NCBI GenBank assembly: GCA_033220425.1
Contig: CM065651.1
Span: 372,001 to 436,000 of the forward strand
Direction of reading: 5' to 3'
From: Lepraria neglecta
Lineage: Eukaryota > Ascomycota > Lecanoromycetes > Lecanorales > Stereocaulaceae
Length of the DNA: 64,000 bases
The notes below the pieces were generated by a model that ran no database searches, was not told the origin of the DNA, and was given only the letters and a program-made list of their open reading frames with translations. This document shows, in pieces, positions 1 through 64,000 of the stretch (positions are counted from its first letter, which is position 1; the number at the start of each line of letters is the position of its first letter). Made by a program: the position numbers and the translations under genes.

Positions 1-1138
1 ATGAAAGGTGCTTAGCTAACGCGTTGGACGAACACGCGTCTGGCGTGAACAGCGGGGCCTGTCAAGGAGACATTGTGTTTCGTACCTTGGGTGATTCGTC
101 ATTCACTTCTGACTAGGTGTTCGGAATGGGAAAAACTACACCAAAACCTTACTTGATACAAATTTCAAGCCCATTCAAATATTCCTACTTGCAAATATGA
201 TTATTTTCAGTCTACCATATCTAGGTAGCTCACAAGTTCGCAAACTTTAGTGTGGTGTGTTCTAACAAGATTTGTACAAGCGTCTTCCAGTGGCTACTTG
301 CCTCAATCGAGCTATTGGCTTGGTGGCTTTCCCATGCTATTCAGAAAAACAATTCGCAAGTACCTACCTAGACTCGGACTTTACCGTGAGACGTCAAACA
401 ATAGTCAGCACATCGTTGGTGTGAACAAGGCACTCCAAGACCCAGAGCTCACATGTAACCCCAGTGCATCTACTTAAAGCAGCGTGTTCAGAATGTTGGC
501 GCAGGCCACCTGCACAAGCAGCAGATGAAAGGTGTTTGGAAGATGAACAAAGACACTCAGCTCGATACGTCAGAGCGAAGTAAATAGTAGGATGGTCAAT
601 GTCAGTTGATTGATCTACCCAGTGAATATTTGACTTAGTGAATTCTCCCTGGTGCAGAACTCTCTATATATGCCCCAGAGCAGACTTTTCGCATCAGACA
701 TGAAACACAATCACGCAACAACTCTGACTGCACTAGCCCAACTAGATCAAGTAAACCCTTGAACACTGTACAGGACCAAATTCTTCGCGTATGACATTTA
801 GGCCGGCCCTTGACATTTATAGCGCTTATTGACGAGCTTAAGATATTTATCCTGCGTCAGATCAGGTGGGTCGGAGGGTTCGGTAGGCGGGGGATGGTCT
901 GTAGGCATGTGGGAGGCTTTATAGGGGCTATTGGTGTTGATTCAGTTGAAAAGGAGTCGAATATGCAATAAAACGACTACAATCAGAAATTTTTGAAATT
1001 CAGCCTTATAGGGCTGGCCGGCAGGGCAGTGCAGCCAGTTGGGAAAGGTCAGGTTGACTGGCCTCCTCTTTTATCGTGGCTTTAACTAAGTTCCGTCACA
1101 GTTGGCTTTGGTTTGGGGAGAGGACCGGCAGCTAAGGA
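1..1138. other. No recognisable gene
   Basis: Only short open frames without recognisable motifs occur here. The right part lies downstream of the kinase relic that ends at 1139. No tRNA-like fold, inverted repeat or transposase piece was seen. Confidence 0.6.
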
Positions 1139-2294
1139 CTACATATCTACTGCCATGGTATATCCCTTTCCTTTAAGGACAAGAGGATTAACCCCATATA
1201 CCTCGCTATTAGAGAGATCAGTACTATTCTTCTCAGAAGGAAAAGGGACCCTTACGGAGCGACAAAGTCAAGGGTACCGCAGACTGTTTTCACCCTTCTC
1301 GAGAGGCCTTTCCGCTTACCAGAAAAATTCGTGGAGTGGCCAAAATCAGTCAAGATTACCCTAGCATTGGCCGCTATGGTGCTCATTAACACATTTTCAG
1401 GCTTCATGTCTCGATGAACAATCTTGAGACCGTGTAAATATTCGAGGGCTTGAAGCATTTGAAACACTGTCACACAAGCCTCATTGGCAGTGATCCAATT
1501 GTCCCTTTTTCGAGAGATATAAGACAAGAGGTCCCCGCCCGCCACGAGGTCTTCGATGATGTAGCTACACGCGTCAGCTATGATTCGAGAAGCGGAGAGG
1601 CATCGTACAGGGTGCTCTCGGTAAAGAAGTATCCCTCGACGTGGATAATATTGGGCTGCGCATGCCATTAGCCACAGCCACTCGCTAATGCCTCGACTAC
1701 AGCTCTTACATGGCGCAAGTCCTTAAGTAGGTCCACTTCCCGTCGAAGCCTATTGCCAAAATCCGGCTGCTGAGCTCGCATTAGGGCTGGGTTCTTCAGA
1801 ACCACGATCTTGCAAGCCGTTTGCCTTTGGCGGAAACAATCTATAGCCATCACGACTTTGCCATAGGCTCCATTCCCCATTTTTCGATCACTAAGAGTTT
1901 AAAGGTTCATAAAAGCCTGTTACCTGTCAGCGTGATATCCATCGAATCCCGTTGCAACTGACCTTCTGCTCCTACTCCTGGACATAATTTGCGTCCTCCC
2001 ATCGTTCTATCGGCAGCGTTGCAGGCGTAGCCATAAAGAAAAACACAAATCCATCGCAGAGACGTATTTGATCTCCACAACTCAGTAGGACAGTGTTCCC
2101 TTTGCCTACCAATGACTCTGTCCAACTGTAGCCCCTTTTACGTCTCCAGTACGACCCATTCGTAGATTAATCCTCGGCATAGACCGAGCCTTGGACAGGC
2201 CCGACGTCTGGCTCGTAGACGGTGGAGTAGATCCGTAAATGATGATTTGAAACGGAGAGATCCTTACGGATGAACTGACTGTTGAGGTTAGCAT
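1139..2294 (-). pseudogene. FHA-domain Ser/Thr protein kinase relic (Chk2/Rad53-like)
   Basis: The catalytic domain can be rebuilt across introns 1709-1656, 1608-1565 and 1255-1206. It shows a glycine loop (GNGAYGKV), the ATP lysine in ACKIV, the catalytic loop HRDMKPEN, TDFG, and then GTLDFVAPE joined exactly across the third intron. Upstream, a stretch reading GDQIRLCDGFVFFF near 2060-2010 looks like the end of an FHA domain, but it is in a different frame from the neighbouring pieces. A 33-nt intron (about 1938-1906) would be needed to join the kinase start, which is short for a fungus. The decisive lesion is a TAG at 1141-1139 where the family has the invariant Trp after VDM (subdomain IX, DxWSLG). 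Nothing kinase-like follows in any frame, so the C-lobe is lost. FHA kinases of this group act in DNA-damage or meiotic checkpoints; this copy is inferred to be inactive. Confidence 0.75.
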
Positions 2295-3029
2295 TTGTAA
2301 GTTGATCGAGCAAGCAGACTCACCAGCTCTTGGTATCCCTTCCTATCAAAATATCTGCGCCACAATCAATGTCATAGCTACCTATATGAGTCAGAAGGGG
2401 AGAGTGTCAGCTGTAGACACACGACGAGCTCACTCAGGTCTGCCATCCAAGCTTCTTAGAAGATTCCTGAGAACACATGGTGAAAGTAAACAGTGCGAGT
2501 GAGCCCATTAATGTGAGCGAAGTCTAGTGAGATGGATTGGGAAGAAGACATGAAAGAGACACGGTCACAGTCGAGTTCACAAAGGTGAGTTGAAAGCTTG
2601 GAGAGATCACTTTAGGCAAAGGGAGCCATTGGAAAAGCTGATGGACCCTTCTTAGCAAGCGCAGCTGCACACTGGCAACCTCCACCGCCTTCCACACCCA
2701 CCAAAGGCAACACCACCTCACTTCCAGCACGGACAGCTTCGATTCTCAAGCTCCGAACAAATAGAAGCTCGGCGATCTCGAGCTCAAGCTCCGGGGGATC
2801 ACCTTGGCGCGCTAGCGGCTCCAAGCGAATCCTCGCTCACACAAAAGCTTCCCCGCTTGAACTTCGACTTCTATCTCATCAGCATCAACCTCATCTCAAC
2901 AACGAGTAAGTTGCCTTCAAATACCTACAACATCAATCCCCATAGAATCTTAACACTCCTATGCCGTTGATGGATGCATTGAAGCAGTTGCTAATGTTTT
3001 GATTTCGCCAGTTTACCTAGTTGTTGACC
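2295..3029. other. Upstream region and 5' leader of the eL41 gene
   Basis: No protein gene was seen. A probable 5' UTR intron of the eL41 gene runs 2906-3011, with donor GTAAGT, a GCTAAT branch-like site near 2990 and acceptor GCCAG, ending 18 nt before the ATG. A leader intron is common in fungal ribosomal protein genes. Confidence 0.55.
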
Positions 3030-3217
3030 ATGAGAGCGAAGTGGAGGAAGAAGCGCGTTCGACGCCTCAAGCGTAAGAGGAGAAAGACGAGAGCTCGCAG
3101 GTAAGACTCCCTCAACTTCTTGATGGGCATGAAGCTTCCCGGCTTCCAATTCATGGCCTTCGATCATGCATCTTGAGCAAGGCACGTGCTAACATGACCT
3201 TCTCTTACAGCAAGTAA
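3030..3217 (+). CDS. RPL41: 60S ribosomal protein eL41 (25 residues)
   Basis: Exons 3030-3100 and 3211-3217 encode a 25-residue, almost entirely Arg/Lys peptide that starts MRAKWRKKRVRRLKRKRR and ends in RARSK. This is the full length and character of eL41, the smallest ribosomal protein, which sits near the subunit interface of the 60S particle. The 110-nt intron (3101-3210) has donor GTAAGA, a branch-like GCTAAC near 3188 and acceptor TTACAG. It splits the penultimate codon (AG|C, Ser), so only the last two codons lie in exon 2. The gene is too short for ordinary ORF length cutoffs and is easily missed. A second intron probably lies in the 5' UTR (2906-3011). Recognition rests on near identity to the conserved family sequence. 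Confidence 0.93.
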
Positions 3218-3849
3218 ACACACCACTTACTCGATCTACGACTCCATCCTCCCTCTACACACATCTCATCGCCAAAACACACATACCTCGAGCTATTTCA
3301 ACCAAAATACCTACCTACGAAGCACGATTACACGGATGCGGAGGCATTGTCAAGGAGAGGGTTTGGGTATGCCAAGGATGGATTGGTTGAAGGAGAGATT
3401 GCGGGCGTCTCAATAATATCTTGTCGAGTGGAAATTGGGTGTTGCACTTGCATACAGCATGCTGTGAATAAGCGGACGACCTGTGAAAAGGGCTTACTAC
3501 AGCATCATACTTGTGATAGAATTCGAATGAAATCGAAGGTTGAAGCTTTGCTTCTATCAAGAAATCTTTGTGCCCCGTGTGCTGTCTGACAATCTTATGT
3601 GTGATACAATATGAAATGTATGCTTCGTACATATGGTCCATGAGTACCCAGGAAGTGGGAGCTTCGCTGCTTCAAGAATAAATTGTGGCGCAGGTGCTGT
3701 CACTAATCCGTATATACGGCGCCATATGAACTCCATGCCTCAGAGAGATGGTCCATGCTGTTCTTAGGCTAACCCAAACCCCTGCTTTTGAATAGTTCCG
3801 CCAACGCCTCGCTATGCAACGCCTCATAGAACCCTACGTAAATGCCATG
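3218..3849. other. Convergent intergenic region
   Basis: This holds the 3' flank of the eL41 gene (plus) and of the AP-2 mu gene (minus). A 108-codon open frame on the minus strand (3641-3315) has no family resemblance and overlaps the presumed eL41 3' UTR. No other structure was seen. Confidence 0.5.
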
Positions 3850-5290
3850 TCAGAACCTAGGAAGCTGTTAGCTAAAATCGTTCCACGCAGCCTGCCGCTT
3901 GATAGTGCACATACCTAATCTCATAGCTCCCAGCCCTTGTCATATATCGCACCCACTTAACACTCCCATAATTACTCTTCTCAAACACCTTCAAATACCT
4001 CACCAACAACCCCGAACTCGTAAACATAAGCAGCGAGAAGCTCAGACTCAGCGGCGGTCTACTCCAAGCCTTCTGGTTCGTCATAGACGTCAAAGACGCT
4101 TCCGCAGAAAGCACATACTCGCTTTGTCCCGTGAATCTCGGAATCTTCCAGACAATATTGTTTTGCTCCGGCTCATACTTGGCTTTGCCTTGGGACACCC
4201 GCTCTGTGATCCTCGCTGCGTTCAGAGGTGTAGGTACTCGCACGACGACGTTCGTGGCAAAGAGTTTGCTGCCATAGTTCGCTTTGATAGCTATGCTGTA
4301 TTCGACTTTCGACCTGCCTATCTCGTTCACGATAGCATGAACTTTGAACGGCAGGTTGACGTTCTCCGTAGCTCGATACCGCATGAGTTCGAATTCGCCA
4401 TCAGGCGGTACGAAGGAGATGATCCTATCCGCATCGAATTTTCCCAGCTTGACACATTGATGGAATTGACAGTCCTCAAGCGTTACGCTCCCAGCAGCCG
4501 CCTTCGTAGCTTTCGTTCCCGCCTGGTTCCCCGAAGGATGGGAGAGGCTGTCCCCATCTAGCAGTAATCGATCGTTAAGACCGAATTTACATTCAGGCGT
4601 TCCGGAGAGATATGCACGCATAACGATTTGTCCATTGACATCTGCTCGTAGCACTGTTCCCGTAGCGGACATGAGGAGATTCACATCTTCGATTACATCA
4701 ACGAAGGCTTCGTTCTTGCGGTATCGGATATCTGAGCGGCGCCAGGAGAGGGCACCTGTGGCTTGCATTGTGATTCGGGAGGAATCTTCCATTGTTCGTT
4801 CGGATTTGACGCCTTCGGTCGTTATGTACATCTTTAGTGTATCTGTTTCTGTGTTTTGGGGGTAGCCGAAGTCGAGGATCTCTGGTAGTATACATCAGTC
4901 CCATGCCCCTGTAAAGCCTCCATGCTCTCCCTGGCAGGATGTAGCTTGCTCACCATCCAACAGCTCATAAACAAGCACAAAATTATTCTTCACAGCCTCC
5001 TCATCAAACTTCCCGAAATACCCCCTCCCCAGCCCTACCAGCCTATACAAGAACTCAAACACCAGCGCCGCATTGGCATTGCTCTTCGTTATCGCCACCA
5101 AGTATATATTCTCATGCTTGACATGGCTGAAAGTCGTAGACCCAAGAGTGAGTATGGGGGAGCGGACTTGGGCATTGGAGATGACTTGGATGCGGAAAAC
5201 GTCGGCGAGCCGTGGTCTGCAGTCGTTTCGAAAGGCGCGGAAGATGAGGTTCTCGCCTTTCTGGTTGAATATCAGGATACCGGAGAGCAT
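3850..5290 (-). CDS. APM4: AP-2 clathrin adaptor complex, mu subunit
   Basis: Spliced exons 5290-4954, 4881-3915 and 3856-3850 give 436 residues, the usual length of AP mu chains. Residues 1-140 form the longin-like N-terminal domain (start MLSGILIFNQKGENL); residues from about 170 to the end form the mu homology domain, ending in VKWVRYMTRAGSYEIRF. In the AP-2 complex this subunit binds tyrosine-based sorting signals in cargo during endocytosis at the plasma membrane. The N-terminal sequence and the GYPQNTETDTLK hinge favour AP-2 over AP-1. Introns are 72 nt and 58 nt. The second leaves a terminal exon of only 7 nt (last base of Arg, Phe, TGA); reading through it would replace the final Phe with a different tail ending VERF. 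AP-1 mu is a less likely alternative. Confidence 0.9.
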
Positions 5291-5604
5291 TTTAAAGGAC
5301 TGAGTTGCTGCTCCGCATTGAAGCTCATGCAGGTCGAGGCGATTTGGCCGAGGTCCCTTTCGTTCCTGGCACTAGTCTCGAATAGTGCTTTTTGCTGGTT
5401 AAGATGTTATGTTATACTACGTAGGGGAACAGTGTTCATGTATAAGCGTTCTCTGAAGTGACCAGTACGCAGATAGTTAGAACTTGTTTCATTAAATAGT
5501 AATAGTAACCAACTGTGGTTATCAAATGCTAAATTCACTACTCCGTGGTATCATCCGCGTTCATGCAATGCAAGAAGCCAAAGCGATGCCATCCTCAGTC
5601 ATCA
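5291..5604. other. Short intergenic region
   Basis: This is the upstream region of the AP-2 mu gene (minus) and the 3' flank of the transporter gene (minus). A 179-codon plus-strand frame reaching in from 4922 is antisense to AP-2 mu and is not taken as a gene. Confidence 0.5.
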
Positions 5605-7762
5605 TCAAACAGCCTCCTCGTGTCTCAGCCCCTGCCCTTCCTCTGGAGAACCACCATCCCCTGTGTCCTTCCCTACCCTATGGTATTTCTTCGCTACCTC
5701 AGCCTCCTCGTCAATCCTCCAAATAAAGAACGCAGCTGCCAGCGCCGCTACTCCTCCGAACCGCAACACCCACCCTACACTATCATCATACGGTACCCCT
5801 CGTGGTTTCTGCGTCAATTTGAAGATAAGGCTCGAGACTAACGTGGCAACGATCTGTGGTGCTGAGACAGCGACGTTATGGAGGCCGAGGATCACGCCCG
5901 CTTGGTCTTTGTGTCGACCTACGGCGCCGCCTTCACCATCAATGCTGTTATTGCGGCCGCAATTCCTAATACCTTCCCGCCGGGCGTTGGTGTCCCGTTT
6001 TGATATCTCAGCGGAGATGAGAGCGAATGGCGCCCAGAGTGACAGAGCCCAGGGAATGCCGACGAAGCCGGTTAGGACGGTGGCTTGAGTGGGTGTGCGA
6101 ATGAAGAACGTGAAGAACATACATAGCGCGAAGAATATTTGGGAGAGAAGCCAAGCACGGCGGAGGGTGAGCCATTTTATTTGGACAAGGTCCAGGAGGC
6201 GGCGTAGGCAGGCGTGGAGGCTTGCGGAGGGACTTGGGTGTGGGAGGAAGTAGGTGGACATAGAGGCGGAGAGGTGTCCTGGGGTGCCTGGGGTGTTTTG
6301 GTGGCCGGAGGATGGGGTCTTGATGGTGGGTTCGGAAGCGCGGTAAGAGGGGACGATGAAGAAGGGCAGGAGTATGTTGGCGGAAAATGAGATGATGGCA
6401 TAAATCAAGAAAGCAAAAGTGCCAATGCGAGTGGCTTCTTCCCACTCTTTCTCGATTTCGTCGGGGGTGAGGTTGGGGTGAGCAGCGAAATAGGGATTGA
6501 CGTAGAGCTGGCCGATGTAAGTGGTCATGTAGAAAAGGAAGCCGAACCAGCCCATCCAGGCGAAGAATTGGGCTTCGCAGACTTTGCGGATTTGAGGCGG
6601 TAGGCGGAGGGTTGCATTGAAGACTTGGCGGAAGAAGGCCAGAATGCCTGGGTTGGAATTGGGGGGATGACCTTCGAGCCGGGGATCGCGCTCGCGGATG
6701 TAGAGTGAAGAAATGAGGACTGTGCTGCAAAGGGAGAAACAGGCGATCACGGAGAGGACTTGGAACTGGGTCCTGCCCAGCCAAGGGAAGACTTTGGGGA
6801 GGTTCACATAGCCAGAGACAAAGGCGATGATATTCCCAACGCCAGTGATTCTGCCGGCCCAGGCATTCGCGTCCTCCTGTTGGTGAGTTGGTGCGTTGTC
6901 GACTATAAAGGCTCGAATCCCTGCTTGAACTTAGTGATTGTCAGCAAAGCATCATGTGTAGGAGTGTAATACCCATCTCACCCGCGTTGATTGCAAAGTC
7001 CAGTACATAGACGAAAACGGTCGCCCAGATGATTGTGCAGACTTGGACGCCGTGCGACATGGGACTTGCTCCAAAGAGCCCAAGGAAGCCATGCACAATC
7101 TCCCTTGCCCACGCCAAAGCTATAAACGCTATTGCTGTAGCAAAGGCCCCTGAAAGCATGAAAGGTATCCTCTTTCCCCATTTGGAGCGGCTATTGTCAC
7201 TGCGAATGCCTACATACGGCTGAACGAGTACGCCAGTCAGGGGTCCAGCTATCCATACAAAAGCGAGCAGTGACTTGCTCATGCCCAAAGAGAGGAGGTA
7301 TGGCTGTTCAAAGGGTCAACCATGCATAATTGACTGGACTCATTGAAGACCTACCGATCCATTTGACAGCTCTGTCGCCCATGCTATTTGCAGACTGCCA
7401 AATGGTCAACATGCATGTCTTCTCAATGACAGACGAAGTCGAGCATGGTATTCTCACCCTCCAATGCTCAAAGTCAGAATGAAGAGGTAGAAAACGCTCT
7501 TTGACTTCTCCTCTTCCTCTCCATCATTCCAGTCCAGCAGTTCTGTGGGAGTATCGTGGTCATCGATGTCGCGATCGCCTTGTGGCCGCTCAGGCGACAG
7601 CAGAGGCGAGCTCTCATTTAAATCTAAAGAACCTCCCCCACGTCTTTTGCCTTGTGCAGAACCTGGGGGAGTTCGCGAGTGTATTTGGTCATTTTCCTGC
7701 TCCTGTGAGTGGAAGCTCGACGTTCTAGAGATCGGCCGCGACGTTGGGCCGTCATGTGCCAT
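5605..7762 (-). CDS. GPH-type sugar transporter (sucrose/alpha-glucoside, Sut1-like)
   Basis: Exons 7762-7458, 7394-7355, 7303-6982 and 6920-5605 join to 660 residues. A hydrophilic Ser-rich N-terminus of about 90 residues is followed by around twelve membrane segments. Visible family marks are LQIAWATELSNGS at the start of the membrane part, the loop GIRSDNSRSKWGKRIPFM after the second or third helix, NAGIRAFIVDNAP in helix 4-5 and the ITGVGNIIAF stretch. These fit the glycoside-pentoside-hexuronide:cation symporter group, including fission yeast Sut1, which carries maltose or sucrose with protons. The exact substrate cannot be read from the sequence. Three introns of 63, 51 and 61 nt have standard ends. 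Its ATG faces that of the Nhx1-type exchanger about 0.8 kb away. Confidence 0.85.
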
Positions 7763-8571
7763 GAAATTCTAGGAGATATTGCTACCGAGGATAGGCGTTG
7801 CTGGGCTGAATCAGGATCCGCGGCGTATAGAGTGGTTGCTAGGAATTGGGGGATTTGAGCAGAACAAAGGGTGGTTCGTTGTGATATCAAGTTTGCAAGG
7901 GTATGCCGGCGACCTTATGAGGTTGTGAACGCTTCCATCATCAGCTATCCCCGACTAGGACCGAGATGCAGGGTCAAGTGGCAGTCTGGGTCACTGGGTC
8001 ACTTGGATGGGTGAACGGCGTTGCGGGCAAAGGTGGATTCTGGAGGAATTAACCAAGCTCCTTAGGTTGTGTAACGGATACAATGTGCAATTGCTTGACC
8101 AGAGACAAGGAGAAACAGCAGTCCTTCGCCAAGGCCTGACGTGGGATTTAATCGCGGGCACCCCAACCTTATGCAGATCATTGTCGTTTCATAAATCCAC
8201 GAAGCGCTTGGCACTTCAGGCTTGACATTGCAAAGAAGATCCAAGAGTATAAGTAGTATATACCATGTAATCTAATTACTCAAATAGACCAGTACGAGGA
8301 AGGGCGATTGGAATTATCGAGAGGCGTACATTATGCGGACTTATCCAGTCGAGGCTGCTTTTCGCGGCATAAGCTAGCGTACTTTACGAGCTCACTAAGG
8401 GTTATCCCTGTTGTACCCAGCTAAGGCATCCATCACCATCAAATCATGCATTGGAATCTGAACAGAACGTCAATGCTCTCAGTGCTGTGCTGCTCAGGTC
8501 AACTCCACGGTTGATGCAGGTGCTCGCATGCGTTCATCCAAGAAGTCGCCTACTCCTTCTGCCCGCACGGC
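7763..8571. other. Divergent intergenic region between sugar transporter and Nhx1
   Basis: This probably contains both promoters. Open frames here are short and without motif. No strong palindrome or repeat was noticed. Confidence 0.45.
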
Positions 8572-10794
8572 ATGGCTTCTCTCATTGGAAACACCATCTT
8601 TGAACTCTTGAGTACGAGATCTGTCTCTTCTTGCTCTGGGGCTCCGCTGACTCTTATTTTCCTTACAGAACGAGAAAGCGAAGATGCCGACCCTGAGGAT
8701 GGGGGTGGGTCAAAGCATACAACGTCCGAAGCCAACAGTCTAGCTGACAATGATACCATGCAGAGCCTGAGGTGGGCGAGAAGGAGATCTACTCTTCATG
8801 GGCCTTATTCATATTGATAATGCTCCTCATCGTCGCCCTTTTCGCAAGTTACATGCTACAGCACAAGAAAATTCAAGCTGTACACGAAACCGTCCTATCG
8901 ATCTTCGCCGGTAGGAGCTCCCCAGACTAAGCGCCTTGCCCATCGCGATAATCTTGCTGAACCTACATAGGTATGGCTGCTGGCCTTGTCATCAAATTGA
9001 CCGAGGGTACCTTCATCCAGAATACGGTCAGCTTCGACTACCAATTCTTCTTCAATCTACTACTTCCTCCTATCATCCTCGCCTCTGGATACGAGCTGCA
9101 TCAGGCCAACTTCTTTCGAAACATTGGGACTATCTTGACGTTTGCGTTCGCTGGAACATTTATATCCGCAATCGTATTGGGCTTATTTCTGTGGCTTTGG
9201 ACCCGAATCCCGCTGGATGGATTTCAGATCTCCTTCGTTGAGGCAATATCAGTGGGCGCTACACTGTCGGCGACGGATCCAGTAACAATTCTTGCTATCT
9301 TCAATACGTACAAAGTGGACCCGAAGCTATACACGGTGATCTTCGGGGAGTCGATCTTAAACGATGCGATTGCTATTGTAATCTTCGACACTGCACAGAG
9401 ATACAAGCCAGATGGAAACCGAGGCCATGCCTTGACGATTACAAGCTTCTTTGAGGCCATCGGCATCTTTTTCCTCGTATTTTTCGGCAGTCTAGTAGTC
9501 GGGGTCGTCGTCGGGGTTGGAACAGCGCTTTTGCTAAAATTCACGCTGGTCCGCCGATTTCCAAAGATCGAGAGCTGCTTGATTATCTTGATTGCATACG
9601 CAAGCTACTACTTTGCTAACGGAGCCATGATGTCTGGTTCGTAATTCCACGAGTGTCTTTCACCAAAGCTATGCTAATACTCTACTAGGTATCGTCAGCC
9701 TTCTTTTCTGTGGCATCACATTGAAGCATTACGCCTATTACAACATGTCACGACGTACACAACTGACTACGAAATACATGTTCTCAGCACTCGCACAACT
9801 GTCTGAAAATTTCATCTTCATCTACTTAGGGTTGACCTTATTCACCGAGGCAAAGTTATATTTCAAGCCATTGTTCATACTGATTACCATCATTGGCATT
9901 TGCGCCGCCAGGTGGTGCGCAGTATTCCCTCTATCCAAGGCTATCAACTGGTTCATTCGTTACCGCGCCAAGCAGCGAGGGAAAGACGTGGCCGACGAGC
10001 TTCCTTATTCTTATCAAGTTATGCTTTTTTGGGCTGGGTTGCGCGGCGCCGTCGGCGTTGCACTGGCTGCTGGCTTGACCGGAGAGCACGGTCATGTTCT
10101 ACAGGCTACGGTGCTTGTGGTCGTGGTGCTCACTGTCATCATCTTTGGTGGCACCACAGCACGCATGCTGGAGATCATGGGAATTCGGACAGGCGTGGTC
10201 GAGGAGATCGATTCGGACGACGAATTTGACATCGAAACAGCTACTAATGGTACTTACTACAAAAGTAACGCCGTTGGCTATGTGCCGCGACGCAAGGGTA
10301 GTGGTGCTCAATTCGACAAGAATGGGCTTCGCGTAAACGGGGGCAACGGCTCTGCACATAGCAGCTATAGTAGTGGGACGCCCACTGTAAGTCCTCCAAA
10401 TAGGCCTACGTCTCGGAACAATTCGACGGTCGGTCAGAGGGAGAGAGACGCATTCCAGGTACAACAATCTCTGCTGGCCCGCGGTGAGGCGCCCAGCGAT
10501 GAAGAGGACCTCTACTCCGATAGTGATCTCCCACAAGCCGCCAGAACTCGTTCACCAAAACGAAAACCATCTCCGCTTAACAGAACTGGGACAGCAGGAT
10601 CATCTCATGCTGCCTCGAGTCATGCGCCAGAGAGTGATACCCATCTGAGTGCCGGAGCAGCCCTCAGTCAACTCTTTTCGGGCACATCAGAGGAACAGGC
10701 AGCTTGGTTTACGCAGCTTGATGAAGGATTCATTAAGCCTAAATTATTACTTGATCAAAACAGAAAGGGAGGCGGCCATGGCGGCAGCGTTTAG
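8572..10794 (+). CDS. NHX1: Endosomal/vacuolar Na+(K+)/H+ exchanger, Nhx1 type
   Basis: Exons 8572-8611, 8669-8704, 8764-8910, 8971-9636 and 9689-10794 give 664 residues. The protein has about 12 membrane segments followed by a hydrophilic Ser-rich tail of about 200 residues. Family marks: FFNLLLPPIILASGYEL (amiloride-site region), SATDPVTILAIF, FGESILNDAIAIVIF with the conserved Asn-Asp pair, and LFWAGLRGAVGVALA. CPA1 exchangers of this type swap luminal protons for Na+ or K+ in late endosomes and vacuoles. The first two exons are inferred from splice sites and frame; they encode a short acidic N-terminus and are the least certain part. The fourth intron uses donor GTTCGT rather than GTAAGT, fixed by continuity of the conserved MSGIVSLLFCGI segment. 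Confidence 0.88.
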
Positions 10795-11810
10795 CTATTT
10801 GAGGAGTTTTCTTGGGAATACCATACATTTGATCGGATAGAAGTACTCAGACGGAGGCGTTCGGGGGAATATGTATTATGTGCCTCGATTGGCTTCATCG
10901 CAAGATGTCTTGCAGATCTTTCTTTGCGGCTTGTGAATATCCCGCATACATGCGATGCCGAAATTTTGACATAGCCCTGAATGCGATGGCGGACAGCTGG
11001 CACTTCACAAGTCACGATTACGTGGTAGGTTAGGCAAAGCGGCAGAACCGCAGCAAGAGGAGCGAGGGGCAAAGCCTTGAAGGAGTCGAGTTTGTGACTG
11101 GCAGAAGTTGGCCGAGAATAGAGGAAGCTAGCCGTTCTAGTGCTCAAAGGAAAATCAGCAGAAGTTCAAGGGATAAGGTACTCTAACGCTGCCTATGAAA
11201 CGTGATGCGCCCGATGAATAAGAACCCTTCGGAGACAAAATCAAGTAATCGATCATTGTAGCAGTTCACATAGACGGCCACCTTATGAAACTGATAGAAT
11301 GATGGTATTTCCATTTAATATGTAGCTGTAGCAAAATCATGTAGGGGAGGGAAATTCAACGTCCACACTCGCGAAACTCACGGGCAATTTCTGGTCGCGT
11401 TCGGCCTTTGGGTCAAGAAAGCCAACCACGCCTTGGAAATGGAGCGCCTTCCGGCAATCTCTTCCACAACCATCCATCCCCTCTCCCGACACCTTCCACC
11501 ACCACCGACTACCTCGTCGTCGCCCCCATCCCAGCACAGAATCCCGTCAATGGCAAGTCACGCCCTGACTGGCCACATCGCTCTGCCGCGCTACTGAGGG
11601 ATAAAAGGATCTGCGTCAGATGTGCCTACATTAAGCAGACTGACCACTCCAGTCATCCGAGTCACACACCCTCAGTAGCCTCATCATCCATCTTGATCCT
11701 CTCCACACCAACGTCGTCAGCCCATATGAGCTCTCCTCGACAAGGGAGGCAATCGACAACGGCCAAGCAGGGAAATTACATGGCCTGCGTACACTCCGCC
11801 TAAATACACG
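10795..11810. other. Intergenic region upstream of INO80
   Basis: No gene was recognised. Open frames at 11408-11803 (plus) and 11337-11537 (minus) are Ser/Pro- or Trp-rich with no family match and probably cover the INO80 leader and promoter. Confidence 0.5.
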
Positions 11811-14800
11811 ATGCCCTACGCTCCAGGGCCAATGACCGAGAGGTCCCCCGAGGAAGACGACCGTCGGCGAAGGGATTACATTGCTCAATCACCTACACAT
11901 AGCCACCCCTACTCGCCAATCAATGGGGCACATCCCCAGTCGCCATACAACCAATACTCCTCTCGACCATCCACATCAGCAGCAATGTCATTGCCACCCG
12001 CGATAAGTCCGCGAGTAGGGCCCCCTCACTCACCCAAGATGAACGGTCCTTCACACAACGGTTCAGTGTACCATCATAGAGAGTCGAGCGGCTCTACGCG
12101 CTACGATCCAATATCGGAACACCGTGAAGGTCAGACAAGTTGGAGACAGTCGCCATACCATACACGTTCGCCCAAAGAGGTAAGTTGAGCTTGTGGCAAT
12201 CAATGTTGCCTTTGCTGCCTGTGTCCTCGACAAGTGCTGATCATGATTTTGTCATAGACCCGAGAGCCCGCCCCTTATGCTAGCCATTTCCCGGAGCCAA
12301 ACACTTCTCCTATCATATACCAATCGCCGACCAGGACGCATTTCTCACAGCATTCACCAACGTTCCCCACTTCACACGGACATACACCCAGCAGGCGAAG
12401 CTCAATAGCACAATCACCTGTGAAGAACAGTCTTGGGTCTCCTATCCAGCCGCAAGGCAGCTACAGCTATCCATCGCGCACGAACGGCTCTATGGACCGC
12501 CCTACTTCACAGGGCACAGTTGATGAAGATAGTGCGCAGGTCCACGCAAAGGTTTTCGATGAGCCAAAGAGTACGAGGACAAAAGATCCAATGTCATTCT
12601 CCAGCATTCTGTCAAGCAACGCTCCTGATCCGCCCAAGGCAACTTCCCGTTCCACACCAGCTTCAAAGCCAACTAAATCAGCTTCAAATACACCTAATGG
12701 AGATACCAAATCGTCTTCCTCAGCCCCTCGAAAAACTTTTTCCAGGCCTGTTGCTTCACCAAAGGACTACCCAACGCCGCCGAAACGATCCGTAAAGGCT
12801 GAAGCTGAAGTTCCCTCTCAACCGAAAAGCTTAGGAGTCAGTAAACCCAAGCTTGGCTCGGTGACATCGGATAAAGAAAACGAGAAGGTCAGGAAAGAAA
12901 TAGCAAGGATAGATGCGATGGAGTTAAGCGATATAGACTCACCGGAGTGGGAACTTGCCAAGCAACAGCATATTCAGGCATCCCAGAAGCGACAGCGAGA
13001 TGTCGAGGCTGTCGAAGACGTCAAGCGCAAGGTAAGTTCAAGCATCGTCGTAACGAGCTATGCACGCAAGCTGACAGAGTAAATTCAGCGTCGTCGAACG
13101 ACAACGTCCAAAGCAATCTCGCTCCAACTTGGCATATACGCCGATACAGGTAAACAGCGATTCCGGAACGGCTTCGAACCCGCCGCCCTCGAAGAGGTTC
13201 AGCGCAAGGAGGTCCAGGACGAGAAAGAACGTAAGAAGGATATGCAACGCAAGCGCCGCCGCGAAAAGACTATTCAACTACAGTCACTAGTGCAGAAGGA
13301 GTTGCTTGAACGAGTCGAGATGGCGTCCGATGAGACTGAGCGTGAGAAGCTACTCAGAGAGGCACAGAAAGCAGAGAAGAAGGTCAAGACAACCAAGCGG
13401 ATTCTCGAACAAGGTGACGCCCCTGAAGAAATTCGCGAAGTCACACCTATAGCGCCAAATCTTGAAGGTGGAACTATGAGCACGTTCCAAAGCGGCAGCA
13501 TAGTTTCTTCTGAGCCGCCAAGGAAGAAGGCCAAAGGACCTGCGGTACGGCCCAAAAAATCGAAAGAGAAGAAGCAAGCTGAGAAAGATGCTGCTGATGC
13601 TGGCTGGCTCCTTGGGTGGCCTGGGTCTGGTCAGCACCGTGACTCAGACGATCTGATCTTGATTGCGCCAAAAGAGGAGAATCGTCGAGAAACCTTGATG
13701 AGAGAAACGAAGGAAGTCAAGCAGCCGAGAGAGATCGCAAAAGAAGCTTCGCCAGCTGCACCAATGCTGACGAATTACGCCTCCAAAGGATACCAGCAAA
13801 TCTATGATCAGATATGGAAAGACATTGCCCGCAAGGATGTACCCAAGGTCTTTAGAATCAAGAATGAGTCGCTTGCAACGAAGGTATCCAATTTACGAAA
13901 GACCGCTCAGCTGGCATGTAAAGAAGCGCGGAGATGGCAGCTGCGCACTAACAAGGGGATGAAAGATGTCCAAGCTCGGGCAAAGAGAAGCATGCGAGAG
14001 ATGATGTCGTTCTGGAAGCGCAATGAGAGAGCAGAGCGAGATCTTCGAAAGGTGGCTGAGAAGCAAGAACTCGAAAATGCAAAGAAGGCTGAAGCCGACC
14101 GCGAATCCAACCGACAGAAGCGCAAGCTCAATTTCTTGATCTCACAGACCGAGCTGTATTCACATTTCATTGGCAAAAAGGTGAAGACCGATGAGGTAGA
14201 GCGCTCCACGGACAGTGCAGATGTTGCAGTGTCCACAGCCACCGTGACTGCAGGCAAAGCTGATGCTCATACCATCACGTTGCCAGATAGCGTGGGCCAG
14301 GTTGGAGCCAAAGTCACAAACTTCGAGGACCTTGACTTTGACGCTGAAGATGAGACTGTTTTAAGGCAAGCTGCGATGGCGAATGCGCAGAACGCTGTCC
14401 AAGAAGCCCAGAACAAGGCCCGCGCCTTCAACGGTGACGATGGCCAGCTACAGGCGCAATTCGACGATGGCGAGATGAACTTCCAGAACCCTACTGGATT
14501 GGGAGACATCGATGTAACGCAGCCAAAGATGCTGAACGCTCAGCTCAAGGAGTACCAGTTGAAGGGTCTTAATTGGTTGGTCAACCTTTATGAACAGGGC
14601 ATCAACGGGATTCTAGCAGATGAAATGGGTCTTGGCAAGACGGTGCAATCCATATCAGTCATGGCCTACCTCGCTGAGAAGCATAACATCTGGGGCCCCT
14701 TTCTCGTCATTGCTCCTTCGTCTACATTGCACAACTGGCAGCAGGAAATTACCCGCTTCATACCTGGTCTGAAGTGTTTGCCCTACTGGGGAAATGCAAA

Positions 14801-17169
14801 AGATCGAAAGGTTTTGCGTAAATTCTGGGATCGAAAGCACATCACGTACACCAAAGACTCGCCCTTCCACGTTCTCATTACCTCGTACCAGCTCGTTGTG
14901 CAAGACACCCAATACTTCCAGAAGATCCGATGGCAATACATGATCCTGGACGAAGCTCAGGCTATCAAGTCTTCGCAGAGTTCAAGATGGAAGAGCTTGC
15001 TTGGATTTCACTGCCGTAATCGTCTACTACTTACTGGAACACCGATCCAAAACAACATGCAGGAGCTGTGGGCTTTGTTACATTTCATCATGCCCAGTCT
15101 CTTCGACTCGCATGACGAATTCAGCGACTGGTTTTCGAAGGATATCGAAAGTCACGCGCAAAGTAATACCAAGCTAAACGAAGACCAGCTGAAGCGACTA
15201 CATATGATCCTGAAACCCTTCATGTTACGACGTATCAAGAAGCATGTTCAGAAGGAACTGGGAGACAAGATCGAGGAAGACGTCTTCTGCGATTTGACCT
15301 ACCGTCAACGAGCATACTATGGCAACCTACGTAATCGGATCAGCATAATGGACCTCATAGAGAAAGCTGCAATTGGCGATGATCAGGACACCGCAACCCT
15401 GATGAACTTGGTCATGCAATTCAGGAAAGTCTGCAATCATCCTGATCTTTTCGAGAGAGCAGAAACAAGTTCGCCGTACGCCCTAGCACACTACGCCGAG
15501 ACCGCATCCTTCTTACGAGAAGGCAACAATGTCAATGTGGCCTATTCAACAAGAAACCTCATTGAATACGACCTTCCTCGACTACTCTGTACTCCCGCAG
15601 CAAGGCTTGACATGCCTGGCCCGACCAATGCGAGAGCCGGTTTCAGAGGCAAATACTTGACAGAGCTGATGAACATCTGGACGCCTGAGAACATTCAGAA
15701 AAGCTCGACAGGTAACGCTGCTTTCTCTTGGATGCGTTTTACAGACACGTCGGCTGGCGAAGCATATACGGCATCACACAAAGGCTTGGCCGAGCGAGCG
15801 ATGCAACTTGCAGACAAGGTTCCTCGTCTTGCGAGATTGAAAGCTGTGTACGATGAGGCCGACGGAGCAGGCTATACTCCAGCACATACGCTGTTCAACA
15901 TTGTAGAGCGCAACGACCGCCGCCCTCTCTCCGACATAACAGCAGAAAATCGCCTCCACAATCTCCTGGATGTTTCCAGGAGGGCTTTCGAAGACCAGGG
16001 ACTGAATGTCATCGAGCAATGTGCTAGGCCTAGCGCCTCCGCACCTCCGATACAGATTGCTTGCTCGGACCAGGCATCGCGGGTTGACAAGGAGAACACT
16101 ATCTTTAATGTTCCTCTACGCAAAGCTCTCTACGGAATATCCGAGAAGGACGAGGCTGCGCTTCTCGAGGCCAAGGTCAATCCTGACAGATACCCATTGA
16201 ACAACATGCTACCCCAGCCGCTTTCACATAAGGCTAGATTTACTAGCATCCATGTCCCCTCAATGCGCCGCTTCGTCTCCGACTCTGGTAAACTTGCTAA
16301 GCTAGACCAGCTCCTCCGCCAACTGAAGAATGGCGGACACCGCGTCTTGCTGTACTTCCAGATGACTCGCATGATAGATTTGATGGAGGAGTACCTCACC
16401 TACCGCAATTACAAGTACGTCCGACTCGACGGCTCGACCAAACTCGAGGACCGAAGAGATACAGTTGCAGATTTCCAGACCAAACCAGAGATCTTCGTCT
16501 TCTTACTCTCCACCCGTGCTGGTGGTTTGGGTATCAACTTGACAGCTGCCGATACTGTCATCTTTTACGACTCGGATTGGAATCCTACGATCGACTCCCA
16601 AGCCATGGACCGAGCTCATCGTCTCGGCCAGACGAAGCAAGTCACAGTCTACCGCATGATCACACGTGGCACGATCGAAGAGCGTATTCGCAAACGAGCC
16701 TTACAAAAGGAAGAGGTGCAGAGGGTCGTCATCTCTGGCGGAAGTGGTGCTGGTGTGGACTTCAACACCAGAAGCAAAGAGAACCGTAACAAGGACATCG
16801 CCCTCTGGCTTGCGGACGATGAGCAGGCTGAAATGATTGAGAAGAAAGAGCAGGAGATTGCTGCGAAGGGCGAGGAGGGCAAGAAGGGTGGTAGGAAGAA
16901 GACTGGTGGGCGGAAGAAGGATGTTTCTTTGGATGACATGTATCATGAAGGTAGGTTCCACTTGCCCAACTCCACCATCTTAACCGTTCACTAACCACCT
17001 TTTCACTCCAGGCGAAGGACACTTCGACGACGGAAGCAACAAACCCTCCGGCGCAGCCACACCAATGGAACAACCAGAACCGGCAGCCCCCGGAAAGAGG
17101 AAGGGAATATCGAAAAAAGCGAAGACCGCGAAGCAAAGACTCGCTATTGCAGACGGATCGGGTGCATAA
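11811..17169 (+). CDS. INO80: INO80 chromatin-remodelling ATPase
   Basis: Exons 11811-12179, 12258-13031, 13089-16950 and 17012-17169 give 1720 residues. The first 380 residues are Ser/Pro-rich and low complexity. A basic helical region at about 590-720 corresponds to the DBINO/HSA segment that recruits actin and Arps. The Snf2 ATPase follows: ADEMGLGKT (Walker A) near residue 892, DEAQ (family variant of DEAH) near 1002, and [14 protein letters not shown] with [11 protein letters not shown] in the C-terminal lobe near 1520-1560. The long insert between the lobes is diagnostic for Ino80. The complex slides nucleosomes and acts on H2A.Z in transcription, replication and repair. The last intron separates a basic C-terminal tail of about 50 residues. 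The start ATG follows in-frame stops and no earlier coding exon was recognised. Confidence 0.94.
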
Positions 17170-18359
17170 TAGCATGTACGGGAAAAGCGGATCAAGGAAA
17201 AGGAGCATGCATAGCATGTATGGAAATACCTCGAGGGCGAAGGAAAAAGAAGCAGGCATACGGATGCATGAATAACAGGACAAGGCGGCAGGCATACATG
17301 AATGGCATGGCGCATTATTCAATGGATTGGAGGTTGCCTGTATTACTTTACTGTCGTTTTCTTCTTTGTTGTAACATAGCTAGGGTGTTTGAGCATTACT
17401 AAAACAGGACAGCGTAGGGTGCATGCATGGGAGCACGGACGGACGGTTCTTTAGGAAGACACAGATTTAATACACAGGCTTCTAGTCATACTATTCTGGC
17501 CCAGACTAACAACCTTTGAGCAGACGTGATGAGGGAGGGCATGGCGGATGAGATGATTGTCAGCCATGTTAGGAGTAAAGGGGGGGGGGTATATGTTACA
17601 GATAGGTAGACAGATCTTCAGCAAGTCAAAAGATTACAAGATGTCGACTTCGAAAAGTCTTCTTCATGAGCTCAAATGATGCATGCAAAGATAGCAACAA
17701 CATGTGCGGTTGTCGAGACCTGAAGCCCTTGTTACATGACTACTAGCTAACATGGTCACTCTGACAGACAGCAAAGGCATAAAAAGGGAGTACAATACTA
17801 GTGGGTCACTTCCAATGCACAGCAATCATGACACTACTAGGTGTTATGTAGTTTCTCTTGCTTTTCAAAACGTCTATAATCACTAGGTATAGCCCATCCT
17901 AAAGGCCACATCGCTAACAAGCTGACTATTGAATATGTAAACCTTCCGACAACGAAAGCGCATCCATCATGCTTTCGCTTTTCAAATGAACGGCCAGCGC
18001 TACTCCGGACCATCTCTAGCCAACTCCAGGCTAACATACCCCGGGCATGAAATACGTAAGTACAGGGCTAAAAGGAAAGGGAATGCTGTGATCTTCATTC
18101 AACTCGCTCAATCGCTTGATGGGCGAGAGCCGACATTTGTCGCTGATATTGTAGGAAATTAAGGAAGAAGGTATTTTGGAAGTTGCCGGACCAAGGAGAG
18201 TCGTAGCTGTCGTGAATGTGTTGGATGATATTGTAGGTAGGTTCGCTCGTGCGTGAAATGTACTTTTGAGGGTCGAAGCAGTGATGGCAGTCTAGGTCAT
18301 TAAAGGGAGCATGATAGCGAGATGTAAGGCGAAGTCGAAGCAGAGAGCCGGTAGCAATG
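17170..18359. other. Convergent intergenic region (INO80 / STE12 3' flanks)
   Basis: About 1.2 kb without recognisable coding sequence. It includes a run of G around 17581-17589. A long 3' UTR for either gene would account for part of it. Confidence 0.5.
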
Positions 18360-20798
18360 TTACATCTGTTGCTGGAGAAGATGTTGATTCGTCATCATGG
18401 TTGGAGGAGCCATTCCGTGGCTGACGCCCATCCCTGTAGCTGGCATACGCATCGAAGCCGCAGTCATATTCGTCATTGCGCTATTCGACATGCCGTTGGT
18501 CATGTAACCATGATCCGAAGGTGGCGGTGACATTTCGTCCTCGAGTGTACCAAAGTCATTCTCTTCAGCCTCCTCGACGTCCTCCTCGCTGTAACTGCCT
18601 CCCTCCCCATCCGGACGCGCCTCGTGTGTGCGACGATGCCTGAAATAGGGGTAAGCACGTAATCTTGAGAGTGGGGGGCATTGCATGCACTTACTGGGCA
18701 AGGTTATCTGATCGCGAAAATGCTTTGCTGCAGTGAGGGCAGACATATGGCCTCTCCTGAGTATGGGTCCTTACGTGCCTAACCGCCGGGAACAGTCAGC
18801 GGCTGCGGAAATTAAAACGTCATGAAACACTCGAAATAGCACAAATGGGTCAAAAAGGAGGGGGTCAAACATACCGTTTCAAATGCTCTAGTCTCTTGAA
18901 GAGGCGCCCGCATGTTGGGATCGGGCACGAGTGCGACTTGTGTGGATAGGGACCCAATTCCATCATAGTGGCGCTCCGAGCTCGTCGTGCGGGCCCTGGT
19001 CGGCTCCCTTGTGTGGACACGGGGCTGTTGTCGAGGGTTTGGGTGGGTATGTTATCATTTTGATAGCCAGAGTACTCGTGAGATTGCATCATACCCATGT
19101 TTGCGTGTGGGGCTGGGCTTCCTTCCAAGGTCTGGAGTGGTGTGCCGTGGCGTGACATCTGCTCAAGCATCTCTTTTTGTTGCGCTACCATGTTGGCGTA
19201 GCCATTGGGTAGAGCAGGTGGGGAGTTGCGTTGTGATACTGGGTCTTCACCATCTGGGCCAACAGAGGCTGATACGGATCGACGAAGATCGCTGTGTCGA
19301 TGGGGTGCATGTGGCATGGTATTGGGTGTGGTGGTGGTTCCAACGACACCGTTCGTGCTAGGCGGGATTGACGACCGTCGTCTTCGCTGCTTGTATGTAG
19401 GCGAGCCTTCGATGACCGAGTAGACATTATTTGATGGGTATCTCTGAGCTGTAGAGTATTGGCCTCCGGACACGTTTGAGGTCGGCAATTGCATCATGGT
19501 GTTGAAGTTCTGAGACGAGCCCATCTCCGGAATAGCAGTGTAAAGACCCGTATCCTCGTTGGCAATGTAGGCTGGCTCGGCACCGAGGCCTTGTGCTTGT
19601 TGCGGAGGAGTGATCGGTTCGAAGGAGAGACCCCGATTGCTGTAATCCTCATATTGCGATGAAACAAATGAGGGCGCTGGTGAGTACTCCATGTAGGTCG
19701 GCATCGAAGTATGGCGTTGATGCACCCTTGTGAGTGGAATACCGTTCCGATCATATTGCAACTGCCCGTAGTCTTGCTCTCGCTTGACGAAGTTCGTCGC
19801 TGCTGTGGGAGGCATAGTGACCTGAGAGTAAGCTCCCATTGTTTGCGTCATTTCCTCTGAAACACTGGGCATCGGTTGTGGTACGAGCTGTGGTGGTGGC
19901 ATGGAGTCTGTAGCTCGCAAGACTGGTGAGGTCGACTGCGAGTAAGCGGAGGAGGCATTGGCAGAGAATGACGAGGTGTTCGCTTGTTGCGCCTTGGTGA
20001 GTTGCTCGAAGAGCGACTGGGACGAATCGAACTCAAAGGACAAAGCGGGCTCCGAGACTGCCATTGTTGTTGCTTCCTGATTCATCTTTTCCCTCTTCAG
20101 GTCTCTCTCCAGCGCATCAAGGAAAAGCCGGTCGTGCGGTACACTGTACCAGTAGAACACCTTCTGCTTCTTTTGCGTTCGAATGCAATTGTTCTTGTAC
20201 ATGAAGTCGAGGAAGGGGCTCTTTGGCTCCTCGAGCGACGCATCGGTGCCAGACTTGAGGTTGCGCAGATCCGAGAAGATGCCTTCCTCGAACTTCTTCG
20301 AGTTCTTCACGGGTCGTCCAAAGGCTTGGAAGCGGAATGATAGACAGCGCACGATATCTGTGCCGGAGATATGGAAGAGGTTATTCCTACAAGTCATTAG
20401 CATCGATTGATTGCTGATTGTATGACATGCTAGATCGACAAGGCCTGCTCACCATAAGACGCAAGACACGTACTCCCCCGTGGGCAGTAAGAATCTTCGG
20501 ATGTATTGATCGGGAGTCCAGTCCACAGGTGCGGAGATGAGGAAGTATTTGACTATCACTTGAATCAGCTTGTGTCACCGATGGCCGGTAGCACCTTTCG
20601 CCACGCAGAGCGCAGAGACGAAGAACTCGTGTTGAATAGGAGAGATGCTATCGAAGGTGACTTACGATTATCGACTTGCTGCAGTGCGACCTGCGCATCT
20701 TGTGGAAGGTTTTGTTGTGCTGAATCAGAGAGCATGAAGGTCTCTGGCTTCTGCGGTGGCGCCATTGCCGTTGCGCTATTCTGCGAATACATGGCCAT
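18360..20798 (-). CDS. STE12: Transcription factor Ste12 (STE domain plus two C2H2 fingers)
   Basis: Exons 20798-20666, 20552-20453, 20386-18875, 18778-18695 and 18639-18360 give 702 residues. The DNA-binding STE region (about residues 45-170) includes [29 protein letters not shown] and [21 protein letters not shown] long Ser/Gln/Pro-rich middle follows, then two C2H2 fingers: [19 protein letters not shown] and [17 protein letters not shown]. This arrangement, STE domain with C-terminal zinc fingers, is that of filamentous fungi and is absent from yeast Ste12. The protein is the target of the mating/filamentation MAP kinase and is needed for host penetration in several plant pathogens. The fingers are split by two introns (96 and 55 nt) around an 84-nt exon whose omission would keep the frame. 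Confidence 0.95.
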
Positions 20799-23739
20799 CG
20801 CAGCGAGGTGGGATCCGGCAGCAGGCAGGAGGATGCTGTAGGTTCCCTTTGGCAGAAGGATTCGATTCTAAAAGCGGGATAGAAGGGCAGTGCTTGAAGT
20901 GTTGGGAGATCGACCAGCGGGAGATGTGTGGAACAGAAGCTGCGGGACTCTCCAATTGGCAGCAGCGACAAGTCTGAGCGAATGTATGGATCTGGGCGGT
21001 GTAGAGAGGCCAGCCTCGAGGAAACGGTTGTGGATACTGACGCGAAAGATTGCGGATCCAAACGCAAGAGTGCAGGGCCTGCCTGTCAAACAAGGGATCG
21101 TCCTTCAAACCTCGCACCAAATGGCGAGATTGTGTGAAGAAACAAAAAGTGAAAACAAATGCCCAGGTCAGTCGTTTCAAGACCTGTTCAGGACCTTGAC
21201 GGTTCTGTCTGAGAGTCTGTAGCGACGGGAAGCGAGACGTCGAAGAAGGGAGTAGGAGCTAGGTGTGGGATTTCCTAGGTTTCTGTGATGTACGGAGTAA
21301 ACGGTACAAGGAAGCGGTAAGGGGAGGGGGAGCTGGTGTTTTAGAATTCTGAGGGGAGGTTTGAGGAAGCGGTTGGAGGGTTTTAGATTTCGGGGGCCTG
21401 TGGGGGAGAACATGGCACAGGGGGTTGATGATAGGCTAGTCACACCCCTGTCGACGGGGCTTGCCTCCAACAACTGGCCCACTGAACCTTGTCGGGCCTA
21501 TTTCAGCGTCATAGTCCGTACGGTAGGCCGATCTCTACATTTCCAATTTTGGTATCAATCGAATGGGCTAAATACAGACTCCATCCAGCCGTGCTACTTG
21601 ACTACTACCGCTTCCACAATCATATGATGGCTACAGGAATCACCGATGGTCTGGTGGGCAGTATCCAAATGAATTAATATCTTGGGCGAGCCTCTAGAGC
21701 CGCCCCGAAAGTAAATGGGATGAACGTGCGGAGATGAGCAAGCTCATGCTGACCTCAGGCACAGTCAACTCCAAAAAGCCCAAGATTATTAAAAGCGCAA
21801 AGATGACTGTTAGTTGTCCGTTCCTTGCCTTTCTCCAACATACTGAGTGAGACGAATCTACAATGATCAAGCAGTTCGCATGCAAGGACCGCATGCTCCA
21901 CTTGTGTACCTCCAACCTGGTTGTGGTTCCTTGCATGTGGCCAGAGCCGCTGTTGCTTTGTTCTGTGGAAATGATGTTATCGCCCCCCTCGGCAGAAAAG
22001 TTCTAAAGGCTGGTACGACATGGTCAACCGAAGTCTTGTGGCTTCGTTTGGTGAGCGGCACGCGAAAAGGAAAAAGACTTTCGGATGATACAAGTGATTG
22101 GTTTGAGGTTGGGTTCACGAATCTAATCGAGGCGCTAATGGGCGCTTAGCTATTCTTGTCCTAGGCTTACGAACCGAGGCGAATCTGAAACTTGCCCCAG
22201 GCCTGCTTCAGGTTCGCCTCCAAAGAACATAAAAAGGTTGTCATCGGAGTTGTTTGCTCGGTGTGGCACTTGAGGCTCGGTAACCTGATGCGGGTCATGG
22301 ATAACTCAACAGAGAGGCGTAGAATTCCAAGAGCTGAACATCTCGTATTCTCTGAGCATTTAATTGCAAGACAGTTAGTCTCCTCCCGATGCGCCTCTCA
22401 GGAGAATTGTCGCGGGTCAATGATCTGCCTTAACGGTATGATCAGTCCTCATGAAGCAGCCTTTGAGGGGACCAAAGCCCCGAGGGACGTGCTTTCTGAT
22501 CTAAAATCATGATTCATTCCATATCAGACCGCTCACTTGCGATCCAGCCACTTTCTGCAGGCTTGTAGTTGCACAGACTGTTTACTGACAAAGGGTCCCC
22601 TAGGATAATGTCCAACGAGGACCGCTCAAAGTCATCACTAATGCTACTAGTTGTGGACTCTGGGGCCGTTTGACAGGAAATTTTCCGGTTGGGAAGGGTG
22701 GATGCTTCACAGTATCTGGTACCTAGTCGAGCTTCAGAGGCTCAACGCACACGGGATGAATCTGTGAGTACATGGATTGATAGGAGCGCAAGAGAATCCG
22801 CTGACCACCGTTAGGCCACAATGTGGGCCCGGATTTCGTCACTAGTGAGAGCTGATATGTACACCGGGATCAAGGATTTTGATTCGTTTTCCTAATTGAG
22901 TGTTCAAGAAACCCGGGCCTGCGCTGCGGCACGAGTGATCCCACCGTCATGCTGCAAAGAAGGAGAAAAAGAAGGCGTGCTAGTTTGATCGACACTCTGA
23001 AACACATACAACATATAGGCGCCAACAAATCCCCCGACCATCATGCTGGCACTGGCGTGATCTTGTGTTTATACATACTAGACAGCTGGGAGAAACAGAG
23101 AAGCATCAGCTTAATCCATGTTCCTAGATAACGAACGTTGTAAACTTGACCTGAAGCTCTTGATGCGGAATATAAAAATTCCAAGCGAAAGAATGTAGCA
23201 GATGAAATTGGATATAGAGCCGCTTGTAGGTTCTGTGGCCAAACACTCGGTCCAATGCCCACCCATCTCGGCATTGACTTTTCCAAACTCCACGGATACA
23301 TGCCGTCTCTATTCTCAAGTCTCAATGAGCCGTCCCGCTTCTACAGCAGAGATGCTAATTATAGAGACTCTTCATGAAGTCTAATCCTCAATCGATTCAG
23401 GGTGCTGGAAAAAGCTTCTGAGCATCAAACGAAGACCATTGGGCAAGACCCTCGTGCAAATAGGCGGTCGAGTCGTCCGTTTCACGCGCTCCTGCCAAAG
23501 ATCTCATCAGCTCGCTGGATTATCCTCCTGACACCGGTAACAAGAGTTCATTATGGTAATAATCTCGCGGGGGAAAAGCTGATCATTGCGGGTTTTGTTT
23601 AATGACATGGCCCTAGCTTTGGCATCCGTGTTCATGCTATTCGAGCTTTGACCATAGAGCCCTTAAGATCCGCAGCAATGGCATTGAGTCGTAGGTCCAG
23701 CCATCACGCTGCCCAGGTCAAATTAATAACGCGGCTGTC
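20799..23739. other. Long region with no recognisable gene
   Basis: About 2.9 kb upstream of STE12 and downstream of the lipase gene. The STE12 leader and promoter must lie in the left part. Many open frames of 60-140 codons exist on both strands, but none shows a domain, a plausible splice chain or a signal peptide. An imperfect hairpin lies at 22176-22220. Confidence 0.45.
22176..22220. repeat. Imperfect inverted repeat (16-bp arms, 13-nt loop)
   Basis: The arms 22176-22191 and 22205-22220 are complementary except at two positions. Both exceptions are transitions, so G-U pairing would keep the RNA stem intact. No flanking duplication was seen. It could be a chance structure or a short relic. 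Confidence 0.4.
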
Positions 23740-25259
23740 TCAGGATGAAGGATCAATAGCAATCCAACCCCTCACAGACCCATCAGTAGTATCTAGTATC
23801 ATCTGGTCCTGACCCAGCGCAAGCCCTACGCCGTTCGGGGACTCCGGCACTTTCACGCTCTCATGGTCATCCATAATCCCCATATCCAACTTACTTGTCC
23901 TAGCAACGCTAATACCGCTCCGTCTTAGTGATTCCAAGATAGCGCGCGCGTTCAGTCTTAACGTCCTCTCTGGTTCCTCAGCTTTCAGAGCCTTCTTCGT
24001 TATCCAGGGGAATAGGAGGCCGAAGTCTGATTGGGACAGGTGTGCTGAAGCAATAGAATAGAAGACGTGTGGTTGAATATTAGAGGTATGGCTCGCGGGA
24101 GGAGACACAGCGCGGAGTGTATTGCGTAGGTTGGAGGACCACTTGAAGAAGCCCTCGGAGAGAATTGCTAGAGGTGGTGAGGGTGGTGTGGTCTGGGAGA
24201 GAGCCTTAGAGGTAGAATAAGCGGGTAGGGGCTTGGCCCACAGAGAGGACGTGGAGTTGAAGAGGAGCGGGAGTGTCCAGAGATCAAGAAGCGTGGTAGA
24301 AGAAGAAGGCGTGATCTGCTCCGATAATGCAGAAGATTGTGTTGCGGCGTAGAGGGGAGAGTTGCCGTAGAAGATAGATTTGACGAATTGTACGATGGTC
24401 GAGGCACCGAAGGAATGACCGGCCCAGGAGATCTTGCCAGGTCTGTGTACATCGATCAGGGATTGGAAGGCCGCAAGGTGGTCCTCCGCTGACCTCGAGG
24501 TCTGAATATTGGTGAGGGTTGATCCTTTGTCCAGTTTCAGCAAAGCATCGTGGACCAATCCCAACTCCCAGCATCTAATCTTCAATTGCAAATCTCTGCC
24601 CTCTTCCACTTCCAGATTCGGTTCATGCGGTAATGACGTGTAATGCACCGATGTTCGTTTGCTATCTGCAGCCTCTTTGATGAATGATATAGGCGCACTT
24701 CCATCCCTATGCTCAGGTGCCACTACTACTAGTCCATGGCTTGCTAACGAGCCACAGATATGACTGTATGAATTTCTTGTTCCTCCAAGCCCATGCGAGA
24801 ATATCATGACCGGCCATCGTCCTTCGTTCTCGGGAGGCGGTTGTAAAGGTTTTGCGTTTCGAGTAGCAGGTATCGTGGTGTAGTAGATGAGTCTGAAAAA
24901 TGGGATATAGCTGCAGTAGAGTCAGCACGTGACCATATTTGAATCGGGAGACAAGACTTGTGGCACCTCAACAACGAAGCAAGCCACGGGCTAGCTTGCA
25001 TGAAACGGTAATACGCCCTCAAGTGTTCTCCCTGCGGTTCAGGAAGCCAGGATACTGACTTCGCCCTCTGCTCTGGCTCACATGGGTAGAAGAGGCGGAA
25101 GCTGATTGTTGACACTTGGGGGTCTGGAGCCGGCGCTGAGCTGGAGAGCTCTGATACAGGTATCTCGACATCTTGTGTGCCAACGGTGTATGGACCTGAA
25201 TATGCTGGGAAAGAAGGAACCGGGCTGAGCCGAGAAAGAAAAGGTGTGTCAGTATGCAT
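23740..25259 (-). CDS. PAF-acetylhydrolase family phospholipase (isoform II-like)
   Basis: Exons 25259-24967 and 24910-23740 give 487 residues. The alpha/beta-hydrolase core shows the oxyanion segment [14 protein letters not shown], the strand and loop [13 protein letters not shown], and the nucleophile elbow [10 protein letters not shown] (GxSxG, Ser near residue 261). The enzymes hydrolyse the short or oxidised sn-2 acyl group of phospholipids. No signal peptide or membrane segment is obvious, so it is probably intracellular. The first ATG (25259) precedes the conserved [21 protein letters not shown] stretch; the frame extends upstream only through a GTG. The single 56-nt intron has donor GTGCCA and a GCTGAC branch-like site. 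Confidence 0.87.
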
Positions 25260-26122
25260 GTTGAGGAGCACGCGACCTTGAATTAGGGTTTCTGGAGAAG
25301 GCACTGTGATGGTTTCAGGGAACTTTTTGGGCTTATGTACATTCAGTACGCCACACGAAAGGATTGTACAGGAAGGAAAGACAGTTGCGCACGGAAAAGA
25401 GCGTGTGGAGATTTGGTGACGTTGTCATCTGTTGCCGAGTTTCGGGTGGAATTTTTTTGGAGCCGACTCGTCCCTGGCGTTCTTGACATGACGCCACTTT
25501 CAAGCCTCTTATCGGTCGCACCGCGAGGTAAGACTCCCAGGTTCAAGGTCATATGAGTGGGATTTGGATGGACAGGTATCGTTCTACAGGGACCTTAGGG
25601 CGGTAACACGGGTGTTTTTCCTGGACGATAGCCTCGGGAATGTCCTGTTTAGAGCTTCAGGTCCAGATGCCTACCTGTCAGACTTACACTTCATGAGGCC
25701 ATGATTAGAAAATCTTTCGGGGCAGACTCCTCGACAGTCCCCTTCAGCATTCATAAGACGATACAAAAAGGCCAATTATGGAAGGCGTTGATGCCGAAAA
25801 TTGTCAGTTTCGAGAGCTATGAACCCAGCCTTCCCCTCAAATTTATGGTGTCGATATTGAATCTGGTCTCTTTGATGGGGTTTGGATTGGAATAATTGTC
25901 ACTTCTGCGCTCTGCAAGAGTATTGAAGAAGTACAGCTTCATTGAGAGGTAAAAAAAAAGCTACAATCAGGATCTTCGGAGCGAGAACCCTGGCCAAAAT
26001 ATTGGTTATTGAGTCTGAAACGAACTTTTTACTCCGAAGGTCTAACTCAATTACTGCAAAGACTGGCCTATCAACCCTCTAAAACGATATAAAATCCCAT
26101 CGGTGAACAGCCTTGGCAAAAC
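25260..26122. other. Gene-free region bordering a decayed island
   Basis: The left part is the lipase promoter. Around 25950-26010 an A-run is followed by a GAGCGAGAACCCTGGCCAAAA stretch that resembles part of the degenerate repeat at 29473-29727 on the other side of the pseudogene pair. Confidence 0.4.
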
Positions 26123-27389
26123 TCACAGCAGTCCCTCACCAACCTCCGAACCCATCGTAGCAGCGCCCCACCAAAAAACAGTATACCAAGTTTTCATCCA
26201 CGAAGCGCCCAAAAGCCAGCCAACACTCGAGATTCTTCCTCCAAACAGGGACGAAATACACATCGGGTCTCCTCCCCACGCCTGTCGCGTCTTCTCGTCC
26301 AAAGAAGTCCAATTCAAAGCATCCGGACTGAGACTTAGCGGCGCTCCCGCAATAATGATGGCCGGCAATTTATCCTCTAGAGTGTTGCATGGAAAGGCGT
26401 ACGTATCATTACCAGCTTGGTAGTTGCTGGTAGTGGAGGGGACAAGGCGTGCACTAGGCATGGCTATGTTGGTTGCATGAGCATCCTGCTTTGGGGCATT
26501 GATGAGGGTGCTAGTATCTACAACGGCTAGATACGATAGTTAGTACAAGTTCAGTCTAAGTTGATGGGGTGTAGAACATGGGTATCTACCAGTCGGGTAT
26601 GATTTGTAACGGTATTCATTTCCACCAATGGATAGACCCTCGAGTTGGATTTGCCACGCAAAGGATTTTTTCACGACGGGGGTAGTCGTGAAACTGCCAG
26701 TGAACCTGGACTGATCGCGACCACCGAGAGTAATCTCGCCATTGCTGTTAGTTGTGTTTTCGCTAAATCCAAAATAGAACCCACTCTCCAGTGCTTGAAT
26801 GCTGTTCTGCTGTATCAACGTCTCGAAAAACGATGTATATCCAATACCTGAAGACGTTGTTCTATATTGCATACCCACGAGGGCGTCATTGTCTCCATGG
26901 GTCGTAAAATTAGCAACATAAATCTGAAGATTCTTAGCTGTGATCCCGTTAAATGCGACATCGTCCTCATAGACGGGTCCACCTATGACGAGTCTTTTCC
27001 TTTTCCTTTTCCTTTTCCTTTTCCCGTAGTCTGCGGTCACGTCAAAAGCCTAGAGACTTTCCGCCGTAGTCATACCCGCCATGCGTTCCTTGACCGGTGG
27101 ATTTCTGCGGAACCCATGTACGGCCAGAACCTGGTTTTATCAGTGCTCTATTTATGACAATTTTCCGATTTGCTTCGAAGACAAACCGAAAGGTCTGTGG
27201 ATTTTCGCTGCCCACAGTCCCGAACCCCCATCTATCGCTGCTTATCTGCACAGTAGGGGCGGGAGGTGCTTGAGAAGACTGTGTTGCCACCGCATTTCCC
27301 CTCACAAGCCTGAGAGGGGGGTACAATGAGCAAGGAATAGCAAATAAAGGGCGTTTGCATTTGAAGCGTTCTGAAAAGCGGAGAATCAT
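26123..27389 (-). pseudogene. Pepsin-like aspartic protease relic
   Basis: Pieces of an A1 aspartic protease can be read in order. There is an N-terminal strand (SENPQTFRFVFE), a central block GPVYEDDVAFNGITAKN through ESGFYFGFSENT and ITLGGRD, and after an inferred 57-nt intron the second active-site segment AVVDTSTLIN. A C-terminal domain ends in GASWMKTWYTVF. The first active-site motif, normally DTGS, is not present: the equivalent region reads KPGSGRTWVP after an extra segment of about 10 residues. Between the N-terminal piece and GPVYED the frame is broken by a stop, and five copies of a hexanucleotide repeat insert a Lys-Arg run. With one catalytic Asp missing and a frame break the gene is probably dead. 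A highly divergent spliced gene is less likely. Confidence 0.65.
26995..27024. repeat. Hexanucleotide microsatellite (TTTTCC)5
   Basis: Five perfect tandem copies of TTTTCC on the plus strand. On the minus strand they read as AAAAGG within the protease relic and would encode an alternating Lys-Arg run. Confidence 0.9.
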
Positions 27390-27759
27390 GGAATACAGTT
27401 GCTGTGAGCAGTCGGCTTTGCAGTGCAATCGAATTTTTGCATGTTCATGATCAAGATTCAGAGCAGTAGACAAGCAAAACTTAATAATGACTTGGCGTTT
27501 GGAAGCTATACGTCAAAAACAAAGGGCTTTGATAGGGAACAATTGAGATTTTTATGAAATGAATCAGTCAAGAGATGCAATGACCGGGCAAGGAGGAACA
27601 ATGAGCTGCTGTAACGCCGTAATAAAGAACATCATTGCCAGGTGAGAAAATTCTGTAAAGGCCATTGTCGTAATTTGCCCCTTGAGTCGGGTCGCCTCCA
27701 TCGGACTCCAGTCACCAAGAAGCAGCACTGGTACCAAGGAACAAGAGGAATTTTCACAC

Positions 27760-29246
27760 CTAAATTGGTAGCCCCAGCTTTGGTACATCAATATCAGCAG
27801 GCTCTCCCGTTATGATTTGACTCCTCAACTTTCCACTGCCTAATCCCAGAGTAATGCCATACTTCCCATGCCCAGAACATACGAACACACCACCCTGTGC
27901 ATCACACACGTCATAGAGACGTTCCTTACGGATGATTGCTTTGGATGAACACAGCCTGCTTAGGTCAACGTGAGTAACGATTGCGAGTTCCCTGTCAATC
28001 ATCGGCCGATGCGTCCTGCCCTTGGCTATGACACGCAGCTCCGCATTTTTGCTCTTTTGTGAAGAGACCAAGAAGCGCCTTGCGTAATCAAGTAATCTCG
28101 GTATAGCCTCCTCATCAGGTAACTCGCACCCCTTCACATCACCAAGACAGGTTTCTGTGTTTTCGATGCCATTAATCCATACATTTCCATCATTGCGACC
28201 CACAAAATCCAGCTGATGCCCCACAATCTCATCAAAGATGACTTACCCAATATTCTGGACCGATGTCTCCTCCGGACTCTTCACGATTATCCAATTGGCA
28301 GAGTTGGTCGTCGGATGAGAAGCCACATCGGAGTTTGGGAACAACTCAGCGAAGAGTCGTGGCGTCCAAGCTCCAGCAGCAAAGACCAGTTGTGGCAAGG
28401 TATGTCTGTGATTTGGCCACCGCGATAGAGCTGGACGCGTTCTGTATTTCCAGAAGATGAGATTTGTGTCCTGAGTATTCGGGCAAGATTGTAGACCTCC
28501 ACTCCTTTCCGTTTGCATTGTTGCAAAAGCCACTCTCCAAGACCAGACGTCAAACAACTTTACCAGCAATTTGCGACGCTCACATGGTTGCTCCCTACCA
28601 TCTGCCGGGCCTTTCTCGATATGCCAACCCTCGGGGACCGTGAGCTAGCTCGGTCCTCTCACATCGGACGGTGAGCTTCAAATTGCAGTAGTCACCTACA
28701 GATTCCGGCGTCAGAGATAAATTAAAGCCAGAATACAAGTCTCGAGAGCAAGAGAAAGAGCGTAAGAGGCTGTCTGGCAGCAGGATTCCAGACACAAACC
28801 AAATTCCCGGTGCTGGATTCAGGGGGAAAGCGTAGGGTTCACGCCGTAAAATATGTCTTAGGAGCGAAGCACAGACAAAATGGATGCTAAAGATCCCGAA
28901 AAATCTGCTTACGATAACCTTAAAATTCTCGGAAGCTCTCATCTTGGGCTGCTAGATTCTCGCAGAATGCGTAGCAATACTCTCCAAAGGTCTTCGATTC
29001 ACCAGAAAACCACTGGTATGATAGAATTCTGGAGTTACATAGCGAAGCAGCTGCAAAAAGATCTTCGATGGCATCAATAACGATGATACGGTGGAGTTGA
29101 CCATTATCGAGATGGCGCTTTGCGAGGTTGTATGCCATGGAAAGTCCGCTGACACCTGCCCCTATTATGACTGTGGTGCTAGGGTTGGCGGCGGGAGAGT
29201 GGTTCGGAGACATAAGCGGGATGCTAGTGATTCGCTCTGATGCCAT
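27760..29246 (-). pseudogene. DAO-type FAD-dependent oxidoreductase relic
   Basis: The N-terminus has the dinucleotide-binding motif VIIGAGVSGLSMAYNLA followed by an acidic strand end (IIVIDA). A middle piece reads LPQLVFAAGAWTPRLF, and a C-terminal piece holds VGHQLDFVGRNDGNVWI through VFVCSGHGKYGITLGLGSGK, as in glycine/D-amino-acid oxidase family proteins. Damage is visible. A TAA interrupts the N-terminal piece at about 28919. The segment ending LYRGGQITDI is in another frame from LPQLVF. A TAA (near 28244-28242) separates VQNIG from VIFDEIVGHQ in the same frame, where a Gln codon (CAA) would fit. The part between about 28560 and 28880 cannot be matched. The enzyme is inferred to be lost. 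Confidence 0.7.
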
Positions 29247-29969
29247 TTTAGATGTTGGTTTCGAGGCCTTCTATCAAGCTCATTGTCGATAAGTCTATGA
29301 GAGGTAGCATTCAGAACGCATTCATGTGAGCCGCGGTTACATATCATCCACGGACACAAGTTTTGGGAAGTCGGCCGAACGTCATATATTGCACAAGGGC
29401 AGGAATTTAGCCACCTCCACATTTTGCAGTCAATGTTGCCCTTAGAAGAGAGCTTTTTGGGTCAAAAAAAAGTCTCAGGAGCAGACGACAGGTAAGCAAA
29501 GACTGTCCGAGAGCAGAACCTTTGCCAAAACTCGATTCTCAGGAGTAGGGTAGAAATGATAAACGTTGCCTAAAGTGTAGGGTTAGCGTAAAAACACAAA
29601 TCTCGGGAGTCGAGAATAGGGGATGGCACCCCGTTTAAGGGCTAAATTCGTGCTGAAAGACATATCTCGGAAGCGGTAAAACGACAGATTAGGAGGTCAG
29701 AAGCCTGAAAGCGTACCCATTGGGCCACAAGCTTACCGTATCTTTACCATGTTTTAGCTACTAGCAGAGTATCAATTGTCTCCATTTGCGCTTCGGATGA
29801 GCACCAAGCTGACAAGAATAATGGTTTAATAGCCTTCGAGAGTTGACAAGATCAATAACAAAAGCAGATTTCGATGAATTTGTCCCTCGGAGTGTGATAG
29901 GTTCAGAACTTAGTCCTCTCAAAATCCATCGAATATCTGGTATATGATCTGCTAAGGTGGACTGGATGA
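29247..29969. other. Gene-free region with degenerate tandem repeats
   Basis: Nothing coding was recognised between the oxidoreductase relic and FAF1. The main structure is a run of decayed repeats starting at 29473, annotated separately. Confidence 0.5.
29473..29727. repeat. Degenerate tandem repeat, about 64-bp period
   Basis: The core TCTC(A/G)GGAG, or a one-base variant of it, recurs at 29473, 29537, 29601 and 29664, spaced 64, 64 and 63 bp. An A-rich stretch precedes most copies. The rest of each unit has diverged strongly. The regular spacing is the main support; sequence identity outside the core is low. Confidence 0.45.
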
Positions 29970-30866
29970 CTACCTTCGTCCTCTCGAGCTCTTCTTAGGT
30001 CCCTCGATCTCCGCAACATCTTTCTTGCTCAGCTTCAACATCCCGCCTTGAAATTTACCAACGCTCGGAGCACCAATCCCCCTCTGCCTCTTCCCCTCAT
30101 CCTTCTTCTTGCCCCTAATGGCTTTCTCAAGGATGATGCCGTTCTCCTGAGCCGTTCGCCGTCGATTGCCCTCTCTCTCAGCAGCTTTGGCCAAGATACC
30201 TTTCCTCTGGGCCAAAGGCATTTTCTGCTGCGTGAAGATAGAGGATTTAGAACCCATATCCTGAAGACGTAGATCTAAGGCCTTGTGTCGATTTTGGCCA
30301 GAGTGAGATAGTGATGATTGAGAATCCAATAGATGAGACTCTTTCAGCAGCCGCTGTAGCGCGAGGTCTTTCTTGAGGTTGGCGGCATCGGTGGTTGCTT
30401 CGTCTGGATCCGCCGAGTCTTGGTCCTTTCGCTTTGCCCTGGATGATGCAGGCTTGCTTCCGGAAGTCGGAGGCTTTGTGGTCTGTAGAATCATTTTAAT
30501 CAGGAAGAATTGGCAAATTTGGATTCCTGTAGCTCTTACCATAAATGTTTTGAATTCTTCTTTCGAAATATCCGCTTTTGACTTGTGGGAATTAGAGTAG
30601 TGTACAATCTCGGCCCTCTCGGTTTCCTCCTCTGAAAGCCCTTCCCAGTCAGACTCGAGGTCACTGTCAGGGCTAGCCGTCACAATATTTTCAGGATTAG
30701 CTCTTAGAGGTTTGAGGTCTTCCAATGGTTCGAAGGCGGCTTCAAAATGCTGGCGGAAGAGATTTTGCAATTCGCTGGAAGAGTCTTCATGTACACGTTG
30801 TCCTGGATTAGAATCAAGATCTGGCAGTTCATCACGGCGCTTTCTCTTCCCCAATGTGGACGCCAT
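29970..30866 (-). CDS. FAF1: Faf1/C1orf131-like ribosome biogenesis factor (DUF4602)
   Basis: Exons 30866-30540 and 30482-29970 give 279 residues. The N-terminal half is acidic. The C-terminal half is strongly basic and carries the family block MPLAQRKGILAKAAERE, then GAPSVGKFQGGMLKLSKKDV. Yeast Faf1 and human C1orf131 act in the nucleolus in early 40S pre-rRNA processing. The 57-nt intron (30539-30483; GTAAGA..CTACAG) has no in-frame stop and a length divisible by three, so an unspliced mRNA would add 19 hydrophobic residues. The chosen ATG follows the family-like start MASTLGKRKRRDELP; an upstream in-frame Met exists but would run through the short promoter shared with HIS6. HIS6 lies divergently 129 bp away. 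Confidence 0.85.
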   Translation of the reverse strand: MASTLGKRKRRDELPDLDSNPGQRVHEDSSSELQNLFRQHFEAAFEPLEDLKPLRANPENIVTASPDSDLESDWEGLSEEETERAEIVHYSNSHKSKADISKEEFKTFMVRATGIQICQFFLIKMILQTTKPPTSGSKPASSRAKRKDQDSADPDEATTDAANLKKDLALQRLLKESHLLDSQSSLSHSGQNRHKALDLRLQDMGSKSSIFTQQKMPLAQRKGILAKAAEREGNRRRTAQENGIILEKAIRGKKKDEGKRQRGIGAPSVGKFQGGMLKLSKKDVAEIEGPKKSSRGRR

Positions 30867-30995
30867 CTTGCGTATATTTTGACGTTGAGTTGAGGTAAAA
30901 AAAGTTTCGAGGCAAGAGCTCGGCAAAAGTTTCCTCATGAGGAAACTGCAAAGCCGCACCTTCTCAATCCAACTTCCGCTGACTTTCTCACTACC
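30867..30995. promoter_or_regulatory. Shared FAF1/HIS6 divergent promoter with 20-bp palindrome
   Basis: Only 129 bp separate the two start codons. At 30928-30947 lies a perfect palindrome, AGTTTCCTCATGAGGAAACT. Nearly all remaining sequence must serve as leader or core promoter for both genes. A dimeric regulator site is the natural reading of the palindrome, but no known consensus is assigned. Confidence 0.6.
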
Positions 30996-31892
30996 ATGAC
31001 GATATTTAGACCGTGTATTGACTTGCATTCTGGCCAGGTCAAGCAGATCGTAGGCGGAACTTTGAGTACAGATTTATCAGATCTGAAGACCAACCATATA
31101 TCTGTACATCCTGCAAGCCATTTCGCCCAACTCTACAAGGACCATGCCCTCACGGGAGCCCATGTCATTATGCTCGGACCCGGTAATGAGCAGGCAGCAC
31201 GAGAATCATTGGCTGCTTGGACAGGCGGTCTACAAGTAGGGGGAGGTATAAATGAGAAGAATGCTAAGCAATGGATTGATGGAGGGGCTGAAAAGGTAGT
31301 TTCTTCTCATCTAATAATATTTGGTCCATGTTTTGACAGCTTCTAGTAGGTCATTGTCACTTCATACCTATTTCCAGATGCGAAATTCTCTATGGATCGT
31401 TTAGAGGCGGTCCTTGCTGCGCTTGGGCAGGATAGGAAAAAGTTAGTTATTGATTTGAGCTGTCGACGGCAAGGCGCCAAATGGATTGTTGCAATGAATA
31501 AATGGCAGACCTTAACAGATATGGAGGTGAACGAGAGTGGGTTCAAGCTACCATAGCCTGTGCCTTATCTCTGCTCACGTTTACTGGCAGAATCTATCAA
31601 GCAGCTGGAACCATTCTGTTCAGAATTCCTGATCCACGCCGCTGACAACGAGGGCTTGCAAAAAGGCATAGATGAGGAGCTGGTGGAGAAGCTAGGCCAA
31701 TGGTGCACATTGCCAGTAACCTATGCTGGAGGAGGAAAGACCCTCGACGACCTCGAAAAGGTCAAGCAGCTGAGCGAAGGTCAGGTGGACTTGACCATTG
31801 GGAGTGCTTTAGACATTTTTGGCGGACAGGGAGTCAAGTTCGAGGATTGTGTCGAATGGAATAACCGGCAGACTTCGTGTGATTGGCTTTAA
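30996..31892 (+). CDS. HIS6: ProFAR isomerase, histidine biosynthesis (HisA-type)
   Basis: Exons 30996-31295, 31350-31536 and 31591-31892 give 262 residues, matching the eukaryotic enzyme (about 260). It is a TIM barrel that opens with [18 protein letters not shown], where the Asp is the first catalytic residue. It continues with [29 protein letters not shown] and [14 protein letters not shown]. The enzyme isomerises ProFAR to PRFAR, the fourth step of histidine synthesis, in the cytosol. Both introns are 54 nt. The second has donor GTGGGT, inferred because it joins EVNE to SIKQLEPF in frame. Amino-acid starvation control is likely for the family; no perfect TGACTCA site was seen in the short promoter. 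Confidence 0.93.
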
Positions 31893-32641
31893 GCGAAATA
31901 AGACACCGGTTATAGACCAATGCGATCGCCAGCCCAGCACAATTGTAAGATACTACGCAAGATTTTTCGAACACCCAAGCTTTCAACTGTCAAACCCCCA
32001 GTGTACCAATCATTAACGAGGTTTCTGAGCTTTCTGAGCTTTCGCTTTCGGAATTCGACGATATACCATGGGGGTTTGCGTTTTGATATTAGGGAGTACC
32101 TGCTCAAAACTTCGAAGGAGCGCAAAAGTTTGGGGCCCACAACTCGTCTTGACTATGTCAGGTCATGTAGCTCATCCTTATCACAAGTGCCTAGGAGGGA
32201 ACCCCTTGAGAGATAAAGCAGTCCGCGAAATGGCCAGATTAGCAGCTCTGGGATGCAGAGGGTCAGAGGGAATGAATAGTTGCCAAAGGTATTTGACCTA
32301 TTTCGTAGCAGATCGTCTCAGCGTGGGACCCCAATTCACGAGCATCCAGATACGTCGACCGTAAATCATTGTAACACTACTATACCTTCATTACGAGAAG
32401 CTCTCGAAAGGCAAAAAAAGCATAAAGGCTTGGCGCCTTGGCATCTAACCCTCGGCATTGCGGCGAGACTCAACGGCATCAACGACTCCTACAGGACGAA
32501 ACACCACCTCTAACCCCGAACCCAATATTTTCAATCCTCACCCATTAGTACTGTCGCTACGGCCTTTCGTCTGCCTACAACAATTTTCCAAAAAACGCTC
32601 GCCATCCTCTTATCTCCCGCCAAAGTCATCGAGTTGTCACC
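31893..32641. other. Intergenic region upstream of the V-ATPase subunit gene
   Basis: HIS6 3' flank, then the promoter and leader of the next gene. Open frames are short and unlike known proteins. Nothing else was seen. Confidence 0.5.
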
Positions 32642-33136
32642 ATGAAGCCCGTCGTCTCAGCTCTCAACGCATGGAGCTGGTACGTCGCCTCACCTTTTCA
32701 ATTGCACCCTGGTCTATATACTGATGTTGGCCCTGGAAATAGTGTAGTCGTTTCCGTCGCCGCGATCATAATCCTCTCTATCATCGGGGGTCTATTCAAT
32801 GTACGCACCCCCACTTAGGCACCCACGTTTTGGAGGTATCTATGAGATGAATATGGGAAGGGAAGCTAATATTGCTGTGAGCAGGCAAATCACCATAGCA
32901 TGGTTGGCAGTACGAAAGATCCAGCAGATGGGAAGGCAGTGGCGGGGTCGGTTTTTGCGGCTGTGATTGTCTATGCGGTATACAACCTCCTTGAGATGAC
33001 ACTTTCAGATTTCGTCCACTATGATGACCTTGTTTGCTGATATGCGATGGCTTTGCAGGTATTTCTCATCTTCTGCGGCTTCCAAGCATTCCTCCACGTA
33101 CGGCAAAGTAAGAAGGGAGCTATCGAACTGAGGTAG
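32642..33136 (+). CDS. V-ATPase Vo subunit f (RNASEK / YPR170W-B family)
   Basis: Four exons (32642-32679, 32743-32800, 32885-32977, 33059-33136) encode only 88 residues. There are two membrane helices (about 13-31 and 54-76) around a conserved loop NHHSMVGSTKDPADGKAVAG, with the start MKPVVSALNAW and a short basic tail ending AIELR. This closely matches the yeast Vo membrane-sector subunit f, a relative of animal RNASEK, a small protein of the proton-translocating rotor complex. Introns of 63, 84 and 81 nt make more than half of the locus non-coding. The third intron falls exactly before the second helix's VFLIFCGFQ. Splice choice is supported by frame closure and by the conserved peptide. 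Confidence 0.85.
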
Positions 33137-33499
33137 ATACATTGAAGATTAGCCATCGGCGTATTTGAGGGATTGGGTTGGAGTTATACATTGTAAAGGC
33201 TTTGGTTGTGTCTCTACATTATGTTATCATTGCTCTTTTACACTGGGGTCATAGTCCTTGGGAATTGGTATTTCCATTCCAAATCGAAAACTGTCATCTG
33301 GGGTTTTTGTCTATGCCCACCAGACCCGTCGTTCATGCGTGCCTCGAGGACTCCTAATCTATGTACCTCATATCGATCATCCAGGTATGGCCCTGTCCAT
33401 TCGCCTCGCTATGCAAAGATGTTACCCCCAGCAATGCCCCAAAGATAGCTCGCAAAAGATCTTCATAATGCATGCGTCATATCCACAGCCAAATCCCAA
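33137..33499. other. Convergent intergenic region
   Basis: This holds the 3' flanks of the V-ATPase subunit f gene (plus) and ELP3 (minus). No gene or repeat was seen. Confidence 0.5.
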
Positions 33500-35263
33500 T
33501 CAAACAGCATGATACCGCCAATCATCATCGCTATCGTCCTCCACCTCCTTCTCCTCCAAGGTTTTCGACATATACGGCCCATCAAGAGTATACCCAAGCT
33601 TCCCATAATAAGACCTCACCCCAATTCCCGAAATGACACTGATTTTACGACTGCCGTGCTCATCTCTGGCGATTCTCTCCGCCTCCTCCATCAACAATGT
33701 CCCATACCCCTGATGCTGAAACTTCCTCGGATCTCTCGCATGGACTGGCACCGCTGATCCATACACATGCAGCTCTCTAACCAGACTTGTAGGCTGGTCC
33801 TTAAGCTCTGGTCTGAATGTATGCGTATCACTGCATTTTCGCAGTCGCAACAGCGCGATCAATATATCTTGCTTCGGATCCTCATAAGCCAGGAATGTCT
33901 CCCAGCCACCGTTTGCTGCGTAGTCTCGCCGTACGAGCTCGACTTGAGATGGTCGGATCTTGTTCTTCACTTCGTTGATACCTACTTCACGCGTCCGTAC
34001 GTCCCGGCAGGTGGTCCCGAAGTCTTTCATTCGACTTAGTGCTAGCTCTCGCAAATTGCCGTTTTCGACTCCAGATGTGACGAGGGGCATTGGGATGTCT
34101 CGTTGTACTCGGTATATTCGGGTCCATGGGGGCACGAGAGCTAAGATCCTGGCGACCAGGTCTATCAATACATTTGGTGTGTAATTCTTGAATCTGCCTG
34201 TCCGCCAGAGCTCGTACAGTCCTGTGCCTCGGATCACTAACGTTGGGTAGATCTTCAGACCGTCCGTTCGGAAGTCAGGATTCTCGAAATATTCTCGGAA
34301 CTGATCGAGGTCTCGCTCTATGCCTACATTCGGTAGATCTGGCATCATGTGGCTGACCACCTTGAAGCCTGCGTCCTTGGCAAGCTTGAAGGTCTCTGCA
34401 ACAGCCGCAACAGTGTGGCCTCTGTTGGTATCTCGAGCAACATCCTCGTATAGCGATTGAACCCCGATCTCCAACCGTGTGCAGCCGTACCGCAGCATGC
34501 TGCTAAGATGTGTATCCAGACAATAGTCAGGTCTTGTCTCGATGGTTATTCCCACGCATTTTATATTGCTCATCTCTCCTGCCTCGACCGCTTCATCCAC
34601 GTTACTTGTTTGATAACCACTTAGTGCGTTATGTAGTTGTGAGATAAACTCGTCTCGGTAGTCCTGAGGCAACGACATGAACGTCCCTCCCATTATTATG
34701 TATTCGACTTTATCCACGCTGTGTCCCAGTGACTTGATCTGATCCACTCGACCTCGAGCTTGCTCGAAAGGATCGTAGCGAGCCCGTATAGCTCGCATGG
34801 ACGTTGGCTCATATCCAGTATATGACTGTGTAGAGTATTCGAAATCCGAGTCGGGACCACCAGGGCAGTAGACGCAGATGTTGCCTGTGTATGCTATGTG
34901 AGGGCAGCGATGAGGCTTGCACATCACAGCTACCACCGCAATTCCAGAGGACGTCCGTATTGGCTTCGCTATTAATTTTGGTAGGATGTATTTCTTGTAA
35001 TGTTCGGGCACAGCCGCTATTATTGCTGTTAATGGTGGCTGGTTGCTCAGTCTATGTTTCTTTGCCATCTGGCCCCTCAGGCTGTTCAGATTGAGGTCTT
35101 TCTTGGGCGCATTGTCATCTTGCTGCGCTTCATGGTCTTGTATCAGAGCACTGGCAATTTCTGAACAAGCACGCATATACCGCTCGTTCTCCGGAGGCAG
35201 CTTCAAATTCTTCGGCAGCTTGACCTTGGTAGCCGCCCGAGCGGTCATGGTCTCTGTAACCAT
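33500..35263 (-). CDS. ELP3: Elongator complex catalytic subunit Elp3
   Basis: A single intronless frame of 587 residues. The radical SAM part holds the cluster cysteines in [19 protein letters not shown], followed by [27 protein letters not shown] and the GVQS region. The C-terminal GNAT-type acetyltransferase domain has [13 protein letters not shown] and the acetyl-CoA loop [14 protein letters not shown]. Elp3 with the other Elongator subunits adds the cm5 side chain to wobble uridines of tRNAs, mainly in the cytosol. Length and motifs are complete. The lack of introns is unusual in this window but common for this highly conserved gene. The ATG is 184 bp from that of LSC1 on the other strand. 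Confidence 0.97.
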
Positions 35264-35447
35264 GGCGTCTGTACTGCGATTGTTGACTAGAGAAAGTTGA
35301 ACATTCGTGGTGGACGTCGACAGTTATTTCAGTGACTCGCGGGTGGAGACCGCTAGTGGTGCTTGGCGGCTTCCCAGCTGTTCCTCTCTCCCACGTTTAA
35401 GTCCAATTACCTGCAACTCTCGTAATTCTGATTGCTCCTTCGCAGTG
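35264..35447. promoter_or_regulatory. Shared ELP3/LSC1 divergent promoter
   Basis: 184 bp between the two start codons must contain both core promoters and leaders. No palindrome or known motif was assigned. Confidence 0.5.
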
Positions 35448-36652
35448 ATGCAGGTCTTCAGCCGCCGTACGGCTGGCGTCTTGCAAGCTGCTGCCCGGAG
35501 GCAGGGCTATTCAACTGCCACCTCAGCATATGCCGCAACCGCAGAGAACCTCCGCATAAACGGCGAAACAAAGGTCATATTCCAGGGGTTTACCGGGAAG
35601 CAGGGAAGGTACGTGTTGGTGGTCCTAAAGGCCTCGATTGTATGCTAAGGGGATTGCAGCTTTCATGCTCAGCAAGCTATCGACTATGGTAATCTACGAA
35701 AGACAATGTCCGAGCGGGATGGTTGGATTGACACGATACAGGAACCAAGGTCGTTGGCGGGACCAATCCCAAGAAAGCCGGAGAAACGCATCTCGGGAAG
35801 CCTGTCTTCGCCAACGTCAGAGATGCCGTCAAAGAGACTGGGGCAACTGCCTCCGCCATTTTCGTGCCGTAAGGAGCACTGCCATAGTCATTAATGAGGT
35901 CCCTTGCTGATTACCGACCACGTATCAGACCACCACTAGCAGCGGCAGGAATCGAAGAAGCCATCGAAGCCGAAATAGGCCTGGTCGTTTGCATCACAGA
36001 AGGAATTCCCCAACACGACATGGTCCGCATAACAGACATCCTCAAGACCCAAGGCAAAACGCGCCTCGTAGGCCCCAATTGCCCCGGCATCATTGCTCCA
36101 GGTCAATGCAAAATCGGTATCATGCCAGGCTTCATCCACAAGCGCGGACGAATAGGCATCGTTTCGCGATCTGGGACTCTCACATATGAAGCTGTGAACC
36201 AGACTACGCAGGCTGGACTGGGACAGAGTCTTGTGGTTGGCATTGGAGGGGATCCGTTTTCGGGCACGAACTTTATCGATTGCTTGAAGGTGTTCTTGGC
36301 GGATGAGGAGACCGATGGGATTATTATGATTGGGGAGATTGGAGGCAGTGCGGAGGAGGATGCCGCGGATTTCTTGAAAGCAAACAATACGTCGAACAAG
36401 CCTGCGGTCAGCTTTATTGCAGGTATCTCTGCACCACCTGGCAGGAGGATGGGTCACGCAGGTAGGTGTTATCTTCTGTGCTCTCTGAGGCTCATACTTA
36501 CTTTTTGATTAGGAGCAATCGTGAGCGGCGGCAAAGGAGGTGCAGATTCGAAGATCTCGGCATTGGAGGCTGCAGGTGTTATTGTGGAGAGGAGTCCGGC
36601 GTCGTTGGGCAAGACGCTGCATGCTGAGTTTGTGAAGCGAGATCTCATTTGA
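35448..36652 (+). CDS. LSC1: Succinyl-CoA ligase alpha subunit, mitochondrial
   Basis: Exons 35448-35608, 35660-35688, 35742-35868, 35929-36461 and 36513-36652 give 329 residues. The first 30 residues are rich in Arg, Ala and Ser with RRQGYS, a mitochondrial presequence with likely cleavage there. The CoA-binding part has [22 protein letters not shown] and [11 protein letters not shown]; the ligase part has [25 protein letters not shown] and the phosphohistidine loop [17 protein letters not shown]. With the beta subunit it interconverts succinyl-CoA and succinate with nucleotide synthesis in the TCA cycle. Introns are 51-60 nt; exon 2 is only 29 nt, and the last intron cuts the codon right after the catalytic His-Ala pair. 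Confidence 0.95.
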
Positions 36653-37576
36653 TCGGACCACCCATCTCTTTTACAGGTTTACTCCATTTCTGTGAACTTC
36701 CTAGCTCTCTCTTCGTGTACCTAGCCGTCCTCCCACTTCTTGAACGCGCAATTCGAATACCTACTCCTGTATCTACCTAACACAAGCACCTGATCGACAT
36801 GCGAAATCCAACTCTACCCACGTTTGCAAGTTGTGATGTAGCGAGATGGGATGCAGGTGGAGATATCGATGGATGGGAAAATTGTCATTGAAGGATAGAG
36901 GCTGGGGTGGATTATATTTATTGGGGGCAGGGGAAGAATATTCGAGCCTTCGGCTTACGCTTTAGTATTGATAGTGGAGAATGCATATTGGACAGCCCAA
37001 ATCGCAGCTCCTCGCACTCATCAGTTGCCACAATTACTGCTCCCCCGTCTGATCTTATTAGGAGTTCCCAGCTCCTCCTACAAATCAAACAACCAAGCTC
37101 CCAGGTACTTATTGGAGGCTAATGGCAGAATCTCAGCTCCTGCCTTGAATCGAATGGCTCGAATCCAACTCCTATGTCTAACAAATACACTGGGTACAAG
37201 CTCCTGCTCAGGAGTAGGTAGCTTCAATACCCACTGCGTAGTCGAATCAGACATCGTTGTTTGGTTAAGGTAAGATATCAAAGAACATCAAGCTCTATTT
37301 CTTGCTCCCTTGTCAACGGCATGGGCAAAAGCGGGACAATGTGAGCTGTAATTGGCATAGAAGTATATACATGGGACTGAGCTGCCATGAAGTTGGCCTA
37401 CCTCGCAAATACAAGGTTCCACTCTCAAGGATAGGCTTAGGGGAAAATGATAGTCAGAAATATATTGACCATTTACTACCGAAGCTACCTTATGTATATG
37501 CGAATGCCTCCAATGCATCCCCAAAAAAATCCACCTTATACGCAAACCCCCTTAAACCATCTCAGCCTCAAAACCG
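36653..37576. other. Convergent intergenic region with a weak small ORF
   Basis: LSC1 3' flank and carboxypeptidase 3' flank. On the minus strand 37254-37078 an ATG-started frame of 58 codons has a protein-like composition (several Trp and Arg), but no family match, no splice partner and no domain. It is noted but not called as a gene. Confidence 0.4.
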
Positions 37577-39144
37577 CTAAGTCGATTTCAATGGCCCCCC
37601 ACCCATTATCTGCTTAAAGACCTGCAACGCAACTTGAGGCTGATAATAAGGGACCTCGTGGCCCGCCCCAAACACTCTCAAAAAGTTAAAGTTGCCCACA
37701 GTCTTGAAAGTCCCTCCCTGCGTCCCGCTGACGGTGTAAGTGTTCAACGGCGCGGCATTGAAGGCCGAGGTGCCGGAGTAGGTGACTGCGTTGGCGGCGG
37801 CAAGACCGCCGAACCAGTTGCAGATCCAGTCGGCGTCACCAGCCCACACGACCACTTGAATACCGGACTGCACAACGGCAGAGAGTTGGGTGAGAAAGGA
37901 GCGGGAGTCTGACAACGGGTAGGTTAGTGGATGGGTGGTTGACGGACGAAGAGGGGAGGGCTTACCATCGCCTGTGGCGGCGAACTTATTGTATGGGGCA
38001 TTGGGACACTCGGTATATGTGGCTTTGGCACCAATTGCACTAGTGACGGATGGCTGGAGGAGATAGCTCGAGTAGGTCTCAGGTGGATAGGGGTCCGCGC
38101 TTGGCTCGCGAATGTCATAGACATCAAAGTCGTAAGCGGCAACGCCTCCATTAGCTGGAGTAGCGCTGAGAGGCCCCTCAATGTCATTATAACAGGTATT
38201 GTCTGCAGTTTCGCAGGCGGAGTTGGATCCCGAGGATTTGCACGTGTTGAGAGCCGGGACGCACTTGCTGTTGTATGTGTTGGTGTAGGTGGTGTGCTGC
38301 GCAGCAGTGATGATGGGCTTGTAGGTATTGTTGTAGGAGAAGTCGACGTAGGCCTTGTACTGGAGTGTAGGATCAAACCATCCGTTGTTGATGCCGAGGG
38401 CAACCAGCTTGATGTTCTGGCCTTTCACGGTACCACTCGTTATGGCGGCGTTTTGTTGCTCGAAATAGTCGGCGAATTCTGGACCGTAGTGTCCTCCGTA
38501 TGATTCGGTGAAGATGCCGAAGTTACGGTTCTCGTATTGAGGGAACTGCGCGTAGAATGCCTGCAAAAATGTCCAGACGTACGGTGCTGCAGTGACCGTG
38601 CTTGAGGCGCCGTCTGTGCCGTAGGAGAAACCAGTGCCGATAGGCTGGTCCACGTATAGCATATTCGCGTAGGTGTTGAAGCTATATGGGTTGAGGGACG
38701 GCGTCGAAGCGCCATTGGCGAAGTGGCAAGGACCGTTTTCCTGGAAGAGGCCAATCATACTACTGCAACCTGGACCACCGTTGAACCATGTAGCCAGTGG
38801 TGCTGTAGTAGGGGCTGTGCGGGCTTCGAAGAACCAGAACCACCTTTGTAATGTCAGACATTGAAGGCTAGACGCAGGAAGAATACTTACATGTTCATGT
38901 TGGTTCCAACAGACAAGTACCCAGAGTACTGGTTCACACCTGGCGTAGTCTCGCAGATGCCTGAGTTGGTGACGAATTCAATCTTGGCACCGGTGGCAGC
39001 ATGCTCGAAGACAGTGAAATTTTGCCCATCACGCTCAACGAAAGATCGCTTGTCCTTGGGAGCCTCGTCATTGGGAACTGGAGAGGCAAAGGCGGAAGAG
39101 CTAAGGGCAAGCCCCACAGAGATTAGTTGATTGCAAAGACGCAT
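37577..39144 (-). CDS. Secreted serine carboxypeptidase (peptidase family S10)
   Basis: Exons 39144-38891, 38843-37966 and 37908-37577 give 487 residues. An N-terminal signal peptide of about 20 residues (hydrophobic, ending AFAS) is followed by a short pro-region. The oxyanion segment FNGGPGCSS and the catalytic triad are visible: Ser in FTESYGGHYGPEF, Asp in WAGDADWICNW and His in FGAGHEVPYY. S10 enzymes remove C-terminal residues from peptides at acid pH; with a signal peptide and no retention signal it is probably extracellular or vacuolar. Introns are 47 and 57 nt. Upstream, TATTTAAG about 65 bp before the ATG could serve as a TATA element. Confidence 0.93.
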
Positions 39145-40961
39145 TCTGAAGGTTAGAGAAAGTGAAAATGCTTTGAATAAGGAGACTTGTTTTGCATGGA
39201 AGACTTTGACATCTTAAATAGATAGGAGACTGGACTGGATCACTAGAACCTGCAGCTCGACCTGCCCAAGAGAGCAGGCTTTGACGTGGAGGGGAATAAT
39301 TGACGCTCCGGCGCGGATCGCACAGCTATTGATCATGCAGGCGAGCTTCCAGCGACGGCGAACAAGTACATTGTGTGGGTGACCGAGGGTATTTCCCACC
39401 CATCAGCCATTAATGTTGGCAGCATCCTCATCCGGATGGTCAGCCGATGAGTGCCAAGAATCCAGGTACGATGCAAGACACAAAGTGAAGGCTATGTTTA
39501 TGCATGATAGGCTCGCAGTGGCAATGTCCTAGTTCTGGCCTATGATAGCTTCGCCCATCGCAATGCTGCAAACAGGGGAAGGTCGAGGGAATTACTGTAA
39601 TTGGATGGTCTTGCCTGGAGCTGCGAAACGCGAAAATGAAAGTCGTTTCTTGCCATTTCCCCTGAAATGTCCAAGATATTCCAAGAACAAGAGGGCTGCG
39701 CTTAGCGTTAACACGCGACACAGCATGTCTTTTCATCCGAGGTCTATCCTTCTGCAATTTCGGCCGTGTTCATGCCCTGCTCCGGGTGGATGATGATGGA
39801 GAAAGATGGGGGGGCGAGATTTGATCGACAGCGGGCGGATGCGCGTCCTTTTCTTAGCGTCCGCCTGCCGAGGCTTCCACTTTCCTTCCTTGAGTCTTCC
39901 ACTCTTGCCACCCTCCTTCCTTATTCAACCATTAATCAACATGGCCCCAAATTGTGCAGCTGAAGATACACATCGCTATCGCTCTCGTGACATGGACCCT
40001 TTGGTCAACACAAGGATTCTAGGCCTATGCGCACCTCCCTAAATAGGCATCCCACCCATGCGAGCAATGTTTACTCGACTTGACGCAGGTTCGCCTGCAT
40101 TCATATCAACCACTCTACAGACTCGTTCCACGCCGGGTCGATAGTCGCATATTATGGGAATGCTAGCAGGGTACCCATGATATCTCTTTTGTCCAATAAG
40201 GGCTGCTGTATAAGTATTTCTGTGTCGCTCTAGAAGGGTTCACCCCCTAGTTGGCCCGTAGACCCGGGGAGAGTATCCCTAGAGCTCGTCCGCTATGCCC
40301 TAAGCCGATAGGTTCCGGAGACAAACCTGTCGCCTAAGCAATAAGCTCTAGGGCATATTCTAGGGAGGCTACAGGCGTCAGCCCTACGAGTGGCCCATTC
40401 GGGGGTGAACCCTTCTATTGGCTTCTACCCCCTGGAACTTGTAGCTGAACAAATACGACTATCGACCCGCCGCGAAACGAGTCTTGTTAGACCTACCAAT
40501 CTCTAGCTACCCATTGAGGATATTACACGCGTGATCCTTCATGGGTCCCAGTTTTAACTTAGCAGCTATTAGGATTTGACAGTTCCTTATCTTTGACAAT
40601 CTCTGAAACATGGAGCCGCACCATTTACTATTTGCGCGACTATCAGCATCGCACTTCTCAACGTCGTATTCTTGGTCGAGTATTGATTAACCGACACCTC
40701 GAAACATAGGCAAAACACTTCTCTAATCGCAGCAACAGTGAGGGTCCTCAACATGAACTCCTGGTCCTGGTCCTGGTTGTATTGTTTTCAAAATGTCTAC
40801 ATCGTCGATATATCCGCCGAAAACTGGTAAACAAGCTTCAGATTATGCGATGTCTTACATACGTGCTTTCAAGGACTCTTCAGAAGACATGTGTTCCTGG
40901 TCTCCACCCCGAGAATTGAGAATTGGCTTCTTCTCACTCCGTGAGCGCGATTCAGAACACA
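39145..40961. other. Gene-free region containing a MITE-like element
   Basis: Carboxypeptidase promoter on the left and the leader of the secreted orphan gene on the right. Small open frames around 39766-40042 and 40793-41065 have no protein-like features. The notable structure is the palindromic element at 40231-40417. Confidence 0.5.
40231..40417. mobile_element. MITE-like palindromic element with 17-bp terminal inverted repeats
   Basis: The ends are exact inverted copies: TAGAAGGGTTCACCCCC at 40231-40247 and its reverse complement at 40401-40417. The outermost TA at each side fits the TA target duplication of Tc1/mariner-type elements, which would make the element proper 40233-40415. Similarity continues inwards: TTGGCCCGTAG pairs imperfectly with CTACGAGTGGCCCA, CCCTAGAGCT with AGCTCTAGGG, and ATAGGTT with AACCTGT, so the whole element could fold into a long hairpin. 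It has no open frame of note. Non-autonomous DNA transposon is the best reading; a bidirectional terminator-like hairpin is the alternative. Confidence 0.75.
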
Positions 40962-42005
40962 ATGTTTCCAGGGAAAGTCTCCTTCAATACTACATCCAGC
41001 TTCATACTTCAAATCTTACTCAGTTTAACTATTTCAAAATCGGCTACTTCTACACTACTTCCTAATTCCCCAAACACAATCGACTACGTTGCTACAACTT
41101 CAAATACAACCCTCGTCGATGGTGTAGATTCTCGCTTTGATGTCGGATACACATTTGATACACCAGTCCTCCCCATTACCCCATGTCTCATGAATGCTCT
41201 GGCGGCCGTGAGGGAACTAGCCGTCGGGGACTTCACCGGAAATCTCACGCCTAAAACGTACAGACTCACAGATTACCCTAGCGTGTCCATAGTGACCGAT
41301 ACCACGTCGAGTTCAGAGACGATAGAGACGCGTTTTGTTATCTGGGGTATTTGGAAAGGCATCCGACATGTGGTCTTAAGCGGCAAGTTTCGGAACGTCC
41401 TCTTCACGTTGAACTGGAAGGGAGCCGTGGTTGGCTACGTTATGGTCGTCCGATCCGGAGCGGTATTGGGTATTGCAAGGAGTAATAACAGTCAGATTAT
41501 CTCGCAGAGATCGGACGCTTTGTCTATTTCTAACACTACAGCAAACCTCCCCCAAATCAACAACAGCGTGGTTATTACAGACCCTGTGGACGAAGCAAAA
41601 TTGGAAGTTTCCCTCACTTTGACCGGGCAGGTCTTCACGATCTACGAAGTCTTCTCCACTGTATTAGCCGCCTTAGCAAATCTGGCTGAAGCCCCAAAAG
41701 ACCAGCGATTGCGGTATATTTCGCTGTCCCCGGACTATTACGACACAACGCTTGCAATTTTCGACCCTCGAGAATCCCCCCAAACAAGCTCTCCGATCTT
41801 GAATTGTGAGGAGACTTTGATGGCCATGGCAATGATCCCTCGCTATATGGTGCAAAGATCAGAATTCAGGGAAGTGGTTTTAAGCATAAGAGTAGACGGT
41901 GTTCTGATCGGCAAAGGCTTCATGAGCCGAGGAAGGGTGGGAAACGGTACCTCGCCATCACTCAGTGAGAAATCCATGAGCCGAGCAGCACCTGGAGAAC
42001 AATAG
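40962..42005 (+). CDS. Predicted secreted protein of unknown function
   Basis: A single frame of 347 residues beginning with a probable signal peptide (hydrophobic stretch FILQILLSLTI, likely cleaved near SATS). The mature part has many N-glycosylation sequons (for example NTT, NSS-like and NGT sites), few cysteines and no membrane segment. A central segment IWGIWKGIRHVVLSG followed by LFTLNWKGAVVGYVMV has the look of a compact beta-rich fold. I do not recognise a family. The ATG at 40962 is the first in frame; an upstream TTG would add 13 residues without improving the signal. It lies between the MITE-like element and the DUR3 locus and shows no obvious functional link to either. Confidence 0.7.
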   Translation: MFPGKVSFNTTSSFILQILLSLTISKSATSTLLPNSPNTIDYVATTSNTTLVDGVDSRFDVGYTFDTPVLPITPCLMNALAAVRELAVGDFTGNLTPKTYRLTDYPSVSIVTDTTSSSETIETRFVIWGIWKGIRHVVLSGKFRNVLFTLNWKGAVVGYVMVVRSGAVLGIARSNNSQIISQRSDALSISNTTANLPQINNSVVITDPVDEAKLEVSLTLTGQVFTIYEVFSTVLAALANLAEAPKDQRLRYISLSPDYYDTTLAIFDPRESPQTSSPILNCEETLMAMAMIPRYMVQRSEFREVVLSIRVDGVLIGKGFMSRGRVGNGTSPSLSEKSMSRAAPGEQ

Positions 42006-42041
42006 GCACCATCCGTTATTTCCTCACCTAATTAAAAATCA

Positions 42042-42317
42042 TCATAGCCTAGTGGCCAGCACCTCTGAATTTGGGACCGTCTCCAACTCCGGAACGCCTT
42101 CTAACAAGATTTTGGAGCCAGTATCTTTCCACTCAGATGAACAGTCGAGTCGCTGGGCAGGTTCAGCGAGCAGACAAGGGAGATGAAAGGCCTGTTTGAT
42201 CGCTCCAAGGACATATCTTGCCTCTCGAATCAGGCTCTCGATTGGGAAGAAACTGCTTCGAATGGTGCTCACGGGTGCTAAAGCCAGCATTCTCTGGCTT
42301 TGGCCGAGGCTTTCCAT
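42042..42317 (-). CDS. Small hypothetical ORF
   Basis: A 91-codon ATG-started frame convergent with the secreted orphan gene. The peptide has an amphipathic segment (IREARYVLGAIKQAF) and normal composition, but no recognised domain, signal peptide or clear splice partner. It could be the tail or relic of a larger gene, or a chance frame in a 3' flank. Confidence 0.25.
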   Translation of the reverse strand: MESLGQSQRMLALAPVSTIRSSFFPIESLIREARYVLGAIKQAFHLPCLLAEPAQRLDCSSEWKDTGSKILLEGVPELETVPNSEVLATRL

Positions 42318-42797
42318 CTAATCTGGCTCTGCGTCATGGAGCGTGACTATGCTGGACGCCCTTTCCAAACGCCGCGCCTTGGAGCGCACTCTCTGCCATC
42401 TGCCACCTTGGCTGGCTTTTTCGAATAGGATTGGAACAGCATACTAGAACTACGTGCATTGTTCCTAGTATTCAACGTTTGACCCGTTGGAACCTCCCGA
42501 AAGCTTCACCCTGGACGCTTATCAAAATCTTGCTTCAGCTCTTTAATTAGTCTAAATTTAGTCACCTTCCTATCTAGGATTGGAGAACTTCTACACTATC
42601 GTTTCACATTGACCATTGGCTCAGTGATGTCACCTTTACGATGCGCCCAGTCGTTTATCGTTGTTATCTCAACGGCGATAAGCGCGACGCAGATCACGCA
42701 TTTCTGTATATAAGACTTGGGGTAATTATCATCATAATGCCTTTCCTTTTCCCGTTTCCTCCTTTGTTTTCTGTCTCTTTCTTAGAAGATCAATACG
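42318..42797. other. DUR3 upstream region
   Basis: This contains the presumed DUR3 promoter and leader, including GATA cores such as CGATAAGC near 42676, compatible with nitrogen control by GATA factors that is usual for urea transporters. That regulation is inference from the family. Confidence 0.4.
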
Positions 42798-45109
42798 ATG
42801 TCCTCAACAACTCCACTTCCAGTCGGCGTGGGCTATGGCGTCGTTGTGGGAATCGGGTTCTTTTTTGCCTTTGTTATGTGCGGTATCTCATACATTCAGG
42901 TCTGTACCGCTCCAACCAGGCATATTTTAGAAACTCCGACTCACAAATCTGTAGAATCGATATACTCGATTCTCTACCAAGACGAGCGAAGAATTCAATA
43001 CCGCAAGTAGAAGTGTCAAACCTGGCCTAATTGCGAGTGGAATTGTCTCAGCATGGACTTGGGCCGCTACACTACTGCAGTCAGGCACAGTCGCTTATGA
43101 GTATGGCGTGGCAGGGCCCTTTTGGGTGAGTTCTTGATTGGGATCGTTTATCCCTTTTTCTGGAAGGCATTGACTCACGTCTTTTCGTAGTGTACGTCTT
43201 TTCGGAGTCCAATTTTCCTCTTTTGACCTAAGTTCTGAGCCTTGAAGCATGTCTAGAGAGCAAAGGCTCCCAAGACATGTCTCAGGCCTCCAGATCCCGT
43301 CTTAAACAGGCAACACTGACTCCGAAATTATTATCTAGATGCCGCTGGTGCAACGGTCCAGATATTGATGTTCTCAATATTGGCATGCAAAGTTAAGCAG
43401 AATGCACCAAGATGCCATACGTATTTGGAGATCATTTACACCCGCTATGGAGTTGTGACTCACTGGATTTACATCTTTTTCGCTCTGCTCACAAACGTAC
43501 TTGTGAGCAGCCAGCTTCTTTTGGGCGGAAGCGCGGTAGTCACATCGCTTACGGGCATGAATGTCTACGCTGCGATCTTCCTAATACCACTTGGAGTTTG
43601 CGTCTATGTTGTCCTCGGAGGCCTGCGCGCTACGTTTCTCTGTAAGTCGCGCCTCCCTCACGTGCTCAGTGCTGGTAGTATTAATGTGTTTCGATAGGCG
43701 ACTACTCCCACACGCTGATCCTCATGGTAATCATTCTCTACTTCATGTTTTCAGTCTACGCAACAAATTCTCAGATCGGCTCGCCATCCGCAATGTACAA
43801 CTTACTCAAGGAAGCCGCCGCCAAGCGTCCAGTTTCTGGCAACCAAGACGGCTCATATGTCACCATGAAGAGTAACTTCGCTCTGATCTTTGGCATCATT
43901 CAACTATGTTCTGGCAGCGGGACTGTTTTCTTGGATCAGGCCTATTGGCAGAGAGCTATTGCTAGCCGGCCTACCACCGCCGTCAGAGCATATATCCTCG
44001 GCGGTCTGGCTTGGTATGCCATCCCCTTCGGCTTTGCAACAACCCTAGGTCTCGCGGCAGTTGCTCTTACCGATTCCCCATCTTTTCCAACCTACCCCAA
44101 CACGATGACGCAAGCACAGGTCTCCGCCGGCCTCTCTACTCCCTTCGCCGCAACTGCTCTCCTAGGAACCGGAGGCGCCGTTGCGTTACTAATTGTATTA
44201 TTCATGGCAGTCACATCCTGCGCCTCGGCCGAACTCATCGCCGTCTCCTCGATCTTAACTTTCGACATCTACAAAACATACCTCAAGCCCACCGCAACAG
44301 CCGATCAGCTAATTTTCGTCGCACACATCGGTATCGGTGTATGGGGTTTCGTCATGGCCATTTTCGCCTGCATCTGGAACGCCATCGGCATTGATCTCGG
44401 GTGGCTCTTCCTGGTGATGGGCTTGCTTATCGGTGGAGCTGTTTTCCCTGCAGCATTTGCTATCACGTGGAAGGGGCAGACGAAAGCGGGCGCGATTTCT
44501 GGTGCTGTGGTGGGATTGTGTGCGGGACTGGTTGCATGGCTGGTTACTGCGCATCAGTACTATGGAAGTCTGAGTGTGACGACGACGGGGATGGAGTATC
44601 CGACACTGGCTGGCAATCTGGCGGCTATCATGACGGGATTGATTGTCACTGTGTGCGTATCTCTTGCCAAACCGGTACCTTTCGATTGGGATCAGACGAG
44701 GCTTATCAACGCACCCTCCATCTCGGCAACGGCAACTCCAAGCGTTGCTTCCTTAGACAAAGAGAACCCGAACAAAAACAGCGACCTGCCTACTGTGAGG
44801 GACGAAGAGAAGGAAATGATCGAGGACGAGGTTGCGGTGGAAGAACCGTCGAAGCTCCGGCGGGCTTTCAAGGTCGCTTGTATTGCTTCTTTCCTGCTTA
44901 CATTCGTCATGGACTTTTTGGTTCCCATTCCAATGTTCTTGTCACACTACATCTTCTCCCAAGGATTCTTCGTTGCGTGGGTGGTAATCACATTTTGCTG
45001 GGTCTTTTGCTCTACAGCCATCTCAGTAATACTGCCGATTTGGGAGACAGCTGGTTTCTTTAGGGATTTGTATAGAGAGGTTGTGAAAGGGGAGAGGGCA
45101 AGTAGGTGA
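42798..45109 (+). CDS. DUR3: Urea/proton symporter Dur3 (sodium:solute symporter family)
   Basis: Exons 42798-42899, 42955-43125, 43191 alone, 43339-43641 and 43698-45109 give 662 residues with about 15 membrane segments. Recognisable stretches include [67 protein letters not shown] and [26 protein letters not shown], typical of fungal Dur3. The protein takes up urea (and polyamines in yeast) across the plasma membrane with protons and is normally induced under nitrogen limitation. Between TGG (Trp) and ATGCC the conserved Tyr requires one T. The only arrangement with GT..AG introns on both sides is introns 43126-43190 (65 nt) and 43192-43338 (147 nt) around a single-nucleotide exon. A hydrophilic acidic loop precedes the last two helices. 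The first intron has the unusual donor GTCTGT. Confidence 0.9.
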
Positions 45110-45776
45110 ATGGTGCTAAAGATAGCCCTGGGTTTTGTTTTTAAATTTATAGACATGCATTAAAGAGCACCCGGGAATAGAGATAGATATCTATATAGAA
45201 GATTGCTCTTCGCTTGGCCGATCTTGACCAAGCCTGCAACTTGCAAGCAAAATTATCAATTTATCAACGCAGCTAACTTAAGCCGAACCTTTGTGGCGTC
45301 GATGGTGGACGAGTCCAGCCTGGCGCTCGAGTAGTGCGCTCGAAATGGAAGTCTAGACCAACGATGGCGCTGTCAATGTGAAACAACTCAGCTGAAACCC
45401 GATTGACAACTTGCAATCCACCCTGCTCTCAGTGATTATAAAACCAGACGCGACGGCCAACGTATTCAGTAGTCTGCCTCGCGATTCGCAAAACAATCTG
45501 CATAGTTCCCAATTTGACATCCAATATACCTGACAGTGAGCAGTAAAAGCTGGAGATTTGAGCAATGTAAATCTCCAATCACTACTCAGTGGCTACACTT
45601 TTGCGGCCAATCCTTGCATTTCGAGCTACCACGCCGGAAGGGCGAGATGTTACGGTCCTGGTGATCCTGCAGTCCGGGCTTTTTTGCTACCTCGAGCCTG
45701 CCCAACTGCTCGTAATCTGACATCGAATCTCAAGTCCCCAACATTCGCACACCGAAACCTAAAGGCACCAGTCACC
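45110..45776. other. Intergenic region after DUR3
   Basis: DUR3 3' flank and the leader of a small orphan ORF. Short open frames only; nothing recognised. Confidence 0.5.
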
Positions 45777-46167
45777 ATGGCAGAAGCGAAGCCCACAATC
45801 GTCCTCGTAGCCAACGGTCTCTCCGCCTCAAATGCGTGGTCGAACCCCAAGAATAACGACAATCACCAAAGCCGGCGAACTCTTGATGTTCGATGATGCC
45901 AAAAAATACATGGACGGCGGCACAGCGCCCGCATACTCGTCGACCTCGTTCGACCACTTCGAAGGGCTCACAGACAAAGCCTGTGAAGCACTCTTCGGGA
46001 AGGTGCTTGGAAAGGGCGATGTGCAAGACACGGGGTTGAAACTCGGTAAGACGATGACTGGGCCTAAGATTTTCGCCTGGCACGATGATAAGGAGATCTC
46101 TTTCGCGGAACTGGGCGCTAGGACGAAGGATTATGCGAAGATTATTCTGTTGGCATGCCGAGCTTAG
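45777..46167 (+). CDS. Small orphan protein, frame interrupted near its start
   Basis: A frame starting at ATG 45832 encodes 111 residues with a protein-like composition, containing ITKAGELLMFDDAKKYMDGG and MTGPKIFAWHDDKEISFAELG. A stronger start context (CACCATGG) at 45777 opens another frame, reading MAEAKPTIVLVANGLS, which ends at a stop near 45895. No GT..AG intron that I could place joins the two in frame. Either translation starts at 45832, or a single-base change has shifted the frame. I do not recognise the family; there is no signal peptide or membrane segment. Confidence 0.4.
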
Positions 46168-46485
46168 ATGGTATGCGTGTTGGTGAGTACGTCATTGCTT
46201 TGCTGTTGGTGTTTATCAGTATTGCTGACATTTCTAAAGATGGTATGAGCGAGTAGGCGTGTTTTTGAACCATGGATGATGTGAGGAGATCGGGGTGTTG
46301 GAAGCGTTATCTGGAAAGTAAATCGGTCCCATACTCTGTGTGTGACCTTGTTATGGTCGACCTGGTTGAGCAGTCTTTAGTAGTTCTGCCATGACTATAA
46401 TGGTGATCCAAGTACCGAAATGGTTGTCCCCGGCACCATATTCAAACCCTATCACACTCACTTCATGTGCCCAGATAACAAACAA

Positions 46486-46638
46486 GCTTGGGTAGTGCAG
46501 TGGTTAGCACACCAGGTCCAATGCGAGAGGGCTGTGTGCCCTGGTCTGTGTAACCTGTCTGCTGTCTTTGTGACTAGCCTGTGTGGTATGAAACTTCGTG
46601 GAATCCTGGAAACCTCAGTTCGATTCTAAGTCCGAGCA
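46486..46638 (+). tRNA. tRNA-like gene with about 81-nt interruption (His-like), possibly a relic
   Basis: The acceptor arm pairs fully (GCTTGGG at 46486-46492 with TCCGAGC at 46631-46637, two G-U), followed by unpaired A. The D arm is perfect (GTGC, loop AGTGGTTA, GCAC). The anticodon stem can form from CCAGG and the CCTGG next to AAAC. The T arm is CTCAG, TTCGATT, CTAAG with four of five pairs. Apart from the interruption the mature size is 72 nt. TAGTGCAGTGGTTAGCAC and the AAAC variable loop resemble tRNA-His. However, the anticodon loop is opened by about 81 nt, the base after the stem does not give the expected TTGTGG, and a second CCTGG occurs inside. It may be an unusual intron or an insertion-disrupted gene. 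T18 follows 13 nt after the end. Confidence 0.5.
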
Positions 46639-46651
46639 TTCGATCTCCAAA

Positions 46652-46669
46652 TTTTTTTTTTTTTTTTTT
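46652..46669 (+). terminator. Run of 18 T, possible Pol III terminator
   Basis: T18 lies 13 nt after the end of the tRNA-like fold. RNA polymerase III stops at runs of T, so position and length fit, though a simple homopolymer expansion is possible. Confidence 0.5.
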
Positions 46670-46864
46670 GATTTTTGCACCCTTTTTGCGTGAGGTGGGG
46701 TCTGCCTTTGAGACTCCTTTTTCCAAGGAGTCAAGTAGTTTCGAACTTCAGAAAGGCAGGGAGATGGTCCATTTTCTTGCTGTATAGAGGCGTTAGTCTA
46801 TTGAAAGCCCGCGTAGCGTGATGGTATTGCACTAGATATCCCGAATGGCGCTGCTGTGAGGTTT

Positions 46865-46938
46865 GCCTTCGGCTAGCAGCCGAGTGATTGTCAGTGCTTG
46901 TAAAACGCGAGACGTGAATTCGAATCTTACCTTGGGCA
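46865..46938 (+). pseudogene. tRNA relic (possibly Thr-TGT)
   Basis: A 74-nt stretch has a B-box-like AATTCGAATC with a mostly paired T arm (GTGAA/CTTAC) and an acceptor pairing of five of seven (GCCTTCG with CTTGGGC, then A). A loop CTTGTAA could hold the Thr anticodon TGT, but its flanking stem does not pair and the D arm is distorted. It is taken as a decayed tRNA. Confidence 0.35.
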
Positions 46939-47348
46939 AAGATTTGCCCTTCTTGCGGGCTTTTCGGAGCCACGCCGCGCTGTGATCCAAAAGTATGAGA
47001 CGAGAGTAGATCTTTATTCGTTGCAAAAGGGAAGGTCCGGAGTTCCTAAGCCATGAGATACGGGTTACTAAACTCACTCTGGTCAGAACGGTTGGGAAAC
47101 ATTTTGCATTGCAAGTTCCTCGTGTCATTCTATCTCATGTAGACCTCGAATTCCGATCTAGTAGACATTCCACCGAGATGCTCGCGCAAGCAAGCAAACT
47201 TACCTCCTGATAATGCATGATGTACGCCTTGCCTAGCTAACGCCGTGTTTTGTCTGCGTTTGTTATCGGACTCCTGTCAAACCCTCCTGCTGATAATACA
47301 TCAAGGAAAGAATCTCATCTTCTGCATGCCAAACCACACTCCTCGTAA

Positions 47349-50300
47349 TCACTCGTCATCACTAACCCCGTTCATATAGTCCCTGCCTCCATTGAAAGTA
47401 AGCTTCAGCTTCGTGCCGCCATTCTGACCGCTTGCCAGTGGTGTTCCGACGCTGGAGACAGCGGCCGTTGAGCGTCCATCAGGAGGCGTAGAGTCGTCGA
47501 AGTCTTGCATCTCGGGATGCCTCCCGGTATCCTCCCTGAGCTTGTTGACGCTGAAAGCCTGCAAAGCATATTAGTCACTGATTATTTTAAGAGCATCACA
47601 CAACATACCTCGATCTTGTCGGCATCTTGATACAACATACTGCCATCTTCATTATATTTCCTAGCATTGTTGCACAGAAGACGGATATCCTCCCGATAAT
47701 CTCTCAGGCTCTGGTACTCCTCTTTGTTGATCTTTTTTCTGATCTGCTCCATGCAAATGGGTTTCTGGATGAGCATGTAATAATCCGGGAAAGTCGATCT
47801 AGGTACAGGCTTGAGGAACGGATCGATGAGGCCTCTTGTCACTGGACCCTCTTCTTCATCGTCCGAGGGCTGCTCGCCAGGTATTTCTTCCTCAAAGTCC
47901 ATCAGGGCCTTGTAATTGCTGTTCAGGATTTTCTGAAGGAGATTACGTTCTTTGGAAGAAAGCGTCTCCCTTGGAGGCCGGGCGCCGCCACGGTTCTTCT
48001 TTGGTGGTGGTTCATCGTCGACCTCGTCATCTGCCTTTCGCTTAATGCCAGCTGACTTGCGCTTTCTAGCCGAAGGGGCAACGGAGCTATCTCTTGAAGG
48101 TTCTGGAGAGCTCTCGAGTCCTACTGCTTTCTTGGCTTTCTTTTCCTTGTTGGAATTACGCTTGTCAATCTTGGAAGACTTCCTAGCGATGGCATCTTCA
48201 ATGGTGTCCTCGTCATCGTCGACAGCCATCAACCATTGCTCTTCCGTGAGACCGTCATCATACTTGACACGAGTCCGCTCACGTGCACCACGGCCCGCAA
48301 TTTCCTCAATCTCTTCAGCGATAGGATTGTCCTCTGACATGTAGATATCGGGAAGCTCGGACTCTCCCATCAAACGAGGCAACTTGCCGGGTTCAGGACC
48401 ATAATTCGGATCTGCATTGCGCACCTCATCAATCTTCTGGAAGATAGTCAACTCTTCTTCAGATCTGGACGTGATCTCGTTCAATTCATCGTCATCCATT
48501 TCTTCTTGATGGGCCATCTCGTCCGCAGCTTCGGCACTATCAAGAAGAGTCCGTAGCATAGCATCTCGCTCTTCATTAGTAGATTTGTTGTCAAATCTAC
48601 CAGCTTGAATAACCTTTCCATCCATATCCAACTTGTATTGAGCACGCTCGAGGATCTTCTCTTCAACCGAGTTCGAGCTGATCAGTCTCAAGATGCGGAC
48701 CTCGTTCTTTTGACCGATTCGATGAGCACGATCCTGGGCTTGCAAGTCCTGATGAGGATTCCAGTCCGAGTCGTAGATGATGACGGTATCGGCGGTTTGA
48801 AGGTTCAGGCCGAGACCTCCAGCTCGAGTCGATAAGAGAAAGCAGAAGTATGGCGAGTTGGGAGCGTTGAATAGTGACAGCAGTTCGGATCGATCGTCAG
48901 ACTTGGTAGATCCATCCAATCGCAAATATGCCATGTCTCTTAAGCGTAGGAAATCCTCCATGATGTTCATGATTTGGGTCATCTGGAAGAACATTAGGAC
49001 TCGGTGACCTGTTGCCTTGAACTTTGGTAGCATTCGATCGAGAAGCTCGAATTTGCCTGCAGTACGCCACAACATGTCATTGTTGAGTTTGCTAGGGTTC
49101 ATTTGGTCTTCGACTTGCTCGAATACGAATGGATGATTGCACAGCTTGCGTAGCTGCATAAGCATGTTGCTAAGACCACGGATACCGGTCTTGCCGCCTT
49201 TGCCGTCGGTGACAGAGATCTTGTTGTGTGTGACCAATTGCTTGTAGAGCTTGGCTTGTAAAGCGGAAAATCTGCATTTGATCACTCTCTCTTGCTTGTC
49301 GGGTAGATCTTTCTCCACATCTTTCTTGAGACGGCGAAGCAAGAACGGCCTAAGAACCTTATGAAGTCGACGAATAACGAGAAGCTGCTCTTCTTCGGTC
49401 AGCTCCATCTTGTCCTGACCTCCAGTATTAGCGAACGGCGTATTGAACCATTCATCAAACGACTTGACGGATTTGAAGATCGTAGGAAGGACGAAATTGA
49501 GAAGTGCCCAGAGCTCCGGAAGGTTGTTTTGTAGCGGAGTACCAGTCAGGATGAGTCTGAAGCGTGAGTTGTAGTATTGTGTCAGAGTACTGCTGAGCTT
49601 GGATTGAGAGTTCTTCATACGATGTCCTTCATCGACAATCATATGTACCCATTTTATCCTGGCAAGGACGGCCCTATCCTTGATGATGTATTCGTAGGTG
49701 GTGAGTAAAACCTGGAAGGCGCCATAGCGGATCTGCGACTGCTGTTGCTTTCGAGCAAGGGGAGGGCCTTTGTATACAATCCTCTGTATGGAGGGCGCCC
49801 ACTTCTCGAATTCAAGGTTCCAATTCGTAAGTGTGCTTAGTGGCACTATGACAAGGAAGGGTCCATTCTGCCTCTTCTTCTCGATAAGATAGGTAAGCAA
49901 ACTTATGGTTTGAATCGTCTTCCCCAGACCCATCTCGTCTGCCAGAATTCCGTTGAGGTTGTTGTTGTAGAGCGAGATCATCCATTGAAGACCCTTAACC
50001 TGGTATTCCTTTAGGGTTCCTCCAACAAGCAGATCCGGCTGCTTCGATATCTCTTCCTTGACGCGATGAGCGACTTGGTAGTAATCGACCTTTGGTCCAC
50101 CCTCCACTTCGTCCTCGCTATCGCTCATATCCTCATTAGAACGATCATCAGGATATTGCTGATAAGAGCCCCGCTGTTGCGCTTTTACTGAAGCAGCGAG
50201 CTGACTTAAGAATCCGTCTGTTTGTTTTAGTAGGTGTGATATGCGGGAGTCTTTCGCTTGGCCAAGGAGCTTGAGATAGGTCTCTTCATCGTCGTTCTTC

Positions 50301-51829
50301 AGGGCTTGCAGACGCTGCTTCGCAGTCCTCTCCACACGCTTCTGCTCTTCCTTTTCGATGTGCTGGTGCTGCGCCATCATCATACGACCGAGTTTCTGGA
50401 CCCTAGCTCGTTGCGTCTCAGCAGCTTTGCGTATTTCGTCGCCATGCTCCACGATAGCTCTCAGCTTATCAACCTGCTTCTTCTTCTCCTTTGTCTCCCG
50501 CGCGTCTCGTTGCTGCTTCTCTAACTTCTCAGTCATTCGAGCTTCACGAAGAGACTGCCTCTTATGTCGTCGGTACATCGAGCGGTTGGCAGTCTGGGCA
50601 AGGTTGTCGTAGTGCACCAGGTCCCTATGAATCTGTTGGCGCAGAGCACGCTGCTTGGGTAGCAAGCAAAGCATTTTATATTCGATGAGAGCCTTCCGCT
50701 TCAGCGAGTCGTCGTCTTGCGGCGTGTCGCTCTTGCTCAAGTCCCATACGCCTAGATTTGCAGGCAAGCTCTCAAGCTCCGCCTTCCTTGAGGTAATACG
50801 GTTGTAGGCAATGCGTTCCCGCTCTTCTCGCATACGATCGCCATCGACACCAGATAGAGCTGGGCTTTGATACAAGTCCAATTTCCGTGATATCAGTCGA
50901 TTGGAGATGCTGAGCTCGCGATCACGTCGAAATTGATCAACATCAAGGCCAATGGGCATGAGACCAGTGATCTGAAATCGATTCGACCGAACAGTATGGT
51001 TCGCATAGCTGATGGTAGGCTTGATGTAGCCATGCGGGTCGATGAACTTGTCGTAGCTATGTCGCGGCTCCGGTTGCTTTCCATTGGCTTGATGCTTTGT
51101 AGGAGGAGCGTCTTCCAAGACCTTACTAGCTTCAGCGACCGCTTGGGCGATTGTGGGGGGCTGTTTGCTTTGCTGTGACTTGAAGAGCTGCTGTTGTAGT
51201 TGTGGAGGAATAGCAGTATTCTTTGTCAGCATCTTGAAGGCCATAATCTGGCTTTGTAGAGTTCGCATCTGCTCGGTCGATAGACCACTATTGTTCTTAG
51301 CTGGCATCTTCTGCGATGCGGCCCCAACTTGGTCTCCGGAAGCCGCTGGCAGTGTTCCTGAAGGGGCTTGCGTTGGAGATGTAGCCATGGCTGAGGTAGT
51401 TGGGGCATGACCTACCATCCACATAAGCATGAACTTCTGTGACGGAGGGACTGTACATACCATTGACGCCATTGGTATTACCATATTGCTGTTGTTGTTG
51501 GCCTTGTTGAGCCTGTTGCGCCAAGTAGGCTTGCTTCTGCTTCATATATTGTTGCTGTTTTTGAAATGCTGAAAGGATATTGTGGCATTTCAGGAACTCA
51601 GGGTCATCTAACCCAAGACCTTGATCTTTCAACTGCTTGTATTTCTGTTGAATATGTCAGTATAAAGTATTAAATCACTTGGTGGGAAGGAAAGGTGCTG
51701 GGTATGTTGAAATAAGAGGAAGGCTGTTGATCTTACCGTGAATGTTTCGTTTATTTGGGCTGAGTTGAGGTTGGGGGGGAGGACTGCACCACCTTGGGGG
51801 AGGTTGGGTGCGGTCTGAACGGAAGCCAT
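47349..51829 (-). CDS. STH1/SNF2: Snf2/Sth1-type remodelling ATPase (SWI/SNF or RSC)
   Basis: Exons 51829-51737, 51644-51461, 51390-47609 and 47558-47349 give 1422 residues. In order: a Gln-rich segment after residue 55; a QLQ-like motif (EQMRTLQSQIMAFKML) near 135; an HSA region near 340-400 (NRSMYRRHKRQSLREARM); the ATPase with [11 protein letters not shown] near 577, DEGHRMKN and [16 protein letters not shown]; a SnAC-like segment; a Lys-rich linker; and a bromodomain near 1285-1360 (FPDYYMLIQKPICMEQI, CNNARKYNEDGSML). This is the catalytic subunit of SWI/SNF or RSC; which one cannot be settled without comparison, though the length leans to the RSC type. Introns are 92, 70 and 50 nt. The third interrupts the bromodomain end (KIE|AF). 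Confidence 0.94.
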
Positions 51830-52803
51830 GGCGGAGAGGTTCGGTAGGGTTATCGTGATATTGCGATACGAGTCAGCAGGCGGAGCTGGGCAGGCCGAGG
51901 GGCGCGGCGCAAGCGAGTTGATGAATGAGTGATAGGGCACAAGGCGCTGGCAGCTGAAAGTTGCCGAATGAGAAGGAATGGGTGCCTGGTGAAGTGGCGA
52001 CCCAAACAAATGAAGAGGGTCCCTTCAACGCGTCCCAAGAGACGTGTTGAGGGTAGTGAAGGCTTTGGCGGGAAAAGGGTGATGGCGGGGTGTGGACAGA
52101 GCGGATTTTGATGATGGGAGCGTGTATTCCAAGATGGTGAACTCAGGGTGGAGCGCAGCCTAGCGCAAAATCTGACTTGGCGCTAATTTCGGGCTAGGGT
52201 TGACCCCAACGATCACCATGCAATCTGAGGCAAAGTCCATTATTGAAAGTCGATTTTCTAGTTCGTTGACAGATAACTTGTGGCATTACAGCAATGGCTA
52301 TTAAACCTGTTCTATGATAGCCAACAAGCTACCGACCAGCTGAGTCTCCGAAAGGCCTTACGCATAAGCACCACGGGTGGCAAAGCTCAGACGTTGCAAC
52401 AGCCAATATCCTTCTCCTCGTCAACGAAGTGAATATAATTCTATTGTGCCATTACCAAGTCGAAACAGAGCCCAAACCCCTCCGAGCCGATGTACATGCA
52501 GCCTGGAAGCCATCCAATTTCAATTCCCGGCTAATGAAGCAACAATTTCCTAATTAGCAATTCAATGTGCCCAAGGCTTGCTTGGCTCCAAGCACCAATT
52601 CACCACTCGCTCAAGCAATAAACATGCAAGCTATTAATACGGTAATCTTCAAGAAGTAACCCATCGTCGAATTGCAAGAGAGTCGATGAAACTGAAGAAC
52701 GTCGAAGGAGTTGACTAATTGAGTGCACCTGCTAAGACCAGATCGTCTACTGCAGCGTGGACTCTGAACGAGCTCCTCTTCAATTGTAGGCAGCGACAGT
52801 ACA
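51830..52803. other. Snf2/Sth1 promoter region and BAR-gene 3' flank
   Basis: A frame open upstream of the Snf2/Sth1 ATG to 52009 starts only with TTG and is taken as leader. Nothing else was recognised. Confidence 0.5.
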
Positions 52804-54355
52804 TCACTGGAATGTAGGTTTCTTTGCTCTTGAGGGTGGAGGTGGAGGTGGCTTCTTTTTGGCTGGCAATGCTGGGTTGCCATTTGCTGCTGGAGCTAAT
52901 GTAGAGTAGCTGGCGTTGCGAGACAGTGCACTACCATGCGAAGTAGCCGGAGACACAGACCGCTCCATGTATGACCGGTCCGGGCTGCTATTGCTATTGA
53001 AGGTAGAAACGTCAGATGGGTCGCTAAAGAGGTCGTTCTCTGGCGTGACTCTCGCCAAAGGACGCAGCTGCGCTCGCTGATTGCGTACGATCAGATTGTC
53101 GCTTGGAACTCGTGAGACTCGCATTGGGGGCGAATAGTCGCGGTGGAGCTGCGTTGGGCCTTCGAACGTTGTAGCTCTATTGACAGCAGGGCGTGCGGGG
53201 TCGAAATCGTAGCCGGGTAATTCTTTGCGAGGCGATTCAGCGGGCATATGAGACGATGTTGTACGTGTAGAGCGTATGGAGGGACGAGCCTCCGGTACCG
53301 GTGGTGGCTCCTCGTCTACTGCGCTGAAACGCTCTGAGTAGGCATGTGCTGTATTTGATCGTGACGGGACTCGACGCGTCTCTCCACCATCGCTTCCAGT
53401 TGATCTGTCGTCTCCAATTAGGACAACGTTATGTAGAACGTGAAAGCCAATATCTTACCCTGCGGGCCAATTTTGCTTCAGCTGCAACAGTACATCACGA
53501 CAGCGGTCGTAATACTTGAGCTCAGCGTCCACGAAAGCCCCGAGATCAGCAACGCTATCTGCTTCGGCTTCTTTGATCTGCGTTGTCATTTAGCGCCCTG
53601 TTCGAAGAGCACAAGACGAAAAGCACTCACGTCCTGCATCCTACGGTACACATCCTCACTGGTTTCTTCGTACTTTGCCTTCTGCGAACGCAGCTCTTCC
53701 TCGGCCTTGAAGTCTTCTTTCTTCGCTTTCTGCATCTTCGCAAGGGAAGCATCGTATGCTAGTCGACGGCTCTCCAGCTTCTTTCGAGCTGACTTCAATC
53801 GGTCAGCACTATGCCTAGGCTAGCCTGGCTAAACCATACCTGATACTCCTTCATCTGTGCGAGAGACCTCTCTAGCGACTCAAGCCAGCTTGTAGTCGCA
53901 TTGGCAACGTATGTCTCTTGAATACGACCAATCCTCTCGTTGGTCCTGCCCAAACCTGCACAGGATCAGCATCGTGACAAGGGGCTGGCCTTAGTTCAAC
54001 GTACTCATAAGGCATTGCCCGAACTCTGAATCATCTTCAAAGTCCTCGCCGTGACTGACCATTGTCGAGCCCAGGTATGCAACTGGAAGTATCTTCTCCT
54101 TATCTTCTCCTTCCTGGCGCTTCGAGAGAGTCTTGACATAAGCAGTCATGGATCGCTGGAGACGCTCCATGCCTGTAGCAAGTCAATACGAAGTCAATCC
54201 GATTATCAAGATATAGGAGTAGACCTACCCTCTTGCCTTAGATTCATCTCTATCTCCAGCGACTTGAAGTCGTCAGAGACATTGGTCTTGGCCTCCCCAC
54301 CCATTCTCTCCCCCGCCCATTGCTTGAAGCGACCGAGCTTCTTGTTGACGTTCAT
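52804..54355 (-). CDS. N-BAR (endophilin-like) membrane-curvature protein
   Basis: Six exons (54355-54229, 54172-54005, 53955-53840, 53792-53631, 53577-53459, 53404-52804) give 430 residues. The first 240 form a BAR domain: an N-terminal amphipathic start (MNVNKKLGRFKQWAGERM), the DDFKSLEIEMNLR helix, then a long coiled coil with ARKKLESRRLAYD and EELRSQKAKYEET, and a last helix with LKYYDRCRDVLLQLK. The rest is a Ser/Pro-rich linker ending in a polyproline motif (KKKPPPPPPSRAKKP) that could bind SH3 proteins; there is no SH3 domain of its own. Proteins of this kind shape or sense curved membranes in endocytosis or on organelles. The specific yeast counterpart (for example Gvp36-like) is uncertain. 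Introns are 47-56 nt. Confidence 0.88.
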
Positions 54356-55058
54356 ATTGATATAGTAGTGGTTTTATGGAAAGAATCCGTGGAGAGCAAA
54401 AGTCGTTGGAGTCTGCGGAATGCGGTGATGGTCGATGATAACGTAATTGTCGTGCTTACGAGCCGTAAGTGTTGCAGGATCCAGCCAGAACGAAGGTTGA
54501 GAGCTCTAAGCTCTGGATGCTATTGTGAACGATTGACAATATTAAAGAAGGAAGTGTCTCCAAGTTGGAGAGTGGAGTTGAGGGGAGTTGTTGATGCTTT
54601 GGAATATTTGAGGACAATAAAAACACTCGATACGGAGCTAACCCCACATGCCGGTCGTGATTTCCACCTCCCCGATGGGGGGTCCAGGAATCCAAGAATA
54701 GCAACATGTTCGACGCGTCGGTTGGAAAGGGGCTACACCAATGGGTGGGCAGAGAGGGTCTGATAGGGGAGCCTTTTTACAGGAGCTCGGAATATTTCTT
54801 TGAAACTGTGAAACGCCTGGAAGAGGGTTTCAGCGCTTGGCTCTGTTGGCTGTTTCGAGACCTTGTGTCCGCTTTTCTGTTATTGGATTTTCATTGTCTT
54901 TACCCCTTTGAAAAGCATCACATTATTGTAACATGCAAATGCACGAGTATTGTTGGACAGTATCACAAGAGCTCGATTTCAGGGCAGTAGGTGCATTTAG
55001 CTATAAGCTAAGCACAATACTTCTAATTACTAGATTTGAAACGCCTAACATCCTAATC
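54356..55058. other. Intergenic region between BAR gene and uL2
   Basis: BAR-gene promoter and uL2 3' flank. A 147-codon plus-strand frame (54320-54763) begins antisense to the BAR exon 1 and has no recognisable content. Confidence 0.5.
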
Positions 55059-55993
55059 CTAATCCTTCGTCTTCTGTGTTCCGCGTAGCAGACCAGTCCT
55101 TCTAGCTGCAATGAGACCTGCTTTTTGACCTTGTGCTGCGTATCTTGAAATTGTCGAAGCTTTACCGATATGTTGATGGTTACCACCTCCGTGAGGCTAT
55201 ACAGAAAATAAATCAGTGTCATAGTTACAAACATCTTCCTGAAGGAGAGGCTTACATGGTCGACTGGATTCATGGCAACACCACGAGTCTTGGGCCACGA
55301 GTTGCGCTTGACGGCGAACTTATGCTTCGCGCGGGATGCCTCTGCAAGTTTGATCAGTCCTGGTCTCTCTCAAACGCTGCGTTGTAGAATACCACATACT
55401 CAACAGTGGCTTGTCTGTCCGTCCACCTCCAGCAACGATACCGATCATGCCTCGTGCACTGCTCTTTATGACCTTCTTGGCGCCACTTGGAAGCTTCACT
55501 CTTGTCTTTCCCTCGTCAGGGTTATGGCCAATGACCGTAACGTAGTTGCCCGAAGTCCTCCCTAGAACACCACGATCGCCCATCTTCTCTTCGACATTTG
55601 TCACCACGGTACCTTCAGGCACTGAACCTAGAGGTAGGACGTTTCCAACGGTAAGGGTAGCTTTCTTGCCGGCGTAGATGAACTGTCCAGTGTACATGCC
55701 CTCATTGGCGATGAATGTTTCGGTGTGGAGCTTGAAGCGGTAGGGATCGCGGAAGGAGACTTTGGCCAAAGGTGCACCGCGGCCAGGATCGTGGACTATG
55801 TCTTTGACGACACCTCGAATATAGCCGTGCTTCTCTGCAAAGTCGAGGGTTCTGAATTGCGCAGGAGCCTTGTTCAGGCGAGTGTGGGCCGCTGTTTGTA
55901 GCAATTAGTATCAATCTGTGGAGAGAGTGTGACGGAGGGCAAACTGAAAATCGATCCACGACCCTTCCTCTGATTGCGGATCACTCGACCCAT
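55059..55993 (-). CDS. RPL2: 60S ribosomal protein uL2 (yeast Rpl2)
   Basis: Exons 55993-55945, 55891-55400, 55341-55256 and 55196-55059 give 254 residues, exactly the usual length. The start [20 protein letters not shown], the central [15 protein letters not shown] and [20 protein letters not shown], and the C-terminal [20 protein letters not shown] are hallmark uL2 sequences. The GGGNHQH loop reaches the peptidyl transferase centre, and its His is implicated in 60S function. Introns are 53, 58 and 59 nt. The first uses donor GTTTGC, fixed by the conserved SIFTAH junction. A further intron (56055-56005) probably lies in the 5' UTR, as often in ribosomal protein genes. Confidence 0.96.
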
Positions 55994-57427
55994 CTTGGCT
56001 TACGCTTAAGAGATGTCAGCAACAGATTTGTAGGAATGGCTAGACTTGTACTGACCAGAGGAGGTTGCAATGTTTGATAATGCAAGTCGTTGATGTTCAG
56101 AGCGTAACAATTGTGGGCGACTCGCTTCAGGAACACTAGCGTCGCGCTAAATTTTGAGCCGCGAGGCAACCTCATCTCGCGCTTTAAAACGCTACAACTT
56201 CATCTCCTCATCATCTTGATGATGTTGAGTACAGATAGCATCGATGATACCAAGAAAAGGATGCTTGTTGGCCCTCACGTTGATTGTACCAAGGGTGGCG
56301 CCCTGGGGTAAAGGTAACTCCCTCAATTCTTACACCTTTCCCTTAGTCAATATAAGATTCGATTCACAGCTATCAAGGCCCTATGATGTGGTAGTGGTCG
56401 TGTAGAACGTGTCCTGTTTAGTGGTGTTGAACCCGCTCAACGAGGGATCTTCCACTCAACAGCACATTCGACTTTTGCAATCCGTTCTCACAACTCGCTA
56501 GCCTTTGCATTCCATTGATAAATACTATCCACGATATGATTTCTTTTGAACTCTCTCTGCTCTGTGCACCTCACATTCTCAAGGGTATGTGTCCTGTTTA
56601 TCGATGATTTCCATTTGTCAGCTGTGCGAAAGACTGTTCCTTGTACTGCGCTGTGTCATTTACTCTCCCTAAGTCGGAGCAAAAGCCCAAATTGCTACGA
56701 TGTTGCAGTGTAAATTACCATGCTTTTTGTGTACATGGTCGGCTTAAGACCATGTTTCGTTGACTGGCATATGCTTCCGGAACGCATTTTTGATGGAAAT
56801 GCCTAGATTGCCTATTGATAAAATTCTATTGGGGCAGGTAACACACACAGGACGTGGTCTCATTGCAAAGCGTTGCAACCGACACGCTCCCGTAGTGTTG
56901 GATACTTTGGGAGCCGAGCCGGGCCACGGTCGCAAAAAGTCGATCTTGCGATTAGCCCTCCCCCGAACCCCCGGGCAACTTTACTCTCTCATACATGAAA
57001 TGGTACGGACCTTACACCATCACGAGAAGACGCGTCCAAGACGGAGAGGAAGCTGATGGTGGTGAGAGAACTCTTGACTTAGGAAGGTGGGAGGTGGAAG
57101 GTAGACGGTTTCCATGTGCTGGGAGCCCACATTTTGGGCTTGCATGCGGATCGCTCAGGACTTTGTTCTTCGCATTCAAACATCAGCATAAATTCTTGTT
57201 TGACGGCTTCCTATGCCTACGACTACAAAGGCTGGACACGTGGCAAATAATGGTGGACTTTTAGGGACATTATGTAGCAATTCATGGAATGATAATGTGT
57301 CTACTGGCCTAAACGCAAATAGCGCGCTCCTTTAAAGTTTGTGTAATTCGAGCTTCTAATTTCACGCTTTTTCAACCAAAAGTTGGGAGCTTCCGTAACC
57401 GATATATTAGCCTCCTTCCAGAGCAAC
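55994..57427. other. Divergent intergenic region between uL2 and the WHIM-protein gene
   Basis: About 1.4 kb with the uL2 leader (probable 5' UTR intron 56055-56005) and promoter. Open frames near 56760-57264 have no family resemblance or splice structure. No repeat was seen. Confidence 0.5.
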
Positions 57428-59620
57428 ATGTCTTCCTCAGACCTCTCCGACCTTTCTTCCTCACTTACGAGTGACGAAGATGTTATTTCGGCCCCAGTTT
57501 CCAAAGGCAAGCTTGAGCACTACTTCACCAAGAATGGTTCAAGCGCAACACCAAAGTCCCCGCCTGTCAAGAAAAAGCGACTCCCTTCGCCGCCTCACGA
57601 ATATGTCCTTGCGGACAACCCTCATATCGCAGTAAGTATAGGAGATCCTATGATCTGCTCTACTCTATCCTGCGCGTGTTGAAGCGTAAAAGATACTGCT
57701 AACCCTTTCGACACACAGTTCATTTGCATGTTCCGTTCGCGCTTCAACGACGCCTTCCCAAAATCGCTTCCTCACTACGGACCTCAGGATGTAGAAGGCG
57801 GTGTGGTGGACCCAATACCCGGTGACCAAGTAGAGAGGCTACTGTGTGCTCTACTAGGCTTGGTCCTCAACAGAAAGAAGGACATCGAGTAGGTCCTGCG
57901 ACATTTCATGCCCCCATAAACTCTTCCGCACACCAGAATCCTTCACTATTCTCTGGACAGCTAGCTAACCATGCTATGTAAAACCTACAGAAAGGGCCAC
58001 TATACCCGCGCTCTCGAAGAAGCAATCCAAACGCATGCCGGTCAATGGCCTTTGGCGTGGCAAAGCAAAAACCCCCTTCATAGCGGGGGAAGCTTTAACA
58101 AGATGACTCCGGAGGAGCGAGTACGTACCAAACGTCTCTACTGAAACATATGTGGTGCCTGACGAAGACTGTCTAGCTCATCTTACTCAAAGCGCTTATC
58201 ATATGGTCACTGGGATCTTCGGAAGCGGTACAGGCTATTATTAAGGAGTCATACAAGCGGTCACGTCAGGACGATGACCTCAACCAACCATTATCAGTGC
58301 AGCCTTGGGGAAGGGATGGCGATAAACGCAGGTTCTGGCTCATCGAGGGCCAGGATGACACGCATTTCAGACTCTACCGTGAAAGCAATCCGACCTTGAG
58401 ACACAACACATGGCGCAGCGTTGCAGGAGACATTGACGAGGTCAAGGAGATTGCTGATCGCCTTGGAGAAGAGAGCAGTCTGCTTGGGCGGAAATTGCGG
58501 GACCGTATTATGGCTGCGATCCCCCGCTTTGAAGCCTCGGAAGAGGTTTGTGCTCCCAACATAGAATGCGTATATTGAGGAGCTACTAATGTAATCGCAG
58601 AAACGAAGACGTCGAGACTACCGCCTGGCTCGTAAAGCTCAATTCACACGCCCAGAACCCGGCTTCTCCCTCTACGAAGGTCGGACACGTGGAAAGCGAA
58701 TGAAGTACACCTACTCAGACGAAGAGGGAGGCTCAGATGCTTTCTCAACAAGACAATCAAACCGAAACTCTGGCATTTCGACACCCGCAGAACCGAGCGG
58801 ACCAACCTTTACTGCCAGCGGCCGGCAAGTCAGATCTAGGCATGGCGGTACATACGGCGAATCAATGCTAAGTGGGCAGGCTGATGCTTTGGAAACACGT
58901 AGCATTGGCGGCATGGACGGAGTTGACGAGGAGGGACCTGTGTCGCGTGGTCGCCCTCGACGGGCTGGACAGCAAAATGGGGCTCCACCTAAGGCCCGTC
59001 CAAGGAAACATATCGAGGGCTACAATTCATTGGATTCCATGGGCGATGAGAGCGATGCTGCTTCGAGTGGAGGCTGGGATGGTGGGGATGACGAGTCTGA
59101 AGACCATGCCGAGGATGATGAAGAGGAGGACGTTGAGATGAGTGATGGCGAAGAAAAGGACAGTGAAGAGGAAGAAGACGATGCACAACAAAGCCTTGTG
59201 GTTTCTTTGCGGTATATGAAGAGCCACTCATCTCCGCCTACCCAACAGACGCAGAGGGACACGGCGATCTCGAAGGATCGCAGCCCACAACCGAGTATAC
59301 CATCTATCGCGGCAACGAATTCAAGCATGACTCAGCCTACGTCTACTCAAGAGACTTATTACGGAGGAAGTGTCTCGAAGGACCACAGCCAGCCCTCAAG
59401 CATACCTTCTGACTTTGGAAACCATTCACATACGAGTCGACCTGGGATCCTTCCCAAGGAGCTTGCTCACAATGCACCAGTTCCATCACAAGACGCTGCA
59501 CTGGCGAAACCACCTGCGAATATCACCGTTGCAAGCGCGCCATACAAGCCGGATGACCAAGTATTCAAAGATCTTCCTCAGCCCGAACATTCATGGCCAC
59601 CACCAGGAGGTCTGCGATAG
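57428..59620 (+). CDS. WHIM/DDT-like chromatin-remodelling accessory protein
   Basis: Exons 57428-57631, 57719-57888, 57991-58120, 58177-58545 and 58601-59620 give 630 residues. The N-terminal third has a helical region (FICMFRSRFNDAFPKSL ... ERLLCALLGLVLNRKKD). Then comes a segment with PEERLILLKALIIWSL, and QPWGRDGDKRRFWLIEGQDD ... FRLYRESNP with a following Trp, which is the W-containing pattern of WHIM motifs in Itc1/Acf1/Rsf1-like partners of ISWI. A basic patch (KRRRRDYRLARK), an acidic run near residues 450-485 and a disordered Ser/Pro tail follow. The inferred role is to link an ISWI-type ATPase to nucleosomal or linker DNA in the nucleus. A match to a named yeast subunit (Ioc3, Itc1) is not claimed. 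Introns are 55-102 nt. Confidence 0.75.
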
Positions 59621-60078
59621 CTCCGAGGCATTGGCTGATTGCGAAAGTGTGAGAGAAGATTGACTGAGGAACTTGCATGTGTTTAAGATACCATTGTGCC
59701 ATAGTAATAGATGTTCATGCGCTCTGAAATAGATTTGAGCTCGCACGAGTAGCTTTTAGACACTATCATAGCTTAGTAAAATTATGTCTTGCCGACCACC
59801 ATCGAACATTCCCAGTTTCCTAGCTCGCTCTCCTCACAGACCACCTACGTTCTCCGTCATTGTTAGACCCAAATCTTCCAATTACCCTCTGTTCAGCACA
59901 TAGTTCTCTCCCAGGGTAATAGCGAAGATTGCGCTGCCGAGCGATGCTGTGCGTCGGGTGCAGACTGACTTTATCGCTGTGAAGAAGCACCCCGTTCTTA
60001 CTCGTTCCCACAGGCACGGACTCTTGTTCTCCGGTCGAAGCTTTCTTCATATATGCATGTCCCAACTTTCAAGGCAGT
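59621..60078. other. Convergent intergenic region
   Basis: This holds the 3' flanks of the WHIM-protein gene (plus) and the DUF1770 gene (minus). No gene was seen; open frames are antisense or flank sequence. Confidence 0.5.
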
Positions 60079-60672
60079 TCAATCTTGAGCCCCAGAGCCG
60101 AATTGTGTACTGTAGTACTGTTCATCATATCAGTCACACCATCCTAGCCCCTCCATACACCCAAGAACACTCACATCGCCCACATGCTCAGCGAACTTCT
60201 CATCCTTCATTCCAGTACCACTTTGGGGGGGGATGTCCCAATTATTTACACCCCACCACCATTTCCTCACCCTAGCACCAAAACTCTGCCCACTAAACGC
60301 AGCGCCCTTATTCCAATACCTCCATCCACTCAACGCCAACGTCCAGAGCATCCCCTGCACAAGCGGCAACAGCACCTGATCCCTCCCTGTAATCCATGCG
60401 ATTCTCCAATACGTCTCAGCCCCTTCTAGGCTAGCTAAATAGCTTTGTTCAAACCGAAGGTCGGGCAGCGGTGGGAGATTCGAGCGTCGCGGGATGGGTT
60501 TGAGGACGTATTCGGGGATGCTTGCTTCTGAGCTCGAGATGGAGCTTGTGGGGGAGACGGGACGTTTCTCGGAGGCGGCGGTGGACGGATTGAGGTCGTG
60601 AGCGGGGTCTGGGTGGTGTTTTATTGAGGCTGATTGAATTGTCGAAGCTATGTCTGCTACGGCGGAAGACAT
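60079..60672 (-). CDS. DUF1770 family fungal protein
   Basis: Exons 60672-60175 and 60117-60079 give 178 residues. After a Ser-rich N-terminus (SVADIAST-like start, then SPTSSISSSEASIPEYVLKP) comes the conserved block PIPRRSNLPPLPDLRFEQSY ... YWRIAWITGRDQVLLPLVQG and LALSGWRYWNKG, typical of the fungal DUF1770 family of unknown function. One hydrophobic stretch (VLLPLVQGMLWTLAL) may be a membrane-associated helix. The 57-nt intron (donor GTGAGT, CTGAT branch-like site) near the end is inferred; without it the frame ends 16 residues later with a different tail. The gene is divergent from the deubiquitinase gene 425 bp away. Confidence 0.78.
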
Positions 60673-61097
60673 GGTGGACGTCGTGGTGGTATATGAGAAG
60701 ACTGAGCTGTGAAACGAGGTTGATGCAGACGTTAGGCGTTGAGCTTCTAGGCGAGAGTTGCCCCAATTCGTCACCCTAAAATTGATGCTTTCGCCTGCTC
60801 GGCCTAGATTTCTAGGCGGGGGCCCAGGGTTACTTTGGCGTGGGGCTCATTTCGACAACAACCGCCCACACCAACACGACATTGCCATTGCCTCGACACC
60901 TTACAAAGTCTCAGAGAGCAATGTCTCGTACATCAAACGGCAGACCGCGACTGCACGCATACCAACGGCGCAAGAGTGATCCGTATCCGTGACGCCCCGA
61001 GCCTTGTTTGCTTTTCGTCTGCTTACGAATAGACCTTGAAAGCGCCTGCCTTGGGTCTCCACATCGGTTCCGAACAAGCAATTATAAGTGAACCAGC
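60673..61097. other. Divergent intergenic region
   Basis: Promoters of the DUF1770 gene and the deubiquitinase gene. Nothing else was recognised. Confidence 0.5.
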
Positions 61098-63774
61098 ATG
61101 AGTACAATAAACAGGCTTCTCAGCCGAAGGCACAAGCATCAGCATGGAACTCAAAAGGAAAAAGTAATGTCTTCTCCGTCAACAACCCCTCCACGCTCTT
61201 TAGAAGCCTCCATTTCCTCCTCGAGCAAAAGGCATAGCTCTGCCTCTTCTATTTTTTCTGTGTCTTTAGCATTTCCAAGCTTGGCACCCAAGAGATCCCC
61301 ACGTCTGCAAGCCTCGCGCGGAGTAGTCGAGTGCTCAAGTACTGACCGTGGGGCTCTACTCCTACAGCCCAAGTCAAACGGTGGGCCTCTCAACGGCCTG
61401 TTCGTCACCGATGGAGAGAAAAGGTTACATGAGAAGGATGATGACAAGAAGGTGTGTCTACAAGCAATCGGGTCTTAAGGACAAGGGCTCATTAGGGACA
61501 GATCAAATTGATCCAGCATCGCCTGGCTCGGGCCGGGATTACAAACTTCAAGGACGCCGACGTTGCATATGTCCTGAACGCCGCCTATGCAAGTGGAAAC
61601 ACGGACAAAGCATACGAGCTTCTTGTGCTCCTCGAGGACTCGGAAGAAGGCATCATACAAAGCTACGACCCCAATATCAAGATGCTCGGAGCTATCAATA
61701 GAGAAGGCGTTACCTGTTACCTGGATGCATTGCTCTACGCCATGTTTGCAAGACTGGGGAGCTTTGAGGCTATGCTCTACAAGAATTTCGAAGACCCTCC
61801 GAGGAAAAAGCTGGCAACTTTGCTGAGGCTGTGGGTCAATACGCTCAGGGCAGGCAAGCTAATCACTACAGACATAGTACGTTATGTACCCAACATGCTG
61901 TGAGAAGTGCCAGAATACTAACTCGGAATTAGACAAAGCAAATACAGCTTCAATTGGCCAATTGCGGATGGAAAGAAGCAGCTGAATTATGCCAACAGGA
62001 CGCATCGGAGGCCTTTACATTCATTACTTCAACCCTTGCTTTGCCGTTGCTCACCCTCAAAATGGACATTTACCATAGTGGAAAGGAAGACGTCAGTGAT
62101 GATCACAAGTTCGTCAATGAACGGCTTCTCGAGCTTGCCATACCTGATGATCCGACGGATGGGCATGTCATCACACTGGAAGAGTGCTTGGAATTATACT
62201 TCAACAATAATATTGAGGTGAAACGATATCTTGACCAACTTGAGCGGCGAAATACTCTAAATTCCCTACGTTCGCACCGGTCTGTCGATCCAACAAAAGC
62301 CCATGCATCCCACATCGAAGTCGCGGAAGTCAGTGATATCTCGGAACCCTCTTCGCCAATGACTCTGTCACCACAAGCAGACTCGCCGATCAGACAGCCT
62401 TTCCCACGAAAGAGAGCGCCCAGCATTATTCAAGAAAATTACATATCTGAGAAGAAAGGAACGCCCGACGGGTTTCCATCCGTCGACGAGCATAGCCCTC
62501 AAATGGGCCGTTTAAGAAAGGAGGTCATGATGCCTGCCTGGCAATTCTTCAAATTGATACCTTGGTACACCAACAACATGCCTGCTAACGACGCTCAAGT
62601 AGCCGCGCACTTTTCCTCTGCAAGGCCCATCCTTGGGATTTGCCTCAAACGGTATTCAATGCTTCCGAATGGTACTCCAGTCAAACGAGAAATCCACATC
62701 GACATTCCCTTAGAGATTGGACTGCCTCACTTCATTCAAGATGACAAGATGTCAGAGGACGGTCCTGTGTTCGGGAACTTCAAACTCTCCCTACAGTCTG
62801 TAGTTTGCCACCAAGGATTCTCCACTGAATCCGGCCACTATATCAGCTTGGTTCGCAGCCCTGACCCAAACCAAGAGGGTGAAGATAGATGGATGCGCTT
62901 TGACGACCTGGCAAAGGAGAGAGTCGTTTACACCAATGTTGAGCAATTCTTACGCGAAGAGTCTCCTTACCTGTTGTTCTATCAAGTAGTCCCCATCGAG
63001 GGCGAGACTGGGAGTGTTACAGACGGTGAAAGACCCTCCATCAAGGATGGCGAAAGACCTCCAGCCTACTCCGAGTCGGAAGCGAGCTCGAAGGTCGACT
63101 CAGGTGTTGCTGGCCTCTCCATAACTGGCAGAGACAGCTATAACTCGACCGAGGACTCTCGGCCTGGAACACAAAGGCCCAGTGTCGAAATTCGCCGGCC
63201 CAGCACTGACGCTTCACTATCTAGCGATGGGCGTAGAGGCCGGACGAGCATGACGAGCGAGAGACGAGAGAGCGTTGTCGTTTCCGACACGAGTGCTAGC
63301 AGTCCCACCCGCGGTAAACCCGAATTCCTGTCTGCAAAACACCTGAACCACTCGCAGACTGACGGTCCCAATACGCTCACCGCCTCCCGGAGGGGATCTA
63401 AGACGAGTAAGGCGAGCTCGAAAAGTAGACCCAGCAGTCGAGCTGACGACAAACGATTGAGCACGTCGTTGTCTAGATTGGCAAGTCGGATGTCAAGGGA
63501 CAAGCTTGACAGAGAGGTAGTACCCCAGAGTAATGCAGGCTCGAAAGACAGTCTCCATATCGCCAACGCGCCGCTATCACAGGTGAAAGACCCGCCTGCA
63601 GGGACAATGGGCCCTCCTGCACCACTTGTAGCCGACAGTGAGAAACCCTCTGATAGATCGAAGCTGAAAAAGGAGGCAAAGGAGAAAAGCCGAACGTTTC
63701 ACCGCGAGCATCAGCATCTGAGCAAAGCGAGAAGGAAAGAGAGCAAGCCTGACAGGGAGTGCTCTGTTATGTGA
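61098..63774 (+). CDS. Ubiquitin carboxyl-terminal hydrolase, USP family (C19)
   Basis: Exons 61098-61451, 61502-61876 and 61933-63774 give 856 residues. A Ser-rich N-terminus of about 115 residues precedes a helical segment (RAGITNFKDADVAYVLNAAY). The Cys box is GVTCYLDALLYAMF (Cys near residue 189), where the usual GNTCYMN has become GVTCYLD. The Asp-Ala-Ser region reads CQQDASEAFTFI. The His box CHQGFSTESGHYISLV lies near 540. A Trp-Met-Arg-Phe-Asp-Asp strand and a YLLFYQ end close the catalytic domain near 610. The last 240 residues are Ser/Arg-rich and probably disordered. The enzyme cleaves ubiquitin from proteins; its targets are unknown. A 200-residue insert between the Cys and His halves is acidic and Ser/Pro-rich. 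It ends in a CSVM tail, a possible CaaX-like prenylation motif. Confidence 0.88.
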
Positions 63775-64000
63775 ATATGCATTGGCATTGTTTATGGCGT
63801 CACGATGATATGGTATGAGATACCACTGTGCATAGCGCCGGCGTTTCATTTTAAGGGCACTGGCAATGGTGGTCCAGTGACAATGCATGCTTAGAAAGAT
63901 AGAAACTTGATAAATTTCTGTCTTCAATATGTCCTTTTTACAATCGGTGTAATGCGCTATATGTCTCGCCTCCAATGCCAAATGCTATGCTCGCTTCGTG

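Follow-up and report, generated by a model that had tools for sequence, protein, structure and literature searches.

A predicted one-nucleotide exon beside an introner-like element in the DUR3 gene of Lepraria neglecta

One-nucleotide exons represent the lower limit for splicing. The window, that is, the whole stretch of 64,000 nucleotides of Lepraria neglecta DNA that was analysed, contains a DUR3 urea-transporter gene on the + strand (42798-45109), in which a single T at 43191 seems to serve as such an exon. Two questions are raised by this locus: whether the base is an exon at all, and how an exon of one base could have come into being between two introns.

The DUR3 gene and the base at 43191

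The exons and introns of DUR3 are listed in Table 1. With T43191 retained, the product has 662 residues, and when fully spliced it matches three Urea-proton symporter DUR3 sequences of the PDB with E-values of 5e-153 to 8e-149, the exon 5 product matching the same three at 1.9e-81 to 1.9e-79. An earlier note on this DNA had described the junctions, and its description holds: exon 2 ends with TTT TGG (43125) before the donor GTGAGT at 43126, and the T lies in CGTAG-T-GTACGT. The note's TCTAG followed by AT GCC GCT is likewise present, with the coding sequence resuming at 43339 and not at 43338, which is the last base of TCTAG. The start of exon 4 at AT GCC GCT is fixed, because 43338 is its sole usable acceptor, being the only AG upstream of the conserved AAGATVQI that keeps the exon open. 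Since exon 2 ends with the whole codon TGG and exon 4 starts with AT, one base is missing. The direct join of GTGAGT to CTAG was rejected because it shifts the frame, and the protein soon stops when T43191 is removed from the joined gene.

Table 1. Features of the DUR3 gene in the window, with the proposed one-nucleotide exon and the repeat beside it.
Feature	Position	Strand	Remarks
Exon 1	42798-42899	+	34 codons, starts ATG; aligned to PDB DUR3 chains
Intron 1	42900-42954	+	55 nt, donor GTCTGT
Exon 2	42955-43125	+	57 codons, ends ...GVAGPFW
Intron A	43126-43190	+	65 nt, GTGAGT...TTGAC...CGTAG; found once in the genome
Proposed one-nucleotide exon (T)	43191	+	First base of the Tyr codon TAT
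Intron B, assigned to the introner-like elements (ILE)	43192-43338	+	147 nt, GTACGT...CTGAC...CTAG
Exon 4	43339-43641	+	Begins AT GCC GCT GGT
Intron 4	43642-43697	+	56 nt
Exon 5	43698-45109	+	Stop TGA 45107-45109; 100% self match and PDB DUR3 matches
Direct repeat, first half	43177-43191	+	15 nt, ACGTCTTTTCGTAGT, ends in the exon T; partner 43194-43208 in intron B

The open GT-AG solutions were enumerated with the first donor at 43060 or later, a minimum intron length of about 40 nt and a middle exon no longer than 80 nt, which gave 45 solutions, one with a single intron and 44 with two. The pair 43126-43190 and 43192-43338 is the only one of the 45 that yields FWYAAG, and it also has the top splice-site score, the weights being those of a fungal consensus and not trained ones. 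The earlier proposal that the T, taken as an exon, restores TAT and closes the 662-residue frame is thereby borne out as the best of the 45. Larger microexons in the same gap were discarded, because among the 44 two-intron solutions only the T variant gives FWYAAG. The residue at issue is conserved: Tyr follows FW in all 80 archaeal relatives kept from 94 found, a set with many close kin, found with two search patterns of which one prescribed GPFW and left the next residue free. Tyr also stands there in the three aligned plant-type DUR3 chains of the PDB (3/3) and in the DUR3 paralog of the same genome (C7:2265500-2270500), which reads TGG TAC without interruption and has no intron between FW and Y.

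The only in-frame single-intron solution runs from the weak donor GTTCTT to 43338 and replaces Tyr by Val-Asn, as the earlier note had read it, with the donor starting at 43130 instead of 43131. This solution is very improbable: its donor is poor by the fungal consensus weights, it passes over the donor at 43192 that is defined by a repeated intron family, it drops the Tyr present in the 80 archaeal relatives, the three DUR3 chains and the paralog, and it adds a residue where the archaeal, PDB and paralog alignments show no gap.

What is found at 43191, then, is one frame-required base between an AG and a GT. When the interval was shuffled 5000 times with dinucleotides preserved, an AG-N-GT scoring as well or better by the same untrained fungal weights came up in 6 shuffles (0.12%), in one of which N was T (0.02%), and a bare AGTGT came up in range in 10%. 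Independent of splice-site scoring, 43192, where the second donor is proposed, is exactly where the homology of a repeated intron family begins.

The repeated family of intron B

Searched with 43120-43345, the window's own genome (11 contigs, 42.0 Mb in all) returned 24 matches, made up of the window itself plus copies on C2, C4, C5, C7 and C8. All of them are confined to the stretch from about T43191 through the end of intron B, and in most search rows the match starts with the T or the following G (query positions 72 and 73). None falls in intron A, and a query with intron A finds only itself. Over the searches with other copies, end patterns and a profile, the family comes to about 27 loci on C1-C8, a tally that includes three shortened or degenerate copies (L152, L154 and L155) and a third LYS2 copy identified by visual inspection and an 18-nt match.

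The family homology starts at GTACGT (43192) and stops at CTAG (43338), and full-length matches span 1-147. T43191 is thus left outside the element, which adds support to the one-nucleotide exon as the best gene model, the view already taken in the earlier note. In the window, the profile of 16 copies has a match whose ends are precisely 43192 and 43338 (E 9.6e-44); the profile's other matches there are insignificant except that on the reverse strand of 43192-43338, which is due to the inverted repeats of intron B. Every one of the 16 aligned copies starts with GT and ends with AG, and 36 columns are invariant. One copy outside this alignment, C2:4377350 (C2:4375862-4378996, about 1489-1635), lacks the usual GTACGT 5' end and is possibly re-spliced or broken. 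The 3'-end pattern had 20 genome matches against 0 for its reversed control, and the 5'-end pattern had 23 against 3 for the control. A T likewise precedes GT in 5 of 17 other copies, so a T in this place does not spoil the donor.

Intron B has subterminal inverted repeats and a central hairpin. Its predicted fold reaches -49.1 kcal/mol (z -5.63), and 0 of 200 shuffles are as low; the consensus fold of the 16 copies has 24 pairs, with a covariation term of only 0.13 and three pairs changing on both sides. The flanks of the copies are unrelated, and the target duplication is at most 2 nt in 17 copies (0 nt in 13, 1 nt in two and 2 nt in two). Judged by these characters, intron B belongs to the fungal introner-like elements (ILEs), being dispersed, splice-site-bounded, seamless and stably folded. 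In general features the family resembles the ILEs described for Dothideomycetes, consisting of dispersed, near-full-length copies inserted seamlessly into unrelated genes, with no target-site duplication, a stable fold, several copies in one gene and some internal shortening (PMC4457414; PMC9860276). The copies are not near-identical and give no sign of recent gain: the closest pair of the 16 shares 95.2%, and the DUR3 copy is 87.8% identical to the consensus. Degenerate families are included among the ILEs described in PMC4457414, so the divergence of intron B bears on activity and not on kind. Two shortened-looking copies, C1:1610780-1611150 (L152, about 76 nt) and C3:1784944-1785314 (L155, about 101 nt), are near ordinary intron size.

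Exact removal of the element in silico was carried out in genes for an enoyl-CoA hydratase, a multicopper oxidase, RLP24, LYS2 (three copies) and a sugar transporter. The separately searched flanks of the hydratase abut on ECH_1 at positions 184 and 188, with exactly the expected three residues missing and with the right half scoring below the Pfam cut-off. For the oxidase, the flank coordinates on Cu-oxidase_2 abut at 59 and 61, the gap being the split codon. Joined across the ILE, RLP24 (C4:865526-868668) aligns gap-free over 33 of 34 residues; here an ordinary intron is followed 27 nt downstream by the ILE, which leaves a 27-nt exon (1474-1500). LYS2 (alpha-aminoadipate reductase, C5:2237526-2240867) carries three ILEs at 1501-1640, 1694-1840 and 1890-2032, with exons of 53 and 49 nt between them, and joined over all three it matches TIGR03443 with E 5.4e-38, 68 residues standing against 69 profile positions. 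The joined fragment of the sugar transporter falls just under the Pfam cut-off and is one position off the profile. Several further hosts have flanks with no Pfam match or with a match on one side only; the PDB search with the LYS2 fragment returned nothing informative, and that for a thioesterase-like host gave a weak result. Comparison of the longest open frames on the two sides of the ILE gave agreement for 8 of 17 other copies, where about 5.7 would be expected, and comparison of codon-usage frames gave it for 11, 10 and 9 of 18 copies at three window sizes, where 6 would be. Both tests are weak and only slightly favourable, and in the second proper agreement is impossible for DUR3, whose left flank is intron A.

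Origin and splicing of the exon

The ILE family, its exact ends, the reading frame and the conserved Tyr are established by the sequence, and from them we infer the splicing of both introns, the order of their removal and the order of their gain. It is highly probable that T43191 is an exon lying between intron A and a seamlessly inserted ILE, and that both introns are spliced. The ILE would have landed between the first and second bases of the Tyr codon (T/AT), one nucleotide past intron A, which separates the Trp and Tyr codons and is of ordinary size. Before the insertion, the site would have read ...CGTAG-T AT GCC if intron A was present, or TGGTATGCC (TGG TAT GCC) if it was not. Two gains one nucleotide apart would give a one-nucleotide exon with no loss of a base and no cryptic site recruited, and with both introns out the message would read ...TTT TGG TAT GCC..., coding for the conserved FWYAAG. 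The earlier note had asked whether one ancestral intron was split here; the sequence suggests otherwise, intron B being a whole inserted element. The chance that one of about 27 random insertions falls exactly one base from an exon end is about 8%, as estimated from the six exon ends in 1989 coding bases of DUR3, which was assumed typical, so no attraction of the ILE to intron borders need be assumed.

Exon definition would need an exon far longer than a single nucleotide, and therefore intron definition with successive removal of the two introns is most likely. Either order of removal would leave a complete canonical partner intron. The twin-intron-like splicing put forward in the earlier note fits only loosely, since no splice site is missing from either intron. 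A true [D1,2] spliceosomal twin intron, in which intron A would split an external donor G/TGTACG, is scarcely credible: removal of intron A does give a string, GGTGTACGT, with GTGTAC one base into the exon, but the external donor would join TTTTG to ATGCC and produce TTT TGA, an immediate stop, and GTACGT, which starts two bases later, is by consensus the better donor as well as the family's own. None of this kind is among the 45 enumerated solutions, and the locus was not classed with the [D1,2] stwintrons.

A broken gene is a further possibility, in which the T is skipped or mis-spliced and mainly frameshifted RNA is made, the donor at 43126 being joined to 43338 with an early stop. Skipping of a 1-nt exon is easily imagined, and the presence of a second DUR3 gene means that the copy at 42798-45109 could be dispensable. 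Against this, no stop interrupts the remainder of the 662-codon frame, which resembles DUR3 throughout. The ILE copy is already 12% off the consensus and the frame is still open, which argues that DUR3 has stayed intact since the insertion, and we hold a broken gene to be quite unlikely.

The simple insertion leaves one feature unexplained, the 15-nt direct repeat beside the T. The end of intron A together with the T matches bases 3-17 of intron B at 14 of 15 positions, a value attained by 2 of 2000 shuffled versions of intron A. In the repeat test, the flanks of 16 other ILE copies score 4-7, against 12.5 at DUR3. The repeat may be due to chance, may have aided insertion or may be the trace of a partial duplication. 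Its presence directly on both sides of the junction, as ACGTCTTTTCG(T/G)AGT, would fit another birth of the exon, either by loss of an exon-end base with recruitment of a cryptic AG-N-GT within the intron or by tandem duplication of 17 nt of the ILE 5' end, the copy of which would create AG-T-GT with the T copied from ILE base 17. Such a birth is unlikely, because a plain insertion of the ILE between T and AT already restores the conserved codon without loss or recruitment. For the duplication, moreover, the original acceptor of intron A and the T following it must vanish, yet a branch-like motif and an acceptor, both normal, are still present in intron A.

Intron A may itself be a decayed ILE, and the comparisons with the family point both ways. 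Its global alignment to the ILE consensus beats 994 of 1000 shuffles, and beside 43 control introns picked ab initio it comes first by raw score and second by z. The ILE profile search gave no match to intron A, and its alignments with the three shortened or degenerate copies were not significant (p 0.33, 0.20 and 0.19).

Known tiny exons and the behaviour of introners

Single-nucleotide exons themselves are already known, and what is new here is a predicted one that adjoins an introner-like element. The earlier note had called such an exon notable in a fungus, which it is; it is not without precedent, as a single-nucleotide exon has been printed for CYP621A genes of Fusarium (PMC12940212). 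As described there, the CYP621A exon resembles that of DUR3 in being one frame-required nucleotide between AG and GT, within the codon of a conserved motif, in an ascomycete, and in having been revealed by out-of-phase exons with an intervening length above the usual intron size (PMC12940212). The CYP621A base is a G whose splicing is supported by reads from two species (PMC12940212), and the predicted DUR3 exon is a T. Base loss and recruitment of a cryptic exon are suggested by the authors for CYP621A (PMC12940212), whereas the downstream intron of DUR3 is recognisable as an ILE, so that an insertional origin can be traced in the sequence. A further single-nucleotide exon has been printed for Arabidopsis APC11 (PMC4674806), which is also flanked by AG and GT, restores the frame and is constitutive. 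APC11 is a plant gene in which the exon was proved by cDNA and reporter constructs (PMC4674806), whereas for DUR3 we infer the splicing, and no mobile-intron origin is traced in the account of the exon in PMC4674806.

Collemare et al. described three ILEs at distances of 1, 8 and 3 nt from positions where other species have introns (PMC4457414). The nearby intron is in another species in those cases, while in DUR3 both introns are in one gene, with the predicted 1-nt exon between them; DUR3 looks like a case of both having been retained. The [D1,2] stwintrons, as presented in PMC8469720 and PMC12403724, share with the DUR3 pair the back-to-back introns, the probable successive removal, the terminal symmetry and the seamless proliferation in ascomycetes. 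They differ in that the splice elements of DUR3 are uninterrupted and one exonic base stands between two complete introns. The literature searched on introners and microexons in fungi held no single-nucleotide exon tied to an introner.

The case of DUR3 suggests a likely route to exons of this size, namely the insertion of a mobile intron at a distance of one base from a neighbouring one, and the surviving neighbour intron bears on the disputed mechanism of fungal introners, RNA reverse splicing or direct DNA insertion. Opinion on the mechanism is split; according to Gozashti et al., fungal introners have been taken for RNA-based reverse-splicing elements, and the ascomycetes stand out as the outlier (PMC9860276). 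Reverse splicing into mature mRNA followed by cDNA recombination would erase the older intron. The second intron spared the first, one nucleotide away, which argues against insertion via spliced mRNA; so, provided that the two were independent gains, the later one would have entered DNA or unspliced RNA. The 27-nt exon of RLP24 and the 53- and 49-nt exons of LYS2 point the same way as the DUR3 case. Whether introner insertion beside existing introns, into DNA or unspliced pre-mRNA, is a general birth route of nucleotide-scale exons is in our judgement evenly balanced. In genomes with introners, genes with such exons will be overlooked or corrupted by gene prediction.

Single-sequence scans of genome_contigs and viral_contigs with the N-terminal region of DUR3 found no relatives. 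The archaeal relatives of the same region (80 kept of 94) are mostly Thaumarchaeota and 52-62% identical, and their closeness to the DUR3 of the window is striking.
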